Shown one piece after another: positions 1 to 52,210 of a DNA stretch of 52,210 bases. The stretch's first letter is position 1, and the number at the start of each line of letters is the position of its first letter. A model generated the notes under the pieces. It did no database searches. It had not been told where the DNA came from and was given only the letters and a program-made list of their open reading frames with translations. A program made the translations under genes and the position numbers. Source of the stretch: a virus; IMG/VR virus record IMGVR_UViG_3300046474_000602, positions 1-52,210 of that record. One strand, 5' to 3'.

Positions 1-267
1 CTACACCTGCGCCTGCAAGCGCCGCCCCACCACATCCATCAAATCGCAGCCATCGCGCAGCGGAATCGCCAACACCCGCGCGAAGTCCCGTAGCAGCAAT
101 GCATCACGACTAATGCCTTCGTCCAGAGAAAGGGTTTCCAGCAGTTGCGTCACAGTGCGGATGCGGTATGCGGCTGTGTCGTGCAACACGTCGACGGGTG
201 CTTCGGTGTCGATCAACAGCGAAGGAATTGTGCAATCGATTCCGGTGATTGGCATGTATCGAGCCAT
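1..267 (-). CDS. Small conserved hypothetical protein downstream of DUF6124 gene
   Basis: This is an 88-residue protein that I cannot assign to a named family. The stop codon is the first three bases of the window, so the gene is complete. An AGG-rich ribosome site (GGAGG) lies about 10 bases before the ATG. The C-terminal half is amphipathic and charged (DALLLRDFARVLAIPL). There is no signal peptide or membrane segment. It starts 37 bases after the DUF6124 stop on the same strand, so the two are probably one operon. Confidence 0.6.
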   Translation of the reverse strand: MARYMPITGIDCTIPSLLIDTEAPVDVLHDTAAYRIRTVTQLLETLSLDEGISRDALLLRDFARVLAIPLRDGCDLMDVVGRRLQAQV

Positions 268-304
268 GGTTTTGAACCTCCATTAGGTAAACGAGCGTGG
301 CCGC

Positions 305-676
305 TTAGGCTTGGCTGGCGGATGGAATCTCGGACTCACCGTCGGACGGGTCAAGATTATCCAGGGCTCGGTTTACCAATAACTCACCGACTACTGCTAA
401 TTGCTGAATCGATAGCGCGAAACTGCGATGTGAACCTTCGAGTACGCAGGCCAGATCGGTGGTTAGGACGTTTAGGGACCCGAGGGTTTCGCAGGCGTGG
501 CTTAACAGGGTTTCTGTATCGACGTTGGGGAGGATGGTGAAAACGTGGCTGATGGGGTCGGCGTGGTTTGGGTTACGAAGGCGTTTGCTGACGGCGCGCT
601 GGGTGGCTTCGGAGAGCTCATCGAGAGGGTCGGAAGCGGTTGATGTTTCAGGGGGATTTGGAGTGATTTTCTTCAT
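305..676 (-). CDS. DUF6124 family protein
   Basis: This 123-residue protein matches the Pseudomonas DUF6124 pattern as I remember it. It opens MKKITPNPP, has a low-complexity linker, then a conserved block near residues 47-62 (VDTETLLSHACETLGS) and a helical C-terminal block (ALSIQQLAVVGELLVNRALD). No biochemical role is established for the family. I chose the ATG at 676, not the in-frame upstream ATG, because AGGAAC sits at ribosome-site distance from it and family members start at this motif. A structured leader lies just upstream (748-895), and a second small gene follows in the same direction. Confidence 0.8.
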   Translation of the reverse strand: MKKITPNPPETSTASDPLDELSEATQRAVSKRLRNPNHADPISHVFTILPNVDTETLLSHACETLGSLNVLTTDLACVLEGSHRSFALSIQQLAVVGELLVNRALDNLDPSDGESEIPSASQA

Positions 677-747
677 TGCTTTGTTCCTAGAATTAAATTG
701 AGGAACTGCCAGCATCACTTCCACATGATGGGTGGCAGCTGTACGCA

Positions 748-895
748 GGTGTGGAAGACCGGGGATCTAGGAACCCGGCGCACCCGAAAGTGCCCCGCGC
801 ACAGCCGCCATAATTTAACAGCAGACGAGAAAAAAGCGCCCGCTGAAATTTTGGTGGCGCTTGTGCGCCTAGATCTTGTGAAGGGCTTCCACACC
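748..895 (-). ncRNA. Structured leader RNA element upstream of DUF6124 gene
   Basis: Three collinear inverted pairs nest here: GGTGTGGAAG 748-757 with CTTCCACACC 886-895, GATCTAG 764-770 with CTAGATC 869-875, and GCGCAC 778-783 with GTGCGC 863-868. Inside them, 834-840 pairs with 856-862. Read on the minus strand, the element would be the 5' part of the DUF6124 transcript, ending about 70 bases before its ATG. Similar sequence precedes DUF6124 genes elsewhere in Pseudomonas as I recall, but I cannot confirm this here. Confidence 0.45.
829..862 (-). terminator. Terminator-like hairpin inside the DUF6124 leader
   Basis: On the minus strand AAGCGCC pairs with GGCGCTT across a 15-base loop and is followed by a run of six T. 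It lies upstream of the DUF6124 coding region, so it would act as an attenuator and not as the end of a gene, if it is used at all. Confidence 0.4.
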
Positions 896-1216
896 CTTGC
901 CGCTGATTTTGCAGCGACGGGAAGAAGGTTATCTGGGTGGTTGGAGGAGTGCAAGGTGGGCGATGGCGACGCGGGTTGCGGGAAATCTCCGACATTGGCG
1001 TGATGCCATAAACAGAATGATATTGTCACTATCCGATGATGGATTGTGTAGACAGTCTAATTTAGGCACCGCCCTGATTGACCTTTGCCGGTTTTCGCAA
1101 GAGAGACGTAGCAAGCCCTCTGCCGGAAATGCCAACCCAGCGCAAAGCCGTGAGTCATCTTTCAAAGCAAGTCTGATACAGTCGGCGCTGGTAAATTCGT
1201 TGACAGGAAGTCAAGT

Positions 1217-1552
1217 ATGGCAAAGCCAGCCGCACGTATCACCGCCCCCTCCAGTTGTCCCATGCCTGGACACGGCCCCAAAGCCATCGCCTCCGGCTCT
1301 CCCGACGTGTTCTTCGACGGACTAGCAGCCGCGACTAAAGGTGATACTTGCACCTGCGGCAGCGCTTTAGCCTCGAGCGTGGCAGCAACGGTCTTCATCT
1401 ATGGCAAGAACGCCGCACTGGTCGGCACTGTCGGGCCCCATGGTGACGTCGTAATTGGTGGCTCGGGTACGGTGATCATTGGTGATTCCCATACGCCGGC
1501 ACCGTTCATTCCACCTACCCCTATGACCATCCACGGAAACTGGATCGGCTGA
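1217..1552 (+). CDS. PAAR-domain spike-tip protein
   Basis: This 111-residue protein consists almost entirely of a PAAR fold. The N-terminus has the MAKPAAR opening and 'CPMPGHGPK', followed by a 'GSPDVFFDGLAAA' segment, paired cysteines (CTCGS) and repeated glycine turns (GPHGDVVIGGSGTVIIGD). PAAR proteins cap the VgrG/spike of type VI secretion systems and related contractile machines, and sharpen it or carry effectors. It has no C-terminal toxin extension, so any effector must be encoded separately. AGGA precedes the ATG. No vgrG is present in the window. The next genes on this strand are a lipoprotein, a small unknown protein and a secreted DUF1353 protein. Confidence 0.85.
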   Translation: MAKPAARITAPSSCPMPGHGPKAIASGSPDVFFDGLAAATKGDTCTCGSALASSVAATVFIYGKNAALVGTVGPHGDVVIGGSGTVIIGDSHTPAPFIPPTPMTIHGNWIG

Positions 1553-1891
1553 CACTCTCTCCCTTTCGCAAGCGCAGCGGACCTGACTCCTCCAGCATCC
1601 GGGCGCGACAGTTCCAAGACGTGCGCTTGCGGTCATCAAGGATTTCAAGCGAGCCCCCCCACCGTGTAAAGCTCTAGGTGCGGTTGGAGGGTGATCTTTA
1701 ATTACCTCTCGCGGAGGACCCCGAGACTTCGGCCAATTCCTCTCTACAGCCTTGCTGAGCAGATGATCGCATTGAACGGAAAGCCTCAATACGGACAAAT
1801 TCAAATCCGCACTCAGATGCGAGCCCCGCCAAAAATTTCGTATATGACTGTTGGCTTAGAGGCTATTCCCTCGCCAATATTGTCCGTGACA

Positions 1892-1918
1892 TTGCAGAAG
1901 CTAATCAGCTGCTATAGT
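1892..1918 (+). promoter_or_regulatory. Possible sigma-70 promoter for the lipoprotein gene
   Basis: TTGCAG at 1892-1897 and TATAGT at 1913-1918 are 15 bases apart, 34 bases before the chosen ATG. The roughly 400-base stretch between the PAAR stop and this gene holds no other convincing coding region. A longer in-frame opening from 1691 lacks a ribosome site and looks non-coding. Confidence 0.3.
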
Positions 1919-1951
1919 GATTCCATCAGTGCACGTCAGGGAGAGGTGGCT

Positions 1952-3211
1952 ATGGAAAGCAGAGGCGCTATTGGTAACGTGTTTCTTCGTAGTTCGAGAG
2001 GGGTGTTGTGCGCGTTAATTGCTACATTGGCTTCTGGTTGCGCTAGTGTGGTGTATAAGGACTCAGCCAGCACATTCACCGCGGCAGGTCGGACGGCCAG
2101 CGAGCTGGTAGCCGACTCATCTAAGCGGCTTGACAAAGCCCAGGATAAGATCCGAGAGGTCAGGATCAACAAAGATGTGTCCTGTTCTATTGCAGATGAA
2201 CGCCTTTTTGTTCGCACCGACAAAAGTGCGCCTACCATTGTGAATACAGCACTGAATCGCTTCCCTATCCCTGCTGCATTGCCAGGCTGTCAGAAGCTAC
2301 AACGTTGTGAGCAAGCTGCGACCGGGCCGGTTGGCGCGATATCAGCAGAGTGTCGCACTGTTTGCTACTCCAGCTTTGAGGGAAATTGCTTCAGCCAGTT
2401 GGAGAAAAGCTATGCGATCGAGCTAAATTCGAAACGAGGAACTGCAAATCCTGTCGATCCTGTGTTAGAAAAAGAAGCTTCTGCGTTCGCTTTACTTCTC
2501 GATAGCATAGAGTTTCAGAGATCCAGTAGTGTTGAAAGCAAGCTAGTAGGTTTCGGCATTCGCGGGCTTACCGAATACCTCGATCTATTGGAAAAAATCT
2601 CAGAGGAACGGACCTCGGAAGTCCCAGATGATGCGAAAAAGCTTTCAGACAAACTATCTAGTGTTTCAAAAAAGCTAACTGACGCTAAAGGAGAGCAACT
2701 CTCCGACGCCTCCAAGAAGACTCAAGAAAAAGTTCAGGGTGCCATTGGTGCCATTGGAAAGCTTGCCGGTACACTTCAGGCCATGGCCAAAAACTCGCAG
2801 GATGCAACTGAGATAAAGCGTCTGGTGAGGGAAAACCAAGTCGATGTGGAAGGATTGATTTCCTCATTACGCTCAATTGCAACAGGAGATAATTTAGTCG
2901 CTTTGATCTATGGAGATCAGGCGACTATGGCAGTTCGAAAAATGCTACAGGATCAGTACTCGAAGACGACTGACCCATACAGCAGATCATTGCTTCTGGC
3001 CGAGCGTGACAATTACAAATACATCGACGGCGATGTTGTTGTGAAGTCTGTTGATGAGGTTTTCAATAGCCTATCTAAGGCTCATAACTCCCTAGTTTCT
3101 CTTGTCAATAATCCCACCGACGAGCAGAAGAAAGCAATTGCAAACGAGCAGTTTGAAAATTTTAAAACTGTAGTCAAGGACATCGCTGAAGTAGTTAACA
3201 CTGTTAAATAA
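1952..3211 (+). CDS. Coiled-coil outer-membrane lipoprotein, unknown function
   Basis: This 419-residue protein has a type II signal peptide. Basic residues are followed by a hydrophobic stretch and a lipobox ending L-A-S-G-C, with the lipidated cysteine at residue 30 and Ala at +2, which predicts the outer membrane. Residues about 40-75 and 215-300 are lysine/serine/alanine-rich helices likely to form coiled coils. A cysteine-rich segment (CQKLQRC ... CRTVCYSSFEGNC) near residues 108-147 could be disulphide-bonded. GGGAGAGG precedes the ATG at 1952. A small gene follows 18 bases later. It is clearly richer in A+T than the phage genes. I do not recognise the family. Confidence 0.75.
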   Translation: MESRGAIGNVFLRSSRGVLCALIATLASGCASVVYKDSASTFTAAGRTASELVADSSKRLDKAQDKIREVRINKDVSCSIADERLFVRTDKSAPTIVNTALNRFPIPAALPGCQKLQRCEQAATGPVGAISAECRTVCYSSFEGNCFSQLEKSYAIELNSKRGTANPVDPVLEKEASAFALLLDSIEFQRSSSVESKLVGFGIRGLTEYLDLLEKISEERTSEVPDDAKKLSDKLSSVSKKLTDAKGEQLSDASKKTQEKVQGAIGAIGKLAGTLQAMAKNSQDATEIKRLVRENQVDVEGLISSLRSIATGDNLVALIYGDQATMAVRKMLQDQYSKTTDPYSRSLLLAERDNYKYIDGDVVVKSVDEVFNSLSKAHNSLVSLVNNPTDEQKKAIANEQFENFKTVVKDIAEVVNTVK

Positions 3212-3229
3212 TGAGAGCAGGAGGCAATC

Positions 3230-3565
3230 ATGGCTAGTCAGCAGCTAGTTTCGCAATTGTATGCAGAGTACAGCAAGCTCGGATATGACGTTAACAACAT
3301 GTCTAGGAGTCCTAGAGCCCCATTTGATCCTTCTGATTCTGGTGAGCTAGGCAGCCAATCGTTACGGGTTGCCGAAAGCGCAGTAGGGCTTCATGCCAAG
3401 GACCCCTCTGAGCTTAACTATGCAGAGGTAACCAATGTTCTAATTAAAATCAGAAGGGTGCAAGGATACTACGATACCATTAACTACACAAATGACCAGC
3501 CGGAACCCAAGAATGTTATTTATTCTGCGGTTGAAAACACCATAAATATGGTGAATTCGCTTTGA
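3230..3565 (+). CDS. Small hypothetical protein paired with the lipoprotein
   Basis: This 111-residue soluble protein has no signal peptide. It starts 18 bases after the lipoprotein stop with a good AGGAGG-like site, so the two are probably co-transcribed. It begins with helical sequence (SQQLVSQLYAEYSKLGYD) and ends in another helix (YSAVENTINMVNSL). I do not recognise it. Its size and position would fit an accessory or immunity-type partner, but nothing in the sequence proves that. Confidence 0.65.
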   Translation: MASQQLVSQLYAEYSKLGYDVNNMSRSPRAPFDPSDSGELGSQSLRVAESAVGLHAKDPSELNYAEVTNVLIKIRRVQGYYDTINYTNDQPEPKNVIYSAVENTINMVNSL

Positions 3566-3831
3566 CGAACTAATCAGTAAGTCGGCGTATCAGATCTGGG
3601 TCGCCGGCTTACTTTGGGTAGTGTTAGGCTCTGTACGAAAAGTCGATGCGAGGAAGTGCGTATCTACTCCTCAGAATGGTGCTCCAAGCTTTCGGCCTCT
3701 TTGCTTTCCGACGTGCGAGTACATCCGGTGCGTTAGATAACTTAGGGGTGTCCATAAGTGCGTATGCTGAGGCAGTAAACAAAAACCACCAATGCAGACC
3801 AGCGTGGCGGGCGAACAAGGAGAGGGATGAT

Positions 3832-4551
3832 ATGCGTAGGGCTATAGCGTTTTTGGTTCTTCTAATAAGTATCTCGAGTCCACTTTGTGCGAGTCAGTTT
3901 ATAGGGGAGCTGAAACTGCTTCCTGAAGGCTGCCAGTTTACTAAAGAGCGAAAGTGTCAGTTAGGATCGATGCTTACTTTCAAGTCTCCAGATGGCTTGG
4001 TTTGGCAAACCGACACTTGGAAGGCGGGTAATTTAGAATCTGGAACAACTGATGGCGCATCGATCCCAAAATGGGCGCAACCTATAATAGGTGATGCTTA
4101 CGACTCGTCTTTCTTAAAAGCGGCAATTGTTCATGATCACTATTGCTACAAGGAAAATCAGGTTCGGTCGTGGTTTAAAACTCATCGGATGTTTTATTAC
4201 GCTCTAATCGATCTCGGTATTGACAAAGCCAAGGCGAAAACGATGTATTTTGCTGTCTTCGCTTTTGGACCTCACTGGAGGGATATTGTTCCTGGAGAAA
4301 ACTGTGGGGAAAATTGCATTAAGACTGTTGCTCCTTCTGGAAAGATTTCAGAAGACAGTCGGCTCAATTGGGAGAGTTCAATAACGACGACACAAAATTT
4401 TAAAGCGGCTGTTGAGGCGGATCCGAGTATGAGTCTTGATGAAATCGAAGCTTATGCTAAAGCAGCCAAGCCGAATGATTTTTACCTTGGTCAGGGAAGC
4501 ACGTATGTCGCCAAGGGAGTAAATGACCCAAACCTATTACAGAAATACTAG
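3832..4551 (+). CDS. Secreted DUF1353 family protein
   Basis: This 239-residue protein has a cleavable signal peptide (basic MRR, hydrophobic core, LCAS near residue 20), so it should be exported to the periplasm. Residues about 45-155 match DUF1353: the TDGASIP motif at 73-79, the HDHYCY motif at 101-106, then the 'RMFYYALIDLG' and 'MYFAVFAFG' helices. DUF1353 occurs in phage and secreted proteins and its activity is not established. The conserved Asp/His residues suggest a hydrolase, which is inference. GAGAGGGA precedes the ATG. A longer upstream reading frame has no ribosome site and would bury the signal peptide, so I rejected it. Confidence 0.8.
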   Translation: MRRAIAFLVLLISISSPLCASQFIGELKLLPEGCQFTKERKCQLGSMLTFKSPDGLVWQTDTWKAGNLESGTTDGASIPKWAQPIIGDAYDSSFLKAAIVHDHYCYKENQVRSWFKTHRMFYYALIDLGIDKAKAKTMYFAVFAFGPHWRDIVPGENCGENCIKTVAPSGKISEDSRLNWESSITTTQNFKAAVEADPSMSLDEIEAYAKAAKPNDFYLGQGSTYVAKGVNDPNLLQKY

Positions 4552-4829
4552 CTTGACCAGATATGCTCTCCATATCTCATGGGGAGCAACTCTTTAAGAC
4601 ATTTTCCTCTCTACTATAGTTCGCCGGGATGGTAGCTAAATTCGGCGATCAAATGGGTGTTTAAACTCAGATTCTTTGGCCACATACATGAACGACGCAG
4701 TAATGGGGTCCCTGGCGACGCCGATCATAGAAGTTACCCTGCCAAACGTAGTAGAATCACAGGCTGGACCCCAGCTCTTTTAGGTGTCGGCTTCTGCCCG
4801 GTTAGCAACCATTGCTCTTGCTGGCCACC

Positions 4830-4856
4830 CTTGTCCTCCCTTACATGGAGGACAAG
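4830..4856 (+). promoter_or_regulatory. Perfect hairpin that encloses a Shine-Dalgarno sequence
   Basis: CTTGTCCTCC at 4830-4839 pairs base for base with GGAGGACAAG at 4847-4856 around a 7-base loop. The GGAGG of the right arm stands 7 bases before the ATG at 4859, so the hairpin would hide a ribosome site. There is no T-run, so it is not an intrinsic terminator. Confidence 0.45.
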
Positions 4857-4858
4857 CC

Positions 4859-4900
4859 ATGAACACCACTGTTACCTACCTTTATTCTGAGCGGAATTGA
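4859..4900 (+). CDS. Possible 13-residue micro-ORF behind the hairpin
   Basis: ATG to TGA encodes MNTTVTYLYSERN. It has an ideally spaced GGAGG, but that site lies in a 10-base-pair stem. Nothing else in the roughly 480-base gap before the DUF262 gene looks coding. This could be a leader peptide, a regulated micro-protein or chance. No known family can be named. Confidence 0.25.
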   Translation: MNTTVTYLYSERN

Positions 4901-5034
4901 ATATATAGATGGGGCGCTTACGCGCAGCCTTGGTAGCGCCGCAAGTTCTACTTAGGAATACGTATAGAAAAAAGTAAAAGGACGAAATTTATAAATGAAA
5001 TGAGAGCGCTGCAAAATTCAGCGCTCTCGTTCTC

Positions 5035-6135
5035 TCAGAATCTCTGAGCGATTGAAGCGACATCTTTTGGTGAAGAGGCAAGCGCCGTAGTATCAGCACT
5101 CCGCCAATACAACTCTTCTCCTACGAAAGAAAGCTCATCCTGAGCCTGTATAGTTATTATAATAACACCCAGCCCATAATATGAATTGTAATCAATATTA
5201 GAGAGCACGGAATTCTTCAGCTTTTGAGATAATTCCGACTGCTTAATAATATTCTTAATTTTAGTGAGATATTGATCAGCTGAAATATTGAGAAACTTCG
5301 CTTCCCTAGCAACTCCAACAACATAGCGCTTACCGACCTTGTTAGGCTCCACTCCATCAATAGCCTTTATTCGAGCTGCATCTGCGTCTTTGTCCGTCAC
5401 CCCAATTATTAGCTTACCCACTCTATGTGGACCATTATTTGCAATAGCACAAATTGTTCTAATCAGCTTATCAGGCATGCCCGAATCTGGCTTTCGAGGT
5501 TCTGTTAGAGTAAGCAACCCCTGCTTTAACTCGTAATCAGATAGTTCAATCTCAGAACGTCTTATTGCCGCCTCAACATCGGTTACAGCATGATTACCGT
5601 AAATCAACTTGCGATTATCAGCGACAACAAAATATGCGCCAATCAAGCCCTTAACGGTATCAATATTCTTCCGACGTTCATCTGGAGAAGTTGTTTTTCT
5701 GCCAGTACCTACACGTTCGGCAAGATTTATAATTGCGTTTCGAATCCCATCATAGTCTGTGACAACCTTCCCATCCTTGATAATCAGCTCATGAAAAGCA
5801 ATTAATAAAACGGCAAACACAGAGGGGAAAGGGTTAGATGTCCGATTTTTGAAGACTATCTCTCTCAACTTCTCCGGCTTTGCCGTATTGCAGACTTTAA
5901 CAACTTCATCCACGCAATACTTAAACTCTTCAGCAAATACGTCAGCACCATAAACTTCAACAGCATCAAGCACTCTGTTGGACTCAGCACTATCAAACAT
6001 ATATATTTCATCTAACGCATCTTTTGAGCGCTCAAGTAATTGCCCGCCAATTATACAAGAAGCAATATCCGCAATACATTGTTCATCCATGCTATCACGC
6101 AGATCGGTGGACCGAATATACCTTGATTTACCCAA
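5035..6135 (-). CDS. C-terminal half of a frameshifted DUF262 protein, AlbA_2-like end
   Basis: This reading frame continues the DUF262 gene after a one-base frame change near 6110-6120. If translated alone it would start at TTG 6135 or ATG 6090, neither with a good ribosome site. The last ~130 residues resemble a Schlafen-type AlbA_2 nucleic-acid-binding domain: 'CAIANNGPHRVGKLIIGVTD' at the start, the central hydrophobic strand 'YYGLGVIIITIQ', and 'GEELYWRSADTT' near the end. The combination of an N-terminal DUF262 nuclease and a C-terminal DNA-binding module is typical of putative phage-defence proteins. It is A+T-rich like its neighbours. Confidence 0.6.
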   Translation of the reverse strand: MGKSRYIRSTDLRDSMDEQCIADIASCIIGGQLLERSKDALDEIYMFDSAESNRVLDAVEVYGADVFAEEFKYCVDEVVKVCNTAKPEKLREIVFKNRTSNPFPSVFAVLLIAFHELIIKDGKVVTDYDGIRNAIINLAERVGTGRKTTSPDERRKNIDTVKGLIGAYFVVADNRKLIYGNHAVTDVEAAIRRSEIELSDYELKQGLLTLTEPRKPDSGMPDKLIRTICAIANNGPHRVGKLIIGVTDKDADAARIKAIDGVEPNKVGKRYVVGVAREAKFLNISADQYLTKIKNIIKQSELSQKLKNSVLSNIDYNSYYGLGVIIITIQAQDELSFVGEELYWRSADTTALASSPKDVASIAQRF

Positions 6136-6803
6136 AACACTTCTTCAGCCCTGACTTCATATCCGTGCTTTGTCATCGGCAAATCAATACTGATAGAAGG
6201 CATTAAATTTAATGGCAGCACGTCAGCCGAAACATCTCCACGAAGTGTACAGGCGATAGTTCTGACCATATTGGAAAAATCATTCTGCACACCTGCTTGG
6301 CGTCTTTCCTGATCGCTCAGACGATGTCCATAAGTGTTGATTCGATCGAACACATCATTGATTTCGGCCTCTGTTGCCTTTCGCATTACAGATAAAGCCA
6401 GTGTGTAATCAAGCAAGGTACTAACTTCTCTTTGCGAAAGAAGCTCTTCTGAATCAATTGGATTAAAACGCCCCTCATCCGCCCGACTTTTGGCTGTCGG
6501 AAAGTGTTGCAAATCAAAGTACCGCTGATCTAAATCAGGGAAGGATGTTTCAATAAAAGAAACTATCGCATGCAATCTTTGAAGACCATCGATAATTTCA
6601 TATGTTCCGGGCGCCTCTTCCCGCTCCGCAATTAAAATTGCAGGAACCGGGTATTTTTTTAGTATTGACTCTACCAGCTTCTGCTTTTCATGAAGCGTCC
6701 AAACCAGTTTGCGTTGATACCGACGATTTACAAAAAGCTTATCTTCCCTGTACCAGGCATATACCGACTGAATAGATGTGGGTTGAGAGGCCAACTCTGC
6801 CAT
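6051..6803 (-). CDS. N-terminal half of a frameshifted DUF262 (GmrSD-like) protein
   Basis: This 250-residue frame carries the DUF262/ParB-like nuclease fold. 'YQRKLVW' near residue 29 and 'EIIDGLQRLHAI' near residue 69 correspond to the conserved R-x-x-V-W and D-G-x-Q-R motifs, and 'INDVFDRINTYGHRLSDQERR' is the usual third block. DUF262 is the N-terminal domain of GmrSD-type modification-dependent restriction and of several anti-phage proteins. The frame ends about 26 residues after 'EEVFWVNQG', while the downstream frame resumes with 'RSTDLRDSMDEQ'. An uninterrupted relative would be about 590 residues long. It is either a true frameshift pseudogene or a sequencing error. Confidence 0.7.
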   Translation of the reverse strand: MAELASQPTSIQSVYAWYREDKLFVNRRYQRKLVWTLHEKQKLVESILKKYPVPAILIAEREEAPGTYEIIDGLQRLHAIVSFIETSFPDLDQRYFDLQHFPTAKSRADEGRFNPIDSEELLSQREVSTLLDYTLALSVMRKATEAEINDVFDRINTYGHRLSDQERRQAGVQNDFSNMVRTIACTLRGDVSADVLPLNLMPSISIDLPMTKHGYEVRAEEVFWVNQGIFGPPICVIAWMNNVLRILLLV

Positions 6804-6833
6804 CGAAAACGCTCCATATTTTTGTGTCGGGGG

Positions 6834-7052
6834 TTATTTCAGCCTAAAGGCATCTGGCGCCAGTGTAGGGGAGTTAGGCCCAGACGACAAAGGACAAACA
6901 CGCAACCCGCGCGGGATCGGTTCCTCCCAACTTTTAGTTACAACGTAACGGCCTGCAACTTTGCCAACAATACCGTAGTGTTCTCCCCTTTCGCTGTGAA
7001 AGCCGATGCATCGCTTGGGGTCGGCTCTGGGGCCGGTAAGGACGGCGCACAA
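6834..7052 (-). CDS. Short reading frame fused behind the integrase remnant
   Basis: This frame of about 72 residues starts at TTG and ends in 'SPTLAPDAFRLK'. I recognise no domain. It overlaps, in another frame, the abrupt end of the truncated integrase. It is probably the 3' remnant of a different gene joined to the integrase fragment by deletion, and may not be expressed. Confidence 0.25.
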   Translation of the reverse strand: MCAVLTGPRADPKRCIGFHSERGEHYGIVGKVAGRYVVTKSWEEPIPRGLRVCPLSSGPNSPTLAPDAFRLK

Positions 7053-7104
7053 GACCTATTCGTGATCTGGGACGTAGCCCGCCAGCGCGCCACAATGGGC
7101 AGCC

Positions 7105-7221
7105 TTTCCGGGCAAAGGTCTGGCTCTCTTGGTAAACTTGCGCACCATCGTGAAACAGGCGTGTCTGTGCCGTGTAGCTGGTGCTGCCGTTGTAGCGCTT
7201 CCGCGTTCTAATCGTGGCCAT
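7105..7221 (-). pseudogene. Truncated dusA-type integrase, N-terminal 39 residues only
   Basis: From the ATG at 7221 the frame reads MATIRTRKRYNGSTSYTAQT and continues to 'QVYQESQTFARK', matching the intact integrase at 49699-50838 almost residue for residue. It then diverges completely at about 7104. All catalytic residues are missing. Like the intact gene it points away from a dusA start, so this marks the right end of an older element of the same integration family. Confidence 0.85.
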
Positions 7222-7322
7222 GGTCAACTGGTACAATTGCTAAAGGGGTTGGTACGTTGTAGCAATGGTCTTAAAAAAACGCCTATTTACCCTATAAAAC
7301 GGCTTTAAACACGTAGAGCAAA

Positions 7323-7436
7323 ATGTTAAATAAATCAGTTACATACCCAGTAAGCTCAGGCTCTACAGTGTCTAGACGCTTTAGCGTTGCGCCCATGATG
7401 GATTGGACGGATTGTTTGCCTCAACCCTTAAAATAA
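7323..7436 (+). pseudogene. dusA 5' fragment left by an earlier integration
   Basis: An open frame of 37 codons starts with an element-supplied leader, continues SRRFSVAPMMDWTDC, which is the conserved N-terminus of DusA, and then runs into foreign sequence and a stop. The layout (integrase, short leader, SRRFSVAPMMDWTD) repeats that at 50838-51030. It is the left junction of the prophage and at the same time the former right junction of the older island. Confidence 0.85.
7395..7406. other. attL core within the dusA fragment
   Basis: ATGATGGATTGG lies in the codons for MMDW of DusA and is shared exactly with 51013-51024 in the intact gene. The identity extends almost perfectly from about 7383 to 7408. 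The true crossover lies somewhere inside this block. Confidence 0.7.
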
Positions 7437-7525
7437 AGGCCAAAACAATAGTGAAAAAACTTCTGTACCAGTTACGTACCAGCAGTATTTATCCTTCCAA
7501 AAATCCCGCTTTTTCTCTCCGTCTC

Positions 7526-7544
7526 TGTAGCAATTTTTAAGCAA
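7526..7544. repeat. Direct repeat copy 1 in attachment arm
   Basis: TGTAGCAATTTTTAAGCAA recurs with one mismatch at 7674-7692, 148 bases away. Each copy follows an ATGATGGATTGG core by 70-120 bases. This fits integrase arm sites or two copies of a left attachment arm. Confidence 0.5.
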
Positions 7545-7603
7545 CCATTTTCGGCTCCAATCCATGCACTATCGATACTGTCAAAAACCACGCCGTTATG
7601 ACG

Positions 7604-7615
7604 ATGATGGATTGG
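7604..7615. other. Second att core-like sequence
   Basis: ATGATGGATTGG recurs exactly here, but the flanks do not encode DusA. Together with the following repeat copy it looks like a second, older left arm from a related element. Confidence 0.45.
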
Positions 7616-7673
7616 TCTAGCCCTCCCCCAACGCCCCAGTCAGACTGACTAATCCGCTGCAACCTCTTCGCTT

Positions 7674-7692
7674 TGTAGCAATTTCTAAGCAA
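7674..7692. repeat. Direct repeat copy 2 in attachment arm
   Basis: TGTAGCAATTTCTAAGCAA is the partner of 7526-7544. The stretch 7437-7763 between the dusA fragment and the next gene holds only these arm sequences and no credible gene. Confidence 0.5.
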
Positions 7693-7763
7693 GCCGTAAT
7701 AACTGCCTGACAGGAGCACTGCCGGTACTATGCTTGTACTTTTTCTCGAAAGGAGTCGAAACC

Positions 7764-7979
7764 ATGCCAAGCGAATACTCACTGTCGGATGTACTGGGAA
7801 GGTTGTACGAAAATCAGGAGGCTCTGCAGGCGGCCATCATGGAGTTGGCCCTCCTGGTTGAGGAGCAAGGGGCGCAGGAGGTGGGCGGAAATGTCCGTGG
7901 AGCACTGTGGACCATGGGTGAAAACGCCGGCCATATCAAACAAGGCCTGGCGCGATTGAAGAAATTGGATATCGGTTAA
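7764..7979 (+). CDS. Small acidic hypothetical protein at the element left end
   Basis: This 71-residue acidic helical protein reads 'SLSDVLGRLYENQEALQAAI' and 'GNVRGALWTMGENAGHIKQG'. AGGAG is 8 bases before ATG 7764, which is better than an upstream TTG at 7734. Small proteins of this kind occur next to integrative elements in Pseudomonas as I recall, without known function. It is the first gene inside the left attachment arm. Confidence 0.6.
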   Translation: MPSEYSLSDVLGRLYENQEALQAAIMELALLVEEQGAQEVGGNVRGALWTMGENAGHIKQGLARLKKLDIG

Positions 7980-8215
7980 GTTTTATATCGGAGTAAATTC
8001 TGGGTACCAGTTCCGTTCATTTCACAGGCGGCTATGGCCAGAAGCGGACGTTTCGAATAGGAAAATGAAGAAACGGAAAAGCCTGAATTTGCCGTTCTCG
8101 ATGGGCTAGATCTGTTTGCCAATACGGTCGCTTCGGGTCTTCGGGCGGAGCGGTAGCCCAACATAAGAATTACACCGACATGTTAGGGGACGTTTTCTAG
8201 GTAGCCAGAGGCAAT

Positions 8216-8252
8216 AAAACCGAGGAAATCTTACGCAGAGGCACTCGGTTTT
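8216..8252. terminator. Probable bidirectional intrinsic terminator
   Basis: AAAACCGAG (8216-8224) pairs perfectly with CTCGGTTTT (8244-8252), followed by further T on the plus strand and with an A-rich left flank on the minus strand. It lies between the small plus-strand gene and the convergent OLD gene. The rest of 7980-8344 shows nothing coding. Confidence 0.55.
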
Positions 8253-8344
8253 TCGTACAAACGCCAAAGGCAGCGACAGGTCAAAAGCGGTCTAATGGAT
8301 ATGAAAAACCTAGACCTAATTTTATGCAATCGTTCTTGTGCCCA

Positions 8345-10303
8345 TTACACTAACTCGTTGAATACCTTAAACACTTGCGAAAACCGGTCCAAAGTCACAT
8401 TTACCGCAGATGAGTCTGTGTCTAGGATCGAGGGATTTTCGAGCAACCACCGTGCGGGGCTAAAATGGTCAAACTCCCGAACAGATGTAGGCATCAACTT
8501 AAACAGTGCCTCTGCTTTCTTGACTATACGGGGTGTCGAGTGAGCGTCTGACAGCGACTTCGCAGTGACTACATCCGATGCAGACAGGTTGTAGGCCCCA
8601 TTCAGAATTTCGATGAACAAGTCGTCATCGAAGAGATCTTCGACATCGGCTTCAGACTGTTCGACAAAATCGGCGCAGGTAAAGAAGTGGCCTGCCCTGA
8701 GAATCTCTGCTTTCTTTAGGTTCTCGATCTTCGTCTTGTCGCCGTTAGCAATGTCGGAGAGAACCGCCACACTTATACCGTTGCCACCGAAAAGACGTAC
8801 GAATGGAGCGATCTTATCAATGCCGCCAGATGGACAGAGCACCCACTTGCTGCTTAGCCCTTCGCGGCCACGCTTGATCAGTGCCTGAGAGACGACCTGC
8901 AGATACAGGATGTCGGATGGTCCTTCCACCAGCCAGGTGTTTGCGCCGATAAAAAGGGATTGCGTCACCTCATAACCCAATGCACCTTGCAGCGGGAACA
9001 AGGTGTCATCGTTGACCTCCAGGACATCGGACCGAACCTTAGTCCCCTTCACATCTGGTCGCTTCCCCCTTATCTCGACGACCACATCCTCGACAATGCG
9101 TACATCAGCCAAGCGATCCATGGGCACCATAAAGGGTGAGTGGGTCGTATAGATCACCTGATGGTCCGGCAGTAGGCGCTCGACGACGTAGCGCAGCAGA
9201 TCACCCTGGGCTTTACCATGCAGCGTCAAACCGGGCTCGTCCAAGAGGATTATGGTGTTACCGCTAGCCTTCTTGAGTTGTTTGAACTGGGCAAGGAACG
9301 AGAAGAACCAGACGAATCCCGCGCTACGCTCGGACAGCGGCAGAGTCGCTTTGTGATTGGTGTTTCTAATACGGATATCTGCCACCATCCCTGTATTAAA
9401 CGGCACCGGGTCGTTTGGCTTGGCAGTGTCGACTTCGATCACAACTTCTAAGGCATTATTCTGGCTCCAGAACTGAAAGATCTCGTCGGTGATATCATTG
9501 CTGGCGGCCTCACACATTGCTTTCAGTGCTTCACGGCGATCGGTCTCCAGCAGCTCCTCCAGAGTGGTGCCAGCGTACTCCAAGAAGTCTAAGAAAATTC
9601 TATCGCCGACCGATACTATGTTGTTCTGCTTATCTTGCTGCAGCTTCTGGATCGAAACCATTCCCGACATCCGCTCGAAGTGAGAGGTAAAGAAGAACTT
9701 AGGTTGGCGGGCTGCCAGAAGATCAATCACACCCAGACTGAAGTTCGACTTCCTGCACGTCTTGATGTCTAGAAGCAGGGCTTCCTGCTTTGCTGTCCGC
9801 TGAGTAAGAGCGGACAATGCCTTGTCAGCCGAAATGCCATCATGAACACCATGGAGCACATTTCGTTCTGTGGCATCGAGGGCATGTTTTTTGACCAAGT
9901 TGTCCAAGCACTGGGCTTGGTCAACGTTGATTTCCCAAACTCGGCTGTCATCGTCGTATCGGAATCCAAAATGGGCTTGGAAGGACTCGCTACTGAGAAC
10001 CCCCTCCCCGAACCGCTTTTCAACCGCCGCCTTGTCGGATTCATCGAGCCGCCACCACGTCCGAATTACTTCAGCCGCACCTTCAGGATGTCGGTCGTCA
10101 AACCTGGTCGAAAATCGACGGGGGTAGTCGACTGTCTCGTCGAACTCGAAAGATTGTGCCGGCTTCAATCCACGTATTGCGCTTAGCAACGCCGTCTTAC
10201 CTGCCTCGTTTTTACCCACCAAACAGGTGAGGTCGCCGATGTCGAACTCTTCGCTATCCTCAACGGAACGGTAGTTTTGGACGCGAACCTTTGTGAGCTT
10301 CAT
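8345..10303 (-). CDS. OLD-family ATPase/Toprim nuclease
   Basis: This 652-residue protein begins with an ABC/SMC-type ATPase: 'NYRSVEDSEEFDIGDLTCLV', Walker A GKNEAGKT at residues about 31-38, a signature-like 'LPLSERSAGFVWFFSFLAQF', and Walker B LLDEPG near 353 followed by 'VIYTTHSPFMVP'. A Toprim domain follows: 'WLVEGPSD' near 458 supplies the catalytic Glu, and 'VAVLSDIANGD' near 515 the acidic pair. OLD proteins are metal-dependent nucleases, and the P2 old gene excludes lambda. No UvrD-like gene (GajB) is adjacent, so this is a class 1, stand-alone type and not Gabija. GGAG precedes the ATG. Its position in prophage cargo suggests phage exclusion. Confidence 0.85.
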   Translation of the reverse strand: MKLTKVRVQNYRSVEDSEEFDIGDLTCLVGKNEAGKTALLSAIRGLKPAQSFEFDETVDYPRRFSTRFDDRHPEGAAEVIRTWWRLDESDKAAVEKRFGEGVLSSESFQAHFGFRYDDDSRVWEINVDQAQCLDNLVKKHALDATERNVLHGVHDGISADKALSALTQRTAKQEALLLDIKTCRKSNFSLGVIDLLAARQPKFFFTSHFERMSGMVSIQKLQQDKQNNIVSVGDRIFLDFLEYAGTTLEELLETDRREALKAMCEAASNDITDEIFQFWSQNNALEVVIEVDTAKPNDPVPFNTGMVADIRIRNTNHKATLPLSERSAGFVWFFSFLAQFKQLKKASGNTIILLDEPGLTLHGKAQGDLLRYVVERLLPDHQVIYTTHSPFMVPMDRLADVRIVEDVVVEIRGKRPDVKGTKVRSDVLEVNDDTLFPLQGALGYEVTQSLFIGANTWLVEGPSDILYLQVVSQALIKRGREGLSSKWVLCPSGGIDKIAPFVRLFGGNGISVAVLSDIANGDKTKIENLKKAEILRAGHFFTCADFVEQSEADVEDLFDDDLFIEILNGAYNLSASDVVTAKSLSDAHSTPRIVKKAEALFKLMPTSVREFDHFSPARWLLENPSILDTDSSAVNVTLDRFSQVFKVFNELV

Positions 10304-10581
10304 GAATGTCTACTCCGTGACATGGTCAACATGGGCGATTGATCCTCGGGCGTTGGGTTTGGCGCTCGAAAACAAGGGTTTCAAATCAAACAGAATCTGC
10401 TTTTGAGCAATTGGGATAGAAAATAACCCAAACCGAAATTCATTAAAGGCTAGCAGAGAAATAATCTACAGCGTGGCATTAGACCTATAAGCGAACGTAC
10501 GACGATCGTCACAATAGCGCTGGCTACTAACCCCCCCCTTAAATCCACTTTGGTCGAATGCTGTCATTGGGCATGGCAAAG

Positions 10582-10605
10582 TGGAGATAGGGATTCGAAC
10601 CCCTT
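10582..10605 (-). other. tRNA 3'-end-like fragment (possible old attachment site)
   Basis: Read on the minus strand this is a T-arm and acceptor end (GGGGTTCGAATCCCTATCTCCA) with no matching 5' half nearby. Repeated AGGGCA motifs lie about 100 bases away. Such 3' ends are usual attB remnants. The gap 10304-10789 otherwise shows no gene. Confidence 0.4.
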
Positions 10606-10789
10606 CGGCCATTTGCGTAGGCCGCTACAGACCAACAAAATCTCGGTTTTCTCGGTGCATTCTCGGCCTACTGCGGTCTGATACGGCCCTTGATTTGCCC
10701 TAAATATGCCCTAAAGTCACGCAGTCTTCCGAAACCATGGCTAACCGAGTCATGGTTGTTCCTCCCTCCAACCCTGCGCGGATGATTCA

Positions 10790-11638
10790 ATGAGTACAGA
10801 CGGACTCACCGAGATAACAGACGCCGATATCAAATCCTTCCTTGAGACAGCTCCGCTTTACTCCAGTAGGCGTTTCAAGCTGCCGCTGCCGCCGCGCAAC
10901 GACCTGCGCATCGAAGCGATCGACTCACATTGTGAAATTTGCGATCGACTCCGTCCGTTTCACGACATGACCTCGCGCGGTGGCGGTAGTGGTACGGCGT
11001 CCAAGGTAACGGGCGCAATGCTGATCGCTCCGCACCTAAGAACGTCAAGGTATTCTTTTTCTTTCTCTTGTGTCACGTGCAAGAAATCGGTCATCACGTA
11101 CATGCTTGAGCAGATCGTCGACGACGAGACGGTAACACTTCAGAAGTACGGCCAACTGCCCCGAGGAGGGATACCACGTGACAAAATGCTGCAAAAGTTC
11201 TTCAAGGATGACCGCGACAACTACGAAAAAGCAGTTATCTGCCTAAGCCATGAGTACGGTGTCGCTGCCTTCGCGTACTTTAGGCGGATAGTGGAAAACA
11301 ACATCAATCGCTTACTTGATCTATTGCAAGAGGACTTGCAATCCTCAGGAGGAGGCCAAGAAAATTTCACTGCAATTCAGTCTCTGCGTGACGCATCACC
11401 TATGAGCGAGAAGATTAAGATCGCTAACCTTGCGCTTCCCGGACATCTGCAACCAGATGGGCTGAATCCTTTGGGTAAGCTGTATCAGGTTTTGAGCGAA
11501 GGGGTGCATACCCTTCCCGAAGAGGAATGCTTAAAGAAAGCCAGGGCTACGAGTGAATGCTTGGCGTTCCTCGTGAGTGAGCTGGCCTCGCGCAAAGAAC
11601 ATCGTGCGCGGTTCAAGAGCATAATCGGCCAATTGTAG
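10790..11638 (+). CDS. Putative zinc-ribbon protein with DUF4145-like C-terminus
   Basis: This 282-residue protein is not firmly assigned. Two CxxC pairs, 'CEICDRL' near residue 48 and 'CVTCKKS' near residue 98, could bind one zinc. The C-terminal half contains 'CLSHEYGVAAFAYFRRIVEN', resembling the helical region of DUF4145 proteins, which are often found fused to or beside restriction and defence genes. It is transcribed divergently from the OLD gene across about 490 bases. The ribosome site before ATG 10790 is weak. A helper of the OLD protein is possible but unproven. Confidence 0.55.
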   Translation: MSTDGLTEITDADIKSFLETAPLYSSRRFKLPLPPRNDLRIEAIDSHCEICDRLRPFHDMTSRGGGSGTASKVTGAMLIAPHLRTSRYSFSFSCVTCKKSVITYMLEQIVDDETVTLQKYGQLPRGGIPRDKMLQKFFKDDRDNYEKAVICLSHEYGVAAFAYFRRIVENNINRLLDLLQEDLQSSGGGQENFTAIQSLRDASPMSEKIKIANLALPGHLQPDGLNPLGKLYQVLSEGVHTLPEEECLKKARATSECLAFLVSELASRKEHRARFKSIIGQL

Positions 11639-11706
11639 GCTCGCTCAGAAGCTGGTTGAAAGCCCAGATCAAAGTCGTGACTTCCTTCAACTCTATCACC
11701 TCGTTG

Positions 11707-11755
11707 CCAGCTTCCCAAGCTGATAACGAGGGTTCGATTCCCTTCACCCGCTCCA
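11707..11755 (+). pseudogene. 3' fragment of tRNA-Gly(CCC), attachment-site remnant
   Basis: The anticodon arm with loop TTCCCAA, the T-arm GGTTCGATTCC and the acceptor end CACCCGCTCCA are present. The expected 5' acceptor strand GCGGGTG is absent upstream, so this is not a working tRNA. Integrative elements commonly carry such a 3' copy at one end. Confidence 0.7.
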
Positions 11756-11790
11756 CTGTTTTCAAGGCTTCCAGCCTTACCCCCTTCAAC

Positions 11791-11854
11791 TAGGTGTCTG
11801 TTTAGGTGTCTGTTTCTGTTTTTTTAAGACACCGACCGAATAGAAACAGACACC
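11791..11854. repeat. Direct and inverted repeats beside the tRNA fragment
   Basis: TAGGTGTCTGTTT occurs twice in tandem (11791-11803 and 11803-11815). GGTGTCTGTTTCT (11805-11817) is repeated inverted and exact at 11842-11854. The cluster begins 36 bases after the tRNA fragment, as expected for integrase arm or core sites of a tRNA-Gly element. Confidence 0.6.
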
Positions 11855-11911
11855 AGCGCTTCGACGAGACTCACCACTCTCCGCAACAAACCTGAACATC
11901 GGCCAGCCACA

Positions 11912-11971
11912 TCAGAACAGCCTTCCCAAAGTCGAGGGCTCCCAGGGCATGATCACCACTTCGCCACTCAC
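11912..11971 (-). pseudogene. 3' end of a lost DNA adenine methylase gene
   Basis: In the minus frame ending at TGA 11912 the residues VSGEVVIMPWEPSTLGRLF match the C-terminus of the methylase at 16832-17626 (VSGELVIMNWEPAALGGLF). The DNA is clearly diverged, so it is a relic of a related prophage and not a recent duplication. The gap 11639-12222 holds only this, the tRNA fragment and the repeats. Confidence 0.7.
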
Positions 11972-12222
11972 CCCTGCCCGGCCCGCGATGATGATTGCAA
12001 TCAGTCATAAGCCAACTTTCGTAACGATGGCAGCGAGTGCGCAAAAGGCCACCATTCAAACCCTCATGCTAGTGCGGTTACCATCCGCTTCCTGCAATGA
12101 CATGGAACAGGGAAATAAGCGCTGCTAACAGGAATTGTCCTACAGCTTGTGCGCGAGCTTCCCGGTAACGTCATTCCGCCCCAACCTCAGGGCCGGAACC
12201 ACCAAGGACGAAAGGAAGCTGC

Positions 12223-13428
12223 ATGTCCGGTTATGTACCAAAACCAGCTTTGCGGAACGCGACTATTGCCAACAGCGGTGGCGAGCCCGTTGATACCTAC
12301 GCCCTGCGCTGGGCGGAATACAGAGATCTTCCATCAAAGCCAGAAGCCAAGCCCGACTCCATGGGCTGTGTATTCGCCAAGAGCTGTAACCTCCCTGACG
12401 GTGTAATCAATCACAAGAACCCTGCCGGATTTGTGCCTGTTGAGAAACTGGCCGATTACGGGTTGTGGGCTGTGCTAGGTACTGGTGCAGCGATAACCGC
12501 ACAAGGCACCCCGCTCCAACTGGTGGGTGGGTCTGCTACTGGCAGTGCAATCGCTCAACGTCTCGGCGGATCGCTGTCACTGGGTCTGCTGGAAGGATCA
12601 GGCGTTGTAGCTGCGGGCTTTGTAATGGGCACTATTGGACTGCTGATACCAAACACCAGCATTGCACCTGACAGCGCTTTCTACACGAACGATCAATACG
12701 CAACGCTTGACGCTGGCCGCACACGTGTACGCGTCAACGTGAAGACCTTGCCGGACGGCTCCGTCAACGCTTACGGCTTCTACACGGGCGGCAAGTCGGA
12801 ATGGGAAAACGTCCCTGTCATCAAGGGCGAGAAAGTCGGCGAGACTTATGTTGCTGACATCGGCAACGGGATTGGCCTCACCTGGACGCCTGCGGCAAGT
12901 CCTGAAGGTGTGCTGGGTATTCCTGCACTGGAAGGCGCCCCACAGTTGCCACCCGTCTGGGTGTATCCGCCGACCGCACAATCTGACACGGTGCTGGCGA
13001 ACCCTGCACATCCTCCGGAGTTCCAAGATGCAATCATCTGGTTCCCTGACTCGGGGATTGAGCCAATCTACATTGTGCTCAGCACACAGCTGGAGAACAA
13101 CAAGAAACAGGGCAAGGCCTTCGAAGACACGTCTTACGATAAGTACAGCGAGACCAGACCCGAAGCCGTCCGCGAGGTTACGGTTAAAACCGACAGTGGT
13201 GTGAAGACCCGAATTGATATGATGGGCCGGGACACTGACGGAGAGATTTCATGCGTTGAATGCAAGTCATCTGAAACCGCACCACTGACCAAGAATCAGA
13301 AAGCTGCCTTCCCTGAAATTGAGAAAACTGGTGCAACCGTTGTTGGCAAAGGCAAGCCCGGCTTCCCAGGCGGCACCAAGATACCCCCCACCAGGATCGA
13401 AATCCTTCGACCTGATTCACCCCTCTGA
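12223..13428 (+). CDS. Short S-type-pyocin-like bacteriocin with PD-(D/E)XK nuclease domain
   Basis: This 401-residue protein has an N-terminal region of about 80 residues, then a pyocin-S/colicin-type translocation domain (about 85-290). That domain is glycine-rich and hydrophobic around 'LLEGSGVVAAGFVMGTIGLL', followed by 'ATLDAGRTRVRVNVKTLPDG' and 'IGLTWTPAASP'. Residues about 300-400 look like a restriction-endonuclease-fold toxin: 'GKAFEDTSYDKY', 'TRIDMMGRD', 'CVECKSS' near 345 and 'TKNQKAAFPEIE'. It has no obvious receptor-binding domain, so it is shorter than classical S pyocins. A GGAAG site precedes ATG 12223. The immunity gene follows 10 bases after the stop. Confidence 0.75.
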   Translation: MSGYVPKPALRNATIANSGGEPVDTYALRWAEYRDLPSKPEAKPDSMGCVFAKSCNLPDGVINHKNPAGFVPVEKLADYGLWAVLGTGAAITAQGTPLQLVGGSATGSAIAQRLGGSLSLGLLEGSGVVAAGFVMGTIGLLIPNTSIAPDSAFYTNDQYATLDAGRTRVRVNVKTLPDGSVNAYGFYTGGKSEWENVPVIKGEKVGETYVADIGNGIGLTWTPAASPEGVLGIPALEGAPQLPPVWVYPPTAQSDTVLANPAHPPEFQDAIIWFPDSGIEPIYIVLSTQLENNKKQGKAFEDTSYDKYSETRPEAVREVTVKTDSGVKTRIDMMGRDTDGEISCVECKSSETAPLTKNQKAAFPEIEKTGATVVGKGKPGFPGGTKIPPTRIEILRPDSPL

Positions 13429-13438
13429 GGGAGCAGAC

Positions 13439-13795
13439 ATGTCCATTGTAGAAACGAAAGTCGTCGATATTATTGCCGTACCAGAGTGGGAACCCAAAAA
13501 CGTAATTCTGGTTATCAGCGACCACCTCAAATGGGGCGACAAGGCCCAACAGGGCGAACACCTGCTGTTGCTGCAAGAGAAAATCAATACCTACATTGCC
13601 TTCATCGAAAGCGGCGAGATATTGGAGAGCTACCCACCATCCAAAGGCAAGCTTCCCATCATCCGCATTAACGGCTTGTACGAACTACCAGAACAAGCGG
13701 AGTTCTTCGTAGACCGCGTTGCACAGACACTAAAGGAAGTGGGTATCGGGTTTGAGTTCGTGCTTGATGCGAATGAAGACATTCGCAACATGTGA
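13439..13795 (+). CDS. DUF6572 family protein, probable immunity to the bacteriocin
   Basis: This 118-residue acidic protein matches DUF6572 as I know it: 'KVVDIIAVPEWEPKNVILVI', 'ISDHLKWGD', then 'HLLLLQEKINTYIAFIESGE' and a C-terminal 'GIGFEFVLDANEDI'. DUF6572 genes commonly sit directly after bacteriocin or polymorphic-toxin genes, and an acidic protein suits neutralising a basic nuclease. Start ATG 13439 has GGGAG upstream and follows the toxin stop by 10 bases. The role as immunity protein is inferred from context. Confidence 0.75.
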   Translation: MSIVETKVVDIIAVPEWEPKNVILVISDHLKWGDKAQQGEHLLLLQEKINTYIAFIESGEILESYPPSKGKLPIIRINGLYELPEQAEFFVDRVAQTLKEVGIGFEFVLDANEDIRNM

Positions 13796-13850
13796 TCAGT
13801 AATATATAGCCAATACCGAGCCCCGCTCTCTGGATGCTGCAGAATATGAG

Positions 13851-13866
13851 GCCGGTCGCTACCGGC
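13851..13866 (+). terminator. Weak terminator-like hairpin after the immunity gene
   Basis: GCCGGT and ACCGGC pair around a four-base loop and are followed by TCTTTG. The T-run is poor, so termination would be partial. Confidence 0.35.
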
Positions 13867-13941
13867 TCTTTGGGTCATCGCCGGGCGCTTGGGTGATATG
13901 GATCGGAACCAATGTGAACCACCGGGGAGTCATTTGCGCGT

Positions 13942-14538
13942 GTGGACTTCGGGCTTTCTCTGGATGAGACTACGGGCGAGAATATCTCCCAGCCCAAGGA
14001 ATTGGACGACGCAATGGACGATAAAAGCAGATTCGCCCTATACGAGAAGCTCTACTTCCACGAGCTTGACCGTAAGGACAAGCTACTGGCTCGACTTAAT
14101 TTGCCGCTTGCGATGATTGCAGGGCTACTAAGCTTTTTCGGCTACCTACTGAACAAGGCGCCTTCAGCGAACGACGGCTGGCCTGGCGTTTTTTTCTGGG
14201 TACTCTATGACTACGCATTCATCTTTTTTCTGCTGGCGTTATGGCATTTCAGGAAAGCCTGGATACGCGGTGAATACGACTACGTATTACCCGTACTGAA
14301 ACGGCTCGAAGAGCATCTTCAGAATGAATTGAAGCCTCACTTCGGCAGCGATAACGATGGTTTGAATGGCCACTTCGAGATGGTGATCTTCGATTATTAC
14401 ATCACCGGAGCCACTATCAATGCCACGAATAATGACGAACGCTCGAGGGAAATAGATCAGCTTTCAAAAAACGTAGCACTCTGTGCGGCCATTGCTATTC
14501 TTTCATTCATCCCATTTTTCATCGCTACCCACACGTAG
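13942..14538 (+). CDS. Membrane protein with three predicted helices, unknown function
   Basis: This protein has up to 198 residues. Hydrophobic segments are 'LPLAMIAGLLSFFGYLL' (about 52-68), 'GVFFWVLYDYAFIFFLLALW' (about 81-100) and 'ALCAAIAILSFIPFFIA' near the C-terminus. A charged loop of about 75 residues lies between the second and third. The GTG start at 13942 is uncertain; ATG 14013, with AAGGA upstream, is a good alternative and gives about 174 residues. I recognise no family. A proline-rich micro-gene follows 7 bases after the stop. Confidence 0.6.
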   Translation: MDFGLSLDETTGENISQPKELDDAMDDKSRFALYEKLYFHELDRKDKLLARLNLPLAMIAGLLSFFGYLLNKAPSANDGWPGVFFWVLYDYAFIFFLLALWHFRKAWIRGEYDYVLPVLKRLEEHLQNELKPHFGSDNDGLNGHFEMVIFDYYITGATINATNNDERSREIDQLSKNVALCAAIAILSFIPFFIATHT

Positions 14539-14545
14539 GTGATAT

Positions 14546-14668
14546 ATGACAGAGCCACCGAAACCACCGCCGCCACCGCCGCCACCGATGCGAAATATCA
14601 AGCACGACGTACCTAGACCGAGTGACCGACCACCGCCGGCACCACCTCGCACTCCCCGCGAGCGATGA
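14546..14668 (+). CDS. Proline-rich 40-residue microprotein
   Basis: ATG 14546 to TGA 14668 encodes a basic peptide that opens MTEPPKPPPPPPPPM and ends 'RPPPAPPRTPRER'. It starts 7 bases after the membrane-protein stop, with TAGGTGAT as a possible ribosome site, so translational coupling is likely. A polyproline run could be a protein-binding segment. No family is recognised, and it is too short for usual gene callers. Confidence 0.45.
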   Translation: MTEPPKPPPPPPPPMRNIKHDVPRPSDRPPPAPPRTPRER

Positions 14669-14672
14669 TAAA

Positions 14673-14693
14673 AAGCCCGCTTAATGAGGGCTT
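14673..14693 (-). terminator. Hairpin with minus-strand T-run
   Basis: AAGCCC (14673-14678) pairs with GGGCTT (14688-14693). On the minus strand it is followed by TTTTT-like sequence, so it could end transcripts coming from the NYN gene. The 237-base gap to the next plus-strand gene shows no other supported feature. Confidence 0.4.
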
Positions 14694-14905
14694 CCCGTGC
14701 GATATCAATAATCCGTCACAACGCGGGCGGCACCTCTTGGATTTTTTCCAGCGCGGCGCCCGTCCGTCACGGCCGGTCCGGCGTCCAGTGGGAAGCGACG
14801 AACAACCCTGTTTTCTGTGTTGTTTCCGAAATAGATTTGAGCGAGAAAGCCCCCGCCGGCCGCTGAAGCGATCACACCGGGCCATCATCACAAGGAGTAG
14901 TTACT

Positions 14906-15097
14906 ATGCAGATGCATGAAGTGAGTGAAGTGACGCAAGTGGCCGGCGCGGCGAATGCCAACACCAAGCTGGCCGAAGGTTGGACGCTACTGGCCGTGAC
15001 CTCGGCCGGGAACGGGGAGAACGATGGAAAAACGTTCGTCTGGTATGTCCTGGGCAAGCCGGCCGCCACGAAGCCTGGGGGATTTTCCGCCGCGTGA
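14906..15097 (+). CDS. Small hypothetical protein
   Basis: This 63-residue protein has a strong AAGGAG site 8 bases before ATG 14906. It has a helical opening (MQMHEVSEVTQVAGAANANT) and a beta-strand core 'GWTLLAVTSAGNGENDGKTF'. There is no signal peptide. It has its own terminator 39 bases downstream, so it is a single-gene unit. I do not recognise a named family. Confidence 0.6.
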   Translation: MQMHEVSEVTQVAGAANANTKLAEGWTLLAVTSAGNGENDGKTFVWYVLGKPAATKPGGFSAA

Positions 15098-15135
15098 TCA
15101 CCCGCGTTACCAGTAACGCCTGTTATGTAAGATCA

Positions 15136-15171
15136 GCCCCGACACTTGGCCAGGTATCGGGGCCTTTTTTT
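15136..15171 (+). terminator. Intrinsic terminator of the small gene
   Basis: GCCCCGA pairs with TCGGGGC and is followed by seven T. It ends at the stop codon of the convergent NYN gene. Confidence 0.8.
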
Positions 15172-15881
15172 CAATTGTCATTCATTCGAGGTGGAGGCTT
15201 CGGACATGTCGAACGTAAGCCATCAATATGCTCCATCAGGCCATCAGGAATGCTCTGCCACATCGGATCAAGAATAAAATCAATCCCCTCACGCCGAGCC
15301 ATCTTTGCGGCTGGTACAAAGTCAGCATCTCCAGCAAAGAGGACAATCTGATCAACCTGTTTTTTGAACGACAGCGACGCGACATCGACTCCAATCCTCA
15401 TGTCAACGCCTTTTTGCCGCGTATCCATGCTGACATCATCTTCTGTCAGATCAGCGATTTGAATTTTACCCCTGAGAAGATCGGCAATTTTCGCCGGTTT
15501 TATCGTCCATTTCACATCCTTCGATAGATGCCCGAGCCGCAATGCCACTTTGCGTTTGCTTCGCAATCTGGAGTGGAGTTCCTTACGGAACAATGCCTCT
15601 TTGGACTTTGAGAAGTCCACGGCTTTTTTGGAGATGGGGTTATGCTGCTTGGTGTCTAGTGGAGGGCAGTCATAGAAAAAAATTCGATACAGCTCTTTCC
15701 TATAACGTTGTTGCGGTTCTTGGGGCTGTCCGTTCGGACGAGGGGCAATTTTGCTTAAATGAGCAGTTGCCCACCGATGAACAAGATCTGCGGCACGCTC
15801 CGCATTGTATGCGTTCTGAGGCTCGATCCTTCGAAAGCGTTTTATGAAATAGGCGCCGTCAACCAATACCGCTGTGGGCAT
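15171..15881 (-). CDS. NYN-domain (LabA/DUF88-like) putative ribonuclease
   Basis: This 236-residue protein has the NYN layout of the PIN-like superfamily. A first acidic site sits in 'AVLVDGAYF' (residues 4-12), the second in 'GVDMRIGVDVASLS' (about 158-171) and the third in 'IVLFAGDADFVPAAKMARR' (about 179-197), giving the usual Asp cluster for a metal-dependent nuclease. NYN proteins of this type are thought to cut RNA. It stands alone among cargo genes, convergent with the preceding small gene, and its stop abuts that gene's terminator. A defence or RNA-processing role is possible, but its substrate is unknown. Confidence 0.8.
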   Translation of the reverse strand: MPTAVLVDGAYFIKRFRRIEPQNAYNAERAADLVHRWATAHLSKIAPRPNGQPQEPQQRYRKELYRIFFYDCPPLDTKQHNPISKKAVDFSKSKEALFRKELHSRLRSKRKVALRLGHLSKDVKWTIKPAKIADLLRGKIQIADLTEDDVSMDTRQKGVDMRIGVDVASLSFKKQVDQIVLFAGDADFVPAAKMARREGIDFILDPMWQSIPDGLMEHIDGLRSTCPKPPPRMNDN

Positions 15882-16018
15882 GACTTTCCTCCAGATAGCA
15901 AAACGCCCAAGGGGTCGGCACGTCCTGGATGGTGTGGACGGCTTACAGCCTTGGGCGGGATGCGCGGAGAATAGGTCTAGTTGACGGTGTCGTCAACTGC
16001 TCCTTTCCTCATTTTCGA

Positions 16019-16240
16019 TCAATGGGCCAGCGTCAGATCCCATACGCCAATTGCACCGGTGTAGGTGAAGGTACCGGCGCGAAATGCCATTGGCTGCTTG
16101 CTTTTAAGGCGTATGGTTTCCCCAATTTTGGCTCATTCCAAACAGATCGATGCCTCTGTCCAGCGCTCGAGCTGATGGTCACGCCAGGTAATCCTAACGA
16201 TGGGCAATATAAAATCTGGCTATGGGGACGGACTCCTTAT
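16019..16240 (-). pseudogene. Degraded reading frame with in-frame stops
   Basis: One minus-strand frame reads protein-like sequence across two stops: after a TAG, 'PDFILPIVRITWRDHQLERW' and 'TEASICLE', then TGA at 16133-16135, then 'AKIGETIRLKSKQPMAFRAG' and a 'TYTGAIGVWDLTLAH' end. The texture suggests a decayed gene, but I cannot name it. The rest of the 15882-16279 gap shows nothing supported. Confidence 0.3.
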
Positions 16241-16279
16241 CTTCGTCACTGCCCCATTCCCCATTCATCCAGTCAATGT

Positions 16280-16657
16280 TTAACCACGATGAATGATTGA
16301 GTCATTCAGTGCGCTGACCACCCTGGAAATCCAAGATAGATCTGAGTCCTGCAAAGCTTGTTGCTCCCCCGACGACGTGGTGAGCACAATCGTGTAAATG
16401 GTTTTTTGCATGAAGAACCAGGCGAGGCCTGCAACAACGAGAACGACAGAAAGGGCATCGATTCCTTTGTTATACCCGATAGCCGCCCCAATAATGATGA
16501 GTACCATAGGGCCTACACGGTTTGGATTTATTTGGGAGGTTTTCACTGCCGTCACACCGCTCATCGCGAAGGTCTTTTGCCCAGGCAAAATGAACCGGCT
16601 GTTGGTAACTTTTACCTCACGTTCGTCGAAAAAAACCTTTTCTTGCTGAGCTTCCAT
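16280..16657 (-). CDS. DUF6232 family membrane protein
   Basis: This 125-residue protein matches the DUF6232 layout. An N-terminal strand-rich region ('EREVKVTNSRFILPGQKTFA', then 'SGVTAVKT') is followed by two adjacent membrane helices ('GPMVLIIIGAAIGYN' and 'ALSVVLVVAGLAWFFM'), then a PH-like tail with 'YTIVLTTSSGEQQAL'. The function of the family is unknown. It stands between the cargo and the methylase, in the direction of the phage late genes but about 170 bases after the methylase stop. The start codon ATG has GGGAGAAG upstream. Confidence 0.75.
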   Translation of the reverse strand: MEAQQEKVFFDEREVKVTNSRFILPGQKTFAMSGVTAVKTSQINPNRVGPMVLIIIGAAIGYNKGIDALSVVLVVAGLAWFFMQKTIYTIVLTTSSGEQQALQDSDLSWISRVVSALNDSIIHRG

Positions 16658-16831
16658 TGCTTCTCCCTACACAAAGCATGTGACCATGGGTTTAAAAAAC
16701 GTCAATCGGAACTCTTTCAGGATATCAAATAGCCACTTCATGTTAGCCGGTTGGTTGTAAAAAAGCGCTCGCGAATATCACATCCAGCTTTCACCCTGAT
16801 ACACCGGACCTGCCAATATCCTGAGAGTGAA

Positions 16832-17626
16832 TCAGAACAGTCCTCCCAAAGCTGCAGGCTCCCAATTCATGATCACCAGCTCGCCGCTCACCTCGGCCTT
16901 CCCCTGACGTTGGTTGGTGTTGCTGTAACGGATATCCAGTGTCTCGAAATGAAAGCCCTCGAACACCCGCCGGATATCCGGATGGTCGTTGATACTGACC
17001 ATCACCTTGCCTTTGCAGCGACGCATAAAGTCGGCCATCCGCTCGTAGTTCTCGAACGGAAAGTCCACGCCATAGCCGGCGGTCTGCCAGTAAGGCGGAT
17101 CCATGTAATGGAAGGTATGCGCGCGGTCATAGCGTTCGGCACATTCCAGCCAGGGCAGATTTTCCACGTAGGTGCCGGACAGACGCTGCCAAGCGGCCGA
17201 GAGGTTTTCCTCGATCCGCAGCAGGTTGATCGCCGGACCGGTGGTGGCGGTACCGAAGGTCTGCCCGGTGACTTTGCCGGCAAAGGCATGGTGCTGCAGG
17301 TAGAAAAATCGGGCGGCGCGCTGGATGTCGGTGAGGGTTTCGGGGCGAGTCATCTTCTGCCACTCGAATATCTGGCGCGAACTGAGTGCCCATTTGAATT
17401 GGCGCACGAACTCTTCCAGATGGTTTTGCACGACGCGGTACAGCGTGACCAGGTCGCCGTTGATGTCGTTGAGGACTTCAACGGGCGCTGCCTGGGGTCG
17501 CATGAAGTAGAGCGCGGCACCGCCGGCAAAGACTTCGACGTAGCATTCGTGAGGCGGAAAAAGCGGGATGAGGCGGTCGGCCAGGCGGCGTTTGCCGCCC
17601 ATCCAAGGGATGATGGGTGTAGACAT
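16832..17626 (-). CDS. Phage DNA adenine N6-methyltransferase (Dam-like)
   Basis: This 264-residue protein is a class-alpha adenine methylase. The AdoMet-binding 'PWMGGKRRLADRL' and 'VEVFAGGAALYFMRP' lie at the N-terminus and the catalytic DPPY in 'FHYMDPPYW' near residue 175. It is similar in build to Dam and phage T4-type enzymes, but without tests the target site (GATC or other) is unknown. ATG 17626 is preferred over TTG 17635 because AAGG stands 10-12 bases upstream. It is the last gene of the late region, after the lysis genes. Methylation could protect phage DNA from host restriction. A diverged relic of a similar gene is at 11912-11971. Confidence 0.88.
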   Translation of the reverse strand: MSTPIIPWMGGKRRLADRLIPLFPPHECYVEVFAGGAALYFMRPQAAPVEVLNDINGDLVTLYRVVQNHLEEFVRQFKWALSSRQIFEWQKMTRPETLTDIQRAARFFYLQHHAFAGKVTGQTFGTATTGPAINLLRIEENLSAAWQRLSGTYVENLPWLECAERYDRAHTFHYMDPPYWQTAGYGVDFPFENYERMADFMRRCKGKVMVSINDHPDIRRVFEGFHFETLDIRYSNTNQRQGKAEVSGELVIMNWEPAALGGLF

Positions 17627-17776
17627 TGATAGCAAGACCTTTACTGTATGGATAAACAGGTGCTAGGCTCGCCGCGCTTCGTGCACGGAGTAAGAGCCTT
17701 GGCTGGACTTGCAGGGGCAATCTGCAGGGACGGCGGTCGGGTTGGATGTTGACGCATCCACCCCGGCCGCTCTTTT

Positions 17777-18316
17777 TCACTTCGGTGTTGATACTTCTTT
17801 GGCATAGGCCTGACAGGCCGCCAACGCGATCAGTCCTCGATCGCCGGCATCGGTGATGCCGATAATTCGTTGAGCATGCGCCGGGTCAAGTTGGGCTCTT
17901 GTGGCGCCATGAACCACGCCGCCGGTGGCGGCGGCTGACACTGAGCCGCCGCTGGCTGAATCGGTGGCGTCGAGTAGGACTGACAGGCGCAGATCAGCAG
18001 TGGCAAGGCGGTCGCGCAGGCGACCTTGATCACGTTGGGCATCGCTCAGGGCTCGGTAATGGGTTTGTTCACTGGCTGAAAGCCGCTGCTCCAGGGCCAG
18101 ACGTTTGGCCTGCTCGGTTTGTTGCTGCGCGGCAGCGGCCAGCGTCTGTTGGTTGAGGCGTTCCGCCTGCAGGCGGGCTTGTTGCTCAAGCTGGCGGCCG
18201 TAGCGCCAGTCCTGAACCTGCCAGGCCAACGCGGCAGAACCACCCGCCAATGCGGCCAGCAGCACGCCGATGGCCAGCAGCCGATACGGCACCGGAATCA
18301 GGTCGACGACACGCAT
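17777..18316 (-). CDS. Inner-membrane spanin (Rz-like)
   Basis: This 179-residue protein has an uncleaved N-terminal membrane anchor ('YRLLAIGVLLAALAGGSAAL', about 11-30). A long Gln/Ala/Arg-rich coiled coil follows to about residue 120, with a periplasmic tail containing 'GLIALAACQAY'. This is the layout of i-spanins, which join with Rz1 to fuse inner and outer membranes in the last step of lysis. GAGGG precedes ATG 18316, and the start overlaps the endolysin stop by 19 bases. The Rz1-type gene lies inside it in another frame. Confidence 0.85.
   Translation of the reverse strand: MRVVDLIPVPYRLLAIGVLLAALAGGSAALAWQVQDWRYGRQLEQQARLQAERLNQQTLAAAAQQQTEQAKRLALEQRLSASEQTHYRALSDAQRDQGRLRDRLATADLRLSVLLDATDSASGGSVSAAATGGVVHGATRAQLDPAHAQRIIGITDAGDRGLIALAACQAYAKEVSTPK
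17830..18042 (-). CDS. Outer-membrane spanin (Rz1-like lipoprotein) nested in Rz
   Basis: This 70-residue protein is wholly contained in the Rz frame, shifted in phase. It has a lipoprotein signal ending L-L-I-C-A-C, with the lipidated Cys at about residue 20. A proline-rich mature part contains 'TPPIQPAAAQCQPPPPAAW', as is typical for o-spanins. It should sit in the outer membrane and pair with the C-terminus of the i-spanin. ATG 18042 has a GAG-type ribosome site. Confidence 0.8.
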   Translation of the reverse strand: MPNVIKVACATALPLLICACQSYSTPPIQPAAAQCQPPPPAAWFMAPQEPNLTRRMLNELSASPMPAIED

Positions 18317-18861
18317 AGCACTGCCCTCGCCCGCTTCCACAATTGCAGCCGATCCGCCAGGCCGTTGAGGCCACCGTTGATCTTGCGGGTGATTGCCTCG
18401 AACTCGTGACGATCTGCCAGAGCGTTCAGCTCACGCACCCACCAGAACCACGCGGCCGACTCAGCGGCCCATTGCGGCAGCTCGAGCAACTCCGGGGTGC
18501 GCAGCAATCGTTCATCACCAAACAGTGCCAGGCTACAGCGCAGGTAGTTGTTGCGGCCGGTGATCTGAATCAAGCCACGACCGCGATAGCGCTGACCGTC
18601 GCCGTCGCCCTCCGGCGTATTGCCCAGCTTCACCGCGAGACTGCCGGTGTCGTACTTGCTCAGGTACTGATCACCGCCCAGTTCACGGACGTACTGCAGT
18701 TGGCCGGACTCGTGTCCGACCTGGGCCAGGAACGCGGCCTGCCGCTGCGGCGTGTTGATCTGCCGATGAGTCATGGCGGCGTTGAGAGCGGATACAAAAA
18801 CGCCCGCTTGGCGGCGGGCGTTGGGCATGATGCGCTGTAGCTGTTGCTCTGTCAGTGACAT
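18298..18861 (-). CDS. Phage endolysin, glycoside hydrolase family 19
   Basis: This 187-residue protein looks like the lysozyme-like GH19 endolysins of Pseudomonas phages and R/F pyocins. The catalytic Glu is in 'AFLAQVGHESGQLQYVREL' near residue 51. 'YRGRGLIQITGRNNYLRC' is the conserved sugar-binding block, and 'AAWFWWVRELNALAD' follows. It has no signal peptide, so it needs the holin, which is encoded far away at 39094-39438. It stands between the gpD-like tail gene and the spanins. Confidence 0.88.
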   Translation of the reverse strand: MSLTEQQLQRIMPNARRQAGVFVSALNAAMTHRQINTPQRQAAFLAQVGHESGQLQYVRELGGDQYLSKYDTGSLAVKLGNTPEGDGDGQRYRGRGLIQITGRNNYLRCSLALFGDERLLRTPELLELPQWAAESAAWFWWVRELNALADRHEFEAITRKINGGLNGLADRLQLWKRARAVLCVSST

Positions 18862-18894
18862 AGCGGGTCTCCATGGATTTGGGGGAATGCGGCG

Positions 18895-19944
18895 CTACTG
18901 CTTGAGCTGAACGACCTTCAGATCCTTCGCCGCCTTTTTCTTCTTGCCTTTGGCTTTCGCCTTGCCCTTTTTGCCGCCGTTGCACTCGACCGTCGTGCTC
19001 CAACCGGCCTGGGTGAACACCTGCTCCACCGAGTCCACCAGGTACTCGCCGTCGAAACCAACCTTGAAGCCTTGGGCATCGATTGTTCGCTCGGCAAACA
19101 GGTCGGTACGCCCGGGCATTTCCAGCCGGACACCGGCCGTCGACCGGTTGAAGGCCGCCAGTCGAGCCTTGGCGGCTTGTTCGGCCGCCGACCTGTTCGG
19201 GTAGATGTGACGGTCGGTGTGCACCGGTGGCAAGCCGTCCGGTGAGTCGTCGTTGTCCAGGGTGACGACGGCGAGCTTTCCGTTTTTCTTGTCTTGGTGC
19301 TTGGTCGACACCGCCTTGTGGGTGTTGCGATCCCCCAGGCGGAACTTAAAGCGGCTGACGTCACGGCGATGAATCACCACCACGCCAAAGGCTTTGCCCG
19401 AAGCGCTCTGCCCGGCCTGCCGAGGCATCACCAGCAATTTGCTGTCGGCCACCTTGGCCGTGCAGTCATACTGTTTGGCCAGACGGGTGATGAAGTTGAA
19501 ATCCGACTCGTTGAGCTGATCAGCGCGAGGCACTTTGGTCTGTACCGGGCACACCGGTTGCCAGCCGTTACGCGCGGCAACATCGGCGACGATCCGCGAC
19601 AGGGGCACGTCTTCCCAGCTGCCGCTACGGGTGGTCTTGCCGCTGCCACGCATGTCGCTGGCCTTGCCGGTAATCACTAGGGCATCCGGCGGTCCATCGA
19701 AATCCACATCATCGACGACGTAGCGCCCGATGCGGGTCAATGTGGTCTCCGCGTAGCCTAGGTAGATCTCGATGCCAGCCCCGCGCGGCGGCAGTGCCAC
19801 AGCACCGTCGCGGTCATCAATGCGCAATTCGAACTCGTCGGATTCCATGCCGGTCTTATCGGTGGTTTTCAGTTGCAGCAGCCGATCATTGATCAGGGCC
19901 GTGATGTCGGCCCCGTCGGCCACGACGCGAAAAGCTGGAGTCAT
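18895..19944 (-). CDS. Late control / tail protein D (gpD family)
   Basis: This 349-residue protein is P2 gpD-like and related to the gp27 hub. It has an N-terminal barrel ('FRVVADGADITALINDRLLQ'), a middle barrel with 'NESDFNFITRLAKQYDCTAK' and the usual 'HTDRHIYPNRSAAEQAAKAR' segment. The C-terminus is strongly basic (KGKAKAKGKKKKAAKDLK), which is unusual and could bind DNA or membrane. In P2, D forms part of the tail tip below the tube. ATG 19944 was chosen over TTG 19956. It is last of the tail genes, upstream of the endolysin. Confidence 0.88.
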   Translation of the reverse strand: MTPAFRVVADGADITALINDRLLQLKTTDKTGMESDEFELRIDDRDGAVALPPRGAGIEIYLGYAETTLTRIGRYVVDDVDFDGPPDALVITGKASDMRGSGKTTRSGSWEDVPLSRIVADVAARNGWQPVCPVQTKVPRADQLNESDFNFITRLAKQYDCTAKVADSKLLVMPRQAGQSASGKAFGVVVIHRRDVSRFKFRLGDRNTHKAVSTKHQDKKNGKLAVVTLDNDDSPDGLPPVHTDRHIYPNRSAAEQAAKARLAAFNRSTAGVRLEMPGRTDLFAERTIDAQGFKVGFDGEYLVDSVEQVFTQAGWSTTVECNGGKKGKAKAKGKKKKAAKDLKVVQLKQ

Positions 19945-20018
19945 TGTTTTGTCCAAAAGAAAGCCCGCACAGGGCGGGCAAAGTAAGTGTCATCCGAATG
20001 GTGTGCTGGGCGGCGGCA

Positions 20019-20225
20019 TCAGCCCCACAACATCACCACTTCATCAGTGGGGGCCGGCAGATCCGGTAGCACGATCACAATGCCGGCGCGGTACGGTTGC
20101 GGCTCGTCGGCCAGCCCCTGATTGGCATCCAGCACCGCCTCGACGGTGCCGCTCAAATACCCGTAAGCGTGATAACAAAGTGTATCGAGCAAATCCCCGT
20201 CAGACGTTCTGCAGGTCGTCGCCAT
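20019..20225 (-). CDS. Tail protein X (gpX family)
   Basis: This 68-residue protein has the P2 gpX/LysM-like pattern: 'RTSDGDLLDTLCYHAYG', 'AVLDANQGLADEPQPYRAG' and 'IVIVLPDL'. It probably binds the tube end or baseplate. ATG 20225 overlaps the end of the gpU-like gene by 26 bases, which suggests coupled translation. Confidence 0.88.
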   Translation of the reverse strand: MATTCRTSDGDLLDTLCYHAYGYLSGTVEAVLDANQGLADEPQPYRAGIVIVLPDLPAPTDEVVMLWG

Positions 20226-21045
20226 AACGCACAAACTCCAATGTGAACGCCTGCTTGCGCGGGATTCCACCCTGCAGCAGTGCACTCTGTTCTTCTTCGA
20301 CGCTCTTCAGGCACCAGGTGCCCAGCACGTCGCCATAACCGGTGGTCAAGGTCAGGGGTTTCAACTGGGCGCCGAGGCTGCGCAAAGTGTCCAGCTGCTT
20401 GATCCCGCCCTTGAAGCCGGGAAAGATCGCGCCCTTGAGGGTGATCTTTTCCTCGCCGATGCCCACCGCCTGCTGCGCTGGCCGCCGGGTCAACCTTTCC
20501 TGTGCCGCCCAGCGAAATTCCGTCGAGCGCCGCAGTTCATCGAAGGCCGCCGTGTCCAGATTGAAGTAGTACGGCACTGCCTTCGGATCCTGTGGCTGAA
20601 CGATCAGCAAATGCGGAAACGGCTTGACCGCCTCCGGCAGCGGGGTGGCGTCGCCAGCCAGCGAACTGGTGGGCAGGATGTTGCCCAATGAGGGGCTGAC
20701 CTTGCCAGCGATCTTGTTGATCGCGGTGGATGCCCGTGCCGCCTGTTCCTTCAACTGCCCCATGCGCTCATCGATCTGCGACACCGCACGAGTGGCCTTG
20801 TTGTAAGTGGCCACCACCTGCCCGACCTTGGCCTGAGCGGCGTTCACGCCGCGCATGATGCGCTGCAGTTTCTCGCCAACCACCGGACCGACAATCGGGA
20901 TACCTTCCAGCTCCGAGGCTGCGCCGCTGATCTCGCTGATGGCGCCGTTGACCGGCCCCATCATGCCGTCGAGGCTACGCCGCCCGGTCTCCCCTGCCGC
21001 CGCCAGATTTTTCAGGCCCGCCTGCAGTTGCTCCATGTAGGCCAT
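20200..21045 (-). CDS. Tail protein U (gpU family) with helical N-terminal extension
   Basis: In this 281-residue protein the C-terminal ~140 residues match P2 gpU ('YYFNLDTAAFDELRRSTEFR', 'TRRPAQQAVGIGEEKITLKG', 'GIPRKQAFTLEFVRYGDD'), a tail terminator and tail-length protein. The N-terminal ~130 residues are Ala/Gly-rich helices not found in the short P2 form. GAGGAGG precedes the ATG. It stands between the tape measure and X genes, as in P2. Confidence 0.85.
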   Translation of the reverse strand: MAYMEQLQAGLKNLAAAGETGRRSLDGMMGPVNGAISEISGAASELEGIPIVGPVVGEKLQRIMRGVNAAQAKVGQVVATYNKATRAVSQIDERMGQLKEQAARASTAINKIAGKVSPSLGNILPTSSLAGDATPLPEAVKPFPHLLIVQPQDPKAVPYYFNLDTAAFDELRRSTEFRWAAQERLTRRPAQQAVGIGEEKITLKGAIFPGFKGGIKQLDTLRSLGAQLKPLTLTTGYGDVLGTWCLKSVEEEQSALLQGGIPRKQAFTLEFVRYGDDLQNV

Positions 21046-21057
21046 AAGCCCTCCTCG

Positions 21058-23559
21058 TTATACATGCGGCTCGTCATACAGCTTGCGGTTTTGCAGCTGC
21101 TGCGTGGCCTCGCGCATTTGCTGCTCAATGAATGGCCGCAGCTCTCGCGCCAACTGCGCCGGATCTTTCGCGTCGCCTTGCACGGTGATGCTCAGCGGGG
21201 CCTGAATCTCGACCCGCTGCTCGACCTTCGGCGGTTCGCTCTTCGGCGCGACCGGCACCGGAGCCAACAACGCCGGCATACTCGGCGTTGCGGGAGCGGC
21301 CAGGGATCGCGCTACATCACCCAACGTGGCGCCGTCGGCTTCGCGCTCCGGCAGCAGGCTCTGCACAGCCGACGCTTTCGGCGAGCTGGGTGCGGCAGGA
21401 TTGAGTGGTCCGGCGGCGGGCGCAAACGACCGGGCGATATTGCCCATCACCGGCGGAAGGTTCTGCCCGGCGTTGGCCATCATCAGCGGCCCAGCGGCCG
21501 GCAGGGTTTTCAGCGACTCGTCGGTGCCGAACAACGACTTGCCGAGAGAGCCACCAAGAGCATCACCGCCCATGTAACCGAGATAACCGCCAATCAGTCC
21601 GCCGACGATGTTGCCGATGATTGGCACCGCTGTGCCGATGGCTGCACCGGCGGCCGCTCCGGCCAACGTGCCGGCCAACCCGCCGGCGGCCTGTCCGTAG
21701 CCCTCAGCCTTTTCGTCTTGGGTCTCGGCGTTTTCGTAGGTGTCATAGGCCTTGTATCCCGCTTGGGCGACCGCGAAGATCGCCGGGCCTTTCATGCCTT
21801 GGGCGATGGAAGCCCCACGACCAAGACCACCACCACGGCCACCTTTACCCGCCTTGCCCGATTTTTTGCCGTCGGCATCCAGGTCGCCGGCATCCATCCC
21901 GCCACCCATACCCGGCAGATTGGTAACAATCACCTTTTGCGGGATGTTCGGGTTGCCCATCAGGGTGCCGCGCCCGAGGTTCATCAAGCCCTTGCCGACC
22001 TTGTAGGCATTGGCCACGCCCTTCAGCGCAACCAGGCCTGCCACGGCCGTGCCGATGCTAGCCACCACGCGTGGGGATTCGTCGGCAAATCCCGACAGCT
22101 TGCGACTGACGTTGTTGATGCCGTCGGCCACTGCATCGGTGAGCGGTCGCAAGGCATCGCCGATGCTGCGCATGGCGTCGTCCATGCCTTGGGCCATCTC
22201 GGCCCATTTCTGTGAAGAAGTCTGCCGGCGCTCGGCGAGGTTTTTGTCGAGGATGCCGGTAGCGTCCGCCGAGTCCTTTTTCAGTTGGTTATACAGATCC
22301 TTGTTCTGCATGTACGCAGTCAGCGCCGCCTTGACCTGCATGTCGGCAAACAGGTCACCGGTGCGCAGGGCTTCCTCGAGCGCGATGATCATGCCCTTGG
22401 CTTTTTCCGGATCGGTTTCCTTGCTGATCTTGGCCGTGGCCTCGGCCATAGCCTTGGCCTTCTTCGGGTCAGTGGCCGCGATGTATTTTTGCGCCAAAGC
22501 AAAGCTCGATTCCAGGGTCGACATACCGCTCTGCAGGCCGGTGGTCATTGACGCCTGATAATCGATCCCGGCCTTCTTGTACGCGTCGACCGTTTCGCCG
22601 GAACCGATCTTGCCCATCCAGTTTTTCAGGTTGTTGGCCGCTTCATCGGCGCCGCCGGCCGTCTTCATCTGCACCTGCAACATCGCACCCAACTGGGTCA
22701 CGGCGTCCATGCCGTAGATCTTCAGGTTGCCCATGTTGGCCAGCAGTTCAGGAAACCATCGCGCCATATCGGCAGCCTCAAAGCTACCCGCTTGTCCTTG
22801 ATAAGCGATCGCCTCCAGCGCCTTCTGCATCATCGCCGGATCGGTGATTTTGGCGTTCTGACTCAACGCGTTGATCAACTTGGCAGTGTCGGTGTCCCCA
22901 GCTCCCTGCCCTACGATGAATTTTGCCGCCGGAGCTGAATACTCCCGCGCCTTACTCAACTCCAGGCCAGAGCCCACCAAGGTGTTGATGGTCTCTGCCA
23001 ATCGATTACGAGCAATACCGATATCTCTTGAAGTACCGATAATCGACTTGGACAGATCCGCCTCTTGAGAGGTATTGGCAATCCCTGCCTTGATCGCGAT
23101 GTCACGAGTAATCGCGCCATAGTCCGCGCTGACCTTGGTCGGGATGGCGACGGCGGCGGTCAAAGCACCGGCTTGGCCGATGGTGCTTTTCAGGCCCGAA
23201 CGCCCCTCCTCGATCTGCCGGTGACCGAGCGCTTTCAATTCGGCTCCGGCGGCCACGCGGCCCATCGTGGCGTAAGCTTTGCTCAAACGGCCGACCTCGA
23301 CGCCCTGTTTCTTCAGCAGGTCGAGATTCTTTTCGTACTTGCTCAGCAGCTTGTCTGCGCCTTCGGCACCGGCCAGGTGCGCCTTGCGCCATTCCTCGCG
23401 CAGGCGCATGGTGTCGCCGATGGTGTTCTGCAGCACCCGGGCTTTGCTGCCCACCGTGTCCAGGTGTTTGATCTTGCTTTCGACGTCCTTGAACGCTTTG
23501 CCCACCGTCGAGTCGACGGCGCCGCCGATGACAAAGCCAAGCGCGAGGTTCTTCGCCAT
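21058..23559 (-). CDS. Tail tape measure protein
   Basis: This 833-residue protein is the longest in the tail region. It is helical, starts 'LALGFVIGGAVDSTVGKAFK', and has the TP901-type core around residues 120-330 ('YGAITRDIAIKAG', 'LANMGNLKIYGMDAVTQLGA'). A glycine-zipper hydrophobic stretch ('IVGGLIGGYLGYMGGDALGG') lies near residue 680, suited to membrane passage of DNA. The tape measure sets tail length; at about 0.15 nm per residue the tail would be roughly 120 nm. It follows the E/E'-type chaperone genes. Confidence 0.9.
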   Translation of the reverse strand: MAKNLALGFVIGGAVDSTVGKAFKDVESKIKHLDTVGSKARVLQNTIGDTMRLREEWRKAHLAGAEGADKLLSKYEKNLDLLKKQGVEVGRLSKAYATMGRVAAGAELKALGHRQIEEGRSGLKSTIGQAGALTAAVAIPTKVSADYGAITRDIAIKAGIANTSQEADLSKSIIGTSRDIGIARNRLAETINTLVGSGLELSKAREYSAPAAKFIVGQGAGDTDTAKLINALSQNAKITDPAMMQKALEAIAYQGQAGSFEAADMARWFPELLANMGNLKIYGMDAVTQLGAMLQVQMKTAGGADEAANNLKNWMGKIGSGETVDAYKKAGIDYQASMTTGLQSGMSTLESSFALAQKYIAATDPKKAKAMAEATAKISKETDPEKAKGMIIALEEALRTGDLFADMQVKAALTAYMQNKDLYNQLKKDSADATGILDKNLAERRQTSSQKWAEMAQGMDDAMRSIGDALRPLTDAVADGINNVSRKLSGFADESPRVVASIGTAVAGLVALKGVANAYKVGKGLMNLGRGTLMGNPNIPQKVIVTNLPGMGGGMDAGDLDADGKKSGKAGKGGRGGGLGRGASIAQGMKGPAIFAVAQAGYKAYDTYENAETQDEKAEGYGQAAGGLAGTLAGAAAGAAIGTAVPIIGNIVGGLIGGYLGYMGGDALGGSLGKSLFGTDESLKTLPAAGPLMMANAGQNLPPVMGNIARSFAPAAGPLNPAAPSSPKASAVQSLLPEREADGATLGDVARSLAAPATPSMPALLAPVPVAPKSEPPKVEQRVEIQAPLSITVQGDAKDPAQLARELRPFIEQQMREATQQLQNRKLYDEPHV

Positions 23560-23596
23560 GTGCGTGCCTTATGTGTCGGAGAGTTGCCGTGGTGGC

Positions 23597-23698
23597 TCAA
23601 TCGGAGAGCCACCACACCATTTCGTTGAAGGGCATGGCCGTGATCTCAGCTGCAGAGAATCCGGTCTCCCTGGCCAGGCGTTTGGCCAGGGTCTTCAA
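23597..23698 (-). CDS. GpE'-like tail assembly segment (frameshift product or micro-gene)
   Basis: A frame of 33 residues (MKTLAKRLARETGFSAAEIT then AMPFNEMVWWLSD) sits between the E-type gene and the tape measure, where P2-like phages encode the E' part of the tail assembly chaperone. It lies in the +1 frame relative to the upstream gene and is open back through that gene's stop, so it could be read by ribosomal frameshifting or from TTG 23698. No classical slippery run is visible. Confidence 0.55.
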   Translation of the reverse strand: MKTLAKRLARETGFSAAEITAMPFNEMVWWLSD

Positions 23699-23714
23699 CG
23701 TAGTTCCGTCGCAC

Positions 23715-24029
23715 CTAGTCGTCCGTGACCAGGCGAAAATAGCCGGCCTGCAGGCGCATGTAGTCGACCATCTTCAATCCCATCAGATCCGCTTCGGGGG
23801 TCTGAGTCAGCGAGGCAAACAGTGACATTTCGCGCTGTTCCGCGTCGCCGTTGGAGGCGGCCTGCGCCGCCCGCACGTCACGCACGCAGGGAGCGCGCAT
23901 CGACAGGGTGTCGACCTGCACACCGGACAGTTCGGTCGGGTACTTGAGGCTGATGCGCAAGCCATCGTCGGAGAGCTGCAGCCACTTGGGCAGAGCTTTT
24001 TCGGTTGTCGGTTGAATGTCTTGAGTCAT
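23715..24029 (-). CDS. Phage tail assembly chaperone (gpE/PF10109 type)
   Basis: This 104-residue protein has the family pattern: basic N-terminus, 'LRISLKYPTELSGVQVDTLS', 'MRAPCVRDVRAAQ' and 'FASLTQTPEADLMGLKMVDY'. Such proteins coat the tape measure during tail assembly and are then released. It follows the tube gene by 11 bases and precedes the overlapping E' segment. Confidence 0.88.
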   Translation of the reverse strand: MTQDIQPTTEKALPKWLQLSDDGLRISLKYPTELSGVQVDTLSMRAPCVRDVRAAQAASNGDAEQREMSLFASLTQTPEADLMGLKMVDYMRLQAGYFRLVTDD

Positions 24030-24040
24030 TGCGTATGTCC

Positions 24041-24544
24041 TTAAAGGCCCAGGGCCGAACGTTCTGCAGCGAGTTGATCGACGCCATCCACCACCAGCAC
24101 CATGCCGACCATGTCGATCTCGTAGATCAACCGACCATCGACTTCGAGCTTGTAGTAGGTCAGCGCCATGTTGTGTTTGCTTTCAGCCTTTTCACCGGCC
24201 TTCCAGTCGCCCATGTCGACTTCCTTGATGCCGCCGCGCATGGTGACGATGACCGGGGTGACCTTGCCTTTGAGGCCTTTGAACGAGCCACGGAACACGG
24301 CGTTGCACGCGGTGCGATCCGACAGGCCGAACCACTTCAAGGCCTCGCGGCGCACGCCGTTGGTGGTGAACCCGGCTTCGAGTTTTTCCACGCCGGTCGG
24401 GATCTCGATCTCGCCGGCCATGCCCCCGCCCCGGTAGGTTTCGGTTTTCAGCACCACCTTGGGCAGGGTGAGGCTCGGCATTTCGCCGGCAAAACTCACG
24501 CCGTCGATAAACCCGGCGCAGTTGGACAGAACTTCAGGAATCAT
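24041..24544 (-). CDS. Major tail tube protein (gpFII family)
   Basis: This 167-residue protein matches P2 FII. It opens 'MIPEVLSNCAGFIDGVSFAG' and has 'LPKVVLKTETYRGGGMAGEI', 'KGKVTPVIVTMRGGIKEVDM' and 'YYKLEVDGRLIYEIDMVGMV' with the terminal Gly-Leu region. It polymerises inside the sheath. It follows the sheath gene by 12 bases with GGAGG upstream. Confidence 0.92.
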   Translation of the reverse strand: MIPEVLSNCAGFIDGVSFAGEMPSLTLPKVVLKTETYRGGGMAGEIEIPTGVEKLEAGFTTNGVRREALKWFGLSDRTACNAVFRGSFKGLKGKVTPVIVTMRGGIKEVDMGDWKAGEKAESKHNMALTYYKLEVDGRLIYEIDMVGMVLVVDGVDQLAAERSALGL

Positions 24545-24556
24545 CAGGTGGCCTCC

Positions 24557-25723
24557 TTAGGCAGCTTCAAGCACTTCGGTCATCCATTGATTGGTGACTT
24601 CGAAGAGGAAATTCGGGTTCTCGGCCGGCGGCACGTCGGTGAAGCGGATGCGCCAATACACCTTGCCCTGCTCGATCTGGCTGGCTGTATTCAGTTCCTG
24701 ATCGGCGTACACCTCGAAGTTGATCAGGGCGCCCTGATTTTTCAGGTCGCGCATGAACGCCTCCAGACCGTCGGTGACGTCCTTGACGTAGGTCTTGGTG
24801 ATCGAGCGGTCGACCGCCCATTTGTGCCCGGCCTGCACCGCATCCATGAGGATGAACAGCGTGCGCACCCGGGTGACGAACGCCCACTTCGGATCGCTGG
24901 ACAGCGTGCGATTGCCCCACAGGCGGTAACCGTCGTCGCGAATGATCGTGGTGATCTTCGCGTTGTTGAGCAGGTTGGCCCGGCAGGTTTCGTCACCATC
25001 GAGGTACTCGACGGCGCGGGTGGTGCCAGTGATGCCGGTGAACTCCTTGTTCGACGGCGAGGCCCAGAAGCCGTAGGTCGCATCCGTCCAGGCGAACAGG
25101 CCGGCCGTCCATGCTGAGCCGGGCGCATCCACCGTCTTGCTTTCGCCGGTGTCCCAGAACTGCACGCCCGGGTCGACCATGAACAGGTTGCGACTGCCGA
25201 AGTTTCCGGCGTAGGCCATGGCGGCCTCGTCGGTGGTGCAGGGACCGTCGATGATGCCAATGGCCCGCAGCTTCTGCGCCAGGCTATCGATGGCGGTGGC
25301 CACCGCCTGTGTGGCCGAATGCGCCGGCGCGATCAGCAGCCGCGGCTGGGCGTTGAACAGGCTTTTGCCATCGAGCAGCGCCTGCAGGCCGGTCCGCTGC
25401 CCCGAGGCCAACACGCCGCCGATGATCGCCGACGTCTGCAGCGCCGGGTCGTCCATCTTGGGCACGCCGATGGCCACGATCACCGCCTTGGCTTTGGCGT
25501 AGATCGCCTGGCAGGCCTTGGTGATCGCCGAACCGGCGCCGAAGGCGGCGATGGCTTCACGCTCGGTGGTAATCAGCTTCAACTCGCCAGCCTTGGCCGT
25601 GCCGCCCCCAAGGACACCGGGGGTGAAGGTGTCGCATAACCCGATGATCGACGAGGACGGCAGCGAGATGGTGCGTGCGCCGGTATCGACCGCCGTGGTC
25701 GTGACGCCGTGAAAGATACTCAT
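24557..25723 (-). CDS. Contractile tail sheath protein (gpFI family)
   Basis: This 388-residue protein matches P2 FI and the R-pyocin sheath: 'FHGVTTTAVDTGARTISLPS', 'GLCDTFTPG', 'AIGIIDGPCTTDEAAMAYAG', and the C-terminal 'VYWRIRFTDVPPAENPNFLF' strand-exchange region. It proves that the tail is of the contractile (myovirus) kind. ATG 25723 with GGAG upstream was chosen over an in-frame TTG at 25732. About 100 bases separate it from the fibre assembly gene. Confidence 0.93.
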   Translation of the reverse strand: MSIFHGVTTTAVDTGARTISLPSSSIIGLCDTFTPGVLGGGTAKAGELKLITTEREAIAAFGAGSAITKACQAIYAKAKAVIVAIGVPKMDDPALQTSAIIGGVLASGQRTGLQALLDGKSLFNAQPRLLIAPAHSATQAVATAIDSLAQKLRAIGIIDGPCTTDEAAMAYAGNFGSRNLFMVDPGVQFWDTGESKTVDAPGSAWTAGLFAWTDATYGFWASPSNKEFTGITGTTRAVEYLDGDETCRANLLNNAKITTIIRDDGYRLWGNRTLSSDPKWAFVTRVRTLFILMDAVQAGHKWAVDRSITKTYVKDVTDGLEAFMRDLKNQGALINFEVYADQELNTASQIEQGKVYWRIRFTDVPPAENPNFLFEVTNQWMTEVLEAA

Positions 25724-25826
25724 AAGGCTCAATCTCCAGAAACGAAAAAGCCCCGCATAAGCGAGGCCGTGAGAAATGTTGGTATTGCGCGTAACGGAAA
25801 AGAAAACGCCCCGTCAGTGCGGGGCG

Positions 25827-26231
25827 TCAGGTGACATTGATTGTCGCGAGCCAGTCAGGCGCGACGGGCCGGCCCGTACTCTCGGGAAACGTTGAGCCTT
25901 CGGGCCAGTCGCGCAACCGCTTGCGGTAGGACAGCAATGCCGAAAACTGCTCGCCCGACAGCGTCGTTGCCTCGTTCATGTCCAACTCATCCCGATGCCG
26001 GGAAACCAGCCACTCATTGCCGGCCAGTTCAGCATCACGCCAAAACCGCTCGCTGGCAGCCTGGGCCTCCGCAGAAAGGCCCGCCGGAGGCGAAAAGGTG
26101 CCACCGTTAAATGTCCAACCCAGCCCGACATCGGCCGGGCAGACCTTCCAGATCCATGACGCGTGATAGCGCCCCGCCGGGTCAATGTCGGTCACCTCAA
26201 TGACTCGACCGCTTTCAATATGTGCCCACAT
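25827..26231 (-). CDS. Tail fibre assembly protein
   Basis: This 134-residue protein has the pattern of phage tail fibre assembly chaperones. It has a strand-rich start ('IESGRVIEVTDIDPAGRYHA'), a 'VGLGWTFNGGTFSPP' proline/Trp motif, and a helical C-terminus ending 'LRDWPEGSTFPESTGRPVAP'. It helps the fibre trimerise. A longer in-frame opening upstream runs antisense-like through the glycine-rich fibre end and has no ribosome site, so ATG 26231 was chosen. It directly follows the fibre gene. Confidence 0.85.
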   Translation of the reverse strand: MWAHIESGRVIEVTDIDPAGRYHASWIWKVCPADVGLGWTFNGGTFSPPAGLSAEAQAASERFWRDAELAGNEWLVSRHRDELDMNEATTLSGEQFSALLSYRKRLRDWPEGSTFPESTGRPVAPDWLATINVT

Positions 26232-26233
26232 AC

Positions 26234-27874
26234 TCACCACCTTATGCTTACGGAGCCGGCCGCACCGGCACCAGAAAGGCCACCGTTGTCCATCCGCCCC
26301 CCACCGCCACCGCCTGGCCCTTGGCCACTTCTGAGCGGGGACTGACCGACACCAGCCGCATCGACCGCTGCGCCGGCGCCACCTGGCCCGCCACCGCTGC
26401 CCGGAAAACCATACGAAGTCGCATTTACCCGGCCGGCGGTTTGACCATCGCCCAAGCCCCAATTTCGATCCCCACCCGTGCCAACGCCGCTTTTACCACC
26501 GCCACCGCTAGAGTCGCCGCCACCGCCTCCAGAGGCCGACATGAAGCTGCCAAACGAAGAACTACCACCGGCAAGCCCAGGACCGCCACTCACGCTGTAG
26601 GAAACCCCCGCACCGCCGGCGCCGACCGTAATCGTAATGGCGGTGCCCGGCACCAGCGGCACCAAGCCTTCAGCCACCCCTCCACCGCCACCGCCTGGAC
26701 CGAAGAGCTGGCTGTTTCGACCACTACCACCCCCGCCTATTACAATGGAATATCCCTTCATCGCACCTTCCGGGACAATCCACGTATAGACCCCCGGTAC
26801 AGTCCAGGAACGGAACCCCCGATAGGGTAGATCGGTAAGCCCAGCGCGCGTCACGTCAGTGGCGTGGACGTGGTCGGACCGAGACGTGCGTTTGGATTCA
26901 CCCGAAGCTGCCACGCCTGCCGGCTTCGGTAGATCGTCAGACACTTGCCCCAGCACAAACTCACAGGAAGCAATCTGCGGCGTCCCGGTGTCTTTGGCAG
27001 CCGTCGGAGCCTCGGGAACACCGGTCAGTTTTGGCGATGCCAGCGGCGCAAACCCGAAGGTCACGTTTTGAAAGGTCAGCGCGGTGGTGCCCAGCACAAT
27101 CACGGCGTCGGTGATTAACTGCCAACGCGTATCGGCCAGTGTGGCCCCCTGCTCGACGGACACCAGTAACGCCGAGGTCACCTCGGTATTGGTGTCGGCA
27201 TCTGGAGCCCGTGCCCAAACACCCGCAGCAACCACATACAGGCCGTTGTCCTTGGCCGTTGTCTGGTTCTTCACCAGCACCCGATCACCGGCCACCACTG
27301 CGACGCCATCAACCGTCTGAAGACCTGACAGCACGATGTTCGCGGTAGTGGCTACGCGCACCGATTGTTTGCTGTCGAGCTTGTACAGTTCTTCCAGAAT
27401 TCTGGAGTCGACGTATTCGCGCGTCGCCAGCACAACACTCGGGTCGATTTTCAACTGAATGTTGGCAGTGCCATTGGTGATGATGTGCATCCGCACCACC
27501 TGGTTGCGGCCCGATCCCTGGGACAGCAACGGCTTATAGCTGGGAGCCAGGTTGGCCACGGCTGAAAACACGCCGTCCTTGTCTTCCAGCGCCAACTCTC
27601 GCATCCACCAGCCACCCACATCCGGTGGTAGAACCACCTCGGCGATCAAAATGTTGGAGTCCGTCGGTGACACGCGCAGTTGATTGAGCTGGGCGCGGTG
27701 AACCTGATGGATCAGCGCCGTCTGCGTAGGACTTGGAACTGGATCGGTGCCGTTTGCATCACCGATCAATAAAAACTTGGGCTCCCAGGGAATCCCCAGC
27801 GCGTCGCAGTTGGTTTTCTTCGCCGCCCCCAGAGTCGTGAGCATGCCGCCAAAAATAGTGTTCGTATCAACCAT
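26234..27874 (-). CDS. Tail fibre protein with glycine-rich tip
   Basis: This 546-residue protein has an N-terminus (1-150) of the P2-H/DUF3751 type that attaches to the baseplate ('TQTALIHQVHRAQLNQLRVS', 'VVLPPDVGGWWMRELALED'). The centre has 'RVATTANIVLSGLQTVDGVA' and 'VLVKNQTTAKDNGLYVVAAG', a common fibre shaft module. From about residue 375 to the end it is extremely glycine-rich (GPGGGGGGVAEGL, GGGGGDSSGGGGKSG), ending GSVSIRW. Similar tips form polyglycine-II sandwiches in phage adhesins and determine host range. Confidence 0.9.
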   Translation of the reverse strand: MVDTNTIFGGMLTTLGAAKKTNCDALGIPWEPKFLLIGDANGTDPVPSPTQTALIHQVHRAQLNQLRVSPTDSNILIAEVVLPPDVGGWWMRELALEDKDGVFSAVANLAPSYKPLLSQGSGRNQVVRMHIITNGTANIQLKIDPSVVLATREYVDSRILEELYKLDSKQSVRVATTANIVLSGLQTVDGVAVVAGDRVLVKNQTTAKDNGLYVVAAGVWARAPDADTNTEVTSALLVSVEQGATLADTRWQLITDAVIVLGTTALTFQNVTFGFAPLASPKLTGVPEAPTAAKDTGTPQIASCEFVLGQVSDDLPKPAGVAASGESKRTSRSDHVHATDVTRAGLTDLPYRGFRSWTVPGVYTWIVPEGAMKGYSIVIGGGGSGRNSQLFGPGGGGGGVAEGLVPLVPGTAITITVGAGGAGVSYSVSGGPGLAGGSSSFGSFMSASGGGGGDSSGGGGKSGVGTGGDRNWGLGDGQTAGRVNATSYGFPGSGGGPGGAGAAVDAAGVGQSPLRSGQGPGGGGGGRMDNGGLSGAGAAGSVSIRW

Positions 27875-28478
27875 GGGGGTACACGTCCAATTCGTCGAGT
27901 ATGTAATTGCTGACGCCCTTGTAACCCTGAATCACCACGTCGATATCCGGGTTGCTCCATGGGTAAACATCGATCTCATCGCCGTCATAAACGGCGAAGC
28001 CAACGTAAGCGTCGCTATGGGTTTCAAGAATGATGTCCAGCCCTGTCAGGTGCCGACTGACAGGCTTGGCGTCGTCGATCAGGCGTTCCAACTCCTGATA
28101 CATTTCCTCGGTAATCCCGGTATCCAGCACGCCGACCTTCAGGGCGAAGGTGCCCGGTACGCCTTGCGGCACCGTGTTGAACCACTCGACGATCTCGATC
28201 AGGTAACCCAGCGGCTCGACCACCCGACGCAACGCGCCGATGGTGCCCTTGTGGGCATGGATGTAGAACGAAGCCTTGATCGCGGCGCGCTTGACCGGCT
28301 CCGACCAGTTGGGGTCCCAACGGTCGACCGACCAGGCCCAGGCCAGGTGCGGCAGCAGGTGAACCGGACAGGTGTCAGGGTTGTACAGCGTACGCAGCGG
28401 GATCAGGGTGTCCTCAGCGAACGTCGCCTCAATCGCTCGCTCCAGCGGCGTGCTGTTGAGCGGTAAAAGACTGCGCAT
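27867..28478 (-). CDS. Tail protein I (baseplate, gpI family)
   Basis: This 203-residue protein has the gpI signature 'MRSLLPLNSTPLERAIEATF', 'LPHLAWAWSVDRWDPNWSEP' and 'YIHAHKGTIGALRRVVEPLG'. It joins the baseplate to the fibres. ATG 28478 has GGGAGG upstream, while the longer in-frame opening does not. The end overlaps the fibre start by 8 bases. Confidence 0.92.
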   Translation of the reverse strand: MRSLLPLNSTPLERAIEATFAEDTLIPLRTLYNPDTCPVHLLPHLAWAWSVDRWDPNWSEPVKRAAIKASFYIHAHKGTIGALRRVVEPLGYLIEIVEWFNTVPQGVPGTFALKVGVLDTGITEEMYQELERLIDDAKPVSRHLTGLDIILETHSDAYVGFAVYDGDEIDVYPWSNPDIDVVIQGYKGVSNYILDELDVYPHG

Positions 28479-28479
28479 A

Positions 28480-29364
28480 TCAACCTCCCAGCACGACGCT
28501 ATATACGGTGCAGTAAGCGGCCTGCGCCTTGGTCGGGGCCAGATCCTGCCAGTCCGCAAGCTCCACACGGGCGACACCGGCGACGTGCAGCTGAGCGTCG
28601 ACGCCGGAGCGGGCTACCTCGACGCCCAGCCGGCGGCGTGGATTGATCCAAGCCTGCAGACGCTTGATCGCTTCGACGAGCGCGGCATCGTTTTCCGGGC
28701 CGGCACCTTTCATGTGCAGTACGGCGTCGATGCGGTAGCGCAGGATCTCGGCGCCGCGCACCGTCACGCGGTCGCCGACGGGGCGCACGTCCTCGTCATT
28801 CACAGCCGTGGCGACCAAAGCCAGCAGATCCGGACCGACTTCGCCGTCGCCTTCAAGCCCCAGCACAGTGAGGTCGACGCAGGCCGGCGCCGGGCTTTCC
28901 GCCGTAGCATCGGCAACCAGCGCCGACGCATTGCGGGCGTGCAGGATGTAGCTGTTGCGCGGCCCAGCGGTGGTCAGCCCCTCATAGGCCATCTGCACCC
29001 GCTCGCGCAGGGCGTCGTGGGACTCCAACACCGCCTCGACCGGTGGCACGGCCAGCGGATCCGCCGCCTGAATCACCAGGCGCTTCAGGTTGACGTTGGC
29101 CGCCAGTTGGTCCAGGTCGCCGTTGATGGCATAGGCCAGAAACTGCGCTTTGGCCGCGTCGTTGACCCGTGCCCGGTTGCCGAGCTTGATGTAGCTGCCG
29201 ACCTCCAGCAGCTTGGTTACAGGGTCGCTTTCCAGCGAGGCCGTCCAGTTGTCGCCCATGTGGCCACGGAACACCTCCAGCGCTTCCCCGTACACCTCCT
29301 CGAAGTCCAACGGCTCCAGCACGTCCGGCGCCGGCAACTCCGACAGATCCACCAGGGTACTCAT
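28480..29364 (-). CDS. Baseplate assembly protein J (gpJ family)
   Basis: This 294-residue protein matches P2 gpJ/Mu gp47: 'SELPAPDVLEPLDFEEVYGE', 'LASLESDPVTKLLEV'-like core, 'FLAYAINGDLDQLAANVNLK' and the C-terminal strand region 'VARVELADWQDLAPTKAQAA'. It forms the wedge of the baseplate. GGAGG is 7 bases before ATG 29364, and the start overlaps the gp25-like stop by four bases (ATGA). Confidence 0.92.
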   Translation of the reverse strand: MSTLVDLSELPAPDVLEPLDFEEVYGEALEVFRGHMGDNWTASLESDPVTKLLEVGSYIKLGNRARVNDAAKAQFLAYAINGDLDQLAANVNLKRLVIQAADPLAVPPVEAVLESHDALRERVQMAYEGLTTAGPRNSYILHARNASALVADATAESPAPACVDLTVLGLEGDGEVGPDLLALVATAVNDEDVRPVGDRVTVRGAEILRYRIDAVLHMKGAGPENDAALVEAIKRLQAWINPRRRLGVEVARSGVDAQLHVAGVARVELADWQDLAPTKAQAAYCTVYSVVLGG

Positions 29365-29687
29365 ACCCACACCTCCAACGTGCCGCGCACACCAAGGTAT
29401 TCGCCGCTGATCTTCATGTTGATTTGCCCGCCCAGAACAGACAGAACACGTATCCGCTCAAGCGTTAGTCGCGGCTCCCACTGGCCCAGCGCCCGGGCGG
29501 CCTCGGCTTGTGCAGCGCTCTTCCAGCCCTCGTTGATGGGCAGGTCAACCATGCGCCGCAGTTTGCTGCCGTACTCCGGCCGTTCACGACGGCTCATCAG
29601 CGGCGTGCCGAGGATGTCCGCAACGGATTGGCGTAGATGCTCGATGCCGGAGATGGGCTGCCCGGTGTGGCGATCCATTCCGATCAT
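29361..29687 (-). CDS. Baseplate protein W (gp25/gpW-baseplate family)
   Basis: This 108-residue protein is T4 gp25-like: 'MIGMDRHTGQPISGIEHLRQ', the R-x-E-RPEYGS motif 'SRRERPEYGSKL', and 'WEPRLTLERIRV' with the conserved EPR core. gp25 proteins start sheath assembly at the baseplate. AAGGAG precedes the ATG. It is part of the V-W-J-I order as in P2. Confidence 0.92.
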   Translation of the reverse strand: MIGMDRHTGQPISGIEHLRQSVADILGTPLMSRRERPEYGSKLRRMVDLPINEGWKSAAQAEAARALGQWEPRLTLERIRVLSVLGGQINMKISGEYLGVRGTLEVWV

Positions 29688-29692
29688 CGCGG

Positions 29693-29926
29693 TTACTCCT
29701 TGAGCTGCTCGAACTCGGCGTGGGCCTTGAGGTACTTCAGCGCCACGTCATCCGTGGTGCTGACCGCGACAACGCTCTTCGCCACGGCCAGCACGCGGTC
29801 ATCCGGCAGGATCACGGTGCGCGAGGTATAGAGGGTGTCGCGAAAGGTCGTGGTCGACGCCGTCGGTGTTGAGGGAGTGGCGGTGGCTAGATCCTGCACC
29901 GCCGAGTCGTCTTGAAGCTTGGCCAT
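29693..29926 (-). CDS. Small baseplate-region hypothetical protein
   Basis: This 77-residue protein has a Thr/Ser/Ala-rich N-terminus (ATPSTPTASTTTF) and a strand segment 'RTVILPDDRVLAVAKSVV', ending in a helix. It lies between the V and W genes, where several Pseudomonas tailocins and phages carry a small gene of unknown role. It ends 5 bases before the W gene start codon with AAGGAG in between, so it is translated in series. No family can be named. Confidence 0.65.
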   Translation of the reverse strand: MAKLQDDSAVQDLATATPSTPTASTTTFRDTLYTSRTVILPDDRVLAVAKSVVAVSTTDDVALKYLKAHAEFEQLKE

Positions 29927-29981
29927 GGTTACTCCGGGAATGAAAAAGCCCGCACGTGGCGGGCCGGGTTAAAAAGTCTCG

Positions 29982-30569
29982 CTAGTGCGAGTGATGATTG
30001 CTGTTACCTGCGGTGTCGAGGATCGCCCCGGCGCTGGTGATGTCCTGCGTGGTGTGCAATGGACCATTGATGTTCACCGGCCCCTTGATGTTCACGCTCG
30101 CCTCCAGGTTAATCGTGCTGGACTTCACCGTGACGGCGTTGTCGGTCACCTCGGCCTGGGTCGCCCCGACCTTGATGGTGACCGTGCCGGTCGGCAGGCT
30201 GATGCTGTAGCTGTTGGCCTGCCAGTCGTAGACCAGCGACCCGCCGTCGTCGAAACGCCACACTTCAACGTGATCGCGATTGTCCGGCGGCGGACCACCG
30301 TTGCCATACAAGCCAGGTATGAACGTGCCTTGCGCCACGTCACCGCTGGCACTGATCAGCGTGCCCTGTTCGTTCAGACTCGGCGCCCGCCAGTGCCGCG
30401 CCTTGCCGGCGGCGACGCTGTGCCAACGCACCCAGCCGCTGACCCATTCACCGTCCGATACCCGGCACACCGGTGGCGACGCGGCGAGATCCACCGCCAC
30501 CACGTAACAGTCCTTGACCAGGCCGGCGAGCATGCGGTCATGCTGCGCGCTGACGTAGCCTGCACTCAT
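29982..30569 (-). CDS. Baseplate spike protein V (gpV family)
   Basis: This 195-residue protein has an N-terminal OB-like domain ('CYVVAVDLAASPPVCRVSDG', 'WHSVAAGKARHWRAPSLNEQ') and a C-terminal triple-stranded beta helix ('VEVWRFDDGGSLVYDWQANS', 'INLEASVNIKGPVNINGP'). It ends in NSNHHSH. The H-x-H apex binds iron in P2 gpV and phi92 spikes. It pierces the outer membrane on contraction. The start overlaps the upstream gene by four bases. Confidence 0.92.
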   Translation of the reverse strand: MSAGYVSAQHDRMLAGLVKDCYVVAVDLAASPPVCRVSDGEWVSGWVRWHSVAAGKARHWRAPSLNEQGTLISASGDVAQGTFIPGLYGNGGPPPDNRDHVEVWRFDDGGSLVYDWQANSYSISLPTGTVTIKVGATQAEVTDNAVTVKSSTINLEASVNIKGPVNINGPLHTTQDITSAGAILDTAGNSNHHSH

Positions 30570-31087
30570 GGCACATCCTCGGGCCGCACCTCACCGTCAC
30601 CCGGCTCGATGTTCAGCACCAGGGTACCCGGCGGTTGATCTGGCCACGGCCACTGCATCTGGCCCAGATAGATCTGCTGCGTCCACTCCACGACCCAGAC
30701 CGTGTAGCCGTCCAGCTCGGGCTTGGTCCAGTCCTGCATGGCCTGCACAAACTCGGCGGGCTCCACCGCCACGCCCCAGCACTGCTGCCGTAACAACACA
30801 GCAAGCTGCCCGGCCAGGAAAACGGCCTGCTGATGGTGATCGTCCTGGATCGGGTCGGTGATCACCCGCGCTTCAAACTTGCAGGAGAGTCCCATTTCAC
30901 CGGTGCCCGGGTCTTGGCCTGGCTCCATTTCCGCCAGCTCGATGACCACTGCCGGCAACCGAATACCATCTTCGATTACCGGCCAAACCGCCACGGTCTG
31001 AACGCACGGCAAATGGGCCTGCACATGCCGCTCGATGGCCTGATACAACTGTTCCAGGCTGAACGGCTCGTCCGTTTCATCCACCAC
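30566..31087 (-). CDS. Phage tail completion / terminator-type protein
   Basis: This 173-residue protein stands between the minor tail Z-like gene and the V spike. It has a mixed alpha/beta build with 'HLPCVQTVAVWPVIEDGIRL', 'VVIELAEMEPGQDPGTGEMG' and 'YTVWVVEWTQQIYLGQMQWP'. The length and order fit a tail-terminator or neck protein, as in related Pseudomonas phages. I cannot tie it to one family with certainty. It ends with ATGA overlap into V. Confidence 0.65.
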   Translation of the reverse strand: MVDETDEPFSLEQLYQAIERHVQAHLPCVQTVAVWPVIEDGIRLPAVVIELAEMEPGQDPGTGEMGLSCKFEARVITDPIQDDHHQQAVFLAGQLAVLLRQQCWGVAVEPAEFVQAMQDWTKPELDGYTVWVVEWTQQIYLGQMQWPWPDQPPGTLVLNIEPGDGEVRPEDVP

Positions 31088-31088
31088 G

Positions 31089-31745
31089 TTATTTCCCCTT
31101 CAGGTACTTTTGCAGTTCAAAGTTGAGTTCCTGCTGCAGCACGTGCAGCAGCTGTGCATCGGCCTTGCGCACCCAGCTTTCAAAATGCGGTCGAGCCTGC
31201 TCCAGAGAGACCTTGGCCTTGGCCAGCGGGAAACGACTGTCGTGCTCGGCAACCCAGCCCGAACTGGCTCCGCCCGCCGCGCTGACGGCGCTGTCGGGAT
31301 AGTCATTGGCGTTGAAGTGCTTGCTAGCCGTGCGGATCCAGATGTCAGGACTGTTGCCGTAAACCTTCTTGTGGAAGGCTCCCTGAAAACGGCGACCGGC
31401 GACCGACACACCGGAACCATTTTGTCGGACGGGGCCAATGCGGCTGGCCTCGATGGCGTTGAGACCGAACCACAATTTGCCGCTGTTGCCCGAACCGCTG
31501 ACCGGGTAGGCGCGTAGCCGCTGACGCACCGCCGCCACCGCGATCCGCTCCTGCCGACCGACTGCGCGAGCGATGTGCGTGCTGAGCCAGCGCAGGGTTT
31601 TGTTGATCGCCCGGCGCTGGGCCTTGGCGGCGGCTTTCGGCACCAGGGCGGCAAAGTCCTGAAAGGCTTTCAGGTCCGTCGCCGAGGTTTGCAGGGAAAT
31701 CATTCCGCCGCCGGCCGAGGGCTTGAAGTAGCTGCCAACGCTCAT
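31089..31745 (-). CDS. Minor tail protein Z-like (neck) protein
   Basis: This 218-residue basic protein resembles prophage minor tail protein Z (GpZ). It has an N-terminal helix 'FAALVPKAAAKAQRRAINKT', then 'RWLSTHIARAVGRQERIAVA' and a beta core with 'VYGNSPDIWIRTASKHFNAN'. In lambda, Z and U act at the head-proximal end of the tail. It overlaps the head-tail joining gene by four bases. Confidence 0.75.
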   Translation of the reverse strand: MSVGSYFKPSAGGGMISLQTSATDLKAFQDFAALVPKAAAKAQRRAINKTLRWLSTHIARAVGRQERIAVAAVRQRLRAYPVSGSGNSGKLWFGLNAIEASRIGPVRQNGSGVSVAGRRFQGAFHKKVYGNSPDIWIRTASKHFNANDYPDSAVSAAGGASSGWVAEHDSRFPLAKAKVSLEQARPHFESWVRKADAQLLHVLQQELNFELQKYLKGK

Positions 31746-32062
31746 ACGCGCTTCCTCAAAATAAGGGCGACGAGGCCGTCTCCGCTCGGCTCCAACTGGA
31801 ACAGATCGTAATCGCCACCGCCGTCCAACTCCGGCAGATCGACGCTGACCAACAGGCCCTTCTTCAGATCGTGCGAATCGCCGACGCGAATCTCGAAACG
31901 AGGTTCACGCATCCCCGTGTTCATTTTGCCGATCTTGGGTTGCAACCACGGCGCGGAGAACATGCCGAGGACGGGCTCCTCGCGACCCTCGATCCGCGCG
32001 GTGTCGCCCAAGGTTTCGAACACCACAGCATCGATGTCGTCGATCAGGTCGCGAAAGGCCAT
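31742..32062 (-). CDS. Head-tail joining protein (FII/ATP-binding-sugar-like neck)
   Basis: This 106-residue protein reads 'AFRDLIDDIDAVVFETLGD', 'VLGMFSAPWLQPKIGKMNTG', 'RFEIRVGDSHDLKKGLLVSV' and 'YDLFQLEPSGDGLVALILRK'. It looks like the lambda gpFII family of head-tail attachment proteins. ATG 32062 lies two bases after the capsid stop and has no clear ribosome site, so it depends on translational coupling. The longer in-frame opening reads into the capsid gene and is unlikely. Confidence 0.75.
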   Translation of the reverse strand: MAFRDLIDDIDAVVFETLGDTARIEGREEPVLGMFSAPWLQPKIGKMNTGMREPRFEIRVGDSHDLKKGLLVSVDLPELDGGGDYDLFQLEPSGDGLVALILRKRV

Positions 32063-32064
32063 GG

Positions 32065-33060
32065 TTACATCGTCAATAGGATTTGCGCCCGAGGTCGGGT
32101 GCACAGGTGCAACGGGTTGGACTGGGCCTCGCCGGCCATGCCTTTGTTGAAGTCCATCGGCTCAATTTTGCTGTAGTACGGCAGGCCCTCGGTGTTGACC
32201 GTTTCCATGTAGTCGGCCGGGGCAAAGGTCGAGATGTACAGATCCGGCACCCCTTCAGGAATCAGCAGGGCCTTATCGTCATGCACGAACGAAACACCCG
32301 CCACCTTGCCGCGATAGCGTTCCCAGACGATCCCGCCGAACTCGAAACTTTCCCGGGCATCGCCGCGCAGGGAGGCCGCCTGCAGGGTGTTGAGGTAAGT
32401 CTCCTTGACCGATGGGTGGACGATCAGCTTGTTCCAGAAGTTCTTGCCGCAGAAAGCGCGGGAGCCGCTGCTGGTCACGCTGCCCAGTGCGTCCTCTTGC
32501 ATGTCCAATGCTTCCCCGGCGCGTACACGCAGCTCGGTTTCGGGATCGTTCAGGCCCATGGGCAGCGTCTGGCGAGTGACGCCGAAGGACTTGTAAATGT
32601 CCAGCAGAATGGTCGAACCGTCCGCATCCAGCACCTGTCCGTTCAGTGCGCCCATGCGCTGGAATTCGTGGGTGGCATCCAACTGGCGCCGTGCTTTGGC
32701 CAGACGCTTGTTGACCACGTCCTGCACCGACTGCAACTCGGTACGCTGACCGAAGGCGCGGATGCCCTGGATCTCGTCGGCCTTGATGGTAAAGCGTTGC
32801 GGCAGGTGCACGGTGTTGAAGGGGATCAGCTTGCGCTTGCTACCGCCAACCACCAGACCCGAGGTGCCACGCTCACCCGCTGGCACCAGGGCCAGGGTGT
32901 CGCCGTCCTTCTCGATCTGCACAGTCAGGGTGGTGATGCCCTCTTCGCGGAATAGGCCGAGGCCGCTGATGCGGCCAGGCAGGTATTCCTGTTCGTTGAT
33001 CGCAGCGGTCAACGCGGGGACGCTGAAGGCGTCGTCTTCGAAAATGGCGATATCGGCCAT
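32065..33060 (-). CDS. Major capsid protein (lambda gpE family)
   Basis: This 331-residue protein fits the lambda E family: 'ALTAAINEQEYLPGRISGLG', 'SKRKLIPFNTVHLPQRFTIK', 'VNKRLAKARRQLDATHEFQR', 'NFWNKLIVHPSVKETYLNTL' and 'YYSKIEPMDFNKGMAGEAQS' near the end. It has an HK97-type fold. ATG 33060 with GGAGAG upstream is chosen; the longer frame contains a hairpin and no ribosome site. It is preceded by the decoration protein. Confidence 0.92.
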   Translation of the reverse strand: MADIAIFEDDAFSVPALTAAINEQEYLPGRISGLGLFREEGITTLTVQIEKDGDTLALVPAGERGTSGLVVGGSKRKLIPFNTVHLPQRFTIKADEIQGIRAFGQRTELQSVQDVVNKRLAKARRQLDATHEFQRMGALNGQVLDADGSTILLDIYKSFGVTRQTLPMGLNDPETELRVRAGEALDMQEDALGSVTSSGSRAFCGKNFWNKLIVHPSVKETYLNTLQAASLRGDARESFEFGGIVWERYRGKVAGVSFVHDDKALLIPEGVPDLYISTFAPADYMETVNTEGLPYYSKIEPMDFNKGMAGEAQSNPLHLCTRPRAQILLTM

Positions 33061-33122
33061 GGGTACTCTCCAGAAACGAAAAATCCCGCACGCGGCGGGA
33101 TGCATATAAAGGAAGGAACGTC

Positions 33123-33467
33123 TTAGCGAACGATCAGAAAATGAGTGGCTAGGGCCTTTTCAGCAGCGGGATCGAGGTCGGTCAAATGGGCTTCGCTGAC
33201 CTCGGCCAGACGCACCACGGCACGGCCGCGGCGAACCACATCCGATTCGCCAAGCGGTCCGTAGAGAATCGCGACGGCGTTTTCTGTGCCGTCCTCTGCA
33301 GTCGGTTCGTACGGGGCGAATTCGCCCGTTGCGGTTACCAGTCCGAGGATCTGCCCCGGTTGCAGCGCCGGCCCTGCCGCGACGTTGATCGCTTCGCGAG
33401 AGATATTGCCGGCGCCCTCGGACAGCAGAAATTCACCCGCGTGCATCGGCTCCAATTTGAAGGTCAT
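33123..33467 (-). CDS. Head decoration protein (lambda gpD family)
   Basis: This 114-residue protein has the HDPD pattern 'EPMHAGEFLLSEGAGNISRE', 'GPALQPGQILGLVTATGEF' and 'AVAILYGPLGESDVVRRGRA'. Trimers stabilise the expanded capsid. The ATG overlaps the stop of the protease gene by four bases. It has a typical place between protease and capsid. Confidence 0.92.
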   Translation of the reverse strand: MTFKLEPMHAGEFLLSEGAGNISREAINVAAGPALQPGQILGLVTATGEFAPYEPTAEDGTENAVAILYGPLGESDVVRRGRAVVRLAEVSEAHLTDLDPAAEKALATHFLIVR

Positions 33468-34606
33468 GGTCTTGCTCCTTTCGAGGATTGAGATTGTGCG
33501 GCCTGACGGGCCGCCCAGATCGAGGACGGATCGGGTTGTTTGGCTTTCACAGTTGCGGCCGGATCGTCGTTTTGCGGCAAGCTGTTATCGATCTCGAAGC
33601 CCCCGCCACTGCCGACCAGCTTGTCGAACAGCCGTGCACGCACCGCGCCGGCATCGAGCCCGGCCTGCACGAACTCCACAGCGCATTCCGGCAAGCGCGC
33701 CGCCACGCACAGATCGCGGATCGCTTTGGCTTGGGTAAGCGCCGCCTGGACGGTGGCTTCATCTGCCAGCTGGGTCGAGGCAATCAGCGGTTCGATCAGA
33801 TTGCTGATGCCTGCTTGGGTGCAGGACTGGGTGATCAGCAGAGCCAACTTGGCTGAGTCGACCACCGGGGCCGTGGATTCCGGCTTTTCTACCACCGGCT
33901 CGGTGGGTTCATCGGTGCCAGTCAGCTGATCCAGCAACGCTTTGGGCGTGTGCTGGTATTTCTGCATCACCGCGCCCTGTCCCAGGCATGCCTTGATTTG
34001 CACGCCGTCACCCACCTCGTCGGCCAGGCCGAGGGCAACAGCCTCTCGGGCCGTGAGCCAGGTTTCAGCATTGACCAAGCGCCGCAGCTCGACCTCATCA
34101 ATGTCGGGCGCCTTGGCCTTGTAGGCCGCGATAATCACTTCCAGCGCCTGGTCGAGCGCGGTGGCCACCTTGCGCAGATCCTCGGCATCACCCGAGGCGT
34201 AGGTCCAGGGGTTGTGGATCATCAGCATGGCGTTTTCCGCGACTACCACGCGATGCGCACCACACACGGCAACGCTGGCAGCACTGGCGGCCAGGGCATC
34301 GACGCGGCCAGTGCAACGCTCCCCCAAACGCGACAAGGCGTTGTGGATCGCCAGACCATCGAATAGGTCGCCGCCGATGCTATTGAAGGCCACGACAATC
34401 GGTGAGGTGCCGTCATCCAATGCCGCGAGATCTCGCACGAACTGATTGGCAGTGATTCCCCAAGTGCCGATCTCGCCGTAGACGTAGACCTCGATAGCGC
34501 GCTGCTCGGCTTCGCCGCTGGCCTTCAGGCTGTACCAGTGTTTGTCCTGGATCGGCGGTTGACCCTCTAGCTTGTTGAAAATCTTCAGGGGTGAAAGCAG
34601 TTTCAT
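33464..34606 (-). CDS. ClpP-type prohead protease with C-terminal scaffold-like region
   Basis: This 380-residue protein has a ClpP/S49 fold in residues about 35-205: oxyanion loop 'FNSIGGDLFDGLAIHNAL', nucleophile Ser in 'ALAASAASVAVCGAHRV', and catalytic His in 'AMLMIHNPWTYASGD'. The rest (about 215-380) is helical and acidic, probably scaffold or targeting. It processes the prohead during assembly, as lambda gpC. It overlaps both neighbours by ATGA junctions. Confidence 0.9.
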   Translation of the reverse strand: MKLLSPLKIFNKLEGQPPIQDKHWYSLKASGEAEQRAIEVYVYGEIGTWGITANQFVRDLAALDDGTSPIVVAFNSIGGDLFDGLAIHNALSRLGERCTGRVDALAASAASVAVCGAHRVVVAENAMLMIHNPWTYASGDAEDLRKVATALDQALEVIIAAYKAKAPDIDEVELRRLVNAETWLTAREAVALGLADEVGDGVQIKACLGQGAVMQKYQHTPKALLDQLTGTDEPTEPVVEKPESTAPVVDSAKLALLITQSCTQAGISNLIEPLIASTQLADEATVQAALTQAKAIRDLCVAARLPECAVEFVQAGLDAGAVRARLFDKLVGSGGGFEIDNSLPQNDDPAATVKAKQPDPSSIWAARQAAQSQSSKGARP

Positions 34607-36087
34607 GGTTTCTCCTGGTCGTCGTGTTGAGCGTCGACCTCGACAAGGGTTCGATAATTGAGGCCTAAGTCTCGGGCGCGTTGGGCGTCGGCGGCGTTTT
34701 CCGCATCGACCGTTTCAGCGTCGTAGCCGGTGCGCAGGCACATCTCACTACGCGAGCCGAAGCCGGCGTTGACCTCCAGCATGCGCGCCTGCACGTCCTG
34801 CACTGGTTGGATGTAGGCCCAGCCTTGCGGCACCCAGCGCGTGCGCAGAAGTTCGCGGCGACGCTTGGCGTAGTCCGGCAGTTCAATCACCCCGGCCAAT
34901 ACCGCCATGTCCAGCCACGCAGCCCGTACAGGGCGGCAGAGCTGGTGGATGTAGACGTTGAATTGCAGTTGCTCCAGGCGGCGCCGAAACTCGTTGAGCA
35001 CCACCCGTAGTGCGCGGTCGTTAATGCCCTTCATGTCGCCGGTGAGGATCTCGTAAGGCGTGTCGGTGCCCGCTGCCGCTGCCATCAGTTGCTGACGCAT
35101 GAAATCGGGATAGTTGTTGCCGGCGTCCGGTGGTTTGGAGAACTCGACCTCCTCGCCGGCACCCAGCTCTTGCATGGTGCCCGGCTCCAGCGCGACCATT
35201 GGCGTAAAGCCGTCGCGGTCAGTAGTGATCAACTGGCCGGTGACCGGGTCTCGCGGTTGCTGTCCCATGTCCTGCGAAGGGCGTTTGATGAAGCCGGCGA
35301 ACAGGTTGGAGACCTCCTGCCGGAACAGCACGGCGTCATCGTAGTTATCCAGGCTGCGCAGTCGTTTGAGCACCGGCGACATACGCGGTACGCCGCGTAA
35401 CTGACCCGGCTCCAGCGGTTCGAAGATGTGCAGCACCTGGCTGGCCGGCACTCGCACCAGTTGGTTGTAGCCACTGTTGAGCGACGACGCATCACGCGGG
35501 TGCGAGCGATACATCCAGTAAGCCACGCGCTTTCCAGACGGGTTGAACTCGATCCCGGCCCGAATGACGTTGCCGGATTTGGTCATCTCGAACTTGTCAT
35601 GCGGTACGAACTCGGGAGCCAAAGTCTGCAGCTGCAGCGGCACCACCAGACCTTCATCCAGACCACGTGGACGCAACCGGACAAAACACTCGCCCGCCGT
35701 TTCGACAGTACGTGCCACCAGCGCCTGCTGACCGTAGAAGTCGCAGAGGCCATCGGCGTCTGACTCGTCGACCCAATCCTCCCAGAGCTCCTGCAACAGG
35801 CTACGCAGTGCTTCGTCCTTGATTTTCGGGCGCGGCGTGATGCCGGTCCCAATCAGGTTGCTGACCCGTTTGTTGATGGCGTTGGCCGCGTATGGGTCAT
35901 TACGCACCGCTGCCCGCGAACGGGCACGCAAGTTACGCAGCGCCGGGGTGTTGATGCTGTTGATGCCGTTGTCGGTGGCGTCCCAACTGGCAGATCGACG
36001 GCCCTCCCCGGCGCCTTCGTAACTAGCCTTGATGTTCGATGGCAGCAAGAATCCGCTACGAGACAGCGCCGGAAATTGTCGAGCCAT
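34603..36087 (-). CDS. Portal protein (lambda gpB family)
   Basis: This 494-residue protein reads 'GRRSASWDATDNGINSINTP', 'AAVRNDPYAANAINKRVSNL', 'GLCDFYGQQALVARTVETAG', 'HIFEPLEPGQLRGVPRMSPV' and 'YEILTGDMKGINDRALRVVL', all usual for lambda-B-type portals. The dodecameric ring is the DNA gate and docking site of terminase. It overlaps the gpW stop and the protease start. Confidence 0.93.
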   Translation of the reverse strand: MARQFPALSRSGFLLPSNIKASYEGAGEGRRSASWDATDNGINSINTPALRNLRARSRAAVRNDPYAANAINKRVSNLIGTGITPRPKIKDEALRSLLQELWEDWVDESDADGLCDFYGQQALVARTVETAGECFVRLRPRGLDEGLVVPLQLQTLAPEFVPHDKFEMTKSGNVIRAGIEFNPSGKRVAYWMYRSHPRDASSLNSGYNQLVRVPASQVLHIFEPLEPGQLRGVPRMSPVLKRLRSLDNYDDAVLFRQEVSNLFAGFIKRPSQDMGQQPRDPVTGQLITTDRDGFTPMVALEPGTMQELGAGEEVEFSKPPDAGNNYPDFMRQQLMAAAAGTDTPYEILTGDMKGINDRALRVVLNEFRRRLEQLQFNVYIHQLCRPVRAAWLDMAVLAGVIELPDYAKRRRELLRTRWVPQGWAYIQPVQDVQARMLEVNAGFGSRSEMCLRTGYDAETVDAENAADAQRARDLGLNYRTLVEVDAQHDDQEKP

Positions 36088-36293
36088 CAGATTCCCTTGC
36101 CTCCATGGCTGAGCCGCACGACCCGCGAACGGGGACCGGCGGCGCTGGTCAACGAGCTGCGAATCTCTTCACGAGCGCGGAGCAGTTCGTCGACCGTGCG
36201 GTACTCGACCGTCCGGTCGCTGTAGCGCACAGTCTTTTCACCGCGCGCGATGGCACGCTCGATGGCGTCGAGGTGTTTCTGGGTAAAGGACAT
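36087..36293 (-). CDS. Head-tail connector gpW (lambda gpW family)
   Basis: This 68-residue protein has the gpW helix-sheet-helix: 'TQKHLDAIERAIARGEKTVR', 'YSDRTVEYRTVDELLRAREE'. In lambda it binds below the portal. It stands between terminase and portal as in lambda. Confidence 0.9.
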   Translation of the reverse strand: MSFTQKHLDAIERAIARGEKTVRYSDRTVEYRTVDELLRAREEIRSSLTSAAGPRSRVVRLSHGGKGI

Positions 36294-36294
36294 A

Positions 36295-38322
36295 TCAGCG
36301 TCTCTTCAGGTAACCGCTGGTGGAACTACGGCGTTGAGGTGGCGACGCTGCCGGTCGTGTGTGCACGACCGGGGCAGCGGGTTGTGGCGCGGGTTGAGCT
36401 TGTCTTACGGCCGCCGGCGCGGGTGTTTCGTCTTCATCGACACGCTCACCCTGTACAGGCTTGACGCCCAAGGCGTCGTCAAACAAGCCGGACTGGGCCA
36501 ATGCCTGCCGCACCCGCTCCCAGTCGTGTTCCTGGTAGCGGTTGATGCCGAGGTAATGCGCCATGGCCAGGCAGTACACCATCAGGTCGAGCGCCTCGTT
36601 GCGCTCGGCCTTGCCCTTGACCCACTCGATACGCTTGTGACCCCGGATGTAGCGGGCCACTTTGCGCTCGGCGACACACTGGGCGAAAAACTCGTCCGGC
36701 AGGTCGTTGGCAAAGTGCAGCGCACCCGGCCCGTTTTCGAACGGGTAGCGGTTGTAGATCCAGTCCTTGGCAGTGTCGGTGCCGACGAACCAAAGCTCGG
36801 CGCCGTTGCGTTCGGTCTGGCCCTTCCAGGTCACATCGACCATGGACGGGCGCTGGGCTATCACCGGTCTGCCAGGCTTGCTCGCGCCCTTGATGGCAAA
36901 GATATTGCGCCAGCGGCGAACGCGGCAGAACTGGTAAACCTCGTCGGTGTGATGACCGCCGGAGTCGACGCCTGTGGCGAGGATCGCTAGCCCGACACCA
37001 CACGGATGTCGATACCGCGCCTTGAGCTTTTCATCCAGCACGGCCCAGGTGCGCTCATCGGCGGGGTCGCCCCAGATCACCTGGTGGTCTACCACCCAGC
37101 GTTCCATGCCGACACCGAAGCCCATCACCATCAGTTCCAGGCGGTTGGCCTGAACGTCGACGGCGCCGGTCAGCATCAGCACACCGGCCGGCATCGATCC
37201 GAGGGTGTAGATTTCCAGACGCGCCCGAGCGATCAGCACTTCGGCTTTGGTTTGCTCCTGCGCGCTGTCCCAGACCTTGGCCAGACGGGTGTTGTAGAAC
37301 ACCTGCATCAGCCCCATGTCACCCTGGGACTGGGCCTTTTTGGCCTCTTCAAAATCCTTGGCCAATGTGCGCCAGCTCATCCAGCCGGTCGGTGAGTAAA
37401 GGGCGTTCAGGTGGAAACCAACGGTCTCGCCGTCACCCTCTCCGTGTGCCCGCCATTCACCCCGCGTCAGCATGTCGCCCTTGTGGTGTTCCTCGATCAG
37501 CACATCGCAATCAGGTCCCGCGCACTCGTAATGGACGGTGTTGTAATCCTTGCTGTAATGCAGCCGCTCCCACTCCAGCACCTGCATGTGGCCGCAGGTC
37601 GGACATGGCACGTAATAATGACGCTGGTCGCTTGAATCGAACAAATCAGCGATGCGCGAGGCGCCCTTGATCGTCGGCGAGCTGGAAAAATAGATCTTGG
37701 CGTTGCGACCAAAGTTGGTCGCCCGGGTTTCCGCCAATCCGATCGGATCGCCTTCCTGACCGACATCGTTTTCCCAGCGATCAACCTCATCACCGTAGAT
37801 GTAACGCGCCGACAGTTCCGACAGGTTGGCCGCCGAGCCGGCAGTGGTGACGTACAGCGAGCCGCCTTCGAACTCCTTGGTGTCCATGGTGTTGCGCGTA
37901 TCTCGCGAGCGACTAGCCGCTACGCGCTCACGCAGCACCGGGGTGGCTTTGATCGTCTTGCTGATCCGCCCCGAGACACGTTTCGCCAGGCCCAGGCTGG
38001 GCAATAACGCCAGGATGTTGGACGGTGCCATGTGGATCAGGCCGCCCATCCAGTTCAGGGCAATCTGGGTTTTCATCAACTGCGAAGCCACCATAGTGAC
38101 CACGCGTCTGCAGGGGTGAGCCGGTGACAGGCAGCGCATGGGCTCGCGAGCATAGGGTGTCCGTGAGGTGCGGTACTGGCCGGGCTCAGGTGCGCCGGTG
38201 TCTCGCGGGATACGCATGAACTCGTCGGCCCACTCGTCGATCCAGAGGTCTGGGTCGGGGCGCAGTCCACGGAAATATGCCTCACGGTACACCTTTGCAC
38301 CGTCAGGAAATTCCGTGTGCAT
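36295..38322 (-). CDS. Terminase large subunit (GpA family)
   Basis: This 675-residue protein has the GpA build. The N-terminal ATPase includes 'VVTMVASQLMKTQIALNWMG' (motor loop near residue 75) and 'ARYIYGDEVDRWENDVGQEG' (Walker B/DEVD near residue 190), plus 'IYFSSSPTIKGASRIADLFD' and 'YYVPCPTCGHMQVLEWERLH' with a CxxC pair. The nuclease part contains 'LAILATGVDSGGHHTDEVYQ'. It predicts lambda-like cos packaging. The C-terminus is proline/alanine-rich and basic. Confidence 0.93.
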   Translation of the reverse strand: MHTEFPDGAKVYREAYFRGLRPDPDLWIDEWADEFMRIPRDTGAPEPGQYRTSRTPYAREPMRCLSPAHPCRRVVTMVASQLMKTQIALNWMGGLIHMAPSNILALLPSLGLAKRVSGRISKTIKATPVLRERVAASRSRDTRNTMDTKEFEGGSLYVTTAGSAANLSELSARYIYGDEVDRWENDVGQEGDPIGLAETRATNFGRNAKIYFSSSPTIKGASRIADLFDSSDQRHYYVPCPTCGHMQVLEWERLHYSKDYNTVHYECAGPDCDVLIEEHHKGDMLTRGEWRAHGEGDGETVGFHLNALYSPTGWMSWRTLAKDFEEAKKAQSQGDMGLMQVFYNTRLAKVWDSAQEQTKAEVLIARARLEIYTLGSMPAGVLMLTGAVDVQANRLELMVMGFGVGMERWVVDHQVIWGDPADERTWAVLDEKLKARYRHPCGVGLAILATGVDSGGHHTDEVYQFCRVRRWRNIFAIKGASKPGRPVIAQRPSMVDVTWKGQTERNGAELWFVGTDTAKDWIYNRYPFENGPGALHFANDLPDEFFAQCVAERKVARYIRGHKRIEWVKGKAERNEALDLMVYCLAMAHYLGINRYQEHDWERVRQALAQSGLFDDALGVKPVQGERVDEDETPAPAAVRQAQPAPQPAAPVVHTRPAASPPQRRSSTSGYLKRR

Positions 38323-38326
38323 GGTC

Positions 38327-38926
38327 TTAACTCGGTGTCATGGCGTGTTCAAGGTCCGCTGAAGACAGGCGCTCGGCCTCTTCCAGCGTTTTACGGAATG
38401 TTGCCGCCAGGTGTTTTTCGATTAGCCAGGGGTCCGTCATGGCCGCAAGGTCATGGGACAGTTGGGGCAATGGCCCGAACAGTTGGTCGCGAAGTAAGCG
38501 ACCAGCATCGTAGGCGCCTGTTTCGACCGCTTTCTTGGCGACCAGGGAGCCCTGAGCCTTTTGAAGTTCGATCTCGGCCAGCTTCGCCATGTTGTGCTCA
38601 CGCAGGGCGCGGGCCTTTTGGAAGTCGGGCTGTTTGCTGTCGCCGCCTAAAAGCGGCGGCGCAGACGTGAGCGTCGGCTCGACCGATGTGGACAGTTGGC
38701 TGTAAACGTCACGCTGAATCCGATCCTGCTGGTGGCGAGCTGCGACAGCGGCCTTGCTCGGGTCGGCGGTTTCCTTAATCAGGGCTTCAGTCGCCATTAC
38801 GTCGACCTGTTTACCGTTCGGTGACAACACCAAGCGGTTGTTGTCTTTCAACCAGGTGATGTAACTCGGCGTCCTGCCGATGCGAGCCGCGAACGCGCTC
38901 TTTGACAGGTAGATTGGTTCTGTCAT
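38327..38926 (-). CDS. Terminase small subunit (Nu1-like)
   Basis: This 199-residue protein starts with a DNA-binding winged helix, 'YLSKSAFAARIGRTPSYITW', then 'LVLSPNGKQVDVMATEALIK'. A long helical body and a C-terminal part that should contact the large subunit follow. The position directly before GpA supports the role in recognising cos. The gap to the holin gene (38927-39093) may hold the cos site, but I cannot see it. Confidence 0.85.
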   Translation of the reverse strand: MTEPIYLSKSAFAARIGRTPSYITWLKDNNRLVLSPNGKQVDVMATEALIKETADPSKAAVAARHQQDRIQRDVYSQLSTSVEPTLTSAPPLLGGDSKQPDFQKARALREHNMAKLAEIELQKAQGSLVAKKAVETGAYDAGRLLRDQLFGPLPQLSHDLAAMTDPWLIEKHLAATFRKTLEEAERLSSADLEHAMTPS

Positions 38927-39093
38927 AAGCCCTCCTTTTCAACGGCTTTTCAATGCAAACCTTTCAATTTCAATGGATTGAATTTCAGTAAGCCGGGGCC
39001 CCTGCCGCTAACGCTTTCCCGCGGGTTTCCGACCCCGTACCCCTCGGATACCCCCAGGGTCCCCGGCGATTTTCGGCGCCCCAGATCGGTGCA

Positions 39094-39438
39094 TCACCCC
39101 TGCTCGCCCCCGCTGGGCGGGACCTCCGAGACGCCCAATCGCTTGGCGGCCCAACGTTCGTAGAGGCCAATGGCGACATCGGCGCCCGCCATCGCGGTCA
39201 GACAGCCCAAGCTGCCCGCCGTCCAGATTGACATGCCCGCCGCGATCATCAGCATCATCGCCGACACGCCGCAGACGATGCAGGCGCCGGACCGCAGCGC
39301 CAGGCGCCGCAACAACGCCCAACCCCTCGCCCCGTCCTTATCGGCTCGCCACATCTCCCCCGATACACCGCCGACCAGGGCCAGGACGATTACTAACCAG
39401 ATCGGCATCTCTGCCAGCGCTTGTTGCTCGTTTGTCAT
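39094..39438 (-). CDS. Phage holin (LydA / holin 3 type)
   Basis: This 114-residue protein has a short polar N-terminus, a first membrane helix 'PIWLVIVLALVGGVSGEMW', a basic loop, and further helices 'GACIVCGVSAMMLMIAAGMS' and 'TAGSLGCLTAMAGADVAIGL', with a charged tail. It makes the inner-membrane hole for the cytoplasmic GH19 endolysin, although that gene is some 20 kb away. It is the first gene of the late leftward block. Confidence 0.85.
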   Translation of the reverse strand: MTNEQQALAEMPIWLVIVLALVGGVSGEMWRADKDGARGWALLRRLALRSGACIVCGVSAMMLMIAAGMSIWTAGSLGCLTAMAGADVAIGLYERWAAKRLGVSEVPPSGGEQG

Positions 39439-39660
39439 CGCCTACCCCATAAACGCAAAAACCCGGCGCAATGGCCGGGTTTGGTGTGTGGTGAGTGCCG
39501 CTCTCTGCGGTCGCACCTATCGAAGATGGGTACTTTTTACAGATGGATTCCGGTGGCAGCAAGCGAGTTTTAATGCCATGGAGCAATACGGGTGCAACGT
39601 GGGTGTGACGCAGGTACAACAGGGGTACAACGCATTCAATCGGCTATCGCTTCTGATGCC

Positions 39661-39940
39661 CTGTCCTACCTGTCCCACTATGCAGAGTCGAAGTAGGACA
39701 GCTACAGGCGCCTAATTTCGGGGCTCTGCCCTACTGTCCTACCTTATTTAACCTTCTCTTGTGTATAGAGAGAAAAACTAAAAGCACGCATGCGCGCCAT
39801 GGGCGCGACTACGTGCCCGCTATGCTTACGTGTGCATGGGGCGGGCAAAGGTTGGACAGTAGGACAGCCCAGTAACGACGTGGCCTGCACTTGTCCGACT
39901 GCTCTAAATGGCAGTCGGACAAGGCCAGATAGTAGGACAG
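39661..39940. repeat. Iteron-like GTAGGACAG repeats
   Basis: GTAGGACAG occurs five times exactly: 39661-39669 (minus), 39693-39701 (plus), 39734-39742 (minus), 39859-39867 (plus) and 39932-39940 (plus). Variants lie at 39670-39678, 39726-39734 and 39851-39859, forming head-to-tail pairs. No gene is visible in 39439-39964. The block lies between the Q-like and holin genes and could be an origin, a late-promoter control site or a terminase-related site. Confidence 0.55.
39890..39923. repeat. Perfect 13-bp inverted repeat in the repeat region
   Basis: CTTGTCCGACTGC pairs exactly with GCAGTCGGACAAG around the 8-base loop TCTAAATG. Neither strand has a T-run, so it is not a simple terminator. Its arms contain a variant of the neighbouring repeat (TTGTCCGAC). 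Confidence 0.55.
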
Positions 39941-39964
39941 TGGCACGAGGAGTGATACCAGGGG

Positions 39965-40330
39965 TCACGCAGCCTTCCCCATCAACATGCCAGCAATGTG
40001 CAGGTGCGCTTCGTGCAGACGTTGGTAATAGGTATCGCGACTGCAACCGCAGTGGGTGTACTTCTGCGAGAGGAAGCTTTCGTGGTTGCAGTAGTGCTCG
40101 CGCACAACCACCGACAGCTGCGCCGGTAGATGCTTGTTCACGATCAGCTCGATATCCGCCGATTCATCCAACAGCACCCGACTGCCTCGAGTTCCACGTA
40201 TCAGCTCGCCCTTGCACTCCATCAACATCGCAATCATGTTGCCGCCACCAGATCCGGCGCAGTCGGGGTTCATCGGAGAATGCAGATCCTGAGCCCAGAG
40301 CTTGAGCATTTCATCAATTCGCTTAATCAA
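39965..40330 (-). CDS. Putative late-gene antitermination (Q-like) protein
   Basis: This 121-residue protein has an N-terminal helical region 'IDEMLKLWAQDLHSP' and a C-terminal sigma-region-4-like helix-turn-helix ('LPAQLSVVVREHYCNHESFL', 'YTHCGCSRDTYYQRLHEAHL'). Proteins of this form at the end of the early leftward operon act as antiterminators or late activators in several lambdoid phages. Here the next gene downstream is the holin, which fits. Its start overlaps the primase stop by 8 bases. Confidence 0.65.
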   Translation of the reverse strand: MIKRIDEMLKLWAQDLHSPMNPDCAGSGGGNMIAMLMECKGELIRGTRGSRVLLDESADIELIVNKHLPAQLSVVVREHYCNHESFLSQKYTHCGCSRDTYYQRLHEAHLHIAGMLMGKAA

Positions 40331-42539
40331 AGCAAGGCTCCTCTACCAGAGTCGCCTGTAATGCAGACGCACGCCCCCAAGTCGCTGGCTTCTGATAGGC
40401 CCACTGCCGGATGCCGCTCTTTGCCAAAGCTGGCATGCGCTTTTTCCGCCAGCCCAGGCGATGCATGATCGCGCCGACCCGCATCTGCTCCGGCTTGCCC
40501 CAATGGCCGACGTCTAACTTGAGGGCCTGGATCAAGATCTCGTTGCCGGTAGCGGTTTCACCGATCTGCGACTCCTCCAACCAGGTCAGGATCGGACCTT
40601 CCCACTCGTCCACAACAAAGCGCTCGTCCTGTGCCTCGGCGAACATCCAGGACTCGTCCTTTGTCACCCACCAGATATCGCCGGCCTCGAAGCAGAACAC
40701 CGCTTCAGCCCACAGCTGGTCACGGATCTCGCGTAGTGTTTCCAGATCGACCTTGTTACAGAACACCGGCCAGTAACGCCGGTTGCCGGTAGCGTCCTTG
40801 AGGTATTCCTCTTGGTTGGTGGTACCCACGAACACACACTGGCGTGGCACGTCATTCGTTCTGCGGCCGTAGCTCTCTCGGTAGGTGTCGGTGGATGCCG
40901 AGAAGAACTGTTTGGCCTTGGTGCTTTCGGCTTTGTTGAAGCTGTCCAGCTCCCCCAGTTCGACGATCCATTTGCCGCGTATCGCCTGGAAGCTGTCCTT
41001 GTCGCCAAGGGCAAAGGGCGTGTCCATAAACCACTCGCCACCGAGAATGCCCATGGCGGTGGACTTACCCTCACCCTGTCCGCCTTCGAGGATCATCACC
41101 GAGTCGGCCTTACAGCCCGGGCGCATGACCCGAGCCACCGCAGAGATCGGCCAACGCTTACCGACCTTGGCCGAGTACTCACTGGCCTGGACGCCCAGCA
41201 CATCGGTCAACCAGCTTTCCAGCCGAGGCACGCGGTCCCACTCAAGCTTCTCCAGATACTCGCGCACCGGGTGAAAAGAATGGTCGTGGGCAACCACACT
41301 GACCGCCTCGATCACATGGGACGCTTTGACCCGCAGGTTGTATTGCTGCGCGAGCCATTTCATCACCCGCATGTCATCGATGTCGGCCCAATCACCGGCA
41401 CCGCCGCCAAAGGGAGCGGACCGAAGTTTGACGATCTTGGAGCTAAACACGCTATACCCAATGACACCGGCCCAGCGTTCGTCATTGCCTAGGATCAGCT
41501 CAACGTTTTGCATATGGGCAATCAGGGAGCCGTTTTCAGTGCGGGCCAGTTGATCCTTCCAACCACCAGCTGCAGGGGGTTTGACCACCGCCAACACCTG
41601 GCGGCGGACAGCCTCCAAACCTTCGGCAATGTGCAGGTCGTTGAAGTCGGTCCACTTGATTTCACGCTCGCCAGAGAAGACTGGCGCTACCACCTGGCCA
41701 CCGACGATCAACGCGGCGTTGTTGGCCTTTTCCTCCCCTGGGTTCCAAGGCTCGCCATTTGGACGCTTGGTTTTCCAGTCATCGTCGCGGCAAATGATAA
41801 CCGGGCAGCCGGGGAACTGCTCGCGCATGGCCTTGGACACCGAGAGCAAGTTGCCCGCATCGAAGGCGATAGCCACCGCCATTGATGTTGCCATGTGCAG
41901 GCTAGCGCCCGTCGCGTACCCCTCACAGATCAACACCGGCTCACCTGGCTCAGGATGTCCGCCGATCAAGTGAAAAGCGCCTTCCTTCGACATGCCGGCA
42001 GGCCAATAGGTCTTGTCGCGACCGGTGTCTTCCTGCTTAACGGGGAAGATCACCTGTAGGCCAACGATCTGATGCCGCACGTTGCTCATTGGCACCAACA
42101 TCGCGCCGGTACGTGGCGCATAGCGAACCTTGAACCCAACGATCTGTTTTCGATCCAGATAGGCGCTCCTGCCCTTTTCCGGCATGCGCTTGAACAAGCC
42201 GGCTGCACGGTTGGCTGCTCGCCGTGCCGCGTTGGCCGCTACCTCAGCGGCCTTACGCTTGGCATCTTCCTGCCGAGCGCGCATGACTTCACGCTCTTCC
42301 GGGCTCATGCGCCCGGCCTTCACCTTGATCTTTTGCGACTCGCCCGAACGCCAATCACCGAAGCTGCCGAAGATCAGTGTTTCGTTCTTCTCAGTGCGAT
42401 GCTCGTGGACGACGTACCAGCCGTTTTTTTCCTTGCCCTTGTCCTGCGCGGTCTTGCAGCGGGTGAGCTTGCCAAAGATCAGCGGCTGCTCAGGCTCAAG
42501 GCCGTAGTCTGCGAATTGATTCAATACCTCATCGAGCAT
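40323..42539 (-). CDS. Primase-helicase with Toprim and VapE domains
   Basis: In this 738-residue protein residues 1-140 hold a charged helical linker and zinc-free start. A Toprim domain follows ('LICEGYATGASLHMATSMAV' near 205, 'VIICRDDDWKT' near 253). From about 430 comes a VapE/P4-type helicase with Walker A 'LEGGQGEGKST' (near 490), 'IVELGELDSFNKAE' and sensor 'CVFVGTTNQEEYLKDATGNR'. It should prime and unwind phage DNA. It is followed by the Q-like gene, with repeats downstream that may be the origin. Confidence 0.9.
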   Translation of the reverse strand: MLDEVLNQFADYGLEPEQPLIFGKLTRCKTAQDKGKEKNGWYVVHEHRTEKNETLIFGSFGDWRSGESQKIKVKAGRMSPEEREVMRARQEDAKRKAAEVAANAARRAANRAAGLFKRMPEKGRSAYLDRKQIVGFKVRYAPRTGAMLVPMSNVRHQIVGLQVIFPVKQEDTGRDKTYWPAGMSKEGAFHLIGGHPEPGEPVLICEGYATGASLHMATSMAVAIAFDAGNLLSVSKAMREQFPGCPVIICRDDDWKTKRPNGEPWNPGEEKANNAALIVGGQVVAPVFSGEREIKWTDFNDLHIAEGLEAVRRQVLAVVKPPAAGGWKDQLARTENGSLIAHMQNVELILGNDERWAGVIGYSVFSSKIVKLRSAPFGGGAGDWADIDDMRVMKWLAQQYNLRVKASHVIEAVSVVAHDHSFHPVREYLEKLEWDRVPRLESWLTDVLGVQASEYSAKVGKRWPISAVARVMRPGCKADSVMILEGGQGEGKSTAMGILGGEWFMDTPFALGDKDSFQAIRGKWIVELGELDSFNKAESTKAKQFFSASTDTYRESYGRRTNDVPRQCVFVGTTNQEEYLKDATGNRRYWPVFCNKVDLETLREIRDQLWAEAVFCFEAGDIWWVTKDESWMFAEAQDERFVVDEWEGPILTWLEESQIGETATGNEILIQALKLDVGHWGKPEQMRVGAIMHRLGWRKKRMPALAKSGIRQWAYQKPATWGRASALQATLVEEPCFD

Positions 42540-42756
42540 GCCGAGCCTCCCATGCCTCAGTGACGGACTGACAGCTCAAGCATTGGGTGCAGCCCTGTTG
42601 AGCCACTCGGCGCTTTTCTGGGATAGGTTCTTCACAGTCCTCGCAAAAAAGAAATGAATGCGCCGCCAAGGCGGGCTTGGCGGCGTTACGCGCAGCCAGC
42701 GCCTGATCAAGCCGCTCCTGTACCAGGTCATTAGCAAAATCTGCGATGTCAGCCAT
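42529..42756 (-). CDS. TraR/DksA-type zinc finger protein
   Basis: This 75-residue protein has the short TraR form of DksA. Helices 'DIADFANDLVQERLDQALAA' precede a zinc finger with 'FCEDCEEPIPEKRR' and 'GCTQCLSCQ'. TraR-type proteins enter the secondary channel of RNA polymerase and mimic DksA-ppGpp. ATG 42756 is preferred to an in-frame GTG. It overlaps the CII-like gene before it and the primase after it. Confidence 0.88.
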   Translation of the reverse strand: MADIADFANDLVQERLDQALAARNAAKPALAAHSFLFCEDCEEPIPEKRRVAQQGCTQCLSCQSVTEAWEARHAR

Positions 42757-43267
42757 GGTCGGCACCCCGCGTGGTCTGATTCACGTAGGTAGCACGATTG
42801 AACATCCCCAGCAGCCCTTGAATGCCGCGAAACACCTGTAGGCGAATTGCGGCCAGTTCGTGATCCGTCACCACGCCATCACCGATGCTTTTGGCCCAGG
42901 TATCAGCCAAGTCAGCTACCTGCCGAAAATACTCAGCGATGCCGGTGGTTAATGTTTCGGGCATATCGTTGGTGTACGCCTCAGCCAGTTCCTGCCAGGT
43001 CGTATCCCCCACCAGCGCGTGCACCGCATCCAGAATGCGACGGTCCTTGGTCAGCTCCAGGATCTCACCGAACTCCTGAATGTTCACGGAGTGGCTGGGA
43101 TGTGTGGGAGACAGCTTGTGTTGCAGCGTGGTGGCGTTTCTGCCGGTGGTGGCGGCAATTGCAGCGGCGCCGCCGGGATAGTCCCGAGCAGCATGGTAAA
43201 GCGCTAGATCGAGCGGCAGGATTTCCCGCTGCGCCCGTTCTACACAACTCAGAGCGATTCGGCTCAT
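42749..43267 (-). CDS. CII-like phage regulatory protein (CP76 family)
   Basis: This 172-residue protein has the CP76 domain in its first ~70 residues: 'LALYHAARDYPGGAAAIAAT', 'GRNATTLQHKLSPTHPSHSV', 'EFGEILELTKDRRILDAVHA'. The C-terminal helical half probably forms oligomers. The family is related to CII-type activators of lysogeny. AAGGA precedes ATG 43267. It is second or third in the leftward early operon behind the Cro-like gene. Confidence 0.85.
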   Translation of the reverse strand: MSRIALSCVERAQREILPLDLALYHAARDYPGGAAAIAATTGRNATTLQHKLSPTHPSHSVNIQEFGEILELTKDRRILDAVHALVGDTTWQELAEAYTNDMPETLTTGIAEYFRQVADLADTWAKSIGDGVVTDHELAAIRLQVFRGIQGLLGMFNRATYVNQTTRGADHG

Positions 43268-43271
43268 GGCA

Positions 43272-43502
43272 TTAATCCTTGAAAGTTGCCAGTGCCTCAC
43301 GACATGCAGTGGTGATACATTTGTCGTGTGGCTTGAAAGTGCCCAAAAGCCGGCGAGGTCCGCAAGACCAACACCGGCACCGTGCCGAGGCGAACGATCC
43401 GTCGTTCACCTCTGGCGCAACAGCTGCCCAATCTGTGGTGGAAACGGCAGCAACCCAAGGCATCCGTGCCTTGGAAACGCGGTGAAGTTCAGCGGTTAGC
43501 AT
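43272..43502 (-). CDS. Small phage hypothetical protein, cysteine-containing
   Basis: This frame of about 76 residues from ATG 43502 (or TTG 43526) contains 'SFASARCRCWSCGPRRLLG' and 'HDKCITTACREALATFKD'. It fits between the Cro-like and CII-like genes with a gap of 4 bases, as small genes often do in this operon type. The ribosome site is weak, so expression is uncertain. No family is recognised. Confidence 0.5.
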   Translation of the reverse strand: MLTAELHRVSKARMPWVAAVSTTDWAAVAPEVNDGSFASARCRCWSCGPRRLLGTFKPHDKCITTACREALATFKD

Positions 43503-43600
43503 GTGGTGTGCCCGCTTTACCTTCAACGCGACCCGACATCACTGTGGTGGTGTGTGTCGGGAGGAACTGGGCGACCTTTGGGTCGCCTTTTTTCTAAGTG

Positions 43601-43891
43601 TTACGCAGCAACCGCATGAAATGCTGGAGCTGGGAATAGATCAGGCAAATCCGGACGTAGCTCGTGGGGCAATACTTTTCCGCCTGATGCGCGAGCAACA
43701 GAATGGACACGCTCAGTAGGCACTCGACCGGCTTTGAGCCATTTCCAAACGTGCGGTTGTTTTACATTGCAACGGCGTGCCAGCTCGGATTGGTTGTTGC
43801 CGCAGACTTCAAGGACTCGAAGCAGAGCAGCACCGCCCTCAAAAGCGCACCCGGAGCCCGAACTACTAGGATCACGGTGATTTATAGTCAT
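43601..43891 (-). CDS. Cro/YdaS-like regulator
   Basis: This protein of about 96 residues has a helix-turn-helix of the YdaS/Cro kind: 'ALLRVLEVCGNNQSELARRC', 'NVKQPHVWKWLKAGRVPTER'. It stands divergent from the S24 repressor, as Cro does. It would repress the lysogenic promoter and commit to lytic growth. The first 25 residues are low-complexity, so the true start may be further downstream. Confidence 0.8.
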   Translation of the reverse strand: MTINHRDPSSSGSGCAFEGGAALLRVLEVCGNNQSELARRCNVKQPHVWKWLKAGRVPTERVHSVARASGGKVLPHELRPDLPDLFPAPAFHAVAA

Positions 43892-43925
43892 GGGACAGAT
43901 CTCAACATGAGTAACTGATGCGCAG

Positions 43926-43993
43926 ATTATAACCAAAGGATTAATTCGTCAACAACCTTAGCTGTTGGACTTTCTATAACCAGGGTCATAACC
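43926..43993. promoter_or_regulatory. Divergent cro/cI promoters with ATAACC operator repeats
   Basis: Minus strand: TTGACG (43947-43952) and TATAAT (43926-43931), 15 bases apart, for the Cro-like operon. Plus strand: TTGGAC (43965-43970) and CATAAC (43987-43992), 16 apart, for the repressor. ATAACC occurs at 43929-43934, 43976-43981 and 43988-43993, overlapping the -10 elements. The same half-site (as GGTTAT) recurs downstream of the repressor gene. Confidence 0.55.
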
Positions 43994-44000
43994 TGCATCC

Positions 44001-44780
44001 ATGAACTATTTAGACAAATCTCAGCTCCCCAGCCTTGCTGATCGACTGAATCATGCGATGGCAGAACGCAACCTCAGCCAGGAAGCGCTGGCTGCCTCCG
44101 CCGGATGCACGCAAGCCAGCATCCAAAAGATCAGTTCAGGTAAATCTCAAAAAAGCCGCTTCTTGTCCGCAATTGCGCGAGCACTGCAGATTGATGTCGA
44201 TTGGCTTGAGTTGGGGGTCGTACCTAGCACCCAGCCGCCCCGTGACAACGTCTACAGACTACGCCCAAGAGACGGAACCCCCTTTGTTCTAGGCGAGCTC
44301 TCGCCGTGGGACGATTTCACCCCCATGGATGATGACGAGGTCGCGTTGCCGCTTTATAAGGAAGTCGAGATTGCTTCTGGATTGGGGAAATCTTCAGTCC
44401 AAATTGATGAAGGTCGAAAGGTTCGGTTTTCCAGCTATACGTTGCGCAAAGCCGGTATAGACCCAGCAAACGCGGCCTGTGCTACAAACACCGGCAACTC
44501 CAACCACCCTTTGATCCTCGACCGGGCGACCCTTGGTATAGATAAGGGAATGACAAAGATCATCGACGGTCAGGTGTATGCGCTCGATCACGACGGACTC
44601 TTGAGAATCAAATTCCTCTACCGCATTCCCGGCGGCCTTCGCCTTCGCAGCTTCAACCGCGAGGAGTACGCAGACGAAGACTATTCGTTCGAACAGGTGA
44701 TGGAGCATCGCATTCAAATTATTGGTAGGGTTTTCTGGTGGTCGACTCTAAACCCCATAAATTCATCACTTATCGTTTAA
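44001..44780 (+). CDS. CI-type repressor, S24/LexA-like autoprotease
   Basis: This 259-residue protein has an N-terminal helix-turn-helix (about 12-70: 'RLNHAMAERNLSQEALAASA', 'GCTQASIQKISSGKSQKSRF'), a linker, and a C-terminal S24 peptidase with the Ser in 'NTGNSNHPLILDRATLG' near 165 and the Lys in 'LLRIKFLYR' near 206. The common GDSMEP motif is altered to GNSNHP. It keeps the prophage silent, with induction by RecA-stimulated cleavage expected. There is no Shine-Dalgarno; the predicted -10 ends 8 bases before the ATG, so the message may be leaderless. Confidence 0.88.
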   Translation: MNYLDKSQLPSLADRLNHAMAERNLSQEALAASAGCTQASIQKISSGKSQKSRFLSAIARALQIDVDWLELGVVPSTQPPRDNVYRLRPRDGTPFVLGELSPWDDFTPMDDDEVALPLYKEVEIASGLGKSSVQIDEGRKVRFSSYTLRKAGIDPANAACATNTGNSNHPLILDRATLGIDKGMTKIIDGQVYALDHDGLLRIKFLYRIPGGLRLRSFNREEYADEDYSFEQVMEHRIQIIGRVFWWSTLNPINSSLIV

Positions 44781-44781
44781 A

Positions 44782-44825
44782 AATTAAACTCTAGGTTATT
44801 GCCACAAATTAAAACCTAGGTTATT
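44782..44825. promoter_or_regulatory. Tandem operator-like repeats downstream of cI
   Basis: AATTAAACTCTAGGTTATT (44782-44800) is repeated as AATTAAAACCTAGGTTATT (44807-44825), 25 bases apart, i.e. about 2.4 helical turns. Copy two contains the palindrome AACCTAGGTT. Both include GGTTAT, the complement of the ATAACC half-site in the cI/cro region. They precede the operon starting at 44863. Confidence 0.5.
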
Positions 44826-44862
44826 TTTGCCTCACTCTTCCACCACAGAGCGAGGCAACACC

Positions 44863-45039
44863 ATGCACACCACAGCCACCCTGCACGTCCATCCGACTGC
44901 TGATGAACCATTCCGCATCCTCGAGGTTCGCCGCATCGCGCGCAATTGCGGCTGCACATTCATCCCTAGCAAATCAAAACCGCAAGCCCGTATCGCGTCT
45001 GCTCCGTTCAATCCGAACGATGGAGGCCGGGCAGCATGA
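44863..45039 (+). CDS. Small hypothetical phage protein
   Basis: This 58-residue basic protein has the strand-rich core 'RILEVRRIARNCGCTFIPSK'. The frame from ATG 44863 has GAGG upstream. It is the first gene of the rightward operon and overlaps the next gene by ATGA. I recognise no family. Confidence 0.5.
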   Translation: MHTTATLHVHPTADEPFRILEVRRIARNCGCTFIPSKSKPQARIASAPFNPNDGGRAA

Positions 45040-45626
45040 ACAAATTCAAACTCGACAACCGCACCCTGCAATTGCTCAACGCCCAGGTCAACCTAACCGA
45101 GACGTTCAACCACGTTTTGAGGTCGATCCCAAAGCGAGAAGCTCTGGCGCTACGCCTGAAAGTCGAACGCAGCAAAGCCGACACTCACTTCACCGTTGAA
45201 CTAGGCAGCGAGCGCCACACGTTAACCCTGCCCAACAGCAAGAAGATGCACCTCAAGTTGGCCGACTTTATCGAAGAGATCGCCAATGGTCCTACTGATC
45301 ACAGCAATCCGATCGAGCCACCATCATTGCCACATGCTAGCCGCAGCTATGGCGCGTTTGAGGTTGAACACAAGCAACAAGTTTTCGACCTGGTGCGCAC
45401 TGGTGGCGCCATCAGCCTCGACCTTGGCTTCGAGCTACCTATCCACGTGGCCATTCATCGCAATCAGACGCGAACCGGCATCACCACCATCATGAGCATT
45501 GGCGTCAAACGCCCTCGTACCAAGTGCTTCACCGTGTGCGGTACCGACGTCGAGATGTACGCGATGGTCGCCGAGTCCATCACCCACCTGGCTACCGTGG
45601 CGACTCCCGCCGCGCATGCAGCCTAA
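45036..45626 (+). CDS. Hypothetical phage protein
   Basis: This 196-residue protein has an N-terminal helical and strand part ('LRSIPKREALALRLKVERSK', 'HFTVELGSERHTLTLPNSKK') and a C-terminal part with 'GGAISLDLGFELPIHVAIHR' and a late CFTVCG. It has no membrane segment. It is translated by ATGA overlap from the gene before. I do not recognise the family. Confidence 0.65.
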   Translation: MNKFKLDNRTLQLLNAQVNLTETFNHVLRSIPKREALALRLKVERSKADTHFTVELGSERHTLTLPNSKKMHLKLADFIEEIANGPTDHSNPIEPPSLPHASRSYGAFEVEHKQQVFDLVRTGGAISLDLGFELPIHVAIHRNQTRTGITTIMSIGVKRPRTKCFTVCGTDVEMYAMVAESITHLATVATPAAHAA

Positions 45627-45635
45627 GGAGGATCC

Positions 45636-45917
45636 ATGGATCGCACACTCGCCCAAGCCGCAACCCAACTCGGCCTAACCCGGCCCAAGCTAATCGCTCT
45701 CATGCGGGAAAAGGGCCTACTCAAAGGGAACCTCCCGGCCTACCCCAAGCGCGACCGCGACTATCTGCGGATCAAGGATGGCCAGTGGTATCACGAGACA
45801 TCCGGCATGCAGTACAGCCAGTCAACCCGGGTGAAGCAAGCCGGCATTCGTTGGCTCGCCGAACAACTGGGGCTGAACCTTCCAGAAATCCCGGTAAATA
45901 ACCGTGACGTGGCCTAG
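45636..45917 (+). CDS. Phage antirepressor KilAC-domain protein
   Basis: This 93-residue protein is close to a bare KilAC/ANT C-terminal domain: 'TLAQAATQLGLTRPKLIALM', 'REKGLLKGNLPAYPKRDRDY', 'YSQSTRVKQAGIRWLAEQLG'. There is no Ant/Bro N-terminal domain. Such proteins may modulate repression or replication. AGGAGG lies just before the ATG, and it overlaps the next small gene by 14 bases. Confidence 0.85.
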   Translation: MDRTLAQAATQLGLTRPKLIALMREKGLLKGNLPAYPKRDRDYLRIKDGQWYHETSGMQYSQSTRVKQAGIRWLAEQLGLNLPEIPVNNRDVA

Positions 45918-46083
45918 GGAATACGCCCGCCAGATTATCGCCATGAGTACACGCGAGGAGCGCAACGCTGCACTCCTCGAAGTACCAGAGCATCTGCGGG
46001 AACTGACCAAACGCCACTGCCTGAACGCCTGGAATCACCCATCACGACTTAAACGCAAGGAGGCCGAGCAACCCCATGAGTAA
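45904..46083 (+). CDS. Small hypothetical protein (GTG start)
   Basis: This is a 59-residue protein from GTG 45904: 'TWPREYARQIIAMSTREERN', 'AALLEVPEHLRELTKRHCLN' and a basic end. It overlaps the KilAC gene before it by 14 bases and the PrtN-like gene after it by 8 bases. Helical and charged, it is a type seen in Pseudomonas phage early operons as I recall. An in-frame ATG exists 13 codons in. Confidence 0.6.
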   Translation: MTWPREYARQIIAMSTREERNAALLEVPEHLRELTKRHCLNAWNHPSRLKRKEAEQPHE

Positions 46084-46393
46084 CTCCAACCAAACACCGC
46101 TACGACTACTTCCCGCGCCGGACAGCTCCACCGTCGAGATGCTGCACCACCTCTTCGGCGACGTGCTTATTCCCCTCGAAAAGCTGCGCGTGCACTACTT
46201 CAAGAACCTCAATGAAAAGACGTTCACAGAAGCGATCAACAGCGGGCGGATTCAACTACCGGTGACCACCATCGACCACAGCGTGAAGGCTTTGAGGTAT
46301 GCCCATATCAGGCACGTTGCCGCATTGATCGACATCCGCGCTTACAAGGCTGACGAAGAAATGCCGCGTCCACTTACCGACTCAACCGAGTAA
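46076..46393 (+). CDS. PrtN-family (pyocin activator-like) protein, copy 1
   Basis: This 105-residue protein has the PrtN pattern 'FGDVLIPLEKLRVHYFKNLN', 'KTFTEAINSGRIQLPVTTID', 'ALRYAHIRHVAALIDIRAYK'. It is more divergent than the second copy at 48424-48699. PrtN activates pyocin genes by binding P-boxes upstream of them. In this phage it may control the late or accessory genes. It overlaps the small gene upstream by 8 bases. Confidence 0.75.
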   Translation: MSNSNQTPLRLLPAPDSSTVEMLHHLFGDVLIPLEKLRVHYFKNLNEKTFTEAINSGRIQLPVTTIDHSVKALRYAHIRHVAALIDIRAYKADEEMPRPLTDSTE

Positions 46394-46453
46394 GACCACT
46401 AACCGAGAAAGGGCTGCCACCACCAGCCAACGACAACACCAGGAGCACACCAC

Positions 46454-46996
46454 ATGACCGCAATACAAATCTGCGCATTGATCGTTCTGATCGTACTTGT
46501 CGGCCTCACCTATTGGGCAGGCTATCGCGGAGGCCTGATCGATGGCCGCCTCGACGGAATCGACGAAGGCAAAGACATTCAACAGTCTGACAACTCGGAA
46601 GAGATCCACAACTTGAAGCTCTCCCTGGATCAGGCGCGCGATCACCACAAGCAACTGTACTCCCACTACGAGCGCGCGTTGGCCGCTTCGAAATTGGGGG
46701 AGCCAGCGCGTCAGACTCTTCTGGAAATCGCAGAAAAACTGCGCATCGCGGCCGAAACATTCAGGGCCTTCCGTACGGGCAAGAAACTCGAACGTGACAC
46801 CATTGCGCTACGCGATCAAGCGCTCGCCATGGCAGCCCTGCTGGATCCAGCAACACAACTGGAATTATCCAAGGAGAGCGAATCTGGCGACGGAAGCATC
46901 CATACAAGTTTCGAGGACGCAAAAAAAGCATCTCTGTTTTTTCAGCAGCTTCACCCGAAAAACCAAGACCAAAAAATGGTCGGAGGTGAAGCATGA
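46454..46996 (+). CDS. Membrane-anchored coiled-coil protein
   Basis: This 180-residue protein has an N-terminal hydrophobic anchor ('ICALIVLIVLVGLTYWAGY', residues 6-24) and a long charged helical body ('EEIHNLKLSLDQARDHHKQL', 'LLEIAEKLRIAAETFRAF'). It has an inner-membrane anchor with a probable coiled coil. Unknown role; a superinfection-exclusion function would be only a guess. It overlaps the next gene by ATGA. The 60-base gap before it shows an AGGAGC site. Confidence 0.6.
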   Translation: MTAIQICALIVLIVLVGLTYWAGYRGGLIDGRLDGIDEGKDIQQSDNSEEIHNLKLSLDQARDHHKQLYSHYERALAASKLGEPARQTLLEIAEKLRIAAETFRAFRTGKKLERDTIALRDQALAMAALLDPATQLELSKESESGDGSIHTSFEDAKKASLFFQQLHPKNQDQKMVGGEA

Positions 46997-47127
46997 GTCG
47001 TCCTATCTCAATGCTGCGCCTCCCCCCCAGGCTGTCGGCAAGTTACAGCAGCACCGAAGCACGGTTCACGTTTCACCAGCGCCTGATGGACCAACTCACT
47101 ATCGAACACCGGAGGAAAGCGGTATGA
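46993..47127 (+). CDS. 44-residue hypothetical microprotein
   Basis: This frame from ATG 46993 overlaps its neighbours at both ends (ATGA with the preceding stop, ATGA with the following start). It reads 'SRPISMLRLPPRLSASYSST' then 'EARFTFHQRLMDQLTIEHRR'. It is basic, with no known family. The tight overlaps support translation. Confidence 0.5.
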   Translation: MSRPISMLRLPPRLSASYSSTEARFTFHQRLMDQLTIEHRRKAV

Positions 47128-47498
47128 AGAAGGACCTGCATACCACCCAAGCATCGACCGCTTTGCTCCGCACTGCCAATCGTGTCGACACAACTGAAAC
47201 AAACAGTCTCTGCTGCGCAGCAGCAGGCATTATTGTCCCTCTCAGCGCCACTACCCAGGCACTTATACCCCACGAAAAGCTGCGCGGGGCAGCGCTCGCT
47301 GATGCAACGCTAAACGCTCAGAAACGCCCGCTCGCGCAGCCTGTCGTGGGGTACAAAACCACCTCGCACACTCAAAATATGAGCGAAATAAAGGAGCTTA
47401 TGTGCATTCCCGGCGCCGGTCGAAAACTAGCCGGACAAATCCATGCAGTGGGCTACCGATTGAGCCTCAGCGTGGCACAGCAAGGAGAACTTCAATGA
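47124..47498 (+). CDS. Hypothetical protein with a possible DNA-binding C-terminus
   Basis: This protein has 124 residues from ATG 47124, with GGAGG 8 bases upstream. The first half is Thr/Ala-rich, including 'GIIVPLSATTQALIPHEKLR'. The end contains 'ELMCIPGAGRKLAGQIHAVG', a possible helix-hairpin-helix, though this is weak. The longer opening from 46794 overlaps other genes out of frame and is not used. It overlaps the next gene by ATGA. Confidence 0.5.
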   Translation: MKKDLHTTQASTALLRTANRVDTTETNSLCCAAAGIIVPLSATTQALIPHEKLRGAALADATLNAQKRPLAQPVVGYKTTSHTQNMSEIKELMCIPGAGRKLAGQIHAVGYRLSLSVAQQGELQ

Positions 47499-48427
47499 CA
47501 CTCACTAGCTCAGACAATCTAGATCTCTGGACAACTGACTCTTTTGAAGACTCTGTCGCCGCAGCCTTGATCACCTGTTTTGAAACCAGAATCAAAAAAA
47601 ATAAAGGGGCCGGTCCAAATACTCTTACTAATGAGCGGATGGGCCTCATCAGAAGAATCGGTCCCTATATTCCGAGCAACGACAGATTCATCATCGCGCC
47701 AAGCACAACCGGCGTTGGAGATTGGGAATTCGATGTTACCAATGACCCTTTGCCTACACTGGGATGCATTGGGTTTACCAGAACACAACAAGCCCCGCCC
47801 GATGAATATGGTGGTTTTTTTCAAACCACATATGTTCGGAAAGTTACCAGTCTACCCAAGACATGGCACAGACGTTCGGGTGGACAGTTGTATGAAATAA
47901 TAATAGCCGCATCGGAAAATGATTTTATTGAGGGTGATCGTTCTTTCTTTTGCATAACAAAAGAAGGCAAAGTTGCTGCCTGTGAGCAACGTTTTGAACT
48001 CGCTGGTCGGTACAAAACCAGTCACGACCTCACCACACCGGAAAAGGAACTGAAAGGTCGTGAAGCCAGGGCATCGATCGCTTTGCAATTCATAGCCGAC
48101 AGCCGTTACTGCTGGACTATTGAGGCCCGTGAATCCAACAGCCTTGCTCGCCTGGGTTCTATGCCAGAGCAGATTAAATCCTTGTTATACGCGAGATCAG
48201 TTCCACTAACCGAGACAGGACGAAAACGACCAATACTACACTTGGTAGCAGCCCATCAGCGCCGTTTAAAGAATGGCATTGATATAGACTTAGCTGGATT
48301 TCTTAGAGGCGTTCAAACAGTAGAGATAGGTGGAACCTATTTTACTGTTAGGCCAGCACCAGCACTACTACCAGAACTATCTGCGGCCAGCAGAAGTAAA
48401 GTATCCGTACGCGGGGAGGCAGAATGA
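47495..48427 (+). CDS. Large hypothetical protein of the early rightward operon
   Basis: This 310-residue protein has no recognised domain. Features include 'SNDRFIIAPSTTGVGDWEFD', 'YEIIIAASENDFIEGDRSFF' and a basic C-terminus 'VAAHQRRLKNGIDIDLAGFL'. A soluble mixed alpha/beta protein, it is more A+T-rich than the surrounding phage genes. AAGGAG precedes ATG 47495, and the end overlaps the PrtN gene by ATGA, so the two are probably produced together. Confidence 0.65.
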   Translation: MTLTSSDNLDLWTTDSFEDSVAAALITCFETRIKKNKGAGPNTLTNERMGLIRRIGPYIPSNDRFIIAPSTTGVGDWEFDVTNDPLPTLGCIGFTRTQQAPPDEYGGFFQTTYVRKVTSLPKTWHRRSGGQLYEIIIAASENDFIEGDRSFFCITKEGKVAACEQRFELAGRYKTSHDLTTPEKELKGREARASIALQFIADSRYCWTIEARESNSLARLGSMPEQIKSLLYARSVPLTETGRKRPILHLVAAHQRRLKNGIDIDLAGFLRGVQTVEIGGTYFTVRPAPALLPELSAASRSKVSVRGEAE

Positions 48428-48699
48428 ACACATCCTTTATATTAATGGCGCAATACAACGGTCAGGCGATCATTTCGCTCGACCGTATATGCAAGGACTA
48501 CTTCACACACCTAACACCAGAAATGTTGCAGCGTAAAGTTTTAGCAGGCCAGATTAAAATACCGATCACACGTTTGGAACAAAGCCAGAAGAGTGCAAAA
48601 GGCATCCACATTGCAGATCTCGCAACTTATCTTGACACTCAGAGAGCTGCGGCACTCAAAGAGCACAACCAGCTAAACAACTACAAAAAAGCCTCATAA
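48424..48699 (+). CDS. prtN: PrtN-family pyocin activator, copy 2
   Basis: This 91-residue protein matches PrtN closely: 'NTSFILMAQYNGQAIISLDR', 'DYFTHLTPEMLQRKVLAGQI', 'RLEQSQKSAKGIHIADLATY'. In P. aeruginosa PrtN is induced after DNA damage and activates pyocin transcription at P-boxes. Here the gene ends the rightward operon of a temperate phage. The product could drive late genes or the bacteriocin at 12.2 kb, but I did not find clear P-boxes by eye. Confidence 0.85.
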   Translation: MNTSFILMAQYNGQAIISLDRICKDYFTHLTPEMLQRKVLAGQIKIPITRLEQSQKSAKGIHIADLATYLDTQRAAALKEHNQLNNYKKAS

Positions 48700-48788
48700 C
48701 TACCACCTAACACTCTGCCCATAACAAACTTAAAACTAGCGCGCCATGGGCAGACTCACACAAAACAATTAACACCTACCTTTCATTT

Positions 48789-49580
48789 TTACTTTTTAAA
48801 CTGATCCATAACAACCGTAGAAAGCACACTTATCACAAAAGCTATCACTACACCCCATATCCACTTTTCTCGAATACTGACCAACCGACCATGAGCTGCA
48901 GCTGCCTTACCCCAACAAAATAGATTTCTGGGAAACGCCCGATCTAATACTGGACCAATAAAAAACAATGAAATTATAAAACCAAAAAAACCAAGCATTG
49001 GATACTTAAGTCGTGAATAACTGGCCTCCTGCCTATGTTCTATAATAAAATTCAGTTTTTGCTGCAAATCATCTGTGGATATTACTTTAGAAACCTCGTC
49101 ATCGGTTGTATTCATACCCGCAGCATAAGTCATCGCCCCCAAAAGCAGCATCATTATACCTGGCAGAATCCCTCTTGAACTAATAAGCGAATCGAAGGAG
49201 AAAGCTCGAAATTTGAGAATCTCAGAGTTCAAGTACTCCTTAACATCCGAAAATAAGAGATACGCCAGATCCCTATCATCAGACTCAATCTCCAAATCGA
49301 CAGCATGTTTAGGATCAAAAACCAAGTGAATTTTATGCACACCTGAAGACTCAATCTCCAATCGACTTATCGCATTTCTACTAGAGTTCTCTTCCGCAAT
49401 CAATTCTGCCGGTGTATCAAGTTCCAGCAACATACCATCAACACGAAAGACTTTATACTTTAGCGTTTGCAAATGATCATCTGGAAAAAGACGACGCCTA
49501 ATAATATCATCAAGTTTTATCAGGGTCTCCTCCGTCAAAAGAAAACCCTTTTTAAACGTAGTCTCAAGATATGCCTTCAT
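48789..49580 (-). CDS. A+T-rich membrane protein, probable lysogenic-conversion gene
   Basis: This 263-residue protein has a soluble N-terminal ~130 residues followed by three hydrophobic segments: 'GILPGIMMLLLGAMTYAAGM', 'YPMLGFFGFIISLFFIGPVL' and 'WGVVIAFVISVLSTVVMDQF'. It is strikingly A+T-rich compared with its neighbours and stands alone between the early operon and the integrase. That is the common site for morons expressed in the lysogen. ATG 49580 with GAGG upstream is chosen. No known family; an exclusion or stress role is only a possibility. Confidence 0.65.
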   Translation of the reverse strand: MKAYLETTFKKGFLLTEETLIKLDDIIRRRLFPDDHLQTLKYKVFRVDGMLLELDTPAELIAEENSSRNAISRLEIESSGVHKIHLVFDPKHAVDLEIESDDRDLAYLLFSDVKEYLNSEILKFRAFSFDSLISSRGILPGIMMLLLGAMTYAAGMNTTDDEVSKVISTDDLQQKLNFIIEHRQEASYSRLKYPMLGFFGFIISLFFIGPVLDRAFPRNLFCWGKAAAAHGRLVSIREKWIWGVVIAFVISVLSTVVMDQFKK

Positions 49581-49698
49581 CACCACCTCAAACGGTAAGA
49601 GTCTATAGTCAAATGTATTTCCTAAGCCGTGCAGTTAAAATCAAGCACCGGACTCGTCGAATAACAGCGATTAAAGCAACATTACAAGTATTGCGCCA

Positions 49699-50838
49699 CT
49701 ATTTTGCCTTCAATGAAGCAACCGCTCGTGATCCCAGAACGACGGGGGTGTTTACGATGTTCTCCAGCCACGGCCATTTGGCATAGTGGTCCCCTCTACC
49801 ACGTAGATGGGTATAGCGCCGCAACGAGTTCCAATCCCTGTGCCCCGAGACACTGGCCACTCGCGGGATATCCCAATCCATTTCAAACAGCCGACTCACT
49901 CCGTCGTGACGCAGATCGTGGAAGTGCAAATCCTCGATCTCCAGGAACTTGCAAGCCTTCGCCCACGAAGTCGAGATAGACGCAGAGTTGTAGGGAAAGA
50001 CTTCAGCGCACGTCTTCGGCATGCTCTGCAGGATGCGCCAAGCCTCATCCGGTAGATGACACCAAACATCATTGCCGATTTTCTGGCCCGGATTCTTCAT
50101 GTCACGCACCATCACTCGCTTACCTGCTTCGTCGACGTCCACCCAAAGAATGCGGGAGATTTCGTCTTGTCGGCGGGTTGAGAACAGTGCGAAGCCGGTA
50201 ACCTTGAGCATGTTGATCGAGCTCGGGCGCCGCTGCAGGATGCCAACAAAATGCTTCAGCAACTTATCAAGCTCATCCTTTGTCGGCCGCCGATCCCGTT
50301 CGCGGCTTTTCATGTTGTAGCCGAGCTTCCTCAGGACTTTTCTCGCATCTCCCATAGCATGGATATCGACTTCATAGCCCCAGGCCGGTCGCGCAATCGA
50401 TAGGACAGCCCCAAGATGCGCCAGATCGTTACCGGCCGTCTGCGGCTGGACACCGCCGCCCTCTTTGCTCATACGCCATAGTGCAAAATCCACCAATCGC
50501 TGACTGTTGATGGCGGAATCAACGGTCTGGCCAAACTCCGTCGCCGCGATAGCATTTAGAGTGGCTTCCTTGGTTTTACCCAACGGTCGGACTTTCTCCA
50601 TTTCATCCAGGTACTGCTTGATCATGTCCTGTACGGTGACGCCCTTGCGGTTCGCCCGCTCAATCGCACCAGGCTGATCTAGCTCTGCCTCACGTCGCCT
50701 CACCCACGCTTGTGCCGCCTGTTTCCGGGCGAAGGTCTGGCTCTCTTGGTAGACTTGCGCTCCATCGCGAAACAGGCGTATCTGTGCCGTGTAACTGATT
50801 GAGCCATCGGTGCGTTTTCGTGCTCTGATCGTTGCCAT
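49699..50838 (-). CDS. int: Tyrosine integrase of the dusA-associated family
   Basis: This 379-residue protein has the arm-binding start 'ATIRARKRTDGSISYTAQIR' and the core-binding region 'NRKGVTVQDMIKQYLDEMEK'. The catalytic residues are Arg in 'FSTRRQDEIS' near 224, HDLRH near 311, the His in 'VSGHRDW', and the nucleophile Tyr in 'RRYTHLRG' near 343. ATG 50838 is chosen; the longer opening has no ribosome site. It lies just before dusA, pointing away, as in the dusA integration family. It should catalyse excision and insertion at the core near 51013. Confidence 0.92.
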   Translation of the reverse strand: MATIRARKRTDGSISYTAQIRLFRDGAQVYQESQTFARKQAAQAWVRRREAELDQPGAIERANRKGVTVQDMIKQYLDEMEKVRPLGKTKEATLNAIAATEFGQTVDSAINSQRLVDFALWRMSKEGGGVQPQTAGNDLAHLGAVLSIARPAWGYEVDIHAMGDARKVLRKLGYNMKSRERDRRPTKDELDKLLKHFVGILQRRPSSINMLKVTGFALFSTRRQDEISRILWVDVDEAGKRVMVRDMKNPGQKIGNDVWCHLPDEAWRILQSMPKTCAEVFPYNSASISTSWAKACKFLEIEDLHFHDLRHDGVSRLFEMDWDIPRVASVSGHRDWNSLRRYTHLRGRGDHYAKWPWLENIVNTPVVLGSRAVASLKAK

Positions 50839-50940
50839 AGTCGACTGGTACAATTCCGAAAGTGATTGGTACATTGTACCAGCGCCATCGAAAAAACGCC
50901 TGAAAACGCCTAAAAACACGCTATAAATACGTTGAGCCAA

Positions 50941-51951
50941 ATGGTACCAAACACCCACTTCAGCCCAGTAAACTCAAGCCCTGCGCTATCTCGGCGGTTT
51001 TCCGTTGCGCCTATGATGGATTGGACCGATCGCCACTGCCGTTTCTTCCTACGCCTACTCTCCAAGCACGCCCTCCTCTACACCGAAATGGTCACCACCG
51101 GCGCCCTGCTCAACGGCGACCACGACCGTTTCCTACGCCACAACGAAGCCGAACACCCGCTCGCCCTGCAACTCGGCGGCAGTGTCCCGCTGGATCTGGC
51201 CGCCTGCGCACGCATGGCCCAGGAACACGGTTACGACGAGGTGAATTTGAATGTTGGCTGCCCGAGTGATCGGGTGCAGAACAATATGATCGGGGCGTGC
51301 CTGATGGGGCATCCGCAGTTGGTGGCTGATTGCGTGAAGGCGATGCGTGATGCGGTGTCGATTCCGGTGACGGTGAAGCATCGGATCGGGATTAATGGGC
51401 GGGACAGTTACGAGGAGTTGTGTGATTTCGTCGGCACGGTTCGGGACGCCGGGTGCACGAGTTTTACGGTGCATGCGCGAATTGCGATTCTGGAGGGGTT
51501 GTCGCCGAAGGAGAACCGCGACATTCCGCCTCTGCGCTATGACGTGGCGGCGCGGTTGAAGACGGATTTTCCGGAGCTGGAGATTATTCTCAACGGCGGG
51601 ATCAAGACGCTGGAGGCTTGTCGCGAGCATTTGCAGACGTTCGACGGCGTGATGCTGGGTCGTGAGGCGTATCACAATCCTTATGTGATGGCTGAGGTGG
51701 ATCAGCAGCTGTTCGGCAGCACGGCACCAGTGATCAGCCGGGCCGAGGCGTTGGCGCAGTTGCGTCCTTATATCGCCGAGCATCTGCTGGCGGGTGGATC
51801 GATGCACCATATCACCCGGCATGTGCTGGGGCTGGGCACCGGGTTCCCGGGGGCGCGCAAGTTTCGGCAGTTGTTGTCGGTGGATATTCACAAGGCCAAA
51901 GAGCCTTTGGCCTTGCTGGATCAGGCGGCGGAGTTGTTGGAGGGGCGTTAA
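50941..51951 (+). CDS. dusA: tRNA-dihydrouridine(20/20a) synthase DusA
   Basis: This 336-residue FMN enzyme reduces uridine in the D-loop of tRNA. Visible motifs are 'FSVAPMMDWTDRHCRFFLRL', 'LALQLGGSVPLDLAACARMA', 'VNLNVGCPSDRVQ' with the catalytic Cys, 'ITVKHRIG'-type 'VTVKHRIGINGRDSYEELCD', 'NGGIKTLEACREHL' and the 'GVMLGREAYHNPYVM' FMN-binding end. The first ~16 residues up to SRRFSV are encoded by prophage DNA, not by the original gene, so the protein N-terminus and promoter depend on the element. There is no strong ribosome site before ATG 50941. Confidence 0.95.
   Translation: MVPNTHFSPVNSSPALSRRFSVAPMMDWTDRHCRFFLRLLSKHALLYTEMVTTGALLNGDHDRFLRHNEAEHPLALQLGGSVPLDLAACARMAQEHGYDEVNLNVGCPSDRVQNNMIGACLMGHPQLVADCVKAMRDAVSIPVTVKHRIGINGRDSYEELCDFVGTVRDAGCTSFTVHARIAILEGLSPKENRDIPPLRYDVAARLKTDFPELEIILNGGIKTLEACREHLQTFDGVMLGREAYHNPYVMAEVDQQLFGSTAPVISRAEALAQLRPYIAEHLLAGGSMHHITRHVLGLGTGFPGARKFRQLLSVDIHKAKEPLALLDQAAELLEGR
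51013..51024. other. attR core inside dusA
   Basis: ATGATGGATTGG, in the codons for MMDW, is shared with 7395-7406 and 7604-7615. It is the most likely crossover region of the prophage integrase and defines the right end of the element. Confidence 0.7.
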
Positions 51952-52129
51952 CCGTCACCTGCGTTGAACCTGTCCCCCATTTCAGCATCGTATCTACCGA
52001 TACCACGCCCCGCCTTTCAAACATCCGTTTTCAGGATGTTGCCGCTGGGGCTATCGATACACGTACGCGCCCTTGAGTGGCTGCAAGCGCTCGGGTAATG
52101 TCATTAGACCCATAGGACAGAGCACGCCC

Positions 52130-52210
52130 ATGACTTCCAAGCTGGAACAACTCAAACAAATGACCACCGTGGTTGCCGACACCGGCGACTTCGAAGCAAT
52201 CGCTCGCGTT
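52130..52210 (+). CDS. tal: Transaldolase, N-terminal part (runs off the window)
   Basis: The first 27 codons read [20 protein letters not shown] and EAIAR, the typical start of Pseudomonas transaldolase. The enzyme moves a dihydroxyacetone unit in the pentose phosphate pathway. The gap to dusA (51952-52129) shows no other gene. Chromosomal backbone, not part of the island. Confidence 0.85.

Follow-up and report, generated by a model that had tools for sequence, protein, structure and literature searches.

A prophage-borne PD-(D/E)XK-like nuclease toxin of Pseudomonas with a DUF6572 partner and a shared N-terminal module: a possible orphan cargo effector of the type VI secretion system

Among the described systems closest to the locus considered here are nuclease S-type pyocins and colicins, in which a translocation (IMT) domain is combined with a C-terminal nuclease and an immunity gene lies just 3′ of the toxin gene. 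According to the excerpt of the source used here, IMT domains are known both in bacteriocins and in effectors of the type VI secretion system (T6SS) (PMC9040868). Three pyocin-like T6SS effectors, YPK_0952, VPA1263 and ECA1669, contain an IMT domain like that of the toxin described below, and the first two of them have a nuclease. VPA1263 carries a MIX domain. YPK_0952 carries a PAAR domain (PMC7813860, in excerpt), and proof exists that this DNase, which combines PAAR with pyocin-S, acts as a T6SS effector (PMC11237486, in excerpt). In group N1 of the P. fluorescens group, described by Loper et al. (2012), PF06958 is joined to active domains that vary, among them DNase and Cytotoxic PF09000, a pattern also found in the relatives studied here; in the excerpted part of that paper N1 is taken as bacteriocins and an N-terminus common with Tle1-like proteins is not mentioned, and the likeness is drawn by domain description only (PMC3390384). 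The T6SS effectors with MIX, FIX, RIX, PIX and WHIX may offer another parallel, as a common piece is found there on chemically different toxins. Finally, dusA-associated integrase prophages have an integrase at dusA, att copies, a PrtN homologue and cargo (PMC4482086, in excerpt).

The locus was found in a viral stretch of 52,210 nucleotides (IMG/VR record IMGVR_UViG_3300046474_000602, positions 1 to 52,210), hereafter the window. An integrase beside dusA and a dusA-type att repeat at the far end assign the element to the dusA-associated prophages, and its difference from those in the excerpted source (PMC4482086) is the pair of toxin and DUF6572 genes that it bears. The features of the element are the following:

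7386-7411, + strand: left dusA-type att copy (24 of 26 bases identical to 51004-51029)
51004-51029, + strand: right att copy (repeat of 7386-7411)
49699-50958, − strand: integrase adjoining dusA (PF00589, phrog_1)
46076-46393, + strand: PrtN/excisionase homologue (PF11112, E 1.8e-23; phrog_1300, excisionase)
17777-18340, − strand: Rz-like spanin (phrog_2466/phrog_181 assignments for the pair at 17777-18861)
18298-18861, − strand: endolysin (same assignments for the pair)

The 5′ region of dusA is repeated, imperfectly, over 300 bp (7105-7412 and 50722-51030), and the presence of genes for terminase, portal, protease, sheath, tape measure, endolysin and spanin identifies a contractile-tail prophage. 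The toxin pair is situated in the cargo arm, which extends from attL to the late genes, on the strand opposite to the latter. For comparison, 92 loci were collected, comprising the window, 11 viral loci and the best 80 of 216 genomic relatives; the same toxin was found at 27 of these 92. Selected genome searches covered 44 of the 80 genome loci, from 41 genomes; when 50,697 phage records were queried with the toxin by tblastn, no match was obtained. A dusA-type att copy 5′ of the toxin was also detected in L001, L002 and L024 and, more weakly, in L012 and L013.

Several further observations concern the element itself. An AAA_15/OLD-like gene is present in the cargo arm of the window (8345-10303) and an OLD-like TOPRIM gene in that of L024, so that the arm looks like a place where differing defence genes are housed; in four related prophages, the eight cargo genes examined belonged only to scattered families. 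About 490 nt 5′ of the toxin (11708-11757) there is a sequence that we take to be the 3′ half of a tRNA-Gly(CCC)-like gene; the same half occurs in L001 (twice, at 3876 and 9508), L003, L012, L013 (1.5 kb upstream), L024 and L026, and inside a phage it is perhaps an old attachment site or a landing pad for cargo. At 47262-47286, 25 bp nearly repeat positions 46166-46190 of the PrtN/excisionase gene and might be what is left of a second or broken copy.

The toxin gene and its parts are as follows:

12223-13428, + strand: toxin gene, 401 aa (open reading frame; relatives at viral and genomic loci)
12223-12363, + strand: residues 1-47, N-terminal module (SGYVP...EPVD..A.RWAEY), proposed delivery tag (profile A5 and pLDDT)
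12364-12462, + strand: residues 48-80, segment GCVFAKSC...PVEKLADYG (alignment A3)
12463-13089, + strand: residues 81-289, colicin/pyocin-type translocation domain, with IMT/PF06958 at 162-285 (Pfam and fold)
13090-13425, + strand: residues 290-401, PD-(D/E)XK-like nuclease domain (phrog_34091, fold and conserved residues)

A reading of this DNA made earlier from its letters alone (the sequence-only reading) had named a pyocin-S-type translocation domain, and Pfam recovered it (Pyocin_S PF06958, residues 162-285, E 8.5e-24). In the AlphaFold model, obtained with an input alignment of 59 sequences (mean pLDDT 75, pTM 0.58), residues 81-289 adopt a colicin-like fold. The Z values against colicin translocation domains and 3mfb were within 7.0-8.2, the highest belonging to ColE9 (7nsu_D, 158 aligned residues, 4.2 A); colicins E3, E7, D and B aligned as well, and residues 149-288 matched 3mfb_A, the S-type pyocin domain of ECA1669, with Z 7.3. 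This part of the toxin is no less similar to the translocation domains of true colicins than to 3mfb, which is assigned to T6SS; this counts against delivery by T6SS. The absence of a receptor domain, suspected from the letters, agrees with the predicted structure, where disordered residues 1-43 (pLDDT <50) are followed by the translocation part 81-289 fused straight to the nuclease 290-401. Cysteines 49 and 55 (GCVFAKSC) are invariant in all 59 sequences of alignment A3, from which interrupted frames and close duplicates were excluded; they might form a disulfide or bind a metal. The closest NCBIfam model was VPA1263 (T6SS effector DNase), whose cut-off is 900 bits; the toxin scored 67 bits to it, and a family member with Col-Pyo DNase reached 254 bits over residues 75-445. 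In comparison with nuclease S-type pyocins and colicins, the toxin has 401 aa, lacks a receptor domain, shares its N-terminus with phospholipases and has a nuclease of PD-(D/E)XK-like type that is partnered by DUF6572; unlike YPK_0952 and VPA1263, it has a different N-terminus of 45 residues and no T6SS gene nearby.

The C-terminal part is predicted, from its motif and its modelled fold, to be a PD-(D/E)XK-like nuclease, as had been proposed. It matches phrog_34091 (residues 290-397, E 6.4e-26), and several PD-(D/E)XK nucleases align with residues 290-401 of the predicted model at the middling Z values of 3-5.3, with Card1 (6wxw_A) at Z 5.3, 95 aligned residues and 5.1 A, also middling. In an alignment of nine nuclease domains, which includes the distant copy of L104, D332, E346 and K348 (motifs RIDMMG and VECK) are kept in 9 of 9, and E301, R330 and Q359 are conserved likewise. 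The toxin domain alone gave zero Pfam matches even at E 10. The domain was detected in 6 of 199 Pseudomonas genomes. In L104, from a Pseudomonas genome (G101:C48, 1167-3282, minus strand), the same domain ends an open frame of 3002 aa and is preceded by PT-HINT; an ORF that looks by eye like DUF6572 follows it, and the giant protein is predicted to be a CDI-like polymorphic toxin. The recurrence of nuclease and DUF6572 at the end of such a protein marks the pair as a polymorphic toxin/immunity cassette. In the relatives the C-terminus is swapped: among 10 scanned, Cytotoxic was found in four, Col-Pyo DNase in four and Ntox44 in one, and one was not recognised.

The partner gene follows the toxin immediately:

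13439-13795, + strand: DUF6572 gene encoding 118 aa, probably the cognate immunity protein (Pfam, linkage and co-variation)

Its likely ATG is at 13439, and the product matches DUF6572 (PF20212) with E 4.2e-32 and 111 bits against a cut-off of 27. A DUF6572 gene lies 14-31 nt 3′ of the toxin in 25 of the 27 loci with the same toxin, the other two (L008 and L011) being cut at or within the toxin, and in none of the 65 relatives with other toxins, in a set whose genomic part is the best 80 of 216. Pairwise identities of DUF6572 follow those of the toxin domain (r = 0.923) more closely than those of residues 48-285 (r 0.574) or 1-47 (0.33). The partial r with the toxin domain is 0.903, and none of 2000 permutations was as high; these values, calculated from 24 of the 25 loci bearing DUF6572 (L026 with its frameshifted toxin was excluded), include no phylogenetic correction, and adjacent stretches of DNA tend to move as one in any case. 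Along with the open reading frames, the att copies and the integrase, these data bear out the prophage-borne pair of nuclease toxin and DUF6572 that the sequence-only reading had described, and DUF6572 is likely to be the immunity protein of the nuclease. A second DUF6572 gene of another subtype stands in tandem in L016, L019, L021, L023 and L025, which is what one would expect if immunity genes were being acquired as protection from the toxins of rivals. Structural comparison of DUF6572 gave no convincing fold relatives: the best Foldseek E was 0.05, and the best VIA-align Z was 6.8, all rows being middling, with CdiA-CT/CdiI entries among them that prove nothing. In S. suis, as far as the excerpt of the source goes, neutralisation by the tested immunity protein was due to a part other than DUF6572 (PMC12558993), which counts against the proposed role.

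The N-terminus of the toxin is not confined to nucleases. Using profile A5, built from 21 sequences and corresponding to residues 1-47, the SGYVP module was found in 42 of 298 Pseudomonas genomes. Twenty-nine of 30 fetched frames were readable (L135 gave none) and had two architectures, namely IMT nucleases, some of them broken, and proteins of 509-513 aa with the motifs FFDGTGNN and FGFSRGAAAARHF. The latter belong to PF09994, T6SS_Tle1-like_cat, in 3 of 3 scanned cases (41-51 bits against a cut-off of 27), Tle1-like being used here as a Pfam label with modest scores. A third architecture, reached via the upstream box described below, comprises 382 aa with a stretch that we read as LysM-like, Pfam giving nothing notable on these proteins, and a glycine-rich hydrophobic end. 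Residues 1-47 of the toxin in the window are 38% identical to the Tle1-like N-terminus over 47 positions and 52% to the LysM-like one over 33. The 382-aa proteins (L106, L177-L180) are possibly pore-forming effectors with an immunity protein; a small ORF resembling a membrane protein follows the L106 copy. A literature search, based on parts of the sources, found no description of the SGYVP module or of the toxin/DUF6572 pair, which is not proof of absence.

This distribution of the short N-terminus suggests that it marks proteins for delivery by an injection system and does not belong to a freely released bacteriocin. Because it is common with Tle1-like phospholipases, a class of T6SS effectors, the toxin may have no need of a receptor.

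Control elements upstream of the gene are shared too:

12126-12147, + strand: upstream box TAACAGGAATTGTCCTACAGCT, common to most of the toxin family
12202-12222, + strand: leader with GGA repeats over the ribosome-binding site

The repeats of this leader may be RsmA-type sites. The box, of 22 bp and similar to TTTNRGGANNTGTCCTACAGCC, is located 97 nt 5′ of the toxin ATG in the window and, by weight matrix, upstream of 66 of the 92 loci, including the best 80 of 216 genomic ones. Since the matrix was trained on regions that it scored, only the rarity of the box elsewhere and pattern searches in whole genomes count as tests. On both strands of 1.79 Mb, 75 sites exceeded 14 bits and all but 10 of these (65) preceded toxins, and the strict palindrome TAGGA-N4-TCCTA gave 14 forward-strand sites, including 12 upstream of toxins. 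In 10 whole genomes the box with up to two mismatches occurred 14 times (reversed-pattern control, 1), of which eight sites preceded an IMT toxin, one a LysM-like gene and five were elsewhere. Across 298 genomes, 16 sites with up to one mismatch were found, and 10 of them, by their coordinates, precede a module gene by no more than ~230 nt. The box is thus found before LysM-like genes and also before IMT toxins that differ in their N-termini and in their toxin domains. The Tle1-like genes have another leader (TGTCACCCT...GGATCAGAACAAGGAATCAAGGATTG) in common with the same-toxin loci L008, L009, L011, L016, L019, L021, L023 and L025, L014 being a repeat of L009.

The tag and leaders common with Tle1-like phospholipases, together with the missing receptor domain, favour delivery by T6SS. 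In our opinion, there is a slightly better than even chance that the toxin pair is an orphan T6SS cargo effector with its immunity protein, carried as prophage cargo. TssC was present in 42 of 42 genomes with the module and in 220 of 256 without it (Fisher p 0.003), but clade is a confounder here. For a different type of N-terminus in the toxin family the figures were 87 of 90 versus 175 of 208, so the host clade may explain the association; the values 42/42 and 87/90 were read by eye, and a script found no overlap of the 42 genomes with 20 listed negatives. Three genomes carrying relatives (L035, L036 and L042) have no TssC. In eight genomes, possibly representing one shared synteny, a Tle1-like module gene is 47.5-72.9 kb from the TssC gene. 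A link of the module with one T6SS subtype via the TssC score was dropped because the classes were not clean. Against delivery by T6SS, a search for vgrG, hcp and tssC gave none in 91 loci or the window and none in the surroundings of Tle1-like and LysM-like module genes (20 stretches), with a positive control run. The vicinity of vgrG or hcp is usual for T6SS cargo effectors, but not obligatory.

The lack of T6SS genes nearby is also what would be expected of a short diffusible S-type-like bacteriocin freed by phage lysis, with residues 1-47 as a disordered segment for import through an outer-membrane protein, as in nuclease colicins. The colicin-like translocation domain and the disordered N-terminus fit such a protein, the variable PF06958 group N1 is classed with bacteriocins by Loper et al. 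in the excerpted text (PMC3390384), and lysis genes are encoded in the same element, an Rz-like spanin flanking 13 of the 27 loci with the same toxin. However, the strand is opposite to that of the lysis genes (also in the 11 such loci displayed), many relatives have no lysis genes in the flank (a spanin was not seen in that of L015, L016, L018, L019, L022, L023 and L025, among others), there is no receptor domain, and the same N-terminus occurs on phospholipases and LysM-like proteins. Moreover, a pattern search revealed no LexA (SOS) or PrtN box, as defined by the patterns used, within 450-500 nt upstream in the window and 26 loci. A bacteriocin of this kind seems rather unlikely to us.

The complete lysis cassette that had been claimed beside the toxin is there only in part: endolysin and Rz are encoded in the element, but ~4 kb past the DUF6572 gene, with other ORFs intervening, on the minus strand and with no holin identified next to them. 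Lysis genes within a toxin operon were rejected in view of their opposite orientation and a separation of kilobases. Close to the gene of the small terminase subunit, a short ORF (39094-39438, minus strand) encodes hydrophobic stretches and is possibly the holin, far from the endolysin. As to the PrtN activators, one PF11112 homologue was confirmed, which PHROGs, however, calls an excisionase. PrtN as the activator of the toxin was rejected, as no P-box was found and PrtN is general in dusA islands; in the excerpted survey, homologues are reported in 60 of the surveyed dusA islands (63.8%), whatever the cargo (PMC4482086). Release of a bacteriocin at phage lysis, as the sequence-only reading had it, is therefore not supported by these data; that reading had the objects right, but probably not the mechanism.

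Two other routes can be considered. An effector exported by T6SS might also enter cells by itself from the medium: YPK_0952 of Y. pseudotuberculosis kills with and without contact (PMC11237486, in excerpt), Tce1 offers a parallel (PMC7813860, in excerpt), and the architecture of the toxin is compatible with both routes; we regard such dual use as improbable. Loading of the toxin into the contractile tail or virion followed by injection, or a role in superinfection exclusion, is suggested by the sheath and tape measure genes of the element. The same toxins are nevertheless found where the surrounding 10 kb contain none of these phage genes, and the tag occurs on other kinds of genes elsewhere in the genome, which makes this explanation very improbable.

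Returning to the orphan T6SS effector, the cassette would serve as antibacterial effector/immunity cargo in the left arm of a temperate phage inserted at dusA. Residues 1-47 would act as a portable tag directing export through the own T6SS of the host, residues 81-289 would bring the nuclease across the inner membrane of the target, and residues 290-401 would cut nucleic acid, presumably as a DNase, in the target cytoplasm. Binding of DUF6572 to the nuclease would neutralise it and protect lysogens. More broadly, and with somewhat less than even confidence, it may be proposed that the SGYVP N-terminus of 45 residues is an undescribed delivery tag. The tag would unite nucleases, Tle1-like phospholipases and membrane-active LysM-like proteins of Pseudomonas in one class of polymorphic antibacterial effectors, which would have control elements of its own upstream, and temperate dusA phages would trade T6SS effector/immunity cassettes of this kind.

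Receptor-less "S-type pyocin" genes are common in Pseudomonas and are easily labelled as bacteriocins. If the N-terminus is a T6SS tag, many of these annotations would change, and orphan effectors far from any vgrG could be found through the tag. DUF6572 gains a likely role as an immunity protein against nucleases. Under the same assumption, the phage would arm its lysogen via the secretion system of the host instead of lysis.
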